From the NCBI GenBank assembly GCA_021838715.1, contig JAKCCX010000001.1:98243-162242 (forward strand): a stretch of 64,000 nucleotides of DNA. Reading direction: 5' to 3'. Each line of letters opens with the position of its first letter. The stretch's first letter is position 1. Below the pieces are notes generated by a model. That model saw only the letters and a list, made by a program, of their open reading frames with translations, ran no database searches and had not been told where the DNA came from. Positions 1 through 64,000 of this stretch are shown in pieces. A program made the translations under genes and the position numbers. The DNA comes from Pseudomonadota bacterium (GTDB lineage Bacteria; Pseudomonadota; Gammaproteobacteria; Burkholderiales; Burkholderiaceae_F).

Positions 1-1436
<1,436 letters not shown>

Positions 1437-1515
1437 TCAGACGACGCCTTGCGTTGCCGTTTCGACACCCACGCCGGCTCCGACCCGGAACCGTTTGGGA
1501 ACATTGGCAACCCTA

Positions 1516-1550
1516 AACGAAAAACGGCCTGCCGGGTGAACGGCAGGCCG
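1516..1550 (-). terminator. Rho-independent terminator after rpmA
   Basis: Perfect 10-bp stem cggcctgccg/cggcaggccg, 6-nt loop, followed on the minus strand by TTTTT. Confidence 0.85.
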
Positions 1551-1595
1551 CCATCGGAAAAAGAACCCGCCGCGATGGGAACGCGATGTGGGCGA

Positions 1596-1871
1596 CTACG
1601 CGGCGACTTCGGCTGCGACCGGCTGGATATGCACCGACCGCCGGTTGCGCTCGCCGCCGACCGCAAAGCTGACGACACCATCCACCAGCGCGAACAGGGT
1701 GTAATCGCGGCCCGTTCCGACGTTGTCGCCGGCATGGAACTGCGTGCCGCGCTGGCGAACGATGATGCTGCCGGCGCGAACGGTTTCGCCGCCGTATGCC
1801 TTGACCCCAAGGCGCTTCGCTTTGGAGTCGCGGCCGTTGCGGGAAGAACCACCTGCCTTTTTATGTGCCAT
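1596..1871 (-). CDS. rpmA: 50S ribosomal protein L27
   Basis: [52 protein letters not shown]. Confidence 0.96.
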
Positions 1872-1905
1872 AGCTACCTCGATGACGGATGCCGGAAGAT
1901 CGCGA

Positions 1906-2214
1906 TCAGGCGATCGATTCGATCTGGAGCTCCGTGTAGTTCTGCCGATGTCCCGCGTGCTTCTGGAAATGCTTACGCCGGCGCATCTTGAAAATCCGGA
2001 CCTTGTCGTGGCGACCATGGCCGACCACCGTGGCGACCACCGCCGCACCATCCACGAGCGGCGTACCGATGCGCACCTGGGCGCCATCGCCGACCGCGAG
2101 TACTTCGGAGAGCGTGAGTTGATCCCCGACCTCGCCCGGCAACGTCTCGACCTTGACGCGGTCGCCCGCGTTCACCCGATACTGTTTGCCGCCCGTTCGA
2201 ATCACCGCAAACAT
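1906..2214 (-). CDS. rplU: 50S ribosomal protein L21
   Basis: [32 protein letters not shown]. Confidence 0.96.
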
Positions 2215-2422
2215 GGCAACCCCATTCATTTTCAATCGGAAAGTTTTGGATTATCGCAGGACTCCGCGTCCGCCGTCAAGGAGACCTGCGCGGCGCCCGC
2301 GCCACGCAGCGGCAGGCAAGTACTGTTTACTATTTGCTATTCGTATGATGCCCGATTTTCCATGCCGGCCCGTCCGATTCCCTCGGCGGGCCGGTGCTTC
2401 ATCAATATAATTCCGGCCACCC

Positions 2423-3436
2423 ATGCAATCCGCCGTATCCGCCGCCACCGAAGCCGCCTCCTCCGCCCCCAACCCGCTGGCGGAGATCCTCGCGCCGATT
2501 CACGCCGACATGCGCGCCGTCGACGCGACGATCCGCGCGCGCCTCACCTCCGATATCGCGCTGATCGGAACCATCGGCGAACACATCATCGGCGGGGGCG
2601 GGAAACGCCTGCGTCCGGCGATCCTGCTGCTGATCGCCCGCGCCGCCGGCTACCCCGGGCAACATCACGTGCTGCTCGCCGCGGTGATCGAGTTCATTCA
2701 CACCGCGACCCTGCTGCACGACGACGTGGTCGACGAATCGGACCTGCGGCGCGGACGCCCCACCAGCAATGCCGCCTTCGGCAATGCGGCAAGCGTGCTG
2801 GTGGGCGACTTCCTGTACTCGCGCGCCTTCCAGATGATGGTCGAAGCGGGCAACATGCGCGTCATGCAGGTTCTTGCGGATGCGACGAACCGCATCGCCG
2901 AAGGCGAGGTTCTGCAACTGCTCAACATCCACGATCCCAGCGTCGATGAAGCCCGCTACCTGGAGGTGGTGGAGCGCAAGACCGCCACGCTCTTCGAGGC
3001 CGCGGCCCGGATCGGCGCAATCCTGAGCGGCGCCGACCCCGAGTGCGAGGAGGCCTGCGCGCGCTACGGCGCCGGACTCGGCACCGCGTTCCAGATGATC
3101 GACGACGTGCTCGACTATGACGGCACGGCGGAAACCATCGGCAAGCGCCTCGGCGACGACCTGCGGGAAGGGAAGCCGACGCTTCCGGTCATCCATGCCC
3201 TGCGCGTGGCGGACGGCGCCCAGCGCGCGCTCATGGTCGAAGCGATCCGCAACGGCAGCGGCGATTTCCTGGAAATCGCGCGCATCGTGCACGAACACGG
3301 GTCGATCGAGTACGTCCGGCAGCGCGCGCATACCCGCTCCGCCGAGGCGGCGGACGCCATCCGGATGCTGCCGCCGTCAACCCACCGCGACCGTCTGCTA
3401 GAATTAGCGTCTTTCGCGATGCGCCGGGACCGATAG
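2423..3436 (+). CDS. ispB: Octaprenyl/polyprenyl diphosphate synthase
   Basis: HTATLLHDDVVDESDLRRGRPT and FQMIDDVLDYDG Asp-rich motifs of trans-prenyltransferases; divergent from rplU as is common. Confidence 0.93.
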   Translation: MQSAVSAATEAASSAPNPLAEILAPIHADMRAVDATIRARLTSDIALIGTIGEHIIGGGGKRLRPAILLLIARAAGYPGQHHVLLAAVIEFIHTATLLHDDVVDESDLRRGRPTSNAAFGNAASVLVGDFLYSRAFQMMVEAGNMRVMQVLADATNRIAEGEVLQLLNIHDPSVDEARYLEVVERKTATLFEAAARIGAILSGADPECEEACARYGAGLGTAFQMIDDVLDYDGTAETIGKRLGDDLREGKPTLPVIHALRVADGAQRALMVEAIRNGSGDFLEIARIVHEHGSIEYVRQRAHTRSAEAADAIRMLPPSTHRDRLLELASFAMRRDR

Positions 3437-3496
3437 GCAACGGCGCAAGGTGAAGAACGATCGGATCCGGCGCACGCAACGGCCGGATCGTTCGGA

Positions 3497-3573
<77 letters not shown>

Positions 3574-3617
3574 CGGCTTGTTTTTTCGTTTCCGTCCCTC
3601 GTGTCCGTCACGTCGCG

Positions 3618-3962
3618 TCACAACGGACCCTGCGGACCCTGCGCACCGTCACCGGTGATGCCGAACTCCACCGGCAGCCGCACGTAGAACACGGAAACCT
3701 TCTCGTCGCGGATCCGCTGCAACAGCCGGTCCGCCTCCTCGTCCGTCACGGCAAATCCGACCTCGACCGGCAGATCCCCGGCCAGTTCAAGAAACTGCTG
3801 CTCGTGCAGCACGCCGTTGCGGCCGTAGCCGGCGATCGCCTGGAACGCCGACCCGCCGTGGATGCCGAGCTTGCGGGCGTTCTCGAGCAACCATTCGTAC
3901 GCGAGGATGCCGTGCAGGCGCCGCTTTTCCTGCACGTAGAACTTGAGATAACTGCCATGCAT
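3618..3962 (-). CDS. DUF190 (UPF0166) family protein
   Basis: MHGSYLKFYVQEKRRLHGILAYEWLLENARKLGIHGGSAFQAIAGYGRNG, typical of DUF190; adjacent to crcB. Confidence 0.85.
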   Translation of the reverse strand: MHGSYLKFYVQEKRRLHGILAYEWLLENARKLGIHGGSAFQAIAGYGRNGVLHEQQFLELAGDLPVEVGFAVTDEEADRLLQRIRDEKVSVFYVRLPVEFGITGDGAQGPQGPL

Positions 3963-3990
3963 GGGGACAACCTCCTTCCGTCGAAGCGGG

Positions 3991-4383
3991 TCAGGGCGCG
4001 ACCCGCGCAAGCGCCGCGACGATCGCGAAGCCGGCGCCCGTGAGCAGGAGCGAACCGCCCAGGTGCATGCCGATGGCACCCGCCGCCCAGGCAAACTCGC
4101 CGCGGCCGATCAGCGTGACGATTTCGGCAGAAAACGTCGAAAACGTGGTCAGTCCGCCCAGAAACCCCGTCACCGCGAACAGGCGCCACTCCGGCGCCAG
4201 GTTGGGATGACGATGGAAGAACGCCACCGCCAGCCCGACCAGCAGGCCGCCGAGCAGGTTGGCGGCCAGGGTCCCCAGCGGCACGGTCGGAAACACCGGG
4301 TTGAAGCGCAGACCCAGCCACCAGCGCAACCAGGCGCCGAATACGGCCCCGCCACCGACCGCCACAAAACCAAGCAGATTCAT
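3991..4383 (-). CDS. crcB: Fluoride ion exporter CrcB/Fluc
   Basis: [37 protein letters not shown]...[16 protein letters not shown]. Confidence 0.95.
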
Positions 4384-4533
4384 ACCAACCGTTCCCGTGC
4401 GTCATTCCCGTGCGTCGGCGGAGCGTTTGCGGACCTCCGCCCGCGAACGATCATATCCTGCACCCGGTACATGGTCACGCCATAATGCGGCTGCCGCCCC
4501 CGACTCCGGGGGACAACCGACCACCCGATCCTG

Positions 4534-5841
4534 ATGCCCGAGCATATTCCCTTGTGGGCGCACGTCCTCGCGCTCGCCTCCCTGCTGCTGGTTTCCGCGT
4601 TCTTCTCGATCGCCGAAACGGCGATGATGGCGATCAACCGGATCCGGTTGCAGCACCTCGTGCGCCAGGGCAACGTCCTCGCCCGCCACACCCAGGCACT
4701 GCTCGGCCGCACGGATCGCCTGCTCAGCGTCATCCTGATCGGCAACAATCTCGCCAACACCGCCGCGACCACCCTGGTCACGGCGATCGCGATCTACGAT
4801 TTCGGACTCCGGGAATGGGCCCTGGGGGCGGCGACCGTGGTCATCGCGTTCGTCATTCTGGTGTTCTCGGAGGTCACCCCGAAAATCATCGGCGCGACCT
4901 ATCCGGAGCCAATCGCGCTCGCGACGAGCGTCGTACTGCGTCCGATCCTGCAGGTCGCGGCGCCGGCCGTCTGGTTCGTCAACCTCTTCGTGCAGGCCAT
5001 CCTGCGCCTGCTCCGTATTGCCGGGTCGGCGGCGGGAAACGGCGGCGTCCGGTTGTCCCCGGAAGAACTGCGCACGGTGGTCCTGGAAGGATCGAGCTTC
5101 ATCCCCCACCAGCACCGCAGCATGCTGCTCAACGTCTTCGACCTCGAATCGCTGACGGTGGACGACATCATGACGCCCCGCGCCAGCATCGACGGGCTGG
5201 ATCTCGACCGGCCGGTCGGGGAATTGCTGGAACAGATCAAGACGAGCTACCACGGCGAACTCCCGGCGTACGACGGCGACGTCAGCCGGACGCTGGGAAT
5301 CCTCAGCCTGCGCAAGCTCCTGCCGGTCCTGGCGGCCGGGGCCGCCTCGCTGACCCGGGACCAGCTCCGGGGTCTGCTCGCCGAGCCGTACTGGATCCCG
5401 ACCGGAACCTCGCTGCTCCAGCAGCTCCAGATGTTCCAGGAAAACCGCCAGCACCTCGGCCTGGTCGTCGACGAATACGGCGACCTGCTCGGGCTCGTCA
5501 CGGTCGACGACATCGTCGAGGAGATCATCGGGGAGATCGCGCCGCCGCGGCCGGGCCTGGCCTCCGGGGCGGTCCGCTGGGGTCCGGCAGGCGATGCGGT
5601 GGTCGACGGCAGCATCTCGCTGCGCCTGCTCAACCGGCGGCTGGGCATCTCCCTGCCGCTCGGCGGCCCCAAGACGCTCAACGGACTGTTGCTGGAACGC
5701 CTGGAGCAGATTCCCGACGCCCCCTGCTGCGTCCGGTTTCCGGGATGCGCGGCGGAGATCCTTCAAACCCACGACCAGGCGGTGCGCAGCGTTCGGCTGA
5801 TCCGCGTTCCGGCGATGCCCGGTGCACCGGAAACACGGTAA
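4534..5841 (+). CDS. HlyC/CorC (CNNM/DUF21 + CBS) family transporter
   Basis: ASLLLVSAFFSIAETAMMAINRIRLQHLVRQGN; VFSEVTPKIIGATYPE; CBS-like region; C-terminal CorC_HlyC. Confidence 0.9.
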   Translation: MPEHIPLWAHVLALASLLLVSAFFSIAETAMMAINRIRLQHLVRQGNVLARHTQALLGRTDRLLSVILIGNNLANTAATTLVTAIAIYDFGLREWALGAATVVIAFVILVFSEVTPKIIGATYPEPIALATSVVLRPILQVAAPAVWFVNLFVQAILRLLRIAGSAAGNGGVRLSPEELRTVVLEGSSFIPHQHRSMLLNVFDLESLTVDDIMTPRASIDGLDLDRPVGELLEQIKTSYHGELPAYDGDVSRTLGILSLRKLLPVLAAGAASLTRDQLRGLLAEPYWIPTGTSLLQQLQMFQENRQHLGLVVDEYGDLLGLVTVDDIVEEIIGEIAPPRPGLASGAVRWGPAGDAVVDGSISLRLLNRRLGISLPLGGPKTLNGLLLERLEQIPDAPCCVRFPGCAAEILQTHDQAVRSVRLIRVPAMPGAPETR

Positions 5842-5963
5842 GTTGGCGGCTGCTCGGCAATCCGCATCGAATCCGCTAAATTCCGGGGTTTGCGCGGCCA
5901 TCTCCTCGGTTCGCCGTTGGCGGAACGGGGCTATAACAGCCGCGAGACTCTGTCACCGAACCC

Positions 5964-7706
5964 ATGTCCGCGGCCACTCAGCTCAGCCCCGCAGCCGGCG
6001 CCCTTACGGGTCTGGCGCGTGCGCTCGTGCAGCAAGGAAAGCTGCGCCCGGACCGGGCGGAGGCGCTGGCACGCAAGGCGACCCAGAGCAACACCCAGTT
6101 CATCGATGAACTCGTCGCCGTCCGGGAAGTGACCGGACTCGCGCCGGCGACCATCGCCCGGTTCGCCGCCGACACCTTCGGGCACCCGCTCCTCGACCTC
6201 TCGGCGCTCGACGCCGACCAGTTGCCGAAGGACACGATCGATCGGAAACTCGTCGCGGGCCTGCGCATCCTCGCCTTGCGAAAGCGCGGCAACCGCCTTG
6301 CGGTCGCCGTTTCCGACCCGACGAACACCCAGGCGCTGGACCAGGTCAAGTTTCAGACGCAGCTCGCGCTCGACATCGTCGTCGTCGAGCACGACAAGCT
6401 GCTCCCTCTGATCGAAAAAAGCGCGCAATCCGCCTCGCAGGTGATCGAGAAGCTGATCGACGACGACGTCAGCTTCGATGACCTGCTCGCGGAAAACACG
6501 GCCGAACCGCAGACCGACGATTCCTCGACCGTCGAGGTCGACGACGCGCCCGTCGTCCGCTTCCTGCAAAAGCTGCTGCTCGATGCCATCGCCGAGGGCG
6601 CATCCGACCTGCACTTCGAGCCCTACGAGAAGTTCTATCGCGTCCGCTTCCGGGTCGACGGCATCCTGCGCGAGGTATCGCAGCCGCCGCTCGCGATCCG
6701 CGAGCGCCTGGTGACCCGCATCAAGGTCGTTTCGCGGCTGGACATCTCGGAGAAGCGCGTGCCCCAGGACGGCCGCATGAAGCTCGCCCTCTCGGGACAG
6801 CGCGCGGTGGACTTCCGGGTCAGCACGCTGCCCACGCTCTACGGCGAAAAGATCGTCATGCGGATCCTCGACGCCTCGCAGGCCAAGCTGGGGATCGACG
6901 CGCTGGGCTATGAACCGGACCAGAAGGAGTTGATGCTCCAGGCCATCCGGCGGCCGTACGGCATGGTCCTGGTCACCGGCCCGACCGGCAGCGGGAAGAC
7001 CGTCTCGCTCTACACCTGCCTGAACATCCTCAATCAGCCGGGGGTCAACATCTCGACGGCAGAGGATCCGGCGGAAATCCAGCTTGCGGGCATCAATCAG
7101 GTCAACGTCAACGAAAAGGCGGGGCTCACCTTCGCCAATGCGATGCGCGCATTCCTGCGTCAGGACCCCGACGTCATCATGGTCGGCGAGATTCGCGATC
7201 TGGAGACGGCGGACATCGCCATCAAGGCCGCCCAGACCGGCCACATGGTGATGTCGACGCTGCACACCAATGACGCCCCCGCGACCCTGGTGCGACTTGC
7301 CAACATGGGCGTCCCGGCGTTCAACATCGCGTCCTCGATCATCCTCATCACGGCGCAGCGCCTGGCCCGGCGCCTGTGCAGCTGCAAGCAGCCCGCGCCG
7401 GTCGACAAGGATGCGCTGCTCGCCGCCGGCTTTTCGGAAGCGGATCTCGACGGATCCTGGACGCTGTATCACGCGGTCGGCTGCGACCGCTGCAAGGGAA
7501 GCGGGTACAAGGGCCGGACCGGCATCTACCAGGTCATGCCGATCTCGGAGGCCACCCAGCACCTCATCCTGCACGGCGCCAACTCGATGGACATCGCCCG
7601 CCAGGCACAGCAGGAAGGCGTGCGCGACCTGCGGCAGTCGGGGCTGCTCAAGGTGAAGCAAGGAATCACCACCATCGACGAAGTGCTGGGATGCACGAAC
7701 GAATGA
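5964..7706 (+). CDS. pilB: Type IV pilus assembly ATPase PilB
   Basis: GPTGSGKTVSLYT Walker A; QDPDVIMVGEIRDLETADIAIKAAQTGH; C..C/C..C zinc motif; followed by pilC/pilD. Confidence 0.95.
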   Translation: MSAATQLSPAAGALTGLARALVQQGKLRPDRAEALARKATQSNTQFIDELVAVREVTGLAPATIARFAADTFGHPLLDLSALDADQLPKDTIDRKLVAGLRILALRKRGNRLAVAVSDPTNTQALDQVKFQTQLALDIVVVEHDKLLPLIEKSAQSASQVIEKLIDDDVSFDDLLAENTAEPQTDDSSTVEVDDAPVVRFLQKLLLDAIAEGASDLHFEPYEKFYRVRFRVDGILREVSQPPLAIRERLVTRIKVVSRLDISEKRVPQDGRMKLALSGQRAVDFRVSTLPTLYGEKIVMRILDASQAKLGIDALGYEPDQKELMLQAIRRPYGMVLVTGPTGSGKTVSLYTCLNILNQPGVNISTAEDPAEIQLAGINQVNVNEKAGLTFANAMRAFLRQDPDVIMVGEIRDLETADIAIKAAQTGHMVMSTLHTNDAPATLVRLANMGVPAFNIASSIILITAQRLARRLCSCKQPAPVDKDALLAAGFSEADLDGSWTLYHAVGCDRCKGSGYKGRTGIYQVMPISEATQHLILHGANSMDIARQAQQEGVRDLRQSGLLKVKQGITTIDEVLGCTNE

Positions 7707-7719
7707 ACGAGGGAGTGTC

Positions 7720-8946
7720 ATGGCAACCGGTGTGATGGCCCGGCGGGATGCGGTTCGCGAGGCGATATTCCTGTGGGAAGGGCGGGACAAGAGCGGGCGC
7801 ATCGTCAAGGGAGAGATGCGCGCCGGCGGCGAATCCGTCGTGGCCGCATCGCTGCGGCGCCGCGGGATCCTGGCCACCAAGATCAAAAAGCAGTCGCTGC
7901 CGCGGGGGCGCCGGATTTCCGACAAGGACATCACCCTCTTCACGCGCCAGCTCGCCACGATGATGCGCGCGGGGGTTCCGCTGATGCAGTGCTTCGACAT
8001 CGTCGCCCGGGGGCATTCCAACCCGGCGGTGGGGCGCCTGCTGTCGGACATCCGGGCCGACGTCGAAACCGGAACCAGCCTGAACCAGGCGTTCCGGAAA
8101 TACCCGATGTATTTCGACGCCCTCTACAGCAACCTCGTCGCCGCGGGCGAGCAGGCGGGGATTCTGGACACCTTGCTCGACCGTCTCGCCACGTACCAGG
8201 AAAAGACCCTGGCGATCAAGGGCAAGGTCAAGAAAGCGATGTTCTATCCGGTGACGATCGTCCTGGTCGCCATCCTGGTGGTCTCGATCATCATGATCTG
8301 GGTCGTGCCGTCCTTCAAGCAGGTGTTCACGAGCTTCGGCGCCGACCTGCCCGCGCCGACCCTCATGGTCATCGCGATGTCGAATTTCTTCGTGAAGTAC
8401 TGGTACCTCCTGCTGTTCGGGAGTCTCGGCTTCGGATATTTCCTCCGTCAGGCCTGGAAGCGGTCGACCGCGGTCCAGGCCGCGGTCGACCGCATGCTGC
8501 TGCGGCCTCCGGTCATCGGTCCGCTGCTGAAGAAGTCGTCGATCGCGCGCTGGACCCGCACGCTGGCGACGACCTTTGCGGCGGGTGTTCCGCTGGTCGA
8601 AGCGCTGGACTCGGTCGGACCGGCCGCCGGCAACGCCGTCTTCAAGGAGGCGACGCGGCAGATCCAGACGGAAGTGAGCACCGGCACCAGCCTTGCGCAG
8701 GCGATGCAGAACTCGGGGGTTTTCCCGCCGATGGCGGTACAGATGACCGCCATCGGCGAAGAGGCCGGGGCGCTGGACTCGATGCTCAGCAAGGTGGCGG
8801 AGTATTTCGAGCGGGAAGTGGACGAGACGGTGGATGCGCTGGCGAGTCTGCTCGAGCCGATGATCATGGTCATCCTGGGCGTCATCATCGGCAGCATCGT
8901 CGTCGCGATCTACCTGCCGATCTTCAAGCTCGGCCAGGTCGTCTAA
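7720..8946 (+). CDS. pilC: Type IV pilus inner membrane platform protein PilC
   Basis: Two T2SSF domains (ITLFTRQLATMMRAGVPLMQCFDIV; RWTRTLATTFAAGVPLVEALDSVG). Confidence 0.95.
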   Translation: MATGVMARRDAVREAIFLWEGRDKSGRIVKGEMRAGGESVVAASLRRRGILATKIKKQSLPRGRRISDKDITLFTRQLATMMRAGVPLMQCFDIVARGHSNPAVGRLLSDIRADVETGTSLNQAFRKYPMYFDALYSNLVAAGEQAGILDTLLDRLATYQEKTLAIKGKVKKAMFYPVTIVLVAILVVSIIMIWVVPSFKQVFTSFGADLPAPTLMVIAMSNFFVKYWYLLLFGSLGFGYFLRQAWKRSTAVQAAVDRMLLRPPVIGPLLKKSSIARWTRTLATTFAAGVPLVEALDSVGPAAGNAVFKEATRQIQTEVSTGTSLAQAMQNSGVFPPMAVQMTAIGEEAGALDSMLSKVAEYFEREVDETVDALASLLEPMIMVILGVIIGSIVVAIYLPIFKLGQVV

Positions 8947-8963
8947 CCCGTAACCCACGCACG

Positions 8964-8993
8964 AAGTGCGGTGCCGCGCCCGGCACCGCACTT
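8964..8993. repeat. 13-bp perfect inverted repeat in the pilC-pilD gap
   Basis: aagtgcggtgccg-cgcc-cggcaccgcactt; no T-tract on either side. Confidence 0.85.
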
Positions 8994-9011
8994 CCGCCCG
9001 ACCTCCTGCGC

Positions 9012-9857
9012 ATGCCGTTCCCCGTCGACACCCTCTTCGCCCTCGCCGCCACGGTCACCGGACTCATCGTCGGTTCGTTCCTGAACGTGGTGATCCACCG
9101 CCTGCCGCGGATGCTCGAAGCGCAGTGGGCTGCCCAGGCCGCCGAATTCACCGGCAATCCGATCGAGGAAAAGCCGGCGTTCAACCTCTGGGTCCCGGCA
9201 TCCCGTTGTCCGGCCTGCGGCACGCCCATCCGCATCCGGCACAACATTCCGCTGATTTCCTACCTGTTCCTGCGCGGGCGCTGTGCACACTGCGCCCAGC
9301 CGATCTCCGCCCGCTACCCGCTCGTCGAAGCGCTTACCGGTCTGCTGTCGTGGTGGGTCGCGGCCCATTTCGGCTGGGGCTGGCAGGGTGCGTCCGCCCT
9401 GGTGCTGGTCTGGACCCTGATCGCCGCGGCGGTCATCGACGCCGAAACGACGCTGCTGCCGGATACGCTCACGCTGCCGCTGCTCTGGGCCGGCCTGCTG
9501 CTCAACCTGCATGGCGTGTTCGCGCCGCTGCCCGAGGCGGTGATCGGCGCGAGCGTCGGCTATCTGAGCCTCTGGTCCATCTATTGGGCGTTCAAGCTGG
9601 TCACCGGGCGTGAGGGCATGGGCTATGGCGACTTCAAGCTGCTTGCGGCGCTGGGCGCCTGGATGGGGTGGAAGATGCTGCTGCCCATCATGCTCATGTC
9701 GTCGCTGACCGGCGCCGTCGCGGGAATCGGGTTGATCCTCCTCGCGCGGCGCGGACGACACATTCCCATCCCGTTCGGCCCCTATCTCGCCGTCGCCGGA
9801 TTCTTCGCCCTCCTCTACGGCCCGACGATCGCCGGCCGGTTCGGGCTGCCGCTGTGA
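9012..9857 (+). CDS. pilD: Prepilin leader peptidase/N-methyltransferase
   Basis: GSFLNVVIHRLP; CPACGTPI...CAHCAQPI zinc motif; GMGYGDFKLLAALGAW. Confidence 0.95.
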   Translation: MPFPVDTLFALAATVTGLIVGSFLNVVIHRLPRMLEAQWAAQAAEFTGNPIEEKPAFNLWVPASRCPACGTPIRIRHNIPLISYLFLRGRCAHCAQPISARYPLVEALTGLLSWWVAAHFGWGWQGASALVLVWTLIAAAVIDAETTLLPDTLTLPLLWAGLLLNLHGVFAPLPEAVIGASVGYLSLWSIYWAFKLVTGREGMGYGDFKLLAALGAWMGWKMLLPIMLMSSLTGAVAGIGLILLARRGRHIPIPFGPYLAVAGFFALLYGPTIAGRFGLPL

Positions 9858-10519
9858 GCACGGTGCCGCGCCCCCAATCCGCCGCGGCGTTGCGTGTTGC
9901 GATCACCGGGGGCATCGGCAGCGGCAAGACCACGGCGGCGGCCGAGTTCGCGCGCCGGGGCGCCGGCGTGGTCGACGCCGATGCGATTTCCCGCGAGCTC
10001 ACCGCGGCCGGCGGAGCGGCCCTGCCGGACATCGTCGGGGCGTTCGGCCCGGACGCGATCGGCCCGGATGGTGCGATGGACCGCGCCCGCATGCGCGCGC
10101 GCGTCTTTGCGGATGCCGGCGAACGGCGGCGGCTCGAAGCCATCCTGCATCCGTGGATTGCGCGGATCGCCGCCGCACGCGCGCACGAGTTCGCGTCCCG
10201 CGGCACCTCCGTACTTCTCTTCGACATCCCGCTGCTCGTGGAATCGGGTCTGCTGCGCACCGCCCTCCCACCACACCGGATCCTGGTCATCGATTGCCCC
10301 GTCCACCGGCAGATCGAACGGACCATTGCGCGCGGCGCCCTCCGCCGCAGCGAGGTCGAAGCCATCATCGACGCGCAGGCACCGAGGACACGGCGTCTCG
10401 CCGTCGCCGACGACATTCTCGTCAACGACGGCGCCGCCGCCGATCTGTGCGCGCGGGTTGGGCGCCTGTGGGACGCCTATGCCGCGTCCGCGCCCGGCGT
10501 CCGGGACGACACCGCCTGA
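9854..10519 (+). CDS. coaE: Dephospho-CoA kinase
   Basis: RVAITGGIGSGKTTAAAEFARRGAGVVDADAISREL; FDIPLLVESG; GTG start overlaps pilD stop (GTGA). Confidence 0.94.
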   Translation: MSTVPRPQSAAALRVAITGGIGSGKTTAAAEFARRGAGVVDADAISRELTAAGGAALPDIVGAFGPDAIGPDGAMDRARMRARVFADAGERRRLEAILHPWIARIAAARAHEFASRGTSVLLFDIPLLVESGLLRTALPPHRILVIDCPVHRQIERTIARGALRRSEVEAIIDAQAPRTRRLAVADDILVNDGAAADLCARVGRLWDAYAASAPGVRDDTA

Positions 10520-10542
10520 CGCTGTGCTATCTTGCGTGTCGA

Positions 10543-11325
10543 ATGGACGCGCCGCCCTCCCCGCAAGACCTTGTTCTCTACGAGTACCCCTTCAACGAAC
10601 GGGTGCGGACCTTGTTGCGGCTGGAGGATCTGTTCGAAAAGCTCCAGTACTTCCAGACCCAGACCCATCCCTACTGCCACCACTCGGCACTGCTCACCCT
10701 GTTCGAGATCGCCGAGGTCACCTCCCGTTCCGACATCAAGAGCGAATTGCTGCAGGAACTGGAGCGGGATCGGCAATCGCTGGCCGCCCTGCGAGACAAC
10801 CCCAAGGTCGCGCAGGACGCTCTGCGGTCGGTGCTGGTGGCGCTGGAAACCACCCAGACGAACCTCAACGGGTTCAGCGGCAAGGCCGGCCAGCACCTGC
10901 GCGACAACGAGTGGCTGATGAGCGTGCGCAGCCGCTCGATCATCCCCGGCGGCACCTGCGAGTTCGACCTGCCCTCCTATCACGCCTGGCTTTCGCGCGA
11001 CGCGTCGAAGCGCACGGAAGACCTGCGCGGCTGGATCCAGCCCCTGGCGCCGTTCCGCGCCGGGGTCACGATCATCCTCCGCCTGCTGCGCGAAAGCGCG
11101 CGCCATACCCGCCTGACCGCCCAGGCGGGCTGCTACCAGCAGATGCTGCAGGGGCGGAGTTACGCGCTGATGCAGGTGCGCGTGGCGGGCGACCGCGACG
11201 CGATCCCGGAGGTCAGCGCGAACAAATATGCGCTCTGGGTCCGGTTCACCCGGGCCGACGGCGACTTCAAGCCGCGCGCGCTGGAGCAGGACGTCGAATT
11301 CGACATGGCGCTCTGCGCGTCATAG
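10543..11325 (+). CDS. zapD: Cell division protein ZapD
   Basis: LVLYEYPFNERVRTLLRLEDLFEKLQYF; downstream of coaE. Confidence 0.93.
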   Translation: MDAPPSPQDLVLYEYPFNERVRTLLRLEDLFEKLQYFQTQTHPYCHHSALLTLFEIAEVTSRSDIKSELLQELERDRQSLAALRDNPKVAQDALRSVLVALETTQTNLNGFSGKAGQHLRDNEWLMSVRSRSIIPGGTCEFDLPSYHAWLSRDASKRTEDLRGWIQPLAPFRAGVTIILRLLRESARHTRLTAQAGCYQQMLQGRSYALMQVRVAGDRDAIPEVSANKYALWVRFTRADGDFKPRALEQDVEFDMALCAS

Positions 11326-11398
11326 CGCCCGATCGGACGAATTTCGGCGCGGCCGCCGGAGCTTATCCGGCGATTCCCGTCGCGGCGGCGGGGGAAAA

Positions 11399-13561
11399 AT
11401 GGGGGTATTTCAGAACGATGCCCTGATCGCCGAGATGCGCTCCCCCCGCCAAGCCGCCACACTGCACGACGAAGTCCCCAGCGAAAAGCCGATCGGCGAG
11501 ATCCTCGTCGAGCAACAGGCCGCCACCACCGAGCAGATCGAACGGGCGGTCGCGCTGCAGGAAACCCTGCGGGTCCAGAAACTGGGCGAGATCCTGGTCC
11601 ACCGGCAGATCGTCACGGCGGAAGGCCTGTTCGAGGCGCTCTCGGCGCAGTCGCGCATGCCGATGGCGCGGCTCGGCGAGGTGCTCGTATCCCTCGACCT
11701 CATCGACCAGTCCCAGCTCGATTCCGCGCTGGCCATCCAGCAGGCCGACCGGAACATTCCGCTGGGCGAGTTGCTGGTACGCGAAAAGATGATTTCGCGC
11801 GACGACCTCCGGTCGGCGCTCGCACGGAAGATGGGCTACCCCGTCGTCGACGTGCATCGGTTCCCGGTCGAAGTCGAGGCGCTCAAACGCGTTCCGTACG
11901 CCCTTGCGCGGCGGCTGCACGTGCTGCCGCTCGCCATGCTCGACGGGCGCCTGGCCATCGGCATCGAGGACGTCACGCGACGGGCGGCCCTGGACGAAAT
12001 CGAATTCGTGTCCCAGTGCAAGGTCGTGCCGGCGCTGGCAACCCAACAGGACATCGACGAGGCGCTGCCCGTCGCATACGCCCGCATCGGCGCCAACCCC
12101 GAGCCGGCGGCCGGCGCACTGGACTTCTGCGAGCTTCCGCTGGCGTCGGCCAAGCCCGAGCTGGTCGGCAGCAGCCGGGTCTTGCGCGACAAGGCGCGCG
12201 CGGCCGGGCGGGGGATGGAGTCGCCGACACCTGCCGTCGACATCGGCAGACTGGCCGAAGAGCTCGAGCAGGTCGATACCGAGGCGCCGGTCGATTCCGC
12301 GGCAATCGAACAGAGCGACAACTCGCTCGTGCGCCTCATCAACCAGATGATCGTCGAAGCGCATGCCGACTCGGTCTCCGACATCCACATCGAATGCGCC
12401 GGGGACCGCGGCAAAGTGCGGATCCGCTTCCGCAAGGACGGACGGCTGCGGCCGTACCTGGAATTGCCGAACAGCTACGCCAACCCGCTGGTGTCGCGCA
12501 TCAAGATCATGTGCGACCTGGACATCTCGGAGCGGCGCAAGCCCCAGGACGGCAAGATCAACTTCGCCCGCTATTCGCCGCAGCACAAGCTCGAATTGCG
12601 CGTTGCGACGATTCCGACCAGCAACGGCCTGGAGGACGCCGTCCTGCGGCTGCTGGCGGCGGCCAAGCCGATTCCGCTCGACCAGATGAACCTCAGCCCC
12701 GACAACCTGCTGCGGCTCGGATCATTGATCGAGCGCCCTTACGGCCTGGTGCTGTGCGTCGGCCCGACCGGCTCCGGCAAGACGACCACCCTGCACTCGG
12801 CGCTCGGCCACATCAACACCCCCGAGCGCAAGATCTGGACCGCCGAGGATCCGGTGGAAATCACCCAGGCCGGGCTGCGCCAGGTGCAGGTCAACCCGAA
12901 GATCGACTGGACTTTCGCCAAGGCCCTGCGCGCCTTCCTGCGCGCCGACCCGGACGTGATCATGGTGGGGGAAGCGCGCGACGCGGAGACCGCCCACATG
13001 GTGGTCGAGGCATCGCTCACGGGACACCTCGTGTTCTCGACGCTGCACACCAATACCGCGTCGGAGACGATCACCCGCCTCATCGACCTCGGCGTCGACC
13101 CGTTCAATTTTGCCGATGCCCTGCTCGGCGTGCTGGCCCAGCGCCTCGTGCGCCGGCTCTGCCCCCACTGCCGGACCGAACGCCCGGCAAGCGCGGAGGA
13201 AATCGAAGAACTGCTGTCCGACTACCTGGGGACCGCGCCGAATGCCGGCGCGCGACTCGTGCGCAAGACGACCGCGGCCGAATGGCAGCACCGCCACGGC
13301 CGGGACGGCGTACTGATGCGATACGGCAGCGCGGGCTGCCCGCGCTGCGGCGGCACCGGCTTGCTGGGGCGGATCGCGATCCACGAACTCATGGTCAGCA
13401 ATCAGGAGTTGCGCCACCTCATCCAGACGCGCGCCACGCCCGCCGAACTGTTGGCGTGCGCGACCCGCAACGGCATGCAGACCCTGCGGCAGGACGGCAT
13501 CGAGAAAGTGCTGCAGGGGTTGACGACGATCGAGGAAGTGCGGGCGACGAGCAACCAATAG
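11399..13561 (+). CDS. PilB/GspE-type secretion ATPase with tandem N-terminal MshEN-like repeats
   Basis: CVGPTGSGKTTTLHSAL; RADPDVIMVGEARDAETAHMVVEASLTGHLVFSTLHTN; C-terminal CPHC...CPRC; four N-terminal LGExLV repeats. Confidence 0.88.
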   Translation: MGVFQNDALIAEMRSPRQAATLHDEVPSEKPIGEILVEQQAATTEQIERAVALQETLRVQKLGEILVHRQIVTAEGLFEALSAQSRMPMARLGEVLVSLDLIDQSQLDSALAIQQADRNIPLGELLVREKMISRDDLRSALARKMGYPVVDVHRFPVEVEALKRVPYALARRLHVLPLAMLDGRLAIGIEDVTRRAALDEIEFVSQCKVVPALATQQDIDEALPVAYARIGANPEPAAGALDFCELPLASAKPELVGSSRVLRDKARAAGRGMESPTPAVDIGRLAEELEQVDTEAPVDSAAIEQSDNSLVRLINQMIVEAHADSVSDIHIECAGDRGKVRIRFRKDGRLRPYLELPNSYANPLVSRIKIMCDLDISERRKPQDGKINFARYSPQHKLELRVATIPTSNGLEDAVLRLLAAAKPIPLDQMNLSPDNLLRLGSLIERPYGLVLCVGPTGSGKTTTLHSALGHINTPERKIWTAEDPVEITQAGLRQVQVNPKIDWTFAKALRAFLRADPDVIMVGEARDAETAHMVVEASLTGHLVFSTLHTNTASETITRLIDLGVDPFNFADALLGVLAQRLVRRLCPHCRTERPASAEEIEELLSDYLGTAPNAGARLVRKTTAAEWQHRHGRDGVLMRYGSAGCPRCGGTGLLGRIAIHELMVSNQELRHLIQTRATPAELLACATRNGMQTLRQDGIEKVLQGLTTIEEVRATSNQ

Positions 13562-13577
13562 GGCCGGCCCGCCGCGC

Positions 13578-14531
13578 TCAGGCGGACCAGATCAAGCCAT
13601 GCGCGCCGAGACTGCGCGCCCGCGCCAAGGTCGGCGCCGACGGCGCCAAGGGGACGTAGACCGGCAACGGGCTCTCCCGGCACAGATCGGCGATCGCCTC
13701 CCAATCCGGAACGCGCCCGGGCTCCGTTTCCATCAGCGCGAAATCGCAACCCGAAGCCGCCGCGCGCACGAGGTCCGACCGGTCGCGCACGCCGCCGCCG
13801 AACCACACCGCCGGGCCGGCGCGGCGCAGCGCGTCGGGTCGATCCGGCGCATCGTCGCGCAAGGCCCGCGCGGCACGGACCACGCCGCCCTCCCAGTCGG
13901 CGACGGCATCGCCCCGGCAACAGGACCAATCGACCAGCAGATGCGCGCCATACGCGCGCGCCTGCTGCGCGCCAACACGCAGCGCCGGCAGCGCGTCCGC
14001 GACGCGCAGGCGCGGCTCGCGCACCAGCAGCTGCCGCGCGCCGCGCCCGAGCCGATCGTCGATCCAGCGGAGCACGGCGGCGCCATCGGGCAGGTCACCC
14101 GGCGACAGAACGGTCATGGAGGGAAGCTGCGCCCAGCGCAAGGCCGGGATCGCCGCCGGCAGCAGCGGCTGGGGTGGCGGCGCATCCGGGTCGTGGAACC
14201 GCAAGCGCTGCCCCTCCTTCGGCTCCGGCGCCCCGGCCCAGGCGAACACCCGGCGGAAGTACAGCCGCACGTAGGCGTGCGGATAGTCGTGCTCGATCAC
14301 CGTCCACGGCTCGGAAGCCTGGACATGCAGGCCCAGCTCCTCGTGCAGTTCGCGCGCGAGCGCCGCCTCCACCGATTCGCCCGCTTCGATCTTGCCGCCC
14401 GGAAACTCCCAATAGCCGGCGTACGGTTTACCCTCGGGCCGGTCGGCGAGCAGCACGGCGCCATCGCCGCGCACCAGGACGCCGACGGCGACGCGGGTGG
14501 TGGGGCGGGATGGCGGGATATTGGCGGGCAT
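13578..14531 (-). CDS. Nudix hydrolase (MutT-like) fused to a ThiE/TMP-synthase-like domain
   Basis: GYWEFPGGKIEAGESVEAALARELHEELGL Nudix box; C-terminal TIM-barrel-like segment LLVREPRLRVADALPAL...VWFGGGVRDRSDLVRAAASGCDFALM. Confidence 0.88.
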   Translation of the reverse strand: MPANIPPSRPTTRVAVGVLVRGDGAVLLADRPEGKPYAGYWEFPGGKIEAGESVEAALARELHEELGLHVQASEPWTVIEHDYPHAYVRLYFRRVFAWAGAPEPKEGQRLRFHDPDAPPPQPLLPAAIPALRWAQLPSMTVLSPGDLPDGAAVLRWIDDRLGRGARQLLVREPRLRVADALPALRVGAQQARAYGAHLLVDWSCCRGDAVADWEGGVVRAARALRDDAPDRPDALRRAGPAVWFGGGVRDRSDLVRAAASGCDFALMETEPGRVPDWEAIADLCRESPLPVYVPLAPSAPTLARARSLGAHGLIWSA

Positions 14532-14718
14532 TTGTCTCGATGCGTCACGATGACACGGTCCGAGACTTTATCGCATACTCCATCCTGTTCGATGGTCAGG
14601 CCGTCGCGCTGAACGTCCAGTTGATACGAGATGAGCGAAATCCATTTCCTCGTTGAGGAAGCGCAGGACAGAACACGGCTCGCGCTCCAACGCCACCGCG
14701 CTCGTCGGGAGTGAATTA

Positions 14719-14761
14719 GATCCTTGCATATTGCATATGTCATATTTAATATGCAAGGATC
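14719..14761. promoter_or_regulatory. 14-bp perfect inverted repeat abutting the DUF4143 ATPase start codon (candidate operator)
   Basis: GATCCTTGCATATT-gcatatgtcatattt-AATATGCAAGGATC; AT-rich against GC-rich surroundings; ATG begins at 14762. Confidence 0.6.
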
Positions 14762-15910
14762 ATGGCCGCAACACTCGAACGATTCGCTGATTCGCAGGTA
14801 CGCGCCGCGCTGGCGCGCAGTCCGGCTGTGGCACTGCTGGGACCCCGCCAGGTCGGCAAGACGACGCTGGCGAAACGGATCGCGGGGGGACTTCCGGGGT
14901 CCGTCTACCTGGATCTGGAATCGGAGCGGGACCGAATCCGCCTGACCGATCCGCGCTTGTTCTTCGAGCGCTATCGGGGCCGCCTGCTGGTGCTCGACGA
15001 GGTGCAGAACGCGCCGGGGATTTTTGCGGAATTGCGCGGAGAGATCGATTCATTCCGCCATCCCGGTCGTTTCCTGATTCTCGGATCCGCGTCCCCACAC
15101 CTGCTGCGCCAATCGTCGGAATCCCTGGCCGGGCGCCTGGAGTATGTCGACATGGCTCCGGTGCAGGTTGCCGAATTCTGCCGCGTATTCGAGGATCTGC
15201 AGACGTTGTGGCTGCGCGGTGGATTTCCACCCGCCCTGCTGGCGCATGGTGAAGCGGATTGCTGGGACTGGCGCGAAGGCTTCCTTCGCAACCTCATATC
15301 CCGCGACCTGCCGGCGCTTGGCATCGCTCCTGCGCCGGAAACGATGCATCGCTTCTGGCGCATGCTGGCGCATCTGCACGGGCAGCTGTTCAATGCCTCG
15401 GCGATCGCATCGTCTCTGGGTGTATCGCCACCCACCGTTTCCCGCCATCTCGATGCGCTATGCGGCGCTTTTCTGGTCCGCAGACTGGAACCCCTGCACG
15501 GGAATCTGGGGAAACGTCTGGTCAAATCCCCCAAGGTCTACGTCCGCGACAGCGGGTTACTTCATCATCTGCTGGGCGTCATGACGGTGGACGACCTCAT
15601 CGGCCACCCCGGTGCCGGAGCATCGTGGGAGGGGTTCGTGATCGAGCAGATCTGCAATCGCCTGCCGCGCGGAGCGACCGCCTCGTTTTACCGCACGGCG
15701 GCAGGCGCGGAACTCGACCTGGTCGTCGAAACGGGAAAACGAAAGATCGGATATGAGGTCAAATTCTCTTCCGCGCCGAAAGTGACGAAGGGATTCTGGC
15801 AGGCGTGCTCGGATCTTGCCGTGGACCGCGCGTACGTGGTTGCGCCGGTCCGCGAACCCTGGCCGCTGGCAAACGATGTCGAGGTGATTTCCCCCTTCCA
15901 GTTGCCATGA
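14762..15910 (+). CDS. AAA ATPase with DUF4143 C-terminal domain
   Basis: LLGPRQVGKTTLAKRIA; LLVLDEVQNAPGIFAELR; SPPTVSRHLDAL; RTAAGAELDLVVE nuclease-like C-terminus. Confidence 0.92.
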   Translation: MAATLERFADSQVRAALARSPAVALLGPRQVGKTTLAKRIAGGLPGSVYLDLESERDRIRLTDPRLFFERYRGRLLVLDEVQNAPGIFAELRGEIDSFRHPGRFLILGSASPHLLRQSSESLAGRLEYVDMAPVQVAEFCRVFEDLQTLWLRGGFPPALLAHGEADCWDWREGFLRNLISRDLPALGIAPAPETMHRFWRMLAHLHGQLFNASAIASSLGVSPPTVSRHLDALCGAFLVRRLEPLHGNLGKRLVKSPKVYVRDSGLLHHLLGVMTVDDLIGHPGAGASWEGFVIEQICNRLPRGATASFYRTAAGAELDLVVETGKRKIGYEVKFSSAPKVTKGFWQACSDLAVDRAYVVAPVREPWPLANDVEVISPFQLP

Positions 15911-15935
15911 CCACGTACGGAGGAAGAATCTTGCG

Positions 15936-16814
15936 TCAAGCCGGTGATGACGGAACCGCGCCAATCAAGCCTTGCCGCCCGGCGTAATCGCGCGCGAACT
16001 GCAGCGCGACCCGGCCGGAGCGCGAACCGCGCTGCAGCGCGAAGCGCAAGGCTTCGCCGCGCGCCGCCTCGACGTCCTGCGCGGCAAGCCCGAAGTGGCG
16101 CAACCAGTGCGCGACGATCTCCAGGTAATCGTCCTGACGGAACGAGCGGAACGACAGCCACAGGCCGAAGCGCTCCGAGAGCGAGATCTTTTCCTCCACC
16201 GTCTCCGCGGGGTGCAGGTCGCCCTGGGCGTCATAGGTTCCGGCGAGGTTTTCCTCCATCGATTCCGGCATGAGATGGCGGCGGTTGGAGGTGGCATAGA
16301 CGAGCAGGTTCGATGCGCCGGCCGCGATCGAACCGTCGAGCGCGGCCTTCAACGCCTTGTACGAGGCATCACCCATTTCAAACGAAAGGTCGTCGCAGAA
16401 CGCGATGAAACGCTCGGGGCGCGGCGCGACCAGCGCGGCGATTGCCGGAAGATCGACCAGGTCGGCCTTGTCGACTTCGATCAGCCGAAGCCCGCGCCCG
16501 GCAAACTCGGCAAGACAGGCCCGCACCAGCGACGACTTCCCGGTGCCGCGCGCGCCGGTGAGCAGCACGTGATTCGCGGGCAGTCCGCGCACGAACTGCT
16601 CGGTGTTGCGAAGGATCGCGTCCTTCTGCACGTCGACCCCAAGCAGATCGCCCGCCTCGATGCGCGCGATGCGGTCCACCGCGACGAGTTCGCCGCTCTC
16701 CGCGCCGAGAAAACGGCGTTTGCGCCAGTGAAACGCCTGCGCGGTCCAGTCCGGCCCGGCGGGCACCGGCGCCCAATGATCGAGCCAGCGGACGAGACGG
16801 TCGAGCGGATCCAT
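15936..16814 (-). CDS. DUF815 family AAA ATPase
   Basis: NHVLLTGARGTGKSSLVRACLAEF; IAFCDDLSFE; LLVYATSNRRHLMPESMEEN. Confidence 0.92.
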   Translation of the reverse strand: MDPLDRLVRWLDHWAPVPAGPDWTAQAFHWRKRRFLGAESGELVAVDRIARIEAGDLLGVDVQKDAILRNTEQFVRGLPANHVLLTGARGTGKSSLVRACLAEFAGRGLRLIEVDKADLVDLPAIAALVAPRPERFIAFCDDLSFEMGDASYKALKAALDGSIAAGASNLLVYATSNRRHLMPESMEENLAGTYDAQGDLHPAETVEEKISLSERFGLWLSFRSFRQDDYLEIVAHWLRHFGLAAQDVEAARGEALRFALQRGSRSGRVALQFARDYAGRQGLIGAVPSSPA

Positions 16815-16916
16815 TTCTTCTCCTTGAACAGCCGGGAGAAGTTGATACCACAAATCGCGGATGCCAACCTTGGCGCAGCAGCGCGGCAGCGCACGCGTCC
16901 GGATCGAAAATTTTCC

Positions 16917-17372
16917 TCAGGGTTTCAATTGCCCGCGAATTTCCCCGCCCATGTACTGGTCGCTGTGCACGTTGATGTACAGATCGCCGGCCTTGTACTC
17001 GTTCATCTGCCGGGGCGTGAGCCTGGCGCCCGCGGGAACGGACCAGGTGCCGCCGCCGCTGTTGTCGAGGTCGATGATGTGCCGACCGTTGGTGCCGGGC
17101 GCGCCGATATGGATGTGCGCCATGGTGGCATCCATCCCCATCACCATGACGCTGCCGTGCACCGAACCGTCGTCGCCGACCGTGATCGTTCCATGCCCGG
17201 ATGCGGCGGTATGGACCGGCGGCACTTCCTGCGCGCCGCTCAGCACCACCTGCGATTGCGCGGCAAGCGCGATGTCGGGCTGCAATGCGAACCCACCGGC
17301 CAACGAAATTGCCAACGCGGCGGACGCGACGGCGGAAAACGGGAAACGGCCACTTCGAAGGATTCCATTCAT
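16917..17372 (-). CDS. Secreted CHRD-domain protein
   Basis: Signal peptide then VVLSGAQEVPPVHTAASGHGTITVGDDGSVHGSVMVMGMDATMAHIHIGAPGTNG. Confidence 0.85.
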   Translation of the reverse strand: MNGILRSGRFPFSAVASAALAISLAGGFALQPDIALAAQSQVVLSGAQEVPPVHTAASGHGTITVGDDGSVHGSVMVMGMDATMAHIHIGAPGTNGRHIIDLDNSGGGTWSVPAGARLTPRQMNEYKAGDLYINVHSDQYMGGEIRGQLKP

Positions 17373-17581
17373 GCTGGTGCTCCTCTGGAAGGCGTTCATC
17401 GTAGCGAACCGCATTGCATGCGGCTCGCACCCTTCGCCGCCGCGAATTTCGACGGCGAGCGGACAGCGTACTCCGGTGCAACGCAACCGGGCGGGAGAAC
17501 CATTCTTGGCGCATGGTCATCGCGCGGAGGATCGCCTTCCGGCGCCCGCGGCGCGTGGCACCATGCGCTATAAACCGCGCC

Positions 17582-18574
17582 ATGCACCCCCGCCTCACCG
17601 TCGGCATCGTCACGCCCGCCACGCCCGAAACCAACAACGGCAACTGGCGCACCGCCGTACGCTGGGCGCGGATGCTGGCGCCGCAATTCCGCACCCGGGT
17701 CCTGCAGACCTGGCGGGGCGAACCGGTCGACCTGCTCATCGCATTGCACGCCCGCCGCTCGGCGGCGTCCATCGCCGCCTGGGCCGCGGCGCGGGACGCG
17801 CACCGGGCCGGCCCGCTGATCGTCGCGCTCACCGGAACGGATCTCTATCGCGACATTCATCACGACCAAAGCGCGCAGCGCTCGCTGCAGCATGCCGATG
17901 CGCTGATCGTCCTGCAGGAGAACGGCGCGGACGCGCTGCCCGCCGCGCTGCGCGCGCGGACCTCGGTGATCTATCAGTCCGGCGGCAAGCGCGCAACGCT
18001 GCCCAAGACCTCGGTACGCCTGCGGGCGCTGATGGTCGGACATCTGCGCGACGAAAAATCGCCCCAGACCTATTTCGCAGCGGCGCGACTGCTGCGCGAC
18101 CGCAACGACATCGTGCTCGACCACATCGGTGCAGCGCTGAACGCGGACCTGGAACGGGAGGCGCGCGCGGCGATGGCAGAATGCCCGGCGTACCACTGGC
18201 TGGGCGCGCTGCCGCACCGGGAGACGCTGCGGCGCATCCAGCGCGCGCATGTGCTCGTGCATCCCAGTCGGATGGAGGGCGGCGCGCACGTGATCCTCGA
18301 GGCGATCCGTAGCGGCACCCCCGTGCTTGCATCCGACATTCCGGGAAATGTCGGTATGCTGGGCAGGGACTATGCCGGATATTTTCCGGTCGGCGATGCG
18401 GCGGCCTTGCGGAACCTGCTCGTGCGCTGCCGCGACGAGCCGGCGTGGCTGGCGGAACTGGCGCGCGAGGGCCGCCAGCGCGCGCCGCGATTCGAACCGG
18501 CCGAGGAACAACGCCGACTCCGCCGCCTGGTGGCGCAATGTCTGCAACATCGCATGGAAGGAAACGTGTCGTGA
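17582..18574 (+). CDS. senB: Glycosyltransferase, TIGR04348-like; candidate selenosugar synthase SenB
   Basis: IVTPATPETNNGNWRTAVRWARML N-terminus; LIALHARRSAASIAAW; VHPSRMEGGAHVILEAIRSGTPVLASDIPGNVGMLG; overlaps selD start (GTGA). Confidence 0.82.
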   Translation: MHPRLTVGIVTPATPETNNGNWRTAVRWARMLAPQFRTRVLQTWRGEPVDLLIALHARRSAASIAAWAAARDAHRAGPLIVALTGTDLYRDIHHDQSAQRSLQHADALIVLQENGADALPAALRARTSVIYQSGGKRATLPKTSVRLRALMVGHLRDEKSPQTYFAAARLLRDRNDIVLDHIGAALNADLEREARAAMAECPAYHWLGALPHRETLRRIQRAHVLVHPSRMEGGAHVILEAIRSGTPVLASDIPGNVGMLGRDYAGYFPVGDAAALRNLLVRCRDEPAWLAELAREGRQRAPRFEPAEEQRRLRRLVAQCLQHRMEGNVS

Positions 18575-19638
18575 GGGAAAACCATCCGCCCCGCCTGACC
18601 TCGCTGTCCCACGGCGGCGGCTGCGGCTGCAAGATCGCGCCGGGGGTGCTTTCCGAGATCCTGCGCGGCACCGCGCAGATGCCGATCCCCCCCGAGTTGT
18701 TGGTCGGGATCGAAACGTCCGACGACGCGGCGGTCTACCGCCTCAACGACGAACAGGCAATCGTCGCGACGACCGACTTCTTCATGCCGATCGTCGACGA
18801 CCCATTCGATTTCGGCCGCATCGCGGCGACCAACGCGATCTCCGACATCTATGCGATGGGCGCGCGACCGATTTTCGCGCTGGCCATCGTCGCCATGCCG
18901 ATCAAGGAACTGCCGATCGCGACGATCCGGGGAATCCTCGAAGGTGGACAGCAGGTGTGCCGAGCGGCCGGGATCCCGATCGCAGGCGGGCACACCATCG
19001 ACTCGGTGGAACCGATCTACGGCCTGGTGGCGCTCGGCCTCGTTCATCCCGACCGCGTCCAGCGCAACAGCGGCGCGCGTCCGCGCGACCGGATCGTGCT
19101 GGGCAAGCCGCTGGGCGTGGGCGTGTATTCGGCGGCCCTGAAAAAGGATGCCCTGCCGCCGGACGCCTACGCGCGCATGATCGACACCGCCACGCGCCTG
19201 AATACGCCCGGCCCCGAACTTGCGGAGATCGAGGGCGTGCATGCGCTCTCGGATGTCACCGGATTCGGCCTTGCGGGGCACGCCCTCGAACTGGCGCGCG
19301 GCGCCCGCCACCCGGTGCGGATCGACTGGGCGCGCGTGCCCTTGCTGCCGGGAGTGCGGGACCTCGCGCAGCAGGGACACACCACCGGCGCGTCGGCGCG
19401 CAATTGGGCGAGCTACGGCGCGGACGTGCAATTGCCCGCCGGGTTTTCCGAGGTCGACCGCGCGCTGCTCACCGATCCCCAGACCAGCGGCGGCCTGCTC
19501 GTGAGCTGCGCCCCATCGGCGGTGGATCAGGTGCTGGCGGTTTTCCGCAAGCACGGATTCGAGGCGGCGGTCGAGTGCGGCGAAGTCCTCGACGAGCTCG
19601 GGCCCGGAAAGCTGACCATCACTCGCGCAACGGCCTGA
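18571..19638 (+). CDS. selD: Selenide, water dikinase (selenophosphate synthetase, Cys form)
   Basis: LTSLSHGGGCGCKIAPGVL; TSDDAAVY; TTDFFMPIVDDPFDFGRIAATNAISDIYAMGA; DVTGFGLAGHALE; LTDPQTSGGLLV. Confidence 0.95.
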   Translation: MRENHPPRLTSLSHGGGCGCKIAPGVLSEILRGTAQMPIPPELLVGIETSDDAAVYRLNDEQAIVATTDFFMPIVDDPFDFGRIAATNAISDIYAMGARPIFALAIVAMPIKELPIATIRGILEGGQQVCRAAGIPIAGGHTIDSVEPIYGLVALGLVHPDRVQRNSGARPRDRIVLGKPLGVGVYSAALKKDALPPDAYARMIDTATRLNTPGPELAEIEGVHALSDVTGFGLAGHALELARGARHPVRIDWARVPLLPGVRDLAQQGHTTGASARNWASYGADVQLPAGFSEVDRALLTDPQTSGGLLVSCAPSAVDQVLAVFRKHGFEAAVECGEVLDELGPGKLTITRATA

Positions 19639-19673
19639 CCCGCAGGGCTCCAACCGAAAGGCGGAACCACGCC

Positions 19674-20375
19674 ATGCCCCTTCGAATCCACGTCCTGCAA
19701 CACGAACCCTTCGAGGGCATCGGCAGCATGGCGCCGCGACTTGCCGCGCTGGGCGCGGAGATCCGCACGACGCGGCTCTATGAGGATCCGGCACTGCCGG
19801 CGTCGAGCGATGCGGATCTCCTCATCGCCATGGGCGGGTCGATGAGCGTCAACGACGAGGCGCGCCTGCCGTGGCTGCGCCCGGAGAAGCGGTTCGTGCG
19901 CGCGGCGATCGACGCGGGAACCGCGGTGCTCGGCGTCTGCCTCGGCGCGCAGTTGATTGCCGACGCACTCGGCGCGCGCGTGACCCGCAATCCCGTTCCG
20001 GAAATCGGCTGGTTCCCGGTCGAGGGGGTGCCGCCGCCGGCCGGTGTCGATGCCTTCCGTTTTCCCGACCGGTTCCGGGCGTTCCACTGGCACGGGGAAA
20101 CCTTCGCCCTGCCGCCCGGCGCGATTCATCTGGCGCGATCGGCGCACTGTGCGCACCAGGCGTTTCAGTTCGGGCCACGGGTGATCGGATTGCAGTTCCA
20201 TCTGGAAACGACGCCGGACAGTGCGCAGGCCCTGATGGAAGGCTGTGCCGACGAGCTGATTCCCGGCGTCCCGACGATCCAGAGCGCGGAGGCGATCCGT
20301 TCCTCGGCGCAATATGAAGAGATCGATGCCTTGATGGGAGCGGTGTTGGCGTATCTGCTACGCCCGGGTCATTGA
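19674..20375 (+). CDS. Class-I (type 1) glutamine amidotransferase
   Basis: LIAMGGSMSV; VLGVCLGAQLIADALG nucleophile elbow; HWHGETFALP; GLQFHLETT. Confidence 0.88.
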   Translation: MPLRIHVLQHEPFEGIGSMAPRLAALGAEIRTTRLYEDPALPASSDADLLIAMGGSMSVNDEARLPWLRPEKRFVRAAIDAGTAVLGVCLGAQLIADALGARVTRNPVPEIGWFPVEGVPPPAGVDAFRFPDRFRAFHWHGETFALPPGAIHLARSAHCAHQAFQFGPRVIGLQFHLETTPDSAQALMEGCADELIPGVPTIQSAEAIRSSAQYEEIDALMGAVLAYLLRPGH

Positions 20376-21700
20376 TCCGCTCCCTCCGCCGATGGCGCGA
20401 GGGGCGCCGCGTCGTGATCGATGACGGGGAGGCGGCGGGTCGCGCGCAGGACGGGATGGCGGTATCCCAATGCCGCCAGGGTCAGGGCAAGAATGCCGAA
20501 CACCGCCAGCGCCGTGCGCAGGCCGACATGCTGGCCGATCCAGCCGCTTGCCAAGGCGCCGGGGATCCCGGGAACCAGGATCAGCCAGCGCATCGTGGTG
20601 GTCATGCGTCCCAGCATGGGCGTCGGCGTCACCGCCTGCCGCAGGGCCAGGAAGTTGATGAACAGCAGCACCGCGCCGGCGCCGAAGCAGCTCAACGTGA
20701 CCGTGAAGGCCAGGACGCCGGCCGCACCGGTCGGCGCCGCCGCCAGCAGGCTCCAGCCGACCCCGCAGATCGCGATGCCGAGCAACAACGCCGGCCCGGG
20801 CCCGATGCGTTCGGCGATGCGGTGGCCGAGCGAGCTCGCCGCGACCGTCCCGACGCCGAGGGCGACGTAGCACAGCCCGACCTGATTTCCCGACAGGCCC
20901 AGCACGCGGGTCGCGAAGAGGATCTGCACGACCAGGGCACCCTGATAGCAGAACTGGAAGCCGCCGACGAAAATCGCCATCGCGACCAGCAGGCGGTGCG
21001 TCGCCACGAACCCCAGGCCGGCGCGCATCGACCGCCAGAAATACCGGCCGGCATGCCGCTCGCCTTCCTGCACGCGGATGCCGCGCAGGATCGCCGCCGA
21101 GCCCAACAGCAGCACAACGTCGGCGAGCAAGGCCAGCGGCGCCCCCGTCAGTTTGATCAGGGCGCCAGCCGCCGCCGGCCCCGCCACTTCGGACGTCGAG
21201 TACGCCAGTGCGTTTTTCGCGTGCGCCTCGACCAGCCGGTCGCGGGGCACGATCTGGGTCAGCACGATCTGCCCCGCGCTTCCGGCGGTCGTGTAGATCG
21301 CGCCGAGCACGAACGCCACGACGTAGAGCCACGACATCGCCAGCCAACCCTGGTGCCACGCGAGCGGCACCGTGCCCACCGCCAGTCCCAGCAGCAATTC
21401 GCCCGCCACGTACACCGGGAGTTTGCGGACGCGATCGAGCCACACGCCCACCGGCAGCGAAAACAGCGCGAACGGAACCGTCTCCATCGCCGTCAGCCAT
21501 CCCATCTGGGTGGGGCTTGCGCCCAGGAGCGTGGCGGCGGTCAGGGGAATCGCCAGCAGGATGATCTGGTTGGCGAAGGCGCTGAGCAGGATCGAAGACC
21601 AGAGCCGGCGATACAACGGGTCATGCAGCAGATCGGTCGGGGGCGGCGCGAAGCGCGGAAGCCATGCGGGCGTGCGGCGCGACGGACGGCCCGCGTTCAC
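20369..21700 (-). CDS. MFS transporter
   Basis: 12-TM-like hydrophobic protein: LYRRLWSSILLSAFANQIILLAIPLTAATLLGASPTQMG...LFSLPVGVWLDRVRK; GTG start overlaps the RAYT stop. Confidence 0.88.
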   Translation of the reverse strand: MNAGRPSRRTPAWLPRFAPPPTDLLHDPLYRRLWSSILLSAFANQIILLAIPLTAATLLGASPTQMGWLTAMETVPFALFSLPVGVWLDRVRKLPVYVAGELLLGLAVGTVPLAWHQGWLAMSWLYVVAFVLGAIYTTAGSAGQIVLTQIVPRDRLVEAHAKNALAYSTSEVAGPAAAGALIKLTGAPLALLADVVLLLGSAAILRGIRVQEGERHAGRYFWRSMRAGLGFVATHRLLVAMAIFVGGFQFCYQGALVVQILFATRVLGLSGNQVGLCYVALGVGTVAASSLGHRIAERIGPGPALLLGIAICGVGWSLLAAAPTGAAGVLAFTVTLSCFGAGAVLLFINFLALRQAVTPTPMLGRMTTTMRWLILVPGIPGALASGWIGQHVGLRTALAVFGILALTLAALGYRHPVLRATRRLPVIDHDAAPLAPSAEGADQ

Positions 21701-22395
21701 GGCCCCGGCTCCCGGAGCCGCGGCCGGCCGGGCGTCATCGGCGTCAGCCGGCGCGTGGTCCTTTCGGCCAGGCTCGCGACGAACTGCGGCGACCCCAAGG
21801 GCCAGCCGCGATGGGTCGCTTCGCGGATCCGCCGCATGCGCTCGGCATCCATCGGCACCGCGCACAGCCTGCCGTATGCCGCCTGCCGCTCGAAGGGCGT
21901 GTTGCCCAGCGCCCAGAACCGCGGCGCGTCGCGGATCAAGGGATCCGCACGCATCCCCAGGTGATGCGCCATGCTGGACCATGGATACGCCGCCGCATCG
22001 CCCAGGAGCGCCGAGCGCGCCGGCTCGGTTTCGACGTACCGCATGACGTCGAGCAGGTAGTCGTCGGCGTCGAGCACGGTGCAACGAAACCGTCCCTCCC
22101 ACAGCGCGCCATTGCGGGCATGGCGCCGGTTGAACCGGCGGACGTAGCGGCGGCCGACGGCCTGCATGGCGCGGCTCAACGAACTCGGGCCTTCGGGCGT
22201 GCAGACGAGATGGAAATGATCCGGCATCAGGACATAGGCGTGCACCGACACGGCCTCCTGATCGCAGGCGTCGGCAAGATCGCCGAGCATGGCGCGGAAA
22301 TCCGCTTCGTCGAGAAAGGCCGTGCGGCGATCGATCGCACGCTGCACGAGGTGGTGCGGAAATCCCGGAATCGACAAGCGCGACAGGCGGGCCAC
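21697..22395 (-). mobile_element. REP-associated tyrosine transposase (RAYT, Y1/IS200-like)
   Basis: VHAYVLMPDHFHLV (HxH); HARNGALWEGRF; DVMRYVETEPARSAL (catalytic Tyr region); GWPLGS. Confidence 0.9.
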
Positions 22396-22420
22396 GGGAA
22401 ACGCGGGGACGCGCCGGAAA

Positions 22421-23581
22421 CTAGAACTCGCCGATGGCGAAGAGGCGCCGATGCTCCCGGATCGCGTAGCGGTCGGTCATCCCGGCGATGTAGTCGGCGA
22501 TCGCCCTCGGCCCCTCGCGCTGCACGCGTTCGCAGTGCTCGACCGGAAGCAGACGGGGCTCCTCCTGGAACGCAGCAAACAGATCGCCGACGATGCGGCG
22601 GGCCTTCATCGTCATGCGCATCACCTGCGGATGACGATACAGGTTCGCGAACAGGAACGACTTGAGTTCGTCCTGCTCGTCGCGAACGGGGCCCGAGAAC
22701 GCGACCAGGGGCGCCGCGTTGCGTACGTCGTCGACGCTCGTCGGGCGTGCGTCGTCGATGCGCCGCGCGGTCTCCTGGGTCAGGTCGCGAACCAGGGTAT
22801 CGATGATGTGGCGCACGGTCTCATGCACGGCGCGGCGCGGACTGATCCCCGGCATCCCCGCCATCACCGCGTCCCGATGGCGGGCATACAGCGGCACCTC
22901 GTCGAGGCGCTCGGGCTGCAGCAGGCCGGATCGGAGGCCGTCGTCGATGTCGTGATTGTTGTAGGCGATCTCGTCGGCGAGGTTCGCGATCTGCGCTTCG
23001 ATGGTCGACTGCCGGCGCAGCAGGAAACGTTCCGCAACCGCGCCGAGCTGGCGCGCGTTGTCGGGCGAACAATGTTTGAGGATGCCCTCGCGCGTCTCGA
23101 AGCAGAGGTTCAAGCCGTCGAATGCACCATAGCGCTCCTCGAGCACGTCGACGACCCGCAGCGACTGCAGGTTGTGCTCGAAGCCGCCGAACGGCCGCAT
23201 GCACTCGTTGAGGGCGTCCTGTCCGGCATGGCCGAAGGGCGTGTGGCCGAGATCGTGCGCGAGGGAGATCGCCTCGACCAGATCCTCGTTGACGCGCAGG
23301 CTGCGCGCCACCGAACGGGCGATCTGCGCCACCTCCAGGGAATGGGTCAGGCGCGTGCGGAACAGATCGCCTTCGTGGTTGACGAAGACCTGGGTCTTGT
23401 ACTCGAGACGCCGGAATGCCGTCGAATGGATGATCCGGTCGCGATCGCGCTGGAACTGGGTCCGCGACGCCGGAGGATCTTCGGCATGCACGCGCCCCCG
23501 CGTCGCGTCCGAACGGGCCGCATACCGGGCCAGCCCCGCCTCGTGGTCGGCGACGGAAAAGGGGACGGCCGCGGACGTCAT
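22421..23581 (-). CDS. dgt: dGTP triphosphohydrolase (HD domain)
   Basis: [54 protein letters not shown]. Confidence 0.95.
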
Positions 23582-24657
23582 ATGAACCCGCCGCCGCGCA
23601 AGGTCGCCTCGACGAGGTCGTCCGGAGCCTGTCGCCGGACCGCCAATCCGATGCGCTCGAGCACGACGAAATCGATCCTGCCGGCGAACGCCTTCTTGTC
23701 CGAGCGCATCGACTCCATCGCCGCCGCACAGGAAATGCCGGGAATGCGCGGCGGCAAACCGGCCTTGACGACCGCCGCCGCCACTTCGTCGACCGCATCG
23801 CGACCGATCAGGCCCAGGCGATGCGAGAGATCGGCGGCCAGACACAAGCCGCAGGCGACGGCTTCGCCGTGCAGCCAGGTCCCGTAGCCGGTCAGCACCT
23901 CGATCGCATGGCCGAAGGTATGGCCGAGATTGAGCAGCGCGCGATCGCCGCTCTCGCGTTCGTCCCGTCCCACCACCGCGGCCTTGATCCGGCACGATCC
24001 GGCAACCGCCTCGGCAATCGCCTCGGCATCGCCGTCGAGCAGGCGCGGCAGCGCCGCGACGGTGGCATCGAAATATTCCCGATCCGCGAGCAGGCCATGC
24101 TTGAGCACTTCAGCGAGGCCGGCGCGCACTTCGCGCGGCGGCAGCGTGCGCAGGACGTCCGGATCCGAAACCACCGCGCTCGGCTGATGGAATGCGCCGA
24201 TCAGATTCTTGCCGCCGGGATGGTTGACGCCGGTCTTGCCGCCGACCGACGAATCGACCTGCGCCAGCAGCGTGGTCGGCACCTGGACGAACCGGATGCC
24301 GCGCATGTAGACCGATGCGGCGAATCCGGCGATGTCTCCCAGCACGCCGCCACCCAAGGCGACGAGGACGCTGCGGCGATCGGCGCGCGCGGCGACGAGC
24401 GCGTCCAGCACGCGCGCAACCGTGCCGAGATCCTTGACCGATTCGCCATCGGGAATCGTGCACAGATGCGTCGGCGCAACCGCCTTGCAGGAATCGACAA
24501 CCGTCTGCGCATAAAGCGGCGCCACGACCTCCGTGCAGACGACGTGGACCGAGGTCGGCCGCAGGGGTGCGACGAAGTCTCCTATGCGAGCGAGAAGACC
24601 GGCGCCGATGAAGATTTCGTAAGCCCGGCTGGCGAGATCGACGGGTATGCGATGCAT
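23578..24657 (-). CDS. aroB: 3-dehydroquinate synthase
   Basis: [58 protein letters not shown]. Confidence 0.97.
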
Positions 24658-24694
24658 GGCGGCATTGTACGGGTTGCGCGCCCGCAACAACATT

Positions 24695-25315
24695 TCAGCC
24701 CTTGCGCAGTTCCGCCAGGATCGTTTCCACCAGGCGCTTGGGATTTCCCGGGGCGGAGGAAAAGGTCCAGTGCGCCGTCTCGCGGTAGAGCGGCGTGCGC
24801 GCCTCGAGCAAGGATTCGATGCGCGTGCGCCGGTCGCCGTCGCCGGTGGCGAGCAGCGGGCGATTCGTGTCCTGGCGGGTGCGGCGCAGGATTTCCTCCG
24901 GGCTCGCATCGAGGAACACGACGACCCCGCGATCGCGCAGGCAGGCCCGATTGGCAGGCCGCAGCACGGCGCCGCCGCCGGTTGCCAGGACGATCCCCCG
25001 GCGCGCCGTCAATTCCTGGAGCAGATGCTCTTCGCGATCGCGAAATCCTTCCTCTCCCTCCAGTTCGAAAATCGTCGCGATGCGCACGCCCGCGCGCGCC
25101 TCCAGTTCGGCATCGGCATCGACGAACGCATACCCCAACGCCGAAGCAAGGAGGCGGCCGACCGTGGTCTTGCCGGCGCCCATCATGCCGATCAGGAAGA
25201 GCGGCGTGTCGGCCGCCGCCAGAATGGGGGGATGCTGCTGCAAGACGCCGCCGCGACCTTGGGTTCCGGAAGAGATGTCCGCCCGCGCCCCCGCTCCCGG
25301 GGGCCGGGAAGTCAC
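24695..25315 (-). CDS. aroK: Shikimate kinase
   Basis: LFLIGMMGAGKTTVGRLLASALGYAFVDADAELEARAG; LATGGGAVL. Confidence 0.96.
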   Translation of the reverse strand: MTSRPPGAGARADISSGTQGRGGVLQQHPPILAAADTPLFLIGMMGAGKTTVGRLLASALGYAFVDADAELEARAGVRIATIFELEGEEGFRDREEHLLQELTARRGIVLATGGGAVLRPANRACLRDRGVVVFLDASPEEILRRTRQDTNRPLLATGDGDRRTRIESLLEARTPLYRETAHWTFSSAPGNPKRLVETILAELRKG

Positions 25316-27558
25316 ATCTGCGCTGCCGCCTGGTCCATCTGCTGCGAGATCACGCGCGGCGTGATGAAGATCAGCAACTCGGTCCGGTTGTTGGTTTTGG
25401 CCCGGTCGCGAAAGAAGATGCCGACGTACGGCAGATCGCCCAGGAATGGGATCTTGGTGGTCGTGATGGTCTGCGTCTTCTCGAAGATGCCCCCGATCAC
25501 CACCGTGCCGCCGTTCTGCACCAGGACCTGGGTATCCACGCTCTTCGTGTCGATCGCCACGCCCGCGGCGCTGCTCACCGCCGGATTGGGCGTGTCCTTG
25601 TGCACCTTGACGGTCAGGAACACGTCACCGTCGGGGGTGATCTGCGGCGTCACCTCCAGGCTCAACACCGCATTCTGGAACTGGACCATCCCGATGCCGC
25701 CGCCCGCCGACACCGTCTGATACGGGATCTGGGTGCCCTGCATGATGGTGGCCTTGACGTTGTTGGCCGTGACGACGCGCGGACTGGCGATGTCGTTCGC
25801 CTGGCCGTCGACCTCGAGCGCAGACAGTTCGAGATTGAGCAGGTTGGAGATCGAATGGTCGAACAGGGTAAGGCCGATCACGCCGGGATTGAAGCCGTTT
25901 TGCGATGCCGCCGGAAGATTGACGAAGTTCGGGTTGGTGATGGTGGTGTTCCCGACCGTCATCGTATTGAAGGACGAGCCCCCCGCCGCGCCGGTGCCCG
26001 TTCCATAGGTGGAACCGGCGCCGCCGTTGACCCAGGAAGTCGGTCCCGAGTGAACGACGCCCAACCGGGCGCCGATGTCCTGGCTGAACGTGTCCTGCGC
26101 CTCGACGATGCGCGCCTCGATCATCACCTGGCGCGTCGGAACGTCGATCCGCGCGATCAGCCGGCGGATCTGGTCAAGCCGTTCCGGGATGTCCTGCACG
26201 AAGAGCTGGTTGGTGCGCGTATCGAGCACCACGCTGCCGCGCTTGGACAACAATCCCTTGCCCATCATGCCGCCCCCGCCGCCGCCGGCGGCTTGCCCCA
26301 TCAACAGGTTCCGGACGTCGATCGCCCGAGCGTAATTCAGCACGAAACTCTCGGCCCGCACGGGCTCGAGCGCCTCGATCTGGCTCTGCGCTTCCAGCGT
26401 CTGTTTTTCCTTCAGCGCCAGTTCCTCGCGCGGCGCGATCAGGATGACGTTGCCGTTCTTGCGCATGCCCAGGCCCTTGCTCTGAAGGATGATGTCCAGG
26501 GCCTGATCCCAGGGGACATCCTTGAGGCGCAAGGTGATGGTGCCGTGGACCGAATCGCTGGTGATGATGTTCAGATTCGTGAAATCGGCGATCACCTGCA
26601 GCAGCGAGCGCACGTCGACGTTCTGGAAATTGAGCGACAGGCGCTGTCCGTGATAGCCCTTGCCGCCCCCCGGGAACAGCTGGGTCGGATTCGGATGCAC
26701 CGGCTTCAGCTCGACGACGAACTGGTTGTCGCTCTGGTACGCGTCCTGCTCCCACAACCCGCGCCCTTCGATGACGAGCTGCGCATCGCCGCCGCTCTGG
26801 CTCGCGGTCACCAGGGCGACCGGCGTGCCGAAATCGGTCACATCGAGGCGGCGGCGCAGCGAATCCGGAATCACGGTGCCGTCGAAATCGACGACGACGT
26901 TCTTGCCCTTCTGGCGGATGTCGACGGCGGTATTGGGATCGCTCAGATCGACGACCACCCGGCCCTCGCCGTTGGCGCCGCGCCGGAAGTCGAGTGCGCG
27001 GATGGTGCGCGCCTCCTTGGCCGCGGTCGGCGTCGCCGTCGCGCCGGCCGGCGTGGCTGCCGGGGCAGCCGACGCGGACACGGGAGCCGCCGGGAACGTC
27101 GGCGCGGTTTCGTTGACGTTGCCCAGGGCCACCAGCACGGTATTCCCGTTTGCCGAAACCGTATACGCGACCGATCGATTCAGGTTCAGCACGATGCGGG
27201 TCCGCCCCTCGGCCTGCACCACATCGACCGAGCGCAGATTCCCCTGGTCGATCGTCACGGCGTTGTGCCCCAGGCCGTTGGTCGCCCCCATCAGATCCAA
27301 GGCGATCCGCGCCGGTCGCATGACCGAAAAGTTCCGGGGAACCGCGGTGACCGGCTTCTGCATGCGGATCGTCAGGAACACCCCGGCGCCGGTCCGCGTG
27401 GCGCTTACCGACTGCACGCTGTTTCCGGCTGCGGCTTCCGCGGCGGCGCCGCCCGGGACCTGGGCCTGGGCGCTGCCGAGCACCACCGACAGCGCGATGC
27501 CGCAGGCCAGCAGGCTGCGAATTTTTGATGAAATACCGCGCAGATTTGCAACCGTCAT
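25312..27558 (-). CDS. pilQ: Type IV pilus secretin PilQ
   Basis: AMIN domains, LSLNFQNVDVRSLLQVIADFTNLNIITSDSVHGTITLRLKDVPWDQALDIIL, secretin domain; ends in pilMNOPQ order. Confidence 0.95.
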   Translation of the reverse strand: MTVANLRGISSKIRSLLACGIALSVVLGSAQAQVPGGAAAEAAAGNSVQSVSATRTGAGVFLTIRMQKPVTAVPRNFSVMRPARIALDLMGATNGLGHNAVTIDQGNLRSVDVVQAEGRTRIVLNLNRSVAYTVSANGNTVLVALGNVNETAPTFPAAPVSASAAPAATPAGATATPTAAKEARTIRALDFRRGANGEGRVVVDLSDPNTAVDIRQKGKNVVVDFDGTVIPDSLRRRLDVTDFGTPVALVTASQSGGDAQLVIEGRGLWEQDAYQSDNQFVVELKPVHPNPTQLFPGGGKGYHGQRLSLNFQNVDVRSLLQVIADFTNLNIITSDSVHGTITLRLKDVPWDQALDIILQSKGLGMRKNGNVILIAPREELALKEKQTLEAQSQIEALEPVRAESFVLNYARAIDVRNLLMGQAAGGGGGGMMGKGLLSKRGSVVLDTRTNQLFVQDIPERLDQIRRLIARIDVPTRQVMIEARIVEAQDTFSQDIGARLGVVHSGPTSWVNGGAGSTYGTGTGAAGGSSFNTMTVGNTTITNPNFVNLPAASQNGFNPGVIGLTLFDHSISNLLNLELSALEVDGQANDIASPRVVTANNVKATIMQGTQIPYQTVSAGGGIGMVQFQNAVLSLEVTPQITPDGDVFLTVKVHKDTPNPAVSSAAGVAIDTKSVDTQVLVQNGGTVVIGGIFEKTQTITTTKIPFLGDLPYVGIFFRDRAKTNNRTELLIFITPRVISQQMDQAAAQM

Positions 27559-27560
27559 CA

Positions 27561-28139
27561 CTAGCTCCCTTGGACGCTGGCCATTTGCAGCTCCAGCTTT
27601 TGAGGACGTTCCTCCCATTCGCCTGCGGCGTCCTGGTACAGTTCCCTCAAATCGACTTCCGTTTCCGAAATGCGGATGACCCGGCCGAAGTTCTGGCCGA
27701 TGTAGTTCCCGACGTGGACGAGATGCACCGTCCCGTTCGCCTCCAGGAGGGCGACGTTGTCCTTGCCCTCCCGCATCATTCCCACCATCCGGATCTGATC
27801 GAGCGCGTACGCCTCGAGCGGCTCACGGCGGCGCGACAGATCCGGCCGCAACCCGCTCGCGACGCCGCGTATGCGGTCCTGCTGGGTCATGGTCATCAGC
27901 ATCTTCTGCGGATTGAACGGATCCACCCGGCCATGCGGGTCGTATGAGTACGGCGTGAACGGCATCGGCTCGGCGACCTTCTGCATCACCGGATGAATGG
28001 TCTTCCGCTGGTCGACCATCCACTGCCGGATCTCGGCCTCGTCCGAAAGCCCGCAAGCGGCCAGGGCGGCCACCGCAACCGCGACGATTGCCCACCGCCA
28101 GCCGCGAACGACTACGGCATCTGTCGCAACCCCGTTCAT
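27561..28139 (-). CDS. pilP: Type IV pilus lipoprotein PilP
   Basis: Lipobox AVAALAACG; VGNYIGQNFGRVIRISETEVDLREL. Confidence 0.93.
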   Translation of the reverse strand: MNGVATDAVVVRGWRWAIVAVAVAALAACGLSDEAEIRQWMVDQRKTIHPVMQKVAEPMPFTPYSYDPHGRVDPFNPQKMLMTMTQQDRIRGVASGLRPDLSRRREPLEAYALDQIRMVGMMREGKDNVALLEANGTVHLVHVGNYIGQNFGRVIRISETEVDLRELYQDAAGEWEERPQKLELQMASVQGS

Positions 28140-28783
28140 TTCCGCCTGCCCTTCATGCGCGCCTGGCGCCGCGCCGCCAGTTCTTCTTCATCGAGATACC
28201 GGTAGGTCTTTGCCGTCGCGTCGAGCGTCAGTGTCATATCACTGTTGGTCCGCAACTTGATGTCGTTGAGCGTGACGATGCGGGGAAGATCGGCGATGTC
28301 GGTCGCGAATGCGCCCAGATCGTCGTACCGTCCCGAGAGACGGATCGCAATCGGCAGCTCCGCGTAGTAGTCGCGCACCACCACCCGTCCCGGGCGGAAC
28401 AGCTCGAACTGCAAGCCGCGGCCGATCCCCGCCTGGTTGATGTCCGACAGCAGGGCGTCCATCTCCGCCTTGCTCGGCAGCTGCTTCTCGAGCATCAGGA
28501 CATACTGTCCGACCTGCTCCTTCTGGCGCCGCAGGTCGTCGAGGTTGATCGCCTGCGCGAGCTTGTAGCGATACTGCGCCTTGAGCGAAACCTCCTGCTG
28601 GCGCAACTGGTCGAGCTCGGCCATCTGCCCGCTCCAGAGCGCGAAATAGCCCACCAACGCACACACCAGAACCAAGGCCGCCCACAGGGTCGCGCGCGGG
28701 AGCAGCGGCCAGGTGCCGACGTTCTCGAGCGTGAGCCCCTGGAATTTGGCCGTGATGTCCGATATGGGAATCTTGATTGCCAT
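28136..28783 (-). CDS. pilO: Type IV pilus protein PilO
   Basis: Single N-terminal TM, coiled coil, MLEKQLPSKAEMDALLSDINQAGIGRGLQFELFRPG. Confidence 0.94.
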   Translation of the reverse strand: MAIKIPISDITAKFQGLTLENVGTWPLLPRATLWAALVLVCALVGYFALWSGQMAELDQLRQQEVSLKAQYRYKLAQAINLDDLRRQKEQVGQYVLMLEKQLPSKAEMDALLSDINQAGIGRGLQFELFRPGRVVVRDYYAELPIAIRLSGRYDDLGAFATDIADLPRIVTLNDIKLRTNSDMTLTLDATAKTYRYLDEEELAARRQARMKGRRK

Positions 28784-28811
28784 GGTTGTCGCCCGTGCCG
28801 CGATCCGCCCG

Positions 28812-29432
28812 TCACGCCTTCGCCGCGCGCATCGGCGCGGCGCCCGCCGGCTTGGCGCCGGCGGCGGAGTGGCTGGGCTTTTTCATCAAAAATTCGAGCG
28901 AGAACTCGAATACGCGCCGGGGAATGCCTTTCGGCCCCTGGGCCGCAACCCGGATCTCGATGAGCTGCGGGCGCTCGACGAAGCGTCCATTGTCCTGCAG
29001 GTTGCGCAGGTATTCCGAAACGCGCTCGTTCGACGCCGCCCAGCCCTCCACCCGCACGTGGTTGCCGTGCTCGTCGATCGACCGCAGGAAAACGCCATCC
29101 GGCGTCAGCCGCGTCAGTTCGCCGAACAGGTATACCGGTTCGTTGCGTCCCGACTGCAGGTCCTCGACGGCCTTCTCGCGGGCCCGTAGCGACGCAAGAT
29201 CCCGGCGCAGCGATGCGATCTCGTGAATCTGGACGTCGAGGCGGGCATTCGCGCGGGCAATGATCTCGTTGCGGTTGCGCTGCGCGCTGACGTAGCCGTC
29301 GAGCACCATCCAACCGAACAGCACGAGCGCGGCCCCCGCCAGCGCGCTCAGGCCGGTCATCGCGAAAAAAAGGTTCTTCTGGCGTTTCCGCCGTTCCTCG
29401 CGATGCGGCAGCAGATTGATGCGGATGCTCAC
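28812..29432 (-). CDS. pilN: Type IV pilus protein PilN
   Basis: MSIRINLLPHREERRKRQKNLF. Confidence 0.95.
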   Translation of the reverse strand: MSIRINLLPHREERRKRQKNLFFAMTGLSALAGAALVLFGWMVLDGYVSAQRNRNEIIARANARLDVQIHEIASLRRDLASLRAREKAVEDLQSGRNEPVYLFGELTRLTPDGVFLRSIDEHGNHVRVEGWAASNERVSEYLRNLQDNGRFVERPQLIEIRVAAQGPKGIPRRVFEFSLEFLMKKPSHSAAGAKPAGAAPMRAAKA

Positions 29433-30508
29433 TTGTCGAATCTCCGCATCGCCAATCCGCAGGGCGTGAGCAGCGCCGGGGCATCCAGGCGCAGTTGACG
29501 CTCCCGGATGTTCGGGGACAGCTCCATCCCCTTGAACGGCGAAATGACCGAGGTCGGCACCTGGGCGCGCTCCATCAGCGCTTCGGGAAGTCCCGTCAGC
29601 ACCGAGGAGCCGCCCGCCAGCATGATCTGATCCACGCGCGTGTAGGGCGTCGAAGTGAAGAAGAACTGCAGGGCCCGCGTGATCTCCGTCGTTGCCGAAT
29701 CGACGAACGGCTTGAGCACCTCATCCTCATAATTGGCCGGGAGGTCGCCGCTGCGCTTTTTCTGTTCCGCCTCTTCGGCCGGAATGCCATACGCGCGGGA
29801 GATGTCGCCGGTGAGCTGCTGCCCGCCGAACGGCTGCTCGCGTTCGTAGATCGCCTCGCCATCGAGCATGACGCTCACGCCGGTGGTGTTGGCGCCGATG
29901 TAGAACACGGCGATGACCAGCCCCTCCCCCTGGTTGGGGAGCTGTCCGATCAACCGCTCCAGTGCCGCCCGCGATGCGAAGGATTCGACGTCGACCACGA
30001 GCGGATTGAGGCCGGCGGCCTGCACCACCGCCAGACGATCCTCGACCTTCTCCTTGCGGGAAGCCGCGATCAGCACTTCGACGTCTTCCGGAGAATTGGG
30101 GATCGGCCCCAGCACCTGGAAATCGAGGCTGACCTCGTCGAGCGCGAACGGAATGTACTGGTTCGCCTCGCTCTCGACCTGCATCTCCATCTCTTCTTCA
30201 CGGAGGTTGCCGGGCAGTGCGATGCGCTTGGTGATGACGGCCGAGGTCGGCAGGGCCATGGCCACGTTCTTGATCCGCGTACCGGAACGCCGCCAGGCGC
30301 GCCGCACGGCGTCGGCGACCACGTCGATCTTGTCGATATTGCCATCGACGACGGCGCCGCGCGGGATCGGCTCGACGGCATACCGCTCCAGGCGCACCAC
30401 GCCCTCCCCGGCATCAGCCAGTTCGACGAGCTTGATGCTCGACGAGCCGACGTCGAGCCCGATCAGCGGCGGCGTCTTGGACGAAAAAAACGGCAGTTCG
30501 AAGGCCAA
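29429..30508 (-). CDS. pilM: Type IV pilus ATP-binding protein PilM
   Basis: PLIGLDVGSSSIKLVEL; NQYIPFALDEVSLDFQ; ATP-binding actin-like fold. Confidence 0.95.
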   Translation of the reverse strand: MAFELPFFSSKTPPLIGLDVGSSSIKLVELADAGEGVVRLERYAVEPIPRGAVVDGNIDKIDVVADAVRRAWRRSGTRIKNVAMALPTSAVITKRIALPGNLREEEMEMQVESEANQYIPFALDEVSLDFQVLGPIPNSPEDVEVLIAASRKEKVEDRLAVVQAAGLNPLVVDVESFASRAALERLIGQLPNQGEGLVIAVFYIGANTTGVSVMLDGEAIYEREQPFGGQQLTGDISRAYGIPAEEAEQKKRSGDLPANYEDEVLKPFVDSATTEITRALQFFFTSTPYTRVDQIMLAGGSSVLTGLPEALMERAQVPTSVISPFKGMELSPNIRERQLRLDAPALLTPCGLAMRRFDK

Positions 30509-30878
30509 AGCGGCGCTCCCATTCAGACCGGCAAACCCGCGTCGGCGACGCGTTCGTCGGGTTTCCTCTGGAATTTCAATGCATTGTCATAGACACGCCG
30601 AGACCTGCTTCGGAGCGCCGCCCGGCATTTTCCTTACAATCCGGGAAGTTACCATCCTTTTTGAAGATGACGCTCGAAATCGTAGCAAGGGCAATTCCCG
30701 CAGCCAAGCCCTGCAAACGGTCGATGAGTGGCACGTTTCCGGTACTCCGGCGCGGAAGGCGGTGCAATTTTGTCCTGCACAAGCGATGATCGGCGCCCGC
30801 CTATAATCGTCGACCACTCCTCGCCGTCAGGCGACAGGCCGGCGTCCGGCTTCCTTTAATCGTCAACAAGCATTCACG

Positions 30879-33284
30879 GTGAAATCGGATCGACCTGCAG
30901 GTCCTGCCCCCGGCCCATCGCGGCGGGCCCCCGGCGCCGGCGTGCGCCTGCTCGGATTCCTCGTCGTCGTCATCGGGGCCGGCGCCGCGTGCGCGGCGTT
31001 CCTCGGCGCGATGCTGTTCGCGCTCGCCTACCACCGCCTTCCGTCCACCGAGGCCCTGACCAATTACCGGCCCAAGCTGCCGCTGCGCGTGTGGAGCGCC
31101 GACGGCGTCCTGCTGGGCGAGTTCGGCGAGGAACGGCGCCGGTTCGTCGCCCTTCGCGACGTCCCCAAACCGCTCAAGGAAGCCATTCTCGCGGCGGAAG
31201 ACACGAATTTCTATCAGCATGGCGGTTTCGATGCCGTCGGCATCCTGCGGGCGATGGTCGCGGATATCGTGTCCGGCCATCGGGTCCAGGGGGCCAGCAC
31301 GATCACGATGCAGGTTGCGCGCAACTTCTTCCTGAGTTCCGAGCGGACATACCTGCGCAAGATTTATGAAATCGCGATGGCGGTCAAGATCGAATCGGAA
31401 CTGTCCAAGGACCGCATCCTCGAGATCTATGTCAACCAGATCTACCTCGGCCAGCGCGCCTACGGATTCGCCGCCGCGGCGCAGACGTATTTCGGCAAGC
31501 CGCTGTCGAAGCTTTCGCTGGCGGAGTGCGCCATGCTTGCCGAACTGCCCAAGGCACCCAGCACCGGCAATCCGCAGGTCAATCCGAAATTCGCGCGGGC
31601 GCGCCAGCACTACGTGCTCGGGCGCATGCTGGCCGACGGCTACATCGACCGGAAGGCATACGATGCCGCGATGGCGCAGCCGATCTCGGTCCGCGGCAGC
31701 GAAACGGCCTTCACCAATACGACCCGCTCCGGGGTCCACGCCGAATACGCGACCGAACTGGTCCGGCAGATGGTCGCCGACGTCTATCACGAGGACACCT
31801 ACGAGTACGGGCTGAACGTCGTCACGACGATCGACAGCCGTGCCCAGGAACTGGCCTACACCGCCTTGCGCCGGCAGGTGCTGGCCTACGACCGGCTGCG
31901 CGGCTATCGCGGCCCGGAACGGCACGTCGACCTCGACGCCGCGGCCGACGACAAGGCGCGCAAGCGGCAGATTGCCGCGGCCCTGGCCGCCGCGCCCGAG
32001 GTTCCCGGCTTTCCGGCGGCCGTGGTGCTCGCCGCCGGGCCGCGCGCCGTGCGCGCCCGCCTGGCCGACGGCTCGACCGTCGAGATCCGGGGCGGCAGCC
32101 TGAAGTTCGTGGCCGCGGCGCTCCGGCGCCATGCGCCGCGCGCCCACCGCATCACGCCGGGTTCGATCATCCGGCTCACCCGCGGCGCCCGCGACGACTG
32201 GACGATCACGCAGCTGCCGGCGGTGCAGGCGGCGTTCGTCGCCGCCGATTCCCGGAGCGGCGCGGTGCGGGCACTCGTCGGCGGCTTCGACTTTCGGCTG
32301 AACAAGTTCGATCATGTGACGCAGGCCTGGCGGCAACCGGGTTCCAGCATCAAGCCGTTCCTCTTTTCCGCCGCGATCGAAAAGGGCGTGATGACCACGA
32401 CGCTCGTCAACGATGCGCCGCTCATCATCCCGGCGGCGGAAACCGGCAGCACGCCGTGGCAGCCCAAAGACTATGAACCCGACTTCAAGGGACCGATGAC
32501 CTTGCGGGAAGGCCTGGCGGAATCGCGCAACCTCGTATCGATCCGCGTGCTGCAGGCCATCGGTCCGGATTACGCCCAGAAGTACATCGAGCGCTTCGGC
32601 TTCGACCCCGGCAGAAACCCCGCCTACCTGACCATGGCGCTCGGGGCCGGCGCCGTCACGCCCTGGCAGGAGCTGGGCGCGTACGCGATCATCGCCAACG
32701 GCGGATACGCCGTGCATCCCTACCTCATCCAGCGGGTCACCGACGGAACCGGCCACGTCCTCATGACAGCGCATCCGGAAGTCGCGGAACAGAATGCGCC
32801 GCAGGTATATGACGCGCGAACCGACTACGTGATGAACAGCCTGCTGCAGGACGTCACGCGCTACGGCACCGCCAAGCGCGCCTCGGTCCTCCATCGCGAC
32901 GACATCGCCGGGAAGACCGGGACCACGAACCTGTCGCATGACGCGTGGTTCTCGGGCTACGGCGGCGGCACGGTGGCCGTGTCCTGGGTGGGCTTCGATC
33001 AACCGAAGCCGCTCGGCGCGCACGAAACGGGCGGCGACCTCGCCCTGCCGATCTGGATCGACTACATGGCCGGGATGCTGAAAGGGGTGCCGGAAACCGT
33101 GCGCCCGATGCCGCCGGGCGTGGTCCAGGTCAACGGCGACGTCTACCTGCAGGAATTCCAGCCCGGCAACGGCGGCATCGCCAGCATCGGCGTCGACGAT
33201 TCGTCCTCGACGCCGGGCTCCGCTCCCGCGATGACCGGCGCCAACCCGGCGATGTCGCAATGGCTGCAATACGAGCGGCACTGA
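30879..33284 (+). CDS. mrcA: Penicillin-binding protein 1A
   Basis: AILAAEDTNFYQHGGFD; QGASTITMQVARNFFLS; QPGSSIKPFLFSAAIEKG; GKTGTT. Confidence 0.95.
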   Translation: MKSDRPAGPAPGPSRRAPGAGVRLLGFLVVVIGAGAACAAFLGAMLFALAYHRLPSTEALTNYRPKLPLRVWSADGVLLGEFGEERRRFVALRDVPKPLKEAILAAEDTNFYQHGGFDAVGILRAMVADIVSGHRVQGASTITMQVARNFFLSSERTYLRKIYEIAMAVKIESELSKDRILEIYVNQIYLGQRAYGFAAAAQTYFGKPLSKLSLAECAMLAELPKAPSTGNPQVNPKFARARQHYVLGRMLADGYIDRKAYDAAMAQPISVRGSETAFTNTTRSGVHAEYATELVRQMVADVYHEDTYEYGLNVVTTIDSRAQELAYTALRRQVLAYDRLRGYRGPERHVDLDAAADDKARKRQIAAALAAAPEVPGFPAAVVLAAGPRAVRARLADGSTVEIRGGSLKFVAAALRRHAPRAHRITPGSIIRLTRGARDDWTITQLPAVQAAFVAADSRSGAVRALVGGFDFRLNKFDHVTQAWRQPGSSIKPFLFSAAIEKGVMTTTLVNDAPLIIPAAETGSTPWQPKDYEPDFKGPMTLREGLAESRNLVSIRVLQAIGPDYAQKYIERFGFDPGRNPAYLTMALGAGAVTPWQELGAYAIIANGGYAVHPYLIQRVTDGTGHVLMTAHPEVAEQNAPQVYDARTDYVMNSLLQDVTRYGTAKRASVLHRDDIAGKTGTTNLSHDAWFSGYGGGTVAVSWVGFDQPKPLGAHETGGDLALPIWIDYMAGMLKGVPETVRPMPPGVVQVNGDVYLQEFQPGNGGIASIGVDDSSSTPGSAPAMTGANPAMSQWLQYERH

Positions 33285-34513
33285 AGATCCGGAACCGGAT
33301 CGAGGCGGCATTCGCGTCCGCGGGGGTGCGCTGGGAGACCGTGCTCGCGGTGGTGGCGCCGGTCCACCGGTGGTGGGCCCGTACCGGCATTCCGATCGTC
33401 CTCGCCCTGTTCAACTGCGCGCTCGGCGCGGTGCTCCTGCGGCCCTACTCGGCCCAGCTCCATGGTCTGCTGCGGGACGCGGAGCAGACCAACGGGCTTG
33501 TCCGGATCGCCGACCTGCTCGTCCTTCCGCCGGTATTCGCCGCCCTCGGACTGATCGTGATGTCCGCGGGTCTGGCCCTGCGGGCGCGGCTGGCCTGGTT
33601 GATCTCGTTCCTGCTGCTCGCCTTCATTCTCGGTGCGGCGGCGCTGAATCACCATCGACATCTCGACTTCCTGCTGACGATCACGGTCGGGCAAACGCTG
33701 CTGCTGTTGCTCTACTGGCGGCGATTCGACCGCAGCAGCCTGACCACCGGGGCGCTGTTCGCGCTGCTCGGCGTCGGCAGCGTGATGACGTACGGCGTGC
33801 TCGGCGCGCTGTGGCTCGGCGCCGGGTTCCGGCCGCCGATCCATGATCCGGTGACCGCCGTCTATTACGCGGTCGTGACCATGTCCACGGTCGGGTACGG
33901 AGACATCGTTCCCCATACCGACGGCGCCAGGCTGTTCACGGTATCGTTGATCGTCCTGGGCATCACCGTCTTCGCCACCACGCTGGGCGTGGTGATCGGA
34001 CCGCTGGTCGGCGGCAGCGTCAAACGCATCGTGCAAGGGAGGATCGCCAAGGTGTCCCGCAAGAACCATTTCGTCATCATCGGCCGCTCCACGCTGGCGT
34101 TCAACATCTTCCGCCGCCTGCAGGAGCGCGACGTGCCCATCACCGTGGTGGTCCCGACCGGGCAGGAGCTGCCGTACCCGGGGGGGACCGACCTGCTGAT
34201 CGGCGATGCGGCCAGCGACAGCGATCTCCTGCACGCCGCGGGCGTGCCCGCCGCGCGCATGGTGCTGATCCTGCGCGACGACGACGCGGAGAACGCCTTT
34301 GCCGTACTTGCGGTGAAGGAGATCGCCCCCCAGGTTCGGACGCTCGCGGTGGTCAATGATCCACGAAACCTGGAGAAGATCCGCCGCACGCAGCCCGACA
34401 TGGTGTTCGCGCCGCAGCTGCTCGGCGGCGAACTGCTGATCCGGACGCTGTTCGAGGAGACTGTCGACAACGACCTGATCAATCGCCTGCTGTTCCCGAC
34501 GGAGACCCGCTAG
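33260..34513 (+). CDS. Voltage-gated-like potassium channel with RCK/TrkA-N domain
   Basis: YYAVVTMSTVGYGDIVPHT selectivity filter; HFVIIGRSTLAFNIFRRL Rossmann start; start codon inside the 3' end of mrcA. Confidence 0.9.
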   Translation: MAAIRAALKIRNRIEAAFASAGVRWETVLAVVAPVHRWWARTGIPIVLALFNCALGAVLLRPYSAQLHGLLRDAEQTNGLVRIADLLVLPPVFAALGLIVMSAGLALRARLAWLISFLLLAFILGAAALNHHRHLDFLLTITVGQTLLLLLYWRRFDRSSLTTGALFALLGVGSVMTYGVLGALWLGAGFRPPIHDPVTAVYYAVVTMSTVGYGDIVPHTDGARLFTVSLIVLGITVFATTLGVVIGPLVGGSVKRIVQGRIAKVSRKNHFVIIGRSTLAFNIFRRLQERDVPITVVVPTGQELPYPGGTDLLIGDAASDSDLLHAAGVPAARMVLILRDDDAENAFAVLAVKEIAPQVRTLAVVNDPRNLEKIRRTQPDMVFAPQLLGGELLIRTLFEETVDNDLINRLLFPTETR

Positions 34514-34553
34514 TGTCCTGAGTCGGAACCGACGACGGACAAGGCGGCGCGCA

Positions 34554-34874
34554 TCACCCGAGGAGATGCGTCTCCGCACCTCGCAAGGCCGTCACCACCC
34601 GCGACAGGCTTTCGAACAGTTCCGCGCCACTGCGCCGATCGATCCAGCGATCGCCGTCGGCATCGAAATGCATCGCTCCGCTGCTGCGCGATGCCAGCCA
34701 GATCTGGCGCGTCGGCGCCTGCGCGTTGACGACGATCTGCGCGCCATTTTCCAGTTCGATCGTCAGGACATGGCCGGACCGGGAACAGTCGGCGTCGATG
34801 TCGGCTTCCTCGAGTGCAGCCTCGATCCGCACCAGCGTCTGATCGACGCGATGCAGGAATTGCGTTTCGCTCAT
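34554..34874 (-). CDS. cyaY: Frataxin homologue CyaY
   Basis: MSETQFLHRVDQTLVRIEAALEE; LTIELENGAQIVVNAQAPTRQIWLASRSSGAMHFD. Confidence 0.94.
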   Translation of the reverse strand: MSETQFLHRVDQTLVRIEAALEEADIDADCSRSGHVLTIELENGAQIVVNAQAPTRQIWLASRSSGAMHFDADGDRWIDRRSGAELFESLSRVVTALRGAETHLLG

Positions 34875-34888
34875 GGTAGATTTCCCAA

Positions 34889-35179
34889 ATGATTTCCCAT
34901 TCCCGCGCGCGAGTTCTCCCGCTGTCCGCCCCTGCAATCTGCGCCGCACTGTCTTCGGTCCTGATGCTGGCCGCCTGCGGCCAGACCGGCCCGCTCACGC
35001 TGCGGGGATACCCCGAGAATACCCCTTGGCCGGTACATACCCCACCGCCGGCAAGCGCGGCGCCGGAAAAACCTGCGGCAACGACCGGACAGGCGCCGAC
35101 GACGACGGCGGCGCCCGGAACCCAGACCGATACCACCCGGACGCCGGCGCCAAGCCCTGCGCCGCCGAACCAGCCATGA
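34889..35179 (+). CDS. lptM: LPS translocon chaperone LptM-like small lipoprotein
   Basis: Lipobox LMLAACGQTGPLTL; upstream of lysA. Confidence 0.85.
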   Translation: MISHSRARVLPLSAPAICAALSSVLMLAACGQTGPLTLRGYPENTPWPVHTPPPASAAPEKPAATTGQAPTTTAAPGTQTDTTRTPAPSPAPPNQP

Positions 35180-36447
35180 CCACTGCTCCCGACGCGGCTT
35201 TCCCGCTGATCGACAACCAGCTGCACTGCGAAGGCGTGGCACTGGAATCCGTTGCGCAACGCTATGGCACGCCGACCTACGTCTACTCCCGGCAAGCGGT
35301 GCTCGATCCGTTCCGGCGCTACGCCGATGCCCTTGCGGGGCGGCGGAGTCTCGTGTGCTATGCGGTGAAGGCGAACTCCAATCTGGGGATCCTCCACCTT
35401 CTCGCGCGCGCCGGCGCGGGTTTCGACATCGTTTCCGGCGGCGAACTCGCACGCGTGCTTGCCGCAGGTGCTCCGGCGTCGCGCGTGGTGTTTTCCGGCG
35501 TCGGCAAGCGTGCGGACGAAATCGCGGACGCACTGGCCGCCGGGATCGCATGCTTCAACGTCGAGTCGGAAGCGGAACTGCATCTGCTCGACGCGATCGC
35601 GCAGCGCCTGGGGCGCCGCGCGCCGGTGTCGCTGCGCGTCAACCCCGACGTCGACCCGCAGACCCACCCCTACATCTCCACCGGGTTGAAATCCAACAAG
35701 TTCGGCATTCCCATCGGCGATGCGCCGGCCCTCTACCGGCGTGCGGCGGGCATGGCGGGACTGGAGATCGTGGGCGTCGACTGTCACATCGGCTCGCAGC
35801 TCACCTCGATCGCCCCCATGCTCGACGCGGCCAACCGTGTGTTCGATCTCGTCGATCGGATCGAGCGCGAGGGGATCCCGATTCCCCACCTCGATTTCGG
35901 CGGCGGTCTGGGCATCGCCTATCGGGATGAGGATCCGCCGGAGATCGAAGCCTGGGTGGCGGCCATCCTGTCCTGCGCCGACCGCCGCGGCCACGGCGAC
36001 AAATTTTTCCTGCTCGAACCCGGCCGCTCCATCGTCGGCAACGCGGGCGCCCTGCTTACCCGGGTCCTGCACTGCAAGCCGGGGGCGGAGAAGAACTTTG
36101 CCATCGTCGATGCGGCCATGAACGACCTCATCCGCCCCACGTTGTACGACGCATGGATGGATGTGCGTGCGGTGCGTCCGCGGCCCGGCATGCCGAAGAC
36201 CTTCGACATCGTCGGGCCGGTGTGCGAAAGCGGCGACTGGCTCGCGCGCGAACGTGCGCTGTGCATCGAGGAAGGAGATTTGCTTGCCGTGCTTTCCGCG
36301 GGCGCATACGGCATGAGCATGGCCAGCAATTACAACAGTCGGGGGCGCCCGGCGGAGGTGCTCGTCGATGGAACGCAAATGCATCTCGTGCGCAGACGCG
36401 AAACGATCGACGACCTGATCGCGCTGGAAGCCGTGGTGCCCGACTGA
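35176..36447 (+). CDS. lysA: Diaminopimelate decarboxylase
   Basis: YGTPTYVYSRQAVL; CYAVKANSNLGILHLLARAGAGFDIVSGGEL; AGAYGMSMASNYNSRGRPAEVLV. Confidence 0.96.
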   Translation: MTTAPDAAFPLIDNQLHCEGVALESVAQRYGTPTYVYSRQAVLDPFRRYADALAGRRSLVCYAVKANSNLGILHLLARAGAGFDIVSGGELARVLAAGAPASRVVFSGVGKRADEIADALAAGIACFNVESEAELHLLDAIAQRLGRRAPVSLRVNPDVDPQTHPYISTGLKSNKFGIPIGDAPALYRRAAGMAGLEIVGVDCHIGSQLTSIAPMLDAANRVFDLVDRIEREGIPIPHLDFGGGLGIAYRDEDPPEIEAWVAAILSCADRRGHGDKFFLLEPGRSIVGNAGALLTRVLHCKPGAEKNFAIVDAAMNDLIRPTLYDAWMDVRAVRPRPGMPKTFDIVGPVCESGDWLARERALCIEEGDLLAVLSAGAYGMSMASNYNSRGRPAEVLVDGTQMHLVRRRETIDDLIALEAVVPD

Positions 36448-36592
36448 TCGCAATGCGAACCCCCCCGCGGCAAGCCGCCGCGGTTGGTGTTCGTTTGATC
36501 TAGCCCAAATCTCCGGCTGCGAAACGACATAGCCTTCCGATCATGGCATCGGAATCGATCGGGTTTCGCAATTCCGCAGGGAGAGTCCGCAA

Positions 36593-36715
36593 ATGGGTAT
36601 TCCACAGGCCACGTTGGGTGGCTTCGTCATCGGCATCATCCTGTTCTTCGTCCTGCTGCGCCTTGGCATCATCGATCGCTGGATCGAGTGGGTCGACAAC
36701 TGGGAAGCGAAGTAA
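36593..36715 (+). CDS. Possible 40-aa single-TM small protein
   Basis: MGIPQATLGGFVIGIILFFVLLRLGIIDRWIEWVDNWEAK; preceded by GGGAGAG. Confidence 0.5.
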   Translation: MGIPQATLGGFVIGIILFFVLLRLGIIDRWIEWVDNWEAK

Positions 36716-36795
36716 ACACCGGACGGCCGCGTACCGAAGCGCAGCGCGCCGGAGCGGCGCAGCGGCGGGGGTCCGCCGCGCAGTTTGAACCCGCA

Positions 36796-38647
<1,852 letters not shown>

Positions 38648-38755
38648 CGATGTGCCCTCGCGGTTTGCGGCAAACTCCGCACTCTGGCTGCCATATTAAC
38701 GAGGTTGCGGCGCCTTGCGCCGTTACCGGAAAGTAGTATTCACCCATACCCCCCC

Positions 38756-40452
<1,697 letters not shown>

Positions 40453-40479
40453 CCGGACCACTTTCGCCGCCGCCTTTCC

Positions 40480-41550
40480 TCATCCGTTTCCGCCCTCGCA
40501 AGCGACCCGGTCGGGTGGAATGACCTCGTCCCGCGCGCTCGGGGCGGGCTCCGGCGAATGCAGGCGGATGAACTGTTCGGTAGCCGCCGCCCACGAGAAG
40601 CGCTCTGCATAGGCCCGGCAGGCGCTGCGCTCGATCCGCAACGCGGCCAGCGCCGCTTTGCGGAGATCCTCGTCCAGCACCGCGACGTTGGAGCCGCCCA
40701 CGACATCGAGCGGACCCTGCACCGGATACGCGGCGACCGGCGCCCCGCAGGCCAGTGCTTCGAGCATGACCAGACCAAACGTGTCGGTCCGGCTCGGGAA
40801 CACGAAGGCATCGACGCTCGAGTAGAGCTGCGCCAATTCCTCCCGCGGAAGGACGCCGACGAAGCAGACGTCGGGGTAGCGGCGCTTGAGCAGGTCCAGC
40901 TCCGGTCCCACGCCGGCAACGATCCGCGTCCCCGGAAGATCCAGTTCCAGGAACGCGTCGATGTTCTTCTCCACGGATACCCGGCCGACGTACAGGAACA
41001 GCGGACCCGGCAGGCCGCGTACGCCCGGGAATGGGGCGTCCGACGGATGGAATACGTCGAGGTCGACGCCGCGCGTCCAACGCGCGACGTTGGTCATGCC
41101 CCAATCCGCCAGTTCGCGTTCGACGTGCGGGGTGGGCGTCAGGAGATGGCGGGCCGGTCCGTGGAACCAGCGGAGAAATCGGTATACCCAACGCTCCGGA
41201 ATGCCATACATCGCCTTCAGATACTGCGGAAACCGCGTGTGGTACGCGGTCGTGAAAGGAATCCGATGGCGCAGGCAGACCCGGCGCGCCGCGACTCCGA
41301 GCGGACCCTCGGTGGCGATGTGCACGGCGTCCGGGGCGGCGCGCCGCAGCGCGCGCGACAGCGTTCGATAGGGCAGTACCGCAAGGCGGATTTCCGGATA
41401 CCCGGGGCAGGGCACGGTCCGGAAATCGGAGGGAGCGATCACTTCCGTGATATGCCCGGCCCGCACCAGTTCCCGGTTGGTCGCTTCGATCGTTCGCACC
41501 ACGCCGTTGACCTGGGGGTGCCAGGCGTCGGTCACCGTCACGAACTTCAT
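40480..41550 (-). CDS. Glycosyltransferase family 4
   Basis: VTDAWHPQVNGVVRTIEATNREL; RGVDLDVFHPSD; FVFPSRTDTFGLVMLEALACGAPVAAYPVQGP. Confidence 0.92.
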   Translation of the reverse strand: MKFVTVTDAWHPQVNGVVRTIEATNRELVRAGHITEVIAPSDFRTVPCPGYPEIRLAVLPYRTLSRALRRAAPDAVHIATEGPLGVAARRVCLRHRIPFTTAYHTRFPQYLKAMYGIPERWVYRFLRWFHGPARHLLTPTPHVERELADWGMTNVARWTRGVDLDVFHPSDAPFPGVRGLPGPLFLYVGRVSVEKNIDAFLELDLPGTRIVAGVGPELDLLKRRYPDVCFVGVLPREELAQLYSSVDAFVFPSRTDTFGLVMLEALACGAPVAAYPVQGPLDVVGGSNVAVLDEDLRKAALAALRIERSACRAYAERFSWAAATEQFIRLHSPEPAPSARDEVIPPDRVACEGGNG

Positions 41551-42428
41551 GGGTTGGTTGCCTCCATCAGGGCCACGGATACCGCCTCGTCGCCCGATTC
41601 GTCGTCACGGCTCCAATGCGGAGAGGGAGGATTGGGCACCAGGATCTCCTTCCACTCCACGATCTCGAGGCGCCCATCCAGCGTCTCGACGAGCGCGGTC
41701 AGGCTCTCGACCCAGTCGCCGTCGTTGACGTAGAGCGCACCATCGACCTCACGGATCTGGGCATGGTGGATGTGGCCGCAGACCACGCCGTCGTATCCCC
41801 GCTTGCGCGCTTCGCGAATCAGGACATGCTCGAAGTCGCTGATGAAGCTCACCGCATTCTTGACCTTGTATTTCAGGAATTGCGACAGGGACCAGTAGCC
41901 GAACCCCAGGCGTGCCCGCAGGTTGTTGAAGTGGCGGTTGAGCCACAGCAGCCAATCGTAAAGGGCGTCGCCGACGTGGGCCAGCCATTTGGCGTGGCGA
42001 ATCACGCCGTCGGCGACGTCGCCGTGCGTCACCCAGAGCGTCCGGCCGTCGAGAAGCCGGTGTTCCGCCTCGGCGCAGATCGAGACCTCGCCGAACTTCA
42101 AGCCGCAGAACTGGCGCGCGATCTCGTCGTGGTTGCCGGGGATGTAGACGACGGAAGTGCCCTTGCGGGCCTTGCGCAGGATCTTCTGCACGACGTCGTT
42201 ATGGGCCTGCGGCCAATGGAAGCGCGACCGCAGCGCCCAGCCGTCGATGATGTCCCCGACCAGATAGATCAGGTCCGACTCGTTGTGGCGCAGGAAATCG
42301 AGCAGATGCTCGGCTTTGCACCCGGGTGTCCCGAGGTGGATGTCCGACAGGAAAATTGCGCGATAGCGGCGTTGGCTGCCGCCGGATCGCTGCTCGTCGA
42401 TTGGGAAATGGCCGCTGCGCCCTTGCAT
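41547..42428 (-). CDS. Metallophosphoesterase, UDP-2,3-diacylglucosamine diphosphatase-like
   Basis: [49 protein letters not shown]. Confidence 0.88.
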
Positions 42429-42612
42429 CGGGCGGGACTATATGGCGGTGCGATTACAAACCCGTGACGCCGATGCCCCGGCGTCCTGCCCGCGGGCCAG
42501 CGCGCACCGCGACCGGCGGCCTGGCGGGCTGTTGGGAAGGCGGGCGGAGTGTGTCCGCGCTCCCCCGGGGCCGCACCACCCGCCGCCGCGTCGCGGGAGC
42601 GGGTGGGTGACC

Positions 42613-43008
42613 TTACTGCTGCGGAGTGCCTTCCGCAGACTCGACCGGCGCGGGCCGGTCGACCAGTTCGACGTACGCCATCGGCGCGTTGTCGCCGTTG
42701 CGGAACCCGAACTTGAGAATGCGGAGATAACCGCCCGGCCGGGTCTTGTACCGGGGGCCGAGCTCGCCGAACAGCTTGACGACCATTTCGCGGTCGCGCA
42801 GGCGGTCGAACGCCAGGCGGCGATTGGCCACCGTCGGGTCCTTCGCAAGCGTGATCAGCGGTTCCACGACGCGACGCAATTCCTTGGCCTTGGGAAGCGT
42901 CGTCTTGATGGCCTCGTGACGCAACAGCGAGTTGGACATGTTGCGCAGCATTGCCAAGCGGTGGCTGCTGGTGCGATTGAGTTTTCGCAGTCCGTGTCCG
43001 TGGCGCAT
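42613..43008 (-). CDS. rplQ: 50S ribosomal protein L17
   Basis: [45 protein letters not shown]. Confidence 0.97.
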
Positions 43009-43037
43009 GGGATTTCCTTCTCTTTTCTGTCAGTTGT

Positions 43038-44018
43038 TTACTTCTCGAGCCCGACCGGCGGCCAGTTCTCCAGCTTCATGCCGAGGGTGAGGCCACGCGT
43101 CGCGAGCACTTCCTTGATCTCGTTGAGCGACTTGCGGCCCAGGTTCGGGGTCTTGAGCAGCTCGTTCTCGGTACGTTGGATCAGGTCGCCGATGTAATAG
43201 ATGTTTTCCGCCTTGAGGCAGTTCGCCGAGCGAACGGTCAGCTCCAGGTCGTCGACCGGGCGCAGCAGCATCGGGTCGACGTCGACCTTCGCACGCTGCG
43301 CGTGCGCCGGTTCGCCGACGCCTTCCAGCGCCGCGAAGACCGAAAGCTGCTCAACCAGAATGCGCGCGGATTGCCGAACCGTTTCCTCGGGCGCGATCGC
43401 GCCGTTGGTTTCGATCGTCATCACGAGCTTGTCCAGGTCGGTCCGCTGCTCGACCCGCGCGCTCTCGACGGTGTAGCTCACGCGGCGAACCGGCGAGAAC
43501 GACGCGTCCAGAACGATCCGGCCGATGGTCGCGGAATGATCGTCGCGGAATGCCCGGACGTTCCCGGGAATATAGCCGCGGCCCTTTTCCACCTTGACCT
43601 GCATGGCAAGCTTGCCGGCCGCCGAGAGGTGCGCGATCACGTGGTCGGGGTTGATCACCTCGACGTCGTGGGGCAGTTCGATGTCGCCCGCCGTCACGAT
43701 CCCTTCGCCTTCCTTGCGCAGGTTCAGCGTCACCTCGTCGCGGTTGTGCAGCTTGAACACGATACCCTTGAGGTTGAGCAGGATGTCGACGACGTCCTCG
43801 CGCACGCCGTCGATGGTCGAGTACTCATGTACGACGCCCTCGATCTGCACCTCGGTGGGCGCGTAGCCGACCATCGAGGACAGGATGATGCGCCGGAGCG
43901 CATTTCCCAGCGTATGGCCATACCCGCGCTCGAACGGCTCCATCGTCACGACGGCGGCGTTTGGCCCCATCGATTCGACTTCGATGGAGCGCGGCTTCAA
44001 CAATCCTGTGGCATTCAT
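43038..44018 (-). CDS. rpoA: RNA polymerase alpha subunit
   Basis: [40 protein letters not shown]-like N-terminus (RIILSS here); C-terminal [17 protein letters not shown]. Confidence 0.98.
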
Positions 44019-44132
44019 GCTGACACAATCCCTTTCAATACCCTCGGCTCGTTACACCGATAAGGCTGGTGGATGGTCGCGGGATTCGCGATGCAGCGCC
44101 GGCTCCCGCATCACGCCGGCGCCGCCCCTGCA

Positions 44133-44756
44133 TTACCGGGAATACAACTCGACGACCAGCGACTCGTTGATGTCCTGCGCGACGTCGCCGCGATCCGGAA
44201 GCGCCTTGAACTTGCCGGTCATCTTCTGCGCGTCGACTTCGACCCAGGACGGGAATCCGCTCTGGGCCGCGAGGCCGAGGGCATCCTGGATGCGCGTCTG
44301 CTTGCGGGCGCGTTCGCGGATCGTGATCTGATCCCCGGCGCGCAGCAGCATCGACGAGATGTTCGTCACCTTGCCGTTGACTTCGACCGCGCAGTGCGAG
44401 ACCAGCTGGCGCGCCTCGGCGCGGGTCGAGCCGAAGCCCATGCGGTAGACGACGTTGTCCAGGCGCGACTCGAGCAGGGCGATCAGGTTCTCACCCGTGT
44501 TGCCCTTGCGGCGCTCGGCCTCGGCGAAATAGCGCCGGAACTGGCGCTCCAGTACGCCGTAGGTCCGCTTGACCTTCTGCTTCTCGCGAAGCTGCGTACC
44601 GTAGTCGGACAGTCGGGCGCCGGACGTTCGGCCGTGCTGGCCGGGTTTGCTGTCGGCCTTGCACTTGGTGTCGAGCGCACGACGTGCGCTCTTCAGAAAC
44701 AGGTCGGTGCCTTCCCGCCGCGATAGCTTGAGTTTTGCTCCCGTGTAGCGAGCCAT
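44133..44756 (-). CDS. rpsD: 30S ribosomal protein S4
   Basis: [47 protein letters not shown]. Confidence 0.97.
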
Positions 44757-44843
44757 GTTCTCTTCCTGCTCAGCAAAGATCGCCGGCACATGCCGCAGCG
44801 ATCAGGTTATCGGTTCCGTATTCCACCAGTCGGCTCCGCCTTC

Positions 44844-45254
44844 TCAGACGCGCCGGCGCTTGGGCGCGCGGCAGCCGTTGTGCGGAACGGGCGTGATGTC
44901 CTGGATGGACGTAATGCGAAACCCGCAAGCATTGAGCGCGCGAACCGAGGATTCGCGTCCGGGGCCCGGGCCCTTGATCCGCACCTCGAGGTTCTTCACG
45001 CCGCATTCGAGCGCCGCACGGCCGGCCGTCTCGGCGGCAACCTGCGCCGCGAACGGGGTCGACTTGCGCGAGCCCTTGAATCCCGCCCCGCCGCTGGTTG
45101 CCCAGGAAAGCGCATTGCCCTGGCGATCGGTGATCGTGATGATGGTGTTGTTGAAGGACGCGTGAACGTGCGCGATGCCCTCGGCGATGTTCTTCTTGAC
45201 CTTCTTCCGCGCGCGCTGCGCGGCCTGCTGCTGGCTCGGATTACGCGTTGCCAT
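44844..45254 (-). CDS. rpsK: 30S ribosomal protein S11
   Basis: [46 protein letters not shown]. Confidence 0.97.
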
Positions 45255-45256
45255 GC

Positions 45257-45628
45257 TTAGGATCCTTTCTTGAGTGCGACGCCGGCCTTGCGCGGACCCT
45301 TGCGGGTACGGGCATTGGTACGGGTACGCTGGCCCCGCACCGGCAGGCCGCGGCGGTGCCGCATGCCGCGATAGCAGCCGAGGTCGATCAAGCGCTTGAT
45401 CGAGAGTTGGATTTCGCGGCGGAGATCGCCCTCGACGGTGAAGCGGCCGACCGCCTCCCGGATACGTTCGACTTCCGCATCGGTCAGCTCCTTGACCTTG
45501 CGGTCATACGGAACTTTCACGGCATCCAGGATGGCGCGCGCCCGCGCGCGCCCGATGCCGTAGATCGCCGTCAGGCCGATCTCGGAATGCTGATGCGGGG
45601 GAATATTGATTCCGGCTATCCGTGCCAT
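45257..45628 (-). CDS. rpsM: 30S ribosomal protein S13
   Basis: [48 protein letters not shown]. Confidence 0.97.
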
Positions 45629-45668
45629 TGCTTAGTTCACTTTCTCAAAGTCCCGAAGGATTCCATTC

Positions 45669-45782
45669 TTAGCCCTGACGCTGCTTGTGGCGCGGGTCCG
45701 AGCAGATCACTCGCACCACGCGCTTGCGGCGGATCACCTTGCACTTGCGGCACATCTTCTTTACCGATGCCATGACTTTCAT
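45669..45782 (-). CDS. rpmJ: 50S ribosomal protein L36 (zinc-binding form)
   Basis: [37 protein letters not shown]. Confidence 0.97.
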
Positions 45783-45840
45783 GTCGTACTCCTGTTCCCT
45801 CACCCCCGGCACGCCTCCCGAACGGGACGCTCCGGCGTGT

Positions 45841-46059
45841 TTATCTCGCCCGAAAGACGATCCTTGCCCGCGAGAGGTCATACGGCGTCAATTCCACCGT
45901 CACCTTGTCACCCGGAAGAATGCGTATGTAGTGCATTCGCATCTTGCCGGAAATGTGCCCCAGAACCACATGGTTGTTCTCGAGCTTCACGCGAAACGTC
46001 GCATTGGGGAGATTTTCGAGGATCTCCCCCTGCATCTGAATCACGTCGTCGCGCGCCAT
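45841..46059 (-). CDS. infA: Translation initiation factor IF-1
   Basis: [64 protein letters not shown]. Confidence 0.97.
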
Positions 46060-46063
46060 ACCT

Positions 46064-47389
46064 TCACCGCATCAACCCGGGCGCACCACGGAAATTCGCC
46101 TTCTTGAGCAGCGAATCGTATTGGTGCGTCATCAAATACGCCTGTACCTGGGCCATGAAGTCCATCGTCACCACCACCACGATGAGCAGCGACGTGCCGC
46201 CGAAGTAGAACGGCACGCTCCAGCGCAGATACAGAAATTCCGGCACCAGGCACACCAGGGTGATGTAGATGGCTCCCGCCAGTGTGAGACGCAGCAGAAT
46301 CTTGTCGATGAAACGGGCCGTCTGATCGCCGGGACGGATGCCGGGCACGAAGGCGCCGCTCTTCTTGAGGTTGTCCGCCTGCTCCTTCGTATTGAACACC
46401 AATGCGGTGTAAAAGAAGCAGAAAAACACGATCAACGACGCGTACAGGATCAGGTACAAGGGCTGGCCGTGCTGCAGGGTCGCAGCCAGGTCGCGAATCC
46501 AGCGCATTCCGTGCCCCGCCGAAAACCACCCCGCGATGGTCGCCGGGAACAACACGATCGACGACGCGAAGATCGGCGGGATCACCCCGGACATGTTGAG
46601 CTTCAGGGGCAGATAGGAGCTCTGGCCGCCGTAGACGCGGTTTCCGACCTGCCGCTTGGCGTAGTTGACGAGAATCCGCCGCTGGCCCCGCTCGACGAAG
46701 ACCACGAATCCGGTCACGACCACGATCAGCGCGGCGATGGCAAAGAACGAGAGGTACCCGAGCGCGCCGCTGGAAACGAGTTCGAACAGGCGGCCGATCG
46801 CCCCCGGCAGCCCTGCCACGATCCCCGAAAAAATGATGATGGAAATGCCATTCCCCAGGCCGCGCTCGGTGATCTGCTCGCCCAGCCACATCAGGAACAT
46901 GCTGCCGGTCACCAGCGATACCGTGCCGAGAAACCGGAACAGGAAGCCGGGAACGATGGCGAGATGCGGCAGCGATCCGATCGCGACGATCGCCATGTAC
47001 GACTGCACCGCGGCAAGACCCACCGTGGCATAGCGCGTGTACTGCGTGATCTTGCGACGGCCCGACTCCCCTTCCTTGCGCAGCGCTTCGAGGGAAGGCA
47101 TGACATAGGCAAGCATCTGCAGGATGATCGACGCCGAGATGTACGGCATGATCCCGATCGAGAAGATCGAGAACCGCGCCAGCGCGCCGCCCGAGAACAT
47201 GTTCATCAGGCCGAGAATCCCGCCCTGCTGCGACTGGAAGGCACGCCGGAACTGATCGGGATCGATCAGCGGAACCGGGATGTGCGTGCCGATCCGGTAC
47301 ACGACGAGCGCGAGCAGGAGAAATACCAGCCGACGCTGTAGATCGGCATATTTCCCCCCGCTGACCGCTGCATTCCCGGGCCGGTTCAC
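46064..47389 (-). CDS. secY: Preprotein translocase subunit SecY
   Basis: [49 protein letters not shown]; multiple TM segments. Confidence 0.97.
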
Positions 47390-47415
47390 GAATCCGCCTT
47401 TCCCTGGTGCCGCCG

Positions 47416-47862
47416 TCAGGCCGCGCCGACCGGCTCGACCGAGCCGCCCGCCGCTTCGATGGCCGCGCGGGCGCCGGCGCTCACGCCAAGTCCGCGGACC
47501 TTCACCGCCCGGCTGATGGTTCCGGTGTTGACGATCCGCGCACCCTGCGCCAGAACCGACACGATGCCGGCGCTCTTCAGCGTGAGCAGGTCGACTTCCT
47601 CCGCATCCAGACCCTGGATGACGGTCAGACGGATGGTCTCGATGTACCGGCGATGCAGCGACGTGAAGCCGCGCTTGGGAAGCCGCCGGTGCAGCGGCAT
47701 CTGACCGCCCTCGAAGCCGACCTTATGGAATCCGCCCGCACGGGACTTCTGACCCTTGTGACCGCGGCCCGCGGTCTTTCCCCAGCCGCTGCCGATGCCC
47801 CGCCCGACGCGATGCCGCACCTTCTTGGAGCCGGCCGCCGGTTTGATGGAATTCAAGCGCAT
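47416..47862 (-). CDS. rplO: 50S ribosomal protein L15
   Basis: [43 protein letters not shown]. Confidence 0.97.
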
Positions 47863-47871
47863 GAGCGTTCC

Positions 47872-48063
47872 TCAACCCACCTTGATCAGGTAGGAAACCT
47901 TGTTGATCATGCCCCGAACCGCGGGCGTGTCTTCGAGCACGCGCGAGGTGTTCAGGCGCCCGAGACCAAGGCCGCGCACCGTGGCGCGGTGGTCCGTCTT
48001 GGTTCCGGCAACGCTGCGTACCAGCGTAACCTTGACCGTCTTGCCGTCCGCTTTTTCCGTCAT
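47872..48063 (-). CDS. rpmD: 50S ribosomal protein L30
   Basis: [52 protein letters not shown]. Confidence 0.96.
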
Positions 48064-48071
48064 CGCCGTCC

Positions 48072-48590
48072 TCAGCCCAGAATCTCTTCCACCGTCTTGC
48101 CGCGCTTGGCCGCAATTTCGGCAGGAGTACGCAACTTGTCGAGCGCCTTGAGGGTCGCCCGGACCATGTTGTACGGATTGGTCGAACCGTGCGCCTTCGC
48201 CACGACGTTGTGAACGCCCATCACGTCGAAGATCGCGCGCAGCGGGCCGCCCGCGATCACGCCGGTACCTTCGGGCGCCGGCGCCAGCATCACCCGCGAC
48301 GCGCCGTGGCGGGCCTCGACGGTGTGGTGCAGGGTGCCCTTCCGGAGGGGAACGCGATTCATGCCGCGGCGCGCGCGCTCCATCGCCTTCTGCACGGCAA
48401 CCGGGACTTCCCGCGCCTTGCCTTTGCCCATCCCGACCCGTCCGTCGCCGTCGCCGACCACCGTCAGGGCCGCGAACGCGAGAATCCGTCCGCCCTTGAC
48501 GACCTTGGTCACGCGGTTGACCGCGATCATCTTCTCGCGCATCCCGTCGTCGCGGGCCTCGCCGAGGTTCTTGGCCTGAATCCGTGCCAT
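48072..48590 (-). CDS. rpsE: 30S ribosomal protein S5
   Basis: [58 protein letters not shown]. Confidence 0.97.
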
Positions 48591-48602
48591 CGTAGATTTC
48601 CT

Positions 48603-48971
48603 TTAGATCTTCAGTCCGGCTTCGCGCGCCGCATCGGCCAGGGCCTTGACGCGACCGTGATAGCGAAATCCGGAACGGTCGAACGCGACTTGTTCGATGC
48701 CGGCCGCCGCAGCCTTGCGCGCGATCCGCGCGCCGATCAGGCGTGCTGCGGCGACATTGCCGCCGTGCCCCTGCGCCCCGGACAGTTCGTTGCGCACTTC
48801 CGGCTCCAGCGTCGAAGCCGACACCAGCACCTTGTCGCCCTCCGGTGAAATCACGGCGGCATAGATGTGGAGATTCGTGCGGTGCACCGTAAGCCGGCTG
48901 GCGCGCTGAAGCGCGATCCGTGCGCGCGTCGCGCGCGCCCGGCGAATACGCGATTGCTTTTTGCTGATCAT
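48603..48971 (-). CDS. rplR: 50S ribosomal protein L18
   Basis: [57 protein letters not shown]. Confidence 0.97.
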
Positions 48972-48989
48972 GACCTGAACCCGGCGAAA

Positions 48990-49523
48990 TTACTTCTTCT
49001 TCGTTTCTTTCAAGACCACGGTCTCGTTCGCATAGCGGACACCCTTGCCCTTGTACGGCTCCGGCGGACGGTATGCGCGGATTTCCGCGGCCACCTGGCC
49101 GACACGCTGCTTGTCGGCCCCCTTGATGACGATCTCGGTCTGGGTCGGCGTTTCGACCTTGATTCCCGCCGGCATGTGATGCTCGACCGGGTGCGAGAAT
49201 CCAAGCGACAGATTGAGCTTGTCGCCCTGGGCCTGCGCGCGGTATCCGACGCCGACCAGCGTCAGACGGCGCTCGAACCCCTTGCTTACGCCGTGCACCA
49301 TCGCCGCCACCAGGGCGCGCATGGTGCCGCTCATGGCTTTGGCCTCGCGCGACTCGTCGGCCGCGGCAAAATGGATTTCCCCCCCGTCAACCTTGACCTG
49401 GACCAGGCCGTTGGCAGCCTGGCGCAAGGTTCCCTGGGGGCCCTTGACGGTGATCTCGCTCTCGCCGACCTGGATCTCGACGCCTTTTTCGAGCGAAACC
49501 GGAATGCGTGCTACACGTGACAT
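48990..49523 (-). CDS. rplF: 50S ribosomal protein L6
   Basis: [54 protein letters not shown]. Confidence 0.97.
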
Positions 49524-49538
49524 GCCGTACTCTCCCGA

Positions 49539-49940
49539 TCAGGCGACGTAGCAGAGGACTTCGCCGCCAACGCCCTGGTTGCGGGCCTTGCGGTCGGTCA
49601 TGACGCCGCGCGGGGTCGAAACGATCGCCACGCCCAGGCCGTTCATGACCTGCGGCAGATCGTCGCGGCCGCGATAGATGCGCAGTCCCGGACGGGACAC
49701 GCGCTCGAGAAGCTCGATCACCGGGCGCCCGGCGTAATACTTCAGGCCGATGCGCAGCTCGAGGTGCGCGTTGCCGGGCTCGCCGACAACCCGGAAGCCG
49801 TCGATGTAGCCTTCATCGCGCAACACTTCGGCGATGGCCACCTTCAGCTTCGAGGACGGCATCGTCACTTCGTTCTTCTCGACACGCTGCGCATTGCGAA
49901 TGCGCGTCAGCATGTCGGAGATTGGATCGCTCATGCTCAT
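49539..49940 (-). CDS. rpsH: 30S ribosomal protein S8
   Basis: [46 protein letters not shown]. Confidence 0.97.
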
Positions 49941-49956
49941 GGATTGGGTCCTTGCC

Positions 49957-50262
49957 TTACCAGCTCGCCTTGATCAGGCCGGGGATGTCGCCACGCATCG
50001 CGGCCTCGCGCAGCTTGCTGCGGCCGAGCCCGAACTTGCGGAAATTGCCGCGCGGGCGACCCGTCAGGTTGCAGCGGTTGCGCAGGCGCGTCGGGCTGGC
50101 ATTCCGCGGCATGGCCTGCAGCTGCTGCTGCGCCTGCAGACGATCTTCCATCGACAGCGTCTGATCGCAGAACGCCGCCTTCAGCGCAGCGCGCTTGGCC
50201 GCATACTTCTTGACCAAGGCAACGCGCTTGGCTTCACGATTCATGAGGGATAGCTTTGCCAC
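49957..50262 (-). CDS. rpsN: 30S ribosomal protein S14 (zinc-independent form)
   Basis: [70 protein letters not shown]. Confidence 0.97.
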
Positions 50263-50274
50263 CGTACACCTCGC

Positions 50275-50814
50275 TCAATTGCGGAACGGGAAGCGGAATC
50301 CCGCGAGAAGCGCCTTGGCTTCTTCGTCGGTCTTCGCCGTCGTCGTGATGCAAATGTTCATTCCCCGGAGCTTGTCGATCTTGTCGTATTCGATCTCGGG
50401 GAAAATGATCTGCTCTTTCAGGCCGATGCTGTAATTGCCGCGGCCATCGAACGCGCGCCCGGAAACGCCGCGGAAATCCCGCATGCGGGGGAACGCGACC
50501 GTGATCAGACGATCCAGGAATTCATACATCCGCTCGCCGCGCAGCGTCACCATGCATCCGATGGGCAGACCTTCGCGCACCTTGAAGTTGGCGATTGCCT
50601 TCCGGGTCTTGGTGACGACGGGCTTCTGCCCCGCGATGCGCGTCATGTCGGCGACCGCGGCATCGATGTTCTTCTTGTCGTTGACCGCCTCGCCAACGCC
50701 CATGTTGAGCGTGATCTTGGTGATCCGCGGCGCCTGCATCACAGTCTTGTAGCCGAATTGCTTCATCAGCTCCGGCACGACGGTGTCGCGATATTGGTCC
50801 TGCAAACGGGTCAT
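50275..50814 (-). CDS. rplE: 50S ribosomal protein L5
   Basis: [43 protein letters not shown]. Confidence 0.97.
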
Positions 50815-50832
50815 GCTTTCTTCCTCCGGACC

Positions 50833-51153
50833 TTAGCTCGCAGCCCCGACCGCCTGTCCGCTGCGCTTGAACACGCGCCGCTTCCGACCGTCGACGACCT
50901 TGATTCCGACCCGCTCGCCCTTGCCGGTGGCGGGGTTGTAGACCATGACATTGGACTGGTCGATCGGCATCGTCTGCTCGGAGATGCCGCCGTTGGTTCC
51001 CTTCATCGGATTCGGGCGAACATGCTTCTTCACCACGTTCACGCCCTCGACCCGGACATGGGTCGCGTCCACGCGCTCGACCACCGTGCCGCGCTTGCCC
51101 TTGTCCCGGCCCGCGATCACGACGACTTCGTCACCTTTGCGAATGCGTTGCAT
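50833..51153 (-). CDS. rplX: 50S ribosomal protein L24
   Basis: [57 protein letters not shown]. Confidence 0.97.
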
Positions 51154-51164
51154 CCGAACACTCC

Positions 51165-51533
51165 TTACAGCACTTCGGGGGCGAGCGAGACGATCTTCAT
51201 GAACCGCTCGGTCCGCAGCTCGCGCGTCACCGGCCCGAAAATCCGGGTCCCGATCGGTTCGAGCTTGTTGTTGAGCAACACGGCGGCGTTCTTGTCGAAC
51301 TTGATCGCCGAGCCGTCGCCCCGGCGCAGCCCGCTGGCCGTCCGCACCACGACGGCGCTGTAGACCTCGCCCTTCTTGACGCGGCCACGCGGCGCGGCAT
51401 CTTTCACCGTGACCTTGATGACGTCGCCGATATTCGCGTAGCGGCGCTTCGAGCCGCCGAGCACCTTGATACACATCACCGCCCGTGCGCCGGTGTTGTC
51501 GGCGACGTCGAGCATCGTCTGCATTTGGATCAT
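51165..51533 (-). CDS. rplN: 50S ribosomal protein L14
   Basis: [46 protein letters not shown]. Confidence 0.97.
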
Positions 51534-51651
51534 TTTTTGTCCCAACTTTTCCCGCCGACACCAGGCCGCGCAACGCGGCTCCGGATACGGCGGTCAGTCT
51601 TGGTCCCGTCCGGGGAGAAATTGGTCGCTCGATTGCTCAAGCGAGCCCGCG

Positions 51652-51681
51652 ATTGTAATCCGACTTTCGGGAAATATGCAA
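51652..51681 (-). promoter_or_regulatory. Candidate sigma-70 promoter for the rplN-led operon
   Basis: Minus-strand TTGCAT - 18 nt - TACAAT, about 120 nt upstream of the rplN start. Confidence 0.55.
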
Positions 51682-51711
51682 ACCGCCGCGCAACGAGCGG
51701 ACGCGCCCCCG

Positions 51712-52299
51712 TCACCCGGCGGGGTTTTCGAACCGGTATACGGCCACCGTCGCCCGCAGATCCTGCAGGAACCGCACCGGCCGGCCGCGGGCGAGCAGCG
51801 CGCGGTCGGTGATGCGCAGGCCCAGCCGGGCGGCGAGGACTTCAAAGTCCTTGGGAGTGCAGAGATGGATGTTCGGGGTGTCGTACCACTGATAAGGAAT
51901 CTCCGGAGTGACGGGCATCCGGCCGCCGAGCAGGGACACGGCATGACGCCAGTGGCCGAAATTCGGGAAACTCACGATGCCACGCCGCCCGACCCGCCCC
52001 ATTTCGCGCAGGATCGCCTCGACATGGTGCATCGCCTGCAAGGTCTGCGACAGCACGACCGTCTCGAACATGTCGTCGGCAAACATGCGCAGACCGGATT
52101 CCAGGTCGGCCTGGATCACGTTGACGCCCCGGCGCGCGCAGGCCAGCACCGACTCGTCGGCGATTTCGACGCCGTAGCCGTGGCAACGGCGGGCGGTGCG
52201 CAGGTGCTCGAGCAGGATTCCGTCGCCGCAACCCAGGTCGAGCACGCGCGTGCCGTCGCCGATCCACTGGGCGATGAGGGCAAGATCCTGGCGCAACAT
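51712..52299 (-). CDS. metW: Methionine biosynthesis protein MetW (methyltransferase fold)
   Basis: TRVLDLGCGDGILLEHL; QTLQAMHHVEAILREMGRVGRRGIVSFPNFGHWRHA; overlaps metX. Confidence 0.95.
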   Translation of the reverse strand: MLRQDLALIAQWIGDGTRVLDLGCGDGILLEHLRTARRCHGYGVEIADESVLACARRGVNVIQADLESGLRMFADDMFETVVLSQTLQAMHHVEAILREMGRVGRRGIVSFPNFGHWRHAVSLLGGRMPVTPEIPYQWYDTPNIHLCTPKDFEVLAARLGLRITDRALLARGRPVRFLQDLRATVAVYRFENPAG

Positions 52300-53450
52300 C
52301 ACGCGCCCTCCTGGGCGATGCGCTGGAAATACGCCGCCACGAGGTCGTGGTACCGCGGATCCGCAAGCAGGAACGCGTCGTGCCCGTGCGGCGCGTCGAT
52401 CTCCGAGCAGACCACGTCGCGCCCATTGGCGATCAACGCCGAAGCGATCTCGCGCGTCCGTTCGGGCGCGAAGCGCCAGTCGGTGGTGAACGAAATGAGG
52501 AGAAATTTCGCGATCGCCGGCGCCAGCGCGCGCACGAGATCGCCGCCGTGCTCGCGCGCGGGGTCGAAGTAGTCGAGCGCGCGCGTGATCAGCAGATACG
52601 TGTTCGCGTCGAAATACTCGGAGAACTTGTCCCCCTGGTACCGCAGGTAGGACTCGACTTCGAACTCGGCGCCGTAGCCGAAGCCGTAATCGCCGTTGCG
52701 CAGGCTGCGGCCGAAGCGCTCGGTCATGTCGTCGCCGGAAAGATAGGTGATATGGCCGAGCATGCGTGCCACCTGCAGGCCGCGCCTGGGCACCACGCCG
52801 TGGGCGTAGAAGTCGCCGTCGTGGAAATCGGGGTCGCTGCGGATCGCGGTGCGCGCCACGTCGTTGAAGGCGATGTTCTGCGCCGACAGGCGCGGCGTGG
52901 TGGCGATGGCCACGCAGTGCCGGAGGCGCTGCGGGTAGCGGATCGCCCAGGACAGCGCCTGCATGCCCCCCAGCGACCCGCCCAGGACCGCCGCAAAGCG
53001 CTCGATGCCCAGGGCATCGGCCAGCCGCGCCTGGGCATCGACCCAGTCCTCGACCGTGACGAGCGGGAACGATGCGCCGTACGGCTTGCCGGTGGCCGGA
53101 TCGATCGACATCGGCCCCGTCGAGCCGAAACACGATCCCAGGTTGTTCACGCCGATCACGAAAAACCGCCGCGTGTCGAGCGGCTTTCCCGGGCCCACCA
53201 TGTTGTCCCACCAGCCGGTGCTGCGCGGCACCCCGGCGTAGGTTCCGGCGACGTGGTGGGACGCATTGAGCGCATGGCAGACCAGGACCGCGTTGTCGCG
53301 CGCGGCATTCAGGGCACCGTAGGTTTCATAGCGCAATTCGTACCGCGCGAGCTGCGCGCCGCTCGCCAGCGGCAGCGGGACGTCGAAACGCATGGTCCGG
53401 GGCTCGACGACGCCGACCGAGCGCGCATCGGCAGGCGCTTCGGCGGTCAT
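52299..53450 (-). CDS. metX: Homoserine O-acyltransferase MetX (probably succinyltransferase, given MetW)
   Basis: [60 protein letters not shown]. Confidence 0.95.
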
Positions 53451-55282
53451 TTGTCCTCCCGGCGCACGGCCTTGTCCGCGCGCTGCAAGGCCGACCGGAT
53501 CTCGATCGGATCATGCATGCGGGCGACGCGCGCGGCGAGGCGGGCCGCGGCCTTCGTGTCCAGCTCGAACAGACGCTGCTTGATCGGCAGGATCTGCGCC
53601 GGGTTCATGGAAAACCGCCGCAGCCCCATGCCCAGCAGCAACTCCGAAGCGGCGCCGTCCCCGGCCATTTCGCCGCAGACGGAGACCGGCAATCCGGCCT
53701 TTCCTCCGCTGCGGATGGTGGTGTGGATCAACTGAAGCACGGCGGGATGCAGGGGTTCGTAGAGATAGGCGACCGCACTGTCGGTGCGGTCGATCGCGAG
53801 GGTGTATTGAATCAGGTCGTTGGTTCCCAGCGACAGGAATTTCAGGCGACGGACAAAGGGGCCGAGATTCAACGCGGCGCCCGGGACCTCGATCATGCCG
53901 CCGATTTCGACGCCCGCGCCGAACTTCTGGCGCCGCTCCTTGAGCTGCTCCTGGGCGCGCGCGACGAATGCGATGGCCTGCTCGATCTCATGCAGGTGCG
54001 CCAGCATGGGCACCAGCAGGCGCACGGTGCCGTGCTCCGATGCCCGCAGGATCGCCCGCAACTGGGTCAGGAACAGATCCGGATACGCCAGACAATAGCG
54101 GATCGCCCGCAGCCCGAGGGCCGGATTGGGCTGCGGGCCGGAGCCGTCGCCGTCGCGCGCCCCCGCCGAGCCGGCATGGGCGCCGGGGTTGAGCACCTTG
54201 TCGGCGCCGACGTCGAGCGTGCGAATGACCACGGGCTTGCCCTTCATGGTCCGCGCCACCTTCGCGTAGGCCTCGTACTGCTCGTCCTCCGACGGAAGAT
54301 CGTCGCGGTTCATGAACAGGAATTCGGTGCGGAACAGGCCGACGCCGTCCGCCCCTGCCTCGAGGGCATCGCGCGCGTCACCGGGCAGCTCGATGTTCGC
54401 GAGCAACTCCACCGGCACGCCGTCCCGGGTCTGGGCCACCCTGCCGCGCAGTTTCCGCAGTCCGGCGCGCTGCTGGGTCGTCGCGCGGATCTGCCTCCGG
54501 CTTTCGGCCAGGATTTCGGCGTCGGGTCGGAGGTACACCCGGCCCGAATCCGAGTCGACGATCAGGCGGTCGCCCTCGGCAACCGCCTCCCGCACGCCGG
54601 CGATGCCGACCACCGCCGGGATCCCCAGGCTGCGCGCAAGAATCGTGGTGTGCGAGGTGGGCCCTCCGATCTCGGTCAGGAACCCGGCAAACGCGACGCC
54701 CGAATGCTCGCGAAAATGGAGCACATCGGCCGGCGAAAGATCGTGCGCGACCAGGATCGTCGCCTCCCCGGTGTCGACATCCCGGGGCAGCGGTGCCCGC
54801 GCCGACCGCCCCCCGGCCAGCCGGCGCAGGACCCGCTCGACCACCTGCCGCACGTCCTGCGACCGGCTGCGAAAATATTCGTCGTCGATGGCCTCGAACT
54901 GGCGGCACACCTCCTCCAGCTGGATGGTCAGCGCCCATTCCGCATTGATGTGGCGGGTGCGCACCAGATCCCGCGGCGCATCGCACAAAAGGGAATCGTC
55001 GAGAATCATCCGGTGCAGATCGAGAAACGCGCCCACCTCCGCGGGAGCGGTCTCCGCGACGTCGGCACGCAGTTCCTCGATCTCGGCGCGCACCAGGGAA
55101 AACGCGTTGTTGAGCCGGGCGACTTCGTGCAGCACCGCGTCCGGCGCGATGTGGTACTGGGGGATCTCGAACTCGCTCGGCGCGAGCAGGTGCGCGCGGC
55201 CGATCGCGATGCCGCAGGCAACGCCATAGCCGCCGAGTTGCTGGACCAACGAGGGTATGCTCTCCAATCTTCCCCCGTACAC
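53447..55282 (-). CDS. ptsI: PTS enzyme I (phosphoenolpyruvate-protein phosphotransferase)
   Basis: [68 protein letters not shown]. Confidence 0.96.
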
Positions 55283-55283
55283 G

Positions 55284-55565
55284 CTAGCGGGCCGCCGCGG
55301 CGATCTCGCCGAACCCGCCCTCGATGAGTTCGCCGACCGCGTGCACCGCCTGCTCCGCGTCGGGGCCGCTGGCGTCCACCGTCACGACCGCGCCGGGCCC
55401 GGCGGCGAGCATCATCACGCCCATGATCGATTTCGCATTGACCCGCCGGCCCTCCTTGGCGATGAACACCTCGCTCTGGAAGCGGGACGCCACCTGGGTC
55501 AACTGCGCGGAAGGCCGGGCATGCATCCCGAGCTTGTTCCGGATGGTGAACGACTGCGAGATCAC
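55284..55565 (-). CDS. ptsH: Phosphocarrier protein HPr
   Basis: FTIRNKLGMHARPSAQLTQVASRF...KSIMGVMMLAAGPG; GTG start. Confidence 0.94.
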   Translation of the reverse strand: MISQSFTIRNKLGMHARPSAQLTQVASRFQSEVFIAKEGRRVNAKSIMGVMMLAAGPGAVVTVDASGPDAEQAVHAVGELIEGGFGEIAAAAR

Positions 55566-55993
55566 GCGGCCCCTCCGTCGCCGCGTTCGGGCCCGGGAGC
55601 GGTCACCCGCTGCGCGCCCTGCACCGCGCCATGCAATGCCTTTTCCACGACGTCCTCCAGACCCGATGCGCTGTAGCAAAGCGCGCGCAGCAACATCGGC
55701 ATACTTGCCCCGGAGACTACCGCAACCCGGCCGGGCTCCACGAGCGATGCCGCAACATTGCCGGGGGTTGCGCCGAGCAGGTCGGTGAGCACCAGGACGC
55801 CGTCACCCCGATCCGCCTCCGCAAGCCGCGCACGCGCCTGCACCGTGGCCGCGCCGACGTCGGCGTCCGGCGCCACGTCGAGCGCAATGAGCCGACGCGA
55901 CGCGACGCAGAGGTCGCGGCTGTAGACGTGGCGCGACGCGCTGACGAGAGCCGATGCCAACGGCGCATGGGCGATGACGAGGATTCCCGGCAT
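55562..55993 (-). CDS. PTS mannose-family EIIA domain protein
   Basis: MPGILVIAHAPLASALVSASRHVY; VLVLTDLLGATPGNVAASL. Confidence 0.92.
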   Translation of the reverse strand: MPGILVIAHAPLASALVSASRHVYSRDLCVASRRLIALDVAPDADVGAATVQARARLAEADRGDGVLVLTDLLGATPGNVAASLVEPGRVAVVSGASMPMLLRALCYSASGLEDVVEKALHGAVQGAQRVTAPGPERGDGGAA

Positions 55994-56003
55994 GCGGCGC
56001 CCC

Positions 56004-56993
56004 TCAATCCCGCTTGCGCATCGCCGGGGCGGGAGGAATGCCGACGTGCCGTTCCAACTCCTCGACGAACATCGACGCGACCGAAAATCCGGTCTGCGCT
56101 TCGATCTCGACGAAGCACGTCGGGCTCGTGACGTTGATTTCCGTGACGAAATCGCCGATCACGTCCAGCCCCACCAACAGCAGACCCCGCCCGGCAAGCA
56201 CCGGCCCGACGTGCTCGGCGATCTGCCGGTCCCGGGCGCCGAGCGGCTGGGCGCGGCCGGTCCCGCCGGCAGCGAGATTGCCGCGCGCGTCGCCCGGCCT
56301 GGGGATCCGCGCCAGGGCGAACGGTGCCGGCGCTCCGCCGATCAGCAGGATCCGCTTGTCTCCCTGGGCGATTTCCGGCAGGAAACGCTGCGCCATGACG
56401 GTCCGCGTCCCGAGGCGGGTCACGGTCTCCAGGATCGCGTTGGTGTTCGGGTCTCCGGCCTCGATCCGGAACACGCCGGCGCCGCCCATGCCATCGAGGG
56501 GCTTGACGACGATGCCGCCGTGTTCCTCGCGGAAGCGCAGGATGCGGGCGGGATCGCTGCTCACCAGCGTGGGCGGGATGAACTCCGCAAATTCGGTGAT
56601 CGCGAGCTTTTCGTTGTGGTCCCGCAAGGCGCGCGGATCGTTGAAGACGCGCGCCGGCCGGGGCGCGCGCACCGCCGCCTCCAGCAGATGGGTGGCATAC
56701 AGATATTCGAGATCGAAGGGCGGATCCTTGCGCATCAGGACGGCGTCGAACTCCGCCAGCGCCCGCGAGCGCGTTTCCTGCACCGCGAACCAGGGCGCCG
56801 CGGCCGTCCCATCCGGCAGCGCGATGCGGCGGGCGGATTCCGCCCGCACCGCATCCGCCTCCCATGCCAGGGCGCGGGGCGTGCACGTCCAGACCTGGTG
56901 CCCGCGGCGCTGGAGCTCGCGCATCATGGCGATGCTCGAGTCCTTCGCCGGCTTGAGCGCTTCCAGCGGATCGATGACGAACAGGAACGTCAT
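56004..56993 (-). CDS. gshB: Glutathione synthetase
   Basis: MTFLFVIDPLEALKPAKDSSIAMMRELQRRGHQVW; VKPLDGMGGAGVFRI; FVTEINVTSPT. Confidence 0.96.
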   Translation of the reverse strand: MTFLFVIDPLEALKPAKDSSIAMMRELQRRGHQVWTCTPRALAWEADAVRAESARRIALPDGTAAAPWFAVQETRSRALAEFDAVLMRKDPPFDLEYLYATHLLEAAVRAPRPARVFNDPRALRDHNEKLAITEFAEFIPPTLVSSDPARILRFREEHGGIVVKPLDGMGGAGVFRIEAGDPNTNAILETVTRLGTRTVMAQRFLPEIAQGDKRILLIGGAPAPFALARIPRPGDARGNLAAGGTGRAQPLGARDRQIAEHVGPVLAGRGLLLVGLDVIGDFVTEINVTSPTCFVEIEAQTGFSVASMFVEELERHVGIPPAPAMRKRD

Positions 56994-58273
56994 GCCGCAG
57001 TCCGCTCCAGCTCCCGCGACGCGGCGAGCAAGGCCAGGCGCCCGATCACCCCGTACACGTAGAAACGATTGAGCGCGCAGGCGCCCGGCGCGGCGTGGGT
57101 GTCCGGCAGGTTGCAGCTGCCATCGAACGGCAGGGGGACGAAATGCATGCCCGGCGCATTGAGGTTCTCGTCGACGCCGCGCTCGGGATGCACGCGGTGG
57201 AAACCGCCGACCACGTAGCGGTCGATCATGTAGACGACCGGCTCGGCGACCCCCTGCGAGACGGTTTCATAGGAGGGAACCCCTTCCTGCACGATCACCT
57301 CGGTGACCCGCAGCCCTTCCTTGACCACCGCCATCTTGTTGCGCTGCCTGCGGTTCAGGGATTCGACCTCCGAGGCATCCCGCACCGTCATGATTCCCAT
57401 GCCATAGGTTCCGGCGTCGGCTTTGACGATGACGAACGGGTCCTGCCGGATGCCATGCTCACGGTACTTTTCCCGGATCGCGGCGAGCAGGCGGTCGATC
57501 TGCTGCGCCAGGCATTCGGCGCCGGCGCCCTCGCGAAAATCGATCTCGCCGCAGACCGCAAACAGCGGGTTCACCACCCACGGATCGATTCCGACGAGTT
57601 GCGCGAATTCCGCCGCCACCTCGTCGTAGCACGCGAAGTGCTGCGACTTCCGGCGCACCGACCAGCCGGCGTGCAAGGGCGGCAGCAGAGCCTGGGCAGG
57701 ATCGAGATCGCGCAACATGGGGGGCGTGCCCGCCGACAGGTCATTGTTGAGCAGGACGATGCACGGGTCGAACCCGGCCACCCCCAGCCGCGCCCCGCGG
57801 CGCTCCAGCGGCTCGATCCGCAGGGCATCCCCGCCGGGCAAGGCGACGGCGGTCTCGGCCACGAGTTCCTCGGCCAGGCTGGCGATCCGCACCTCCAGTC
57901 CGGCCGATTCGAGAATGCGCGCCAAGCGGGCGACGTTCTGGAGATAGTAGACGTTGCGGGTATGCCGCTCCGGAATCAGCAGCAGCTTGCGCGCCTCCGG
58001 GCAGGTGCGCTCGATCGCGAACTGCGCGGCCTGCACCGCCGAGGGAAGCGCTTCGTCGGCCAGGTTGTTGAACCCGCCCGGAAACAGGTTGGTATCGACC
58101 GGGGCCAGCTTGAACCCCGCATTGCGCAGGTCCACGGAGGCGTAGAACGGCGGCGTGTGTTCGTGCCACTGGTGGCGAAACCAATGCTCGATCGCCGGCA
58201 TGGCGTCGAGAACGCGCTGCTCGAACTCCAGGGCCGGGCCGGCGACAACCACCGGGGCAGCAGGGCTGGACAA
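56990..58273 (-). CDS. gshA: Glutamate-cysteine ligase (proteobacterial TIGR02049-like form)
   Basis: Upstream of and overlapping gshB; LIPERHTRNVYYLQNVARLARILESAG; FVIVKADAGTYGMGIMTVRDASEV. Confidence 0.9.
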   Translation of the reverse strand: MSSPAAPVVVAGPALEFEQRVLDAMPAIEHWFRHQWHEHTPPFYASVDLRNAGFKLAPVDTNLFPGGFNNLADEALPSAVQAAQFAIERTCPEARKLLLIPERHTRNVYYLQNVARLARILESAGLEVRIASLAEELVAETAVALPGGDALRIEPLERRGARLGVAGFDPCIVLLNNDLSAGTPPMLRDLDPAQALLPPLHAGWSVRRKSQHFACYDEVAAEFAQLVGIDPWVVNPLFAVCGEIDFREGAGAECLAQQIDRLLAAIREKYREHGIRQDPFVIVKADAGTYGMGIMTVRDASEVESLNRRQRNKMAVVKEGLRVTEVIVQEGVPSYETVSQGVAEPVVYMIDRYVVGGFHRVHPERGVDENLNAPGMHFVPLPFDGSCNLPDTHAAPGACALNRFYVYGVIGRLALLAASRELERTAA

Positions 58274-58594
58274 AGGGATTACTCCTTGGGAGGGGGGATC
58301 CGCCCGATTCTATTCCAGGGTCGGAAAACCGCGGAAAACCGCGCCGGACACCGGCCTGCTGACGCCGCGCGCGCACGCCAAACTGAGGATCCGATAAGCA
58401 ATGACGCGAGCCCGCTGCGAAAAACACAACACCCCTCAAGCCGAGGTGGGAATGAGATTGCATAGCGTTTGCAAATGCGGCACCCTTACTCCTGCGACGA
58501 GGTCCCTGCCGTTTTCCCGGACCCCGCCGAGCCGCAGCGCCTCGGCCCCCGCGGGCGCGCTCATCCGCTCCGTTCGTTCCGCAAGGAAGAGACC

Positions 58595-58921
58595 ATGCTA
58601 CCGGACCTCGTGCAGCACCTGGCAAACCTGACCGTGTTCGCGGCCCTCGGTGCCGTTGCCGGCACCGCCTTTCCCATCGCCCTGGTGGGTCGACGCACCA
58701 TGCGCTACGCGGGGCACTACCTGCCCGAAAAGACCCAGAAATGGCGTCAACTTGCCTTTTGGAGTCTGATCGCCGCCTGCGCCGCGATCCCGTGGATCGC
58801 TCTGGCGCTCGGACAGTGGTTCGAGGGCGCGGACATCCACCAGGCCCACGGGGTCGCCATGACGATGGCGGCATTGGTGTCCATGACCTACCTGGTGCGG
58901 CGCTGGCGCCTGTACGGCTGA
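58595..58921 (+). CDS. Small membrane protein of unknown function (about three TM segments)
   Basis: MLPDLVQHLANLTVFAALGAVAGTAFPIALVG...LAFWSLIAACAAIPWIALALGQ...VAMTMAALVSMTYLVRRW; GGAAGAG upstream. Confidence 0.7.
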   Translation: MLPDLVQHLANLTVFAALGAVAGTAFPIALVGRRTMRYAGHYLPEKTQKWRQLAFWSLIAACAAIPWIALALGQWFEGADIHQAHGVAMTMAALVSMTYLVRRWRLYG

Positions 58922-59007
58922 GCGTCTGAGCGGCCGGACCGCCCAGACGTACCGGAACCTTTGCTTTTCCCGGTCGTTCCGGATTACCATGAAGGCGTTA
59001 GCGCACC

Positions 59008-59104
59008 ATCGAGCAACAGGGGGCCGCGGGCAGGTGCCGCGGGCCAAGTTCCGAGCGGGTGATTCAAGGCAGCGCACCCGCAGGGAGGCATCGGCCCCCT
59101 CGAT
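59008..59104 (+). ncRNA. Candidate structured 5' leader of the FIST gene
   Basis: Nested pairing read directly: atcg/cgat (59008-11 with 59101-04), agggggccg/cggccccct (59018-26 with 59092-100), gcgggtg/cacccgc (59055-61 with 59075-81), plus a short ccgcgg-type hairpin at 59024-42. Confidence 0.4.
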
Positions 59105-59116
59105 CAACCGGGAACC

Positions 59117-60265
59117 ATGCCCAACGCTGTCCACTACCTCGACGCAGTCGAGCCCGATCGTGCGCGGGCCGTTTTGCTGGCGTGGAAGACGCAATTCCCC
59201 GCGATGGGGGTGTTCGCGCTGCTTCCCGAACCGGAGGCGCCCGCAGTCGCTACGCTGCAAGCCCTGGCGGCCGAGGTGGACATCCCGATTTTCGGCGGCA
59301 TATTCCCGGCGCTGATCGCCGAACAGGGATTCCGGAACTCCGGCTGCCTGCTGCTCCGCTTCGATGAAGCGCCGTTCGCGGTATTTTCCGACCCGATCAC
59401 GGACGACGGGCGCCATGTCGCCGTCGCGGAGCGGATCGGAGCGCAGATCGCCGCGCAGGTCGCTGCGGCCGACGACGAGTGCACGCTGTTCATGCTGTTC
59501 GACGCACTGGTGCCCGTGATCGGCTCCATGCTCGACGCGCTTTATCTCGAACTTGCCGACCGGGTGCACTACGCCGGCGCAAGCGCCGGCAGCGAATCGT
59601 TCCAGCCCATGCCCTGCCTGTTCGACCGCACCCGGCTTCTGGGCAACCGGGCGCTCTTTCTGCTGCTGCGCAATCACCATGGCGCGATCCTCGAGCATGG
59701 CTATTGCCTGCCGGAGCGCACCTATCTGGCCACCACGACCGAAGGCAACCGGATCACGCACATCGACTGGCGGCCGGCGTTCGACGTCTACTGCGAACTC
59801 GCGCAGGCCCATTACGGCGTCGCGATCACGCGCGACAACTTCTATCGGCATGCCGTCCACCTGCCGTTCGGCATCGTCCGGGCGAACCACAACATCCTGG
59901 TGCGGATTCCCACCACCCTGCATGAAGACGGATCGATCGGCTGCGTGGGGGAGATCCCGCCCCACTCGATGCTGACCCTGCTCGGCGGCCCCGCCGTCGA
60001 CACCCACGACACGGTGGATGCGCTGGTGGAGCGCGTCTCGCGCCTCAACGGCGACGTCGCGGGGCGCAACAAGCTGCTCTTCTACTGCGCCGGGCGCCGC
60101 CTGCACCTCGGGCTGCCCGATGCCGAATCGGAGCTGCGCGAGCTGCATCGCCGCAGCCGCTGCCGCGAAATCGCGGGCGCCCTTTCGCTGGGCGAGATCG
60201 GCGCATCGACCTTGTGGGGGTATCCGCTGTTCCACAACGCCGCGCTCGTCGCCGCGCTCTGGTAA
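59117..60265 (+). CDS. FIST domain protein (NosP-like)
   Basis: DIPIFGGIFPALIAEQGFRNSGCLLLRF; VHYAGASAGSESFQPMPCLFD; FIST_C-like IDWRPAFDVYCEL...HLPFGIVR; ~382 aa. Confidence 0.8.
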   Translation: MPNAVHYLDAVEPDRARAVLLAWKTQFPAMGVFALLPEPEAPAVATLQALAAEVDIPIFGGIFPALIAEQGFRNSGCLLLRFDEAPFAVFSDPITDDGRHVAVAERIGAQIAAQVAAADDECTLFMLFDALVPVIGSMLDALYLELADRVHYAGASAGSESFQPMPCLFDRTRLLGNRALFLLLRNHHGAILEHGYCLPERTYLATTTEGNRITHIDWRPAFDVYCELAQAHYGVAITRDNFYRHAVHLPFGIVRANHNILVRIPTTLHEDGSIGCVGEIPPHSMLTLLGGPAVDTHDTVDALVERVSRLNGDVAGRNKLLFYCAGRRLHLGLPDAESELRELHRRSRCREIAGALSLGEIGASTLWGYPLFHNAALVAALW

Positions 60266-60275
60266 GAGCGGCGCC

Positions 60276-62498
60276 ATGGCAACCGCGACGCCGGCGCTCG
60301 TCAACACCGATCATGTTCTGCCGGTTCTCTACGACCTCCTGCTGACGATCGGCGGCGAAACCAAACTGCGGCCGCTGCTCGCGCGGGTTCTGCAGCGCCT
60401 GCTCTATCACACGTCGTTCCCGGTCGGCATCGCACTCCTCGACCTGACCCACCCGCCCGACGGATCGACGGCGCGCGAAGGCCGCATCGCCGCGGTCGTC
60501 GGCGACTTTCGCCTGCGCGAGCGCGAGGGGCAGGCGCTGCGCATCCCGGCGGCCCTGATGCGGGACGACGTGGTCCGCGAGGAGGACGGGGCGGCCCTGC
60601 TCGCCGAGCTCGGGCTCCCCCGCTACCGTTCGTTTCTCGCCCTTCCGCTCAACGGGACGGGGCTGCTGCTGCTGCTCGCGCCGGTCATTCCGGAAACCCG
60701 CCTGCCGCTTGCCAGCATGTTCCGCCCCGTCCTGGCCCACCTCACCAACGCCGTGCGTCTGTGCCGGGAACGCGAAACGCGGACCGCAAACCTGATCGCC
60801 GCCAACGTCAACCTGGAGGCGCAACGGCATCTGCTGGCCAGCGTCTACGATTCAATGCAGATCGGCGTGCTCATCTCCGACGCATGCGGCACCATCGTCG
60901 CCGTCAACCCGGCGTTCACCCGCATCAGCGGGTACGCGGGCGACGAGGTGATCGGCGCCAATCCGCGGATTCTGTCGTCGGGACGCCAGGACCCGGCGTT
61001 CTACGCCGCGTTCTGGCGCTCGCTCACCCAGCAGGGGTACTGGCAGGGCGAAATCTGGAACCGCCGCAAGAATGGCCAGCTGTGCGCCGAGTGGCTGTCC
61101 ATCACCCGTGTGCGCCACGAGCGCAGCGGGGAGGTCCACTACGTCGCGATCTACTCCGACATCACGGAGCGGAAGGAGGCGCAGCAGCGCATCGACCACC
61201 TCGCGCACTACGATCAATTGACCGGTCTGCCCAATCGCACCCTGCTCTACGACCGATTCCAGCGCGCCGCCGCGTATGCGGTGCGTCACGACGAACAGAT
61301 GGCGATGCTGTTCGTCGACCTCGACAACTTCAAGTACATCAACGACGTCTTCGGCCATTCCGTCGGCGATGCGCTGCTGGCCGAAGTCTCGCGCCGACTG
61401 CGCGACATGCTGCGGGAAACCGACATCCTGAGCCGCCTGGGCGGAGACGAGTTCGTCGCCATCCTGACGGAGGTCCACAATGCCGACGCCGTCACCACCG
61501 TGACCGAGGAACTGGTGCGCGCGCTGCGCCAGCCGTTCCAGATCGACGGCCACACCTTCCATACCGGCAGCAGCGTCGGCATCAGCCTCTATCCGGGAGA
61601 CGGCGCCGACTTCGACACGCTGCTGCGGCACGCCGACATGGCGATGTATCACGCCAAGGCGGCGGGGCGCGACACGTTCCGCTTCTTCACCCAAGCGATG
61701 AACCGGGCGCTGGTCAAGCGGCTGGACCTGGAACAGCGCCTGCGCGCCGCCCTGTCCGAATGCGGATTCCGCCTGCACTTCCAGCCGCAGGTCCGGCTCT
61801 CCGATCGCGGCGTCGAGTCGATCGAGGCGCTGCTGCGCTGGCCGGTGAACGGCGAGCACATGATCCCGCCGAGCGAATTCATCCCGGTCGCGGAGGAAAG
61901 CGGACTCATCGTCCCGCTCGGCAAATGGGTGCTGCGCGAAGCCTGCCGCTGCGCGCAGCGCTGGCGCCAGGCCCAGGGGCGCGACATCCCGGTCGCGGTG
62001 AATCTGTCCGCGGTGCAATTGCGTCGCGGCGACATCGTCGAGACCGTGCGCAATGCCCTGGCGCAGAGCGGATTGCCCGCACACTGCCTGGAACTCGAAC
62101 TGACCGAGGCGATGTTCATCCGCGACGCCGAACGGATGGAGACGGTCGCGCGCGAACTGAAAGGAATGGGCGTCCGGCTGGCGCTCGACGATTTCGGAAC
62201 CGGCTGTTCGAACATGGCATCGCTCAAGCGCATGCAGTTCGACAAGCTGAAAATCGACCGCTCATTCGTGCGCGAGATCGCCGACAGCGCCGAATCGGCG
62301 GCGATCGTCCGCGCGATCGTCGAGATCGGCCGCAGCCTTCGCCTGCTCGTCACCGCCGAAGGCGTGGAAACGCAGGGCCAGGCGGATTTTCTGCGCGGCA
62401 TCGGCTGCGATTTCGCACAGGGATACCTGTTCTTCCGGCCGCTGCCGGAGCATGGCCTGTCGGTGCTGTTGACGGAACCCGGGCGATCGCTGCACTGA
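60276..62498 (+). CDS. PAS-GGDEF-EAL cyclic-di-GMP enzyme
   Basis: PAS segment ISDACGTIVAVNPAFTRISGYAGDEVIG; RLGGDEFVAIL; SIEALLRW; LALDDFGTGCSNMASLKRMQFDKLKIDRSFV. Confidence 0.95.
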   Translation: MATATPALVNTDHVLPVLYDLLLTIGGETKLRPLLARVLQRLLYHTSFPVGIALLDLTHPPDGSTAREGRIAAVVGDFRLREREGQALRIPAALMRDDVVREEDGAALLAELGLPRYRSFLALPLNGTGLLLLLAPVIPETRLPLASMFRPVLAHLTNAVRLCRERETRTANLIAANVNLEAQRHLLASVYDSMQIGVLISDACGTIVAVNPAFTRISGYAGDEVIGANPRILSSGRQDPAFYAAFWRSLTQQGYWQGEIWNRRKNGQLCAEWLSITRVRHERSGEVHYVAIYSDITERKEAQQRIDHLAHYDQLTGLPNRTLLYDRFQRAAAYAVRHDEQMAMLFVDLDNFKYINDVFGHSVGDALLAEVSRRLRDMLRETDILSRLGGDEFVAILTEVHNADAVTTVTEELVRALRQPFQIDGHTFHTGSSVGISLYPGDGADFDTLLRHADMAMYHAKAAGRDTFRFFTQAMNRALVKRLDLEQRLRAALSECGFRLHFQPQVRLSDRGVESIEALLRWPVNGEHMIPPSEFIPVAEESGLIVPLGKWVLREACRCAQRWRQAQGRDIPVAVNLSAVQLRRGDIVETVRNALAQSGLPAHCLELELTEAMFIRDAERMETVARELKGMGVRLALDDFGTGCSNMASLKRMQFDKLKIDRSFVREIADSAESAAIVRAIVEIGRSLRLLVTAEGVETQGQADFLRGIGCDFAQGYLFFRPLPEHGLSVLLTEPGRSLH

Positions 62499-62532
62499 CC
62501 GCGGAACCGATCCAACCCCGACCGCCGGGTCG

Positions 62533-63780
62533 TCAGTAGTTGTTCCCGCGCGCAAGCAGGATCGTCGCGATGCGGACGATGCCGTAGGTGATCCAGTCGA
62601 GCACGCGCTCGCCCCAGGAGCGCTTCGAAAAAAGCAGGGCGTGCAACTGATGCGATCCGGTCTGGATGGCCGTCTCGAGCAGGTTCCGCAGCGCTTCCGA
62701 AAAAGCGCGATCGCGCACCAGCACGTTGGCCTCGCGCGCCAGCAGCAGGCTCAGCGGGTCGATGTTGCTCGACCCGACAGTCGCCCAGTCGTCGTCGACC
62801 ACGGCGACCTTCGCATGGAGATAGCTGTCGCGATACTCGAATATCTCGATCCCCGCATCGAGCAACTGGCCATAGAGCGCGCGTTGCGCGTAATGCTGGA
62901 TGAGGTACTCGATGCGTCCTTGCAGCAGCAGCCGCACGCGCACGCCGCGGTGCGCGGCGCGCACCAGCGCGCGGCGGAACCGCCGCCCCGGCAGGAAGTA
63001 CGCGTTGGCCAGCAGGATCTCGTGCCGCGCCGACCGGATCGCGGCGAGATAGCTGCGTTCGATCGTGTGCCGGTTGCGCAGGCTGTCGCGCAGGAGGAAC
63101 GCGGCGCGCACGCCGTCCGGTTCCGGTGGCGATGGGCGCGGTCGGTGCGGCGGCGGGCCGGACAGTTCGCGCAGGTTCGCGACGCCGATCGACCACCATA
63201 GGCGATGCACCGCGTGCGCGACCGCCGCGACGATCGGCCCCTCACATTGCACCGCGATGTCGAGGCGCGGGCCGATGCGATCGCCGTCATGCTCGTCGCG
63301 CTCGGGATCGTCGTTGACGTTGATTCCGCCGACGAAGGCGATGCGATCGTCGATCACGGCGATCTTGCGATGCAGGCGCCGGAACATATGGCGCCGCGGG
63401 CGCCACCAATGCGCCGGCCGGTAGATCCGTACCGCGACGCCCTGCGGTGCCAGACGACGGACGAGCCGTTGTGCGAAGTCCCCGCCGCCATAGCCATCGA
63501 TCAGAACGCGAACCTGGACACCCCGGGCGGCCGCGGCAACCAGCGCGTCGATCACCCGGCCGCCGATCCGGTCGTCGGCGAAGATGTAGGTTTCGAGGTT
63601 CACGGAATGCCGTGCGCCCGCCACCGCCTCGAGCAGCGCCTCGAAATACGGACCTGCCGACGCGAACAGGCGCAGGCGGTTGCCATCGCGCAGCCGCGGC
63701 CTGGCCAGCGGTTCGAACTTTCCTTCGAGAACCGCGGCGATCAGGCCGGAGGTCGGCCGCGGCGGCGCCGTACGGCTCAC
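62533..63780 (-). CDS. Phospholipase D/cardiolipin synthase (ClsB-like)
   Basis: Two HxK motifs (LHRKIAVIDDRIAFVGGINV; LHAKVAVVDDDWATVGSSNID). Confidence 0.93.
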   Translation of the reverse strand: MSRTAPPRPTSGLIAAVLEGKFEPLARPRLRDGNRLRLFASAGPYFEALLEAVAGARHSVNLETYIFADDRIGGRVIDALVAAAARGVQVRVLIDGYGGGDFAQRLVRRLAPQGVAVRIYRPAHWWRPRRHMFRRLHRKIAVIDDRIAFVGGINVNDDPERDEHDGDRIGPRLDIAVQCEGPIVAAVAHAVHRLWWSIGVANLRELSGPPPHRPRPSPPEPDGVRAAFLLRDSLRNRHTIERSYLAAIRSARHEILLANAYFLPGRRFRRALVRAAHRGVRVRLLLQGRIEYLIQHYAQRALYGQLLDAGIEIFEYRDSYLHAKVAVVDDDWATVGSSNIDPLSLLLAREANVLVRDRAFSEALRNLLETAIQTGSHQLHALLFSKRSWGERVLDWITYGIVRIATILLARGNNY

Positions 63781-64000
63781 GACCACTCCAGATCTGCGAT
63801 CAGGGGCGCGTGATCGGAACAGCGCGCCCACGCCACGCCGCGCGGCACGCGCGCGGCAAGCGCCCGGAACCCGCGGACATAGATCCGATCGAGCGTGAGC
63901 CACGGGGAAAAACTCGGGAAGGTGCGCGCCACGCGGGGTTGCCGGTGCGGCGGCAGCATCCGCTCCGTCCAGGCGGAGGGCGGCATCACCTCCGCCGCCT
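63777..64000 (-). CDS. Endonuclease/exonuclease/phosphatase family protein, C-terminal part (runs off window)
   Basis: LDRIYVRGFRALAARVPRGVAWARCSDHAPLIADLEW; overlaps the cls start (GTGA); clsB-neighbour arrangement. Confidence 0.75.
   Translation of the reverse strand, partial: AAEVMPPSAWTERMLPPHRQPRVARTFPSFSPWLTLDRIYVRGFRALAARVPRGVAWARCSDHAPLIADLEWS

Follow-up and report, generated by a model that had tools for sequence, protein, structure and literature searches.

A senB–selD–gat cluster as a probable selenosugar module of the selenoneine pathway

The senB–selD–gat cluster in the window (the whole 64,000-nucleotide stretch of DNA that was analysed) is probably an ordinary module for making a selenosugar within the selenoneine pathway, whose SenA is either unassembled or was recently lost in this species, with the amidotransferase-like gene gat being a neighbour of selD. 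It is proposed that SelD would make selenophosphate, which MnmH could also use for tRNA selenouridine, and that SenB would couple selenophosphate to a nucleotide sugar to give a 1-selenosugar. In the sister species G001 this selenosugar would feed a distant, island-encoded SenA that adds selenium to hercynine. In the window's genome the module would be completed by a SenA that is missing from the assembly, or would have been orphaned recently. The first-pass annotation had instead read the cluster as a possible variant selenometabolite pathway in which the amidotransferase takes part; overall, that interpretation is partly supported.

The cluster and its two putative selenium enzymes

The three genes follow one another on the same strand (Table 1). 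The stop of senB and the start of selD overlap by 4 nucleotides (GTGA, 18571–18574), and 35 nucleotides separate the selD stop from the ATG of gat; the gene positions and the overlap given in the first-pass annotation stand, while its spacing of 36 nucleotides is one too long. The arrangement resembles the senA–senB–senC cluster for selenoneine biosynthesis in Variovorax paradoxus (Kayrouz et al. 2022, as related in PMC9814287, PMC10891094 and PMC10702425) in that SenB exceeds the curated cut-off and keeps the catalytic and sugar-binding residues, and in that SelD/SenC lies directly behind it with start and stop overlapping. Unlike the V. paradoxus cluster, senB of the window has no adjacent senA, none being found in the assembly, selD is followed by gat, and the genes bordering the cluster are one CHRD-like and one MFS transporter-like gene.

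Table 1. Genes of the cluster, in window coordinates
Gene	Position	Strand	Start	Stop	Length (aa)	Product
senB	17582..18574	+	ATG	TGA	330	putative selenosugar synthase (Se-glycosyltransferase)
selD (senC)	18571..19638	+	GTG, within senB stop	TGA	355	putative selenophosphate synthetase
gat	19674..20375	+	ATG		233	stand-alone class-I glutamine amidotransferase-like protein; Cys89/His176/Glu178

The SenB of the window scores 446.1 bits against TIGR04348 (cut-off 300), covering model positions 1–309 of 310, and matches the solved SenB structures 8jjn, 8jjq and 8fbx (phmmer 2e-102). Alignment to 8jjn shows that N20, T23, K158 and E231 of V. paradoxus SenB correspond to N21, T24, K159 and E232 in the window, and that the EGGAHV motif is intact (E232GGAHV); the catalytic and sugar-specifying roles of SenB residues are described in PMC10891094. 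The family score and the kept residues therefore place the glycosyltransferase within the SenB clade, in agreement with the first-pass assignment, and by analogy with V. paradoxus SenB the enzyme is predicted to use selenophosphate and a nucleotide sugar to form a C–Se bond. Its relatives are found in Burkholderiales and neighbouring betaproteobacteria.

The SelD of the window, the sole SelD over cut-off in its genome, scores 525.9 bits against NF002098 (cut-off 299) and 417.2 bits against TIGR00476 (cut-off 125) and contains the motif GGGCGCK; it would be active as is SenC of V. paradoxus. Each of the seven genomes searched within the genus has MnmH, so that SelD has a second, conserved client.

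In the window's species senB is not decaying but evolves under strong purifying selection. Its dN/dS relative to G001 is 0.113, equal to that of selD (0.115), with six amino-acid changes placed on the window branch, eight on the G001 branch and five unplaced. The window branch has thus acquired 6 to 11 changes, compared with an estimated 90 or so expected without constraint, which implies that something used the SenB product until recently, or for most of the time since the two species split.

SenA in the sister species and the empty island site

G001, a one-contig genome of the same genus, carries the cluster in the same gene order (SenB 94%, SelD 95% and GAT 93% identical to the window proteins). 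It also encodes, at 1.246 Mb, a SenA (449 bits, cut-off 420), about 2 Mb from senB at 3.228 Mb. This SenA lies on an 8.7-kb island (L155:4478–13181) that adjoins tRNA-Pro(GGG) and holds egtD, senA, a broken senB stub and an FAD-oxidoreductase::SelD fusion. Loci of the Hydrogenophilus/Rhodocyclales type have the order egtD, senA, senB, fusion; at the position corresponding to senB the island has just a broken stub of the start of that gene, detected by tblastn and local alignment (local score 53 against the window senB, the best of 500 shuffles reaching 40). The island SenA clusters with those of Hydrogenophilus and Rhodocyclales (support 98/96) and is not grouped with the SenA of G006, of the same genus, that adjoins senB. 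This grouping points to lateral transfer of the island gene. The simplest reading of the decay is that the island senB was dispensable as the resident, window-type senB served in its place, and the decayed gene is the best available evidence that a window-type SenB makes the ordinary selenosugar. Taken together, the cluster, the distant SenA and the decayed island senB make it most likely that the window-type SenB serves the ordinary selenoneine pathway in G001. A further difference between the two species concerns an ATPase gene, uninterrupted in the window (15936–16853) but split in G001 by ∼1.45 kb of extra DNA (L151:10747–12196), the breakpoint being near window position 16561.

The window's genome differs from G001 in having an empty island site and, instead of the island, an EgtB–EgtD pair located on another contig. 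Both flanks of the G001 island are joined on a single contig (C61). This joint recurs, its spacer being homologous, in G002, which synonymous distances in selD (0.19 versus 0.35) place outside the window's species and G001. Since the outgroup shares the joint and the spacer, the most parsimonious history is a gain of the island in G001, the window's species probably never having carried it. The SenA model search found no SenA in G002. Its senB is reduced to a remnant (L202:10253–10440), consisting of a 154-nucleotide piece with a 1-nucleotide deletion and the last few dozen nucleotides of the gene, directly upstream of an intact selD–gat pair. G002 represents the next step after orphaning, in which senB has decayed to a fragment and selD is kept.

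The amidotransferase-like gene

The gat product contains a PF00117 GATase domain (54.8 bits, cut-off 22.8) and the motifs GVCLGAQ (with Cys89) and FHLE (with His176 and Glu178), of which the first-pass annotation had pointed out GVCLGAQ and HLE. It falls under every NCBIfam equivalog cut-off, the nearest being PRK07053 (178.9 bits of 250), and matches the structures 9xfs_A (5e-33) and 3m3p_A (7e-31). With the stand-alone class-I GATase-like proteins of the PRK07053 group (PDB 9xfs, 3m3p, 3l7n) it shares the fold family, the Cys–His–Glu triad and the lack of an attached synthase domain; unlike them, it adjoins selD, and does so only in a small clade among the genomes searched.

A role for gat in modifying the selenosugar, its precursor or its product, which would make senB–selD–gat one pathway, had been suggested in the first-pass annotation and is highly improbable. 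The close same-strand spacing, the gene order kept in the two species with intact senB, the intact catalytic triad and purifying selection (dN/dS of 0.11 to 0.19) fit such a role, with position being the sole point in favour of participation in the selenosugar step; however, gat is absent from all 80 other named SenB loci (taken with flanks of as much as 8 kb, contig ends permitting), and the selenoneine pathway as published needs no amidotransferase (PMC9814287). Among 60 relatives just two, G001 and G002, have a close orthologue (>45% identity), which lies behind selD in each. More distant homologues (45% identity or less) occur widely, none being beside selD in the 17 loci checked, and the neighbours of these distant homologues show no selenium link (DXP synthase is upstream in two loci checked, the other neighbours being unassigned). 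The conservation in relatives that the first-pass annotation proposed to test holds for G001, where all three genes are kept, but not for G002, where gat adjoins selD behind the senB remnant. Because G002 retains the selD–gat pair with only a fragment of senB, gat keeps to selD; together with its absence from other SenB loci, this makes it a lineage-specific selD neighbour, in a small clade within the genus, that probably follows selD (or the site) and not senB. It is likely that gat and selD are co-transcribed, and we judge gat to stand outside the selenosugar pathway. As the gene is under purifying selection and follows selD at an even distance in three species, it may be linked to selenium use in general.

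Possible fates of the selenosugar

The absence of senA from the window, pointed out in the first-pass annotation, is confirmed and extends to the rest of the assembly (2.6 Mb in 146 contigs, 96% complete), in which SenA was not found with the NF041186, TIGR03440 or TIGR04373 models. The whole-genome model search that the first-pass annotation had proposed places SenB over the TIGR04348 cut-off and returns no SenA over that of NF041186. This absence is not final, because the assembly is 96% complete. The view that the missing neighbour signals a variant pathway finds no support in the survey: of the 21 named genomes without a strong SenA match beside SenB, 14 carry a SenA over cut-off elsewhere, several of the remaining ones have truncated SenA pieces at or near contig ends, and G001, with the same cluster, also has its SenA elsewhere. 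Across 61 genomes, SenB was over cut-off in 21, and SenA in 17 of these versus 2 of the 40 genomes without SenB over cut-off (Fisher p 1.6e-9), the two genes being non-adjacent in 5 of the 17 genomes having both. A senA-less neighbourhood is therefore weak evidence for a new selenometabolite, since SenA is often encoded elsewhere and can be carried by an island whose own senB decays in the presence of a resident copy.

Against a missed or recently lost SenA stand the failure of three models to find one and an island site that is empty and looks ancestral. The same observations favour a fate of the selenosugar that does not involve SenA in the window's species, where it could be an end product, serve to store selenium or donate it to some acceptor: the island was probably never in the species, the spacer that links tRNA-Pro to the far flank being homologous to the one in G002, and the constraint on senB is not relaxed, with fewer derived changes than in G001. 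SenB without SenA over cut-off was also observed in G014 (one contig, 93% complete) and G050 (100% complete), and the named isolate Tepidicella baoligensis (L045) has senB–selD with zero matches to the SenA model in the searched genome, which makes it a good candidate for laboratory work on a SenA-independent selenosugar. It is conceivable that in the window's species and in these three genomes the selenosugar is an end product or feeds another selenium pathway and that selection keeps senB for this reason, although we regard this as unlikely, for the window's species as for the others. A consumer gene common to the SenA-less SenB loci of G014, G050 and T. baoligensis was looked for and none was shared; the genes seen at such loci are HlyD/peptidase-ABC transporter-like and fabI-like genes (read from translations), a SpoU methylase and FeoB, and a GntR regulator. 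The strong co-occurrence of SenB and SenA also speaks against a SenA-independent fate, as does the loss of senB in the SenA-less G002 lineage, and a mobile SenA island is a typical loss in a fragmented draft genome.

An alternative way of completing the pathway would be through the EgtB–EgtD pair on the 3.35-kb contig C30, with EgtB taking the selenosugar to make selenoneine. Both genes occur in this assembly; the EgtD (311 bits against TIGR03438, cut-off 290.9) would supply hercynine, and the EgtB, the sole full-length enzyme of the EgtB/SenA type detected in the assembly, belongs to the same superfamily as SenA, the TIGR03440 and NF041186 models cross-matching. However, this EgtB scores 550 bits as EgtB (TIGR03440, cut-off 360) and 361.7 bits as SenA (NF041186, cut-off 420, the best match in the genome), it is placed in the EgtB clade apart from all SenA with support of 100/99, and its nearest relative occurs in G005, of the same genus, which has no SenB or SelD over cut-off. 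Completion of the pathway by EgtB is thus very unlikely. A missed SenA and a recently lost SenA, taken together, rank far ahead of a SenA-independent fate of the selenosugar, which in turn ranks ahead of the use of EgtB. EgtB-like matches on two further contigs, C106 and C82 (100 and 82 bits), were rejected as SenA, covering only the C-terminal, FGE-sulfatase-like part of unrelated proteins.

The genomes in which SenB seems to be present without SenA form a short list in which a different fate of the selenosugar should be sought first. The survey also revealed five genomes, mostly Limnobacter (G064, G065, G066, G071 and G072; loci L027, L028, L035, L050 and L052), that each encode two different SenA-family proteins, both over cut-off and neither beside senB. 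The sen loci L023, L060 and L068 come from metagenome-assembled genomes titled Bordetella parapertussis, and these titles look doubtful.
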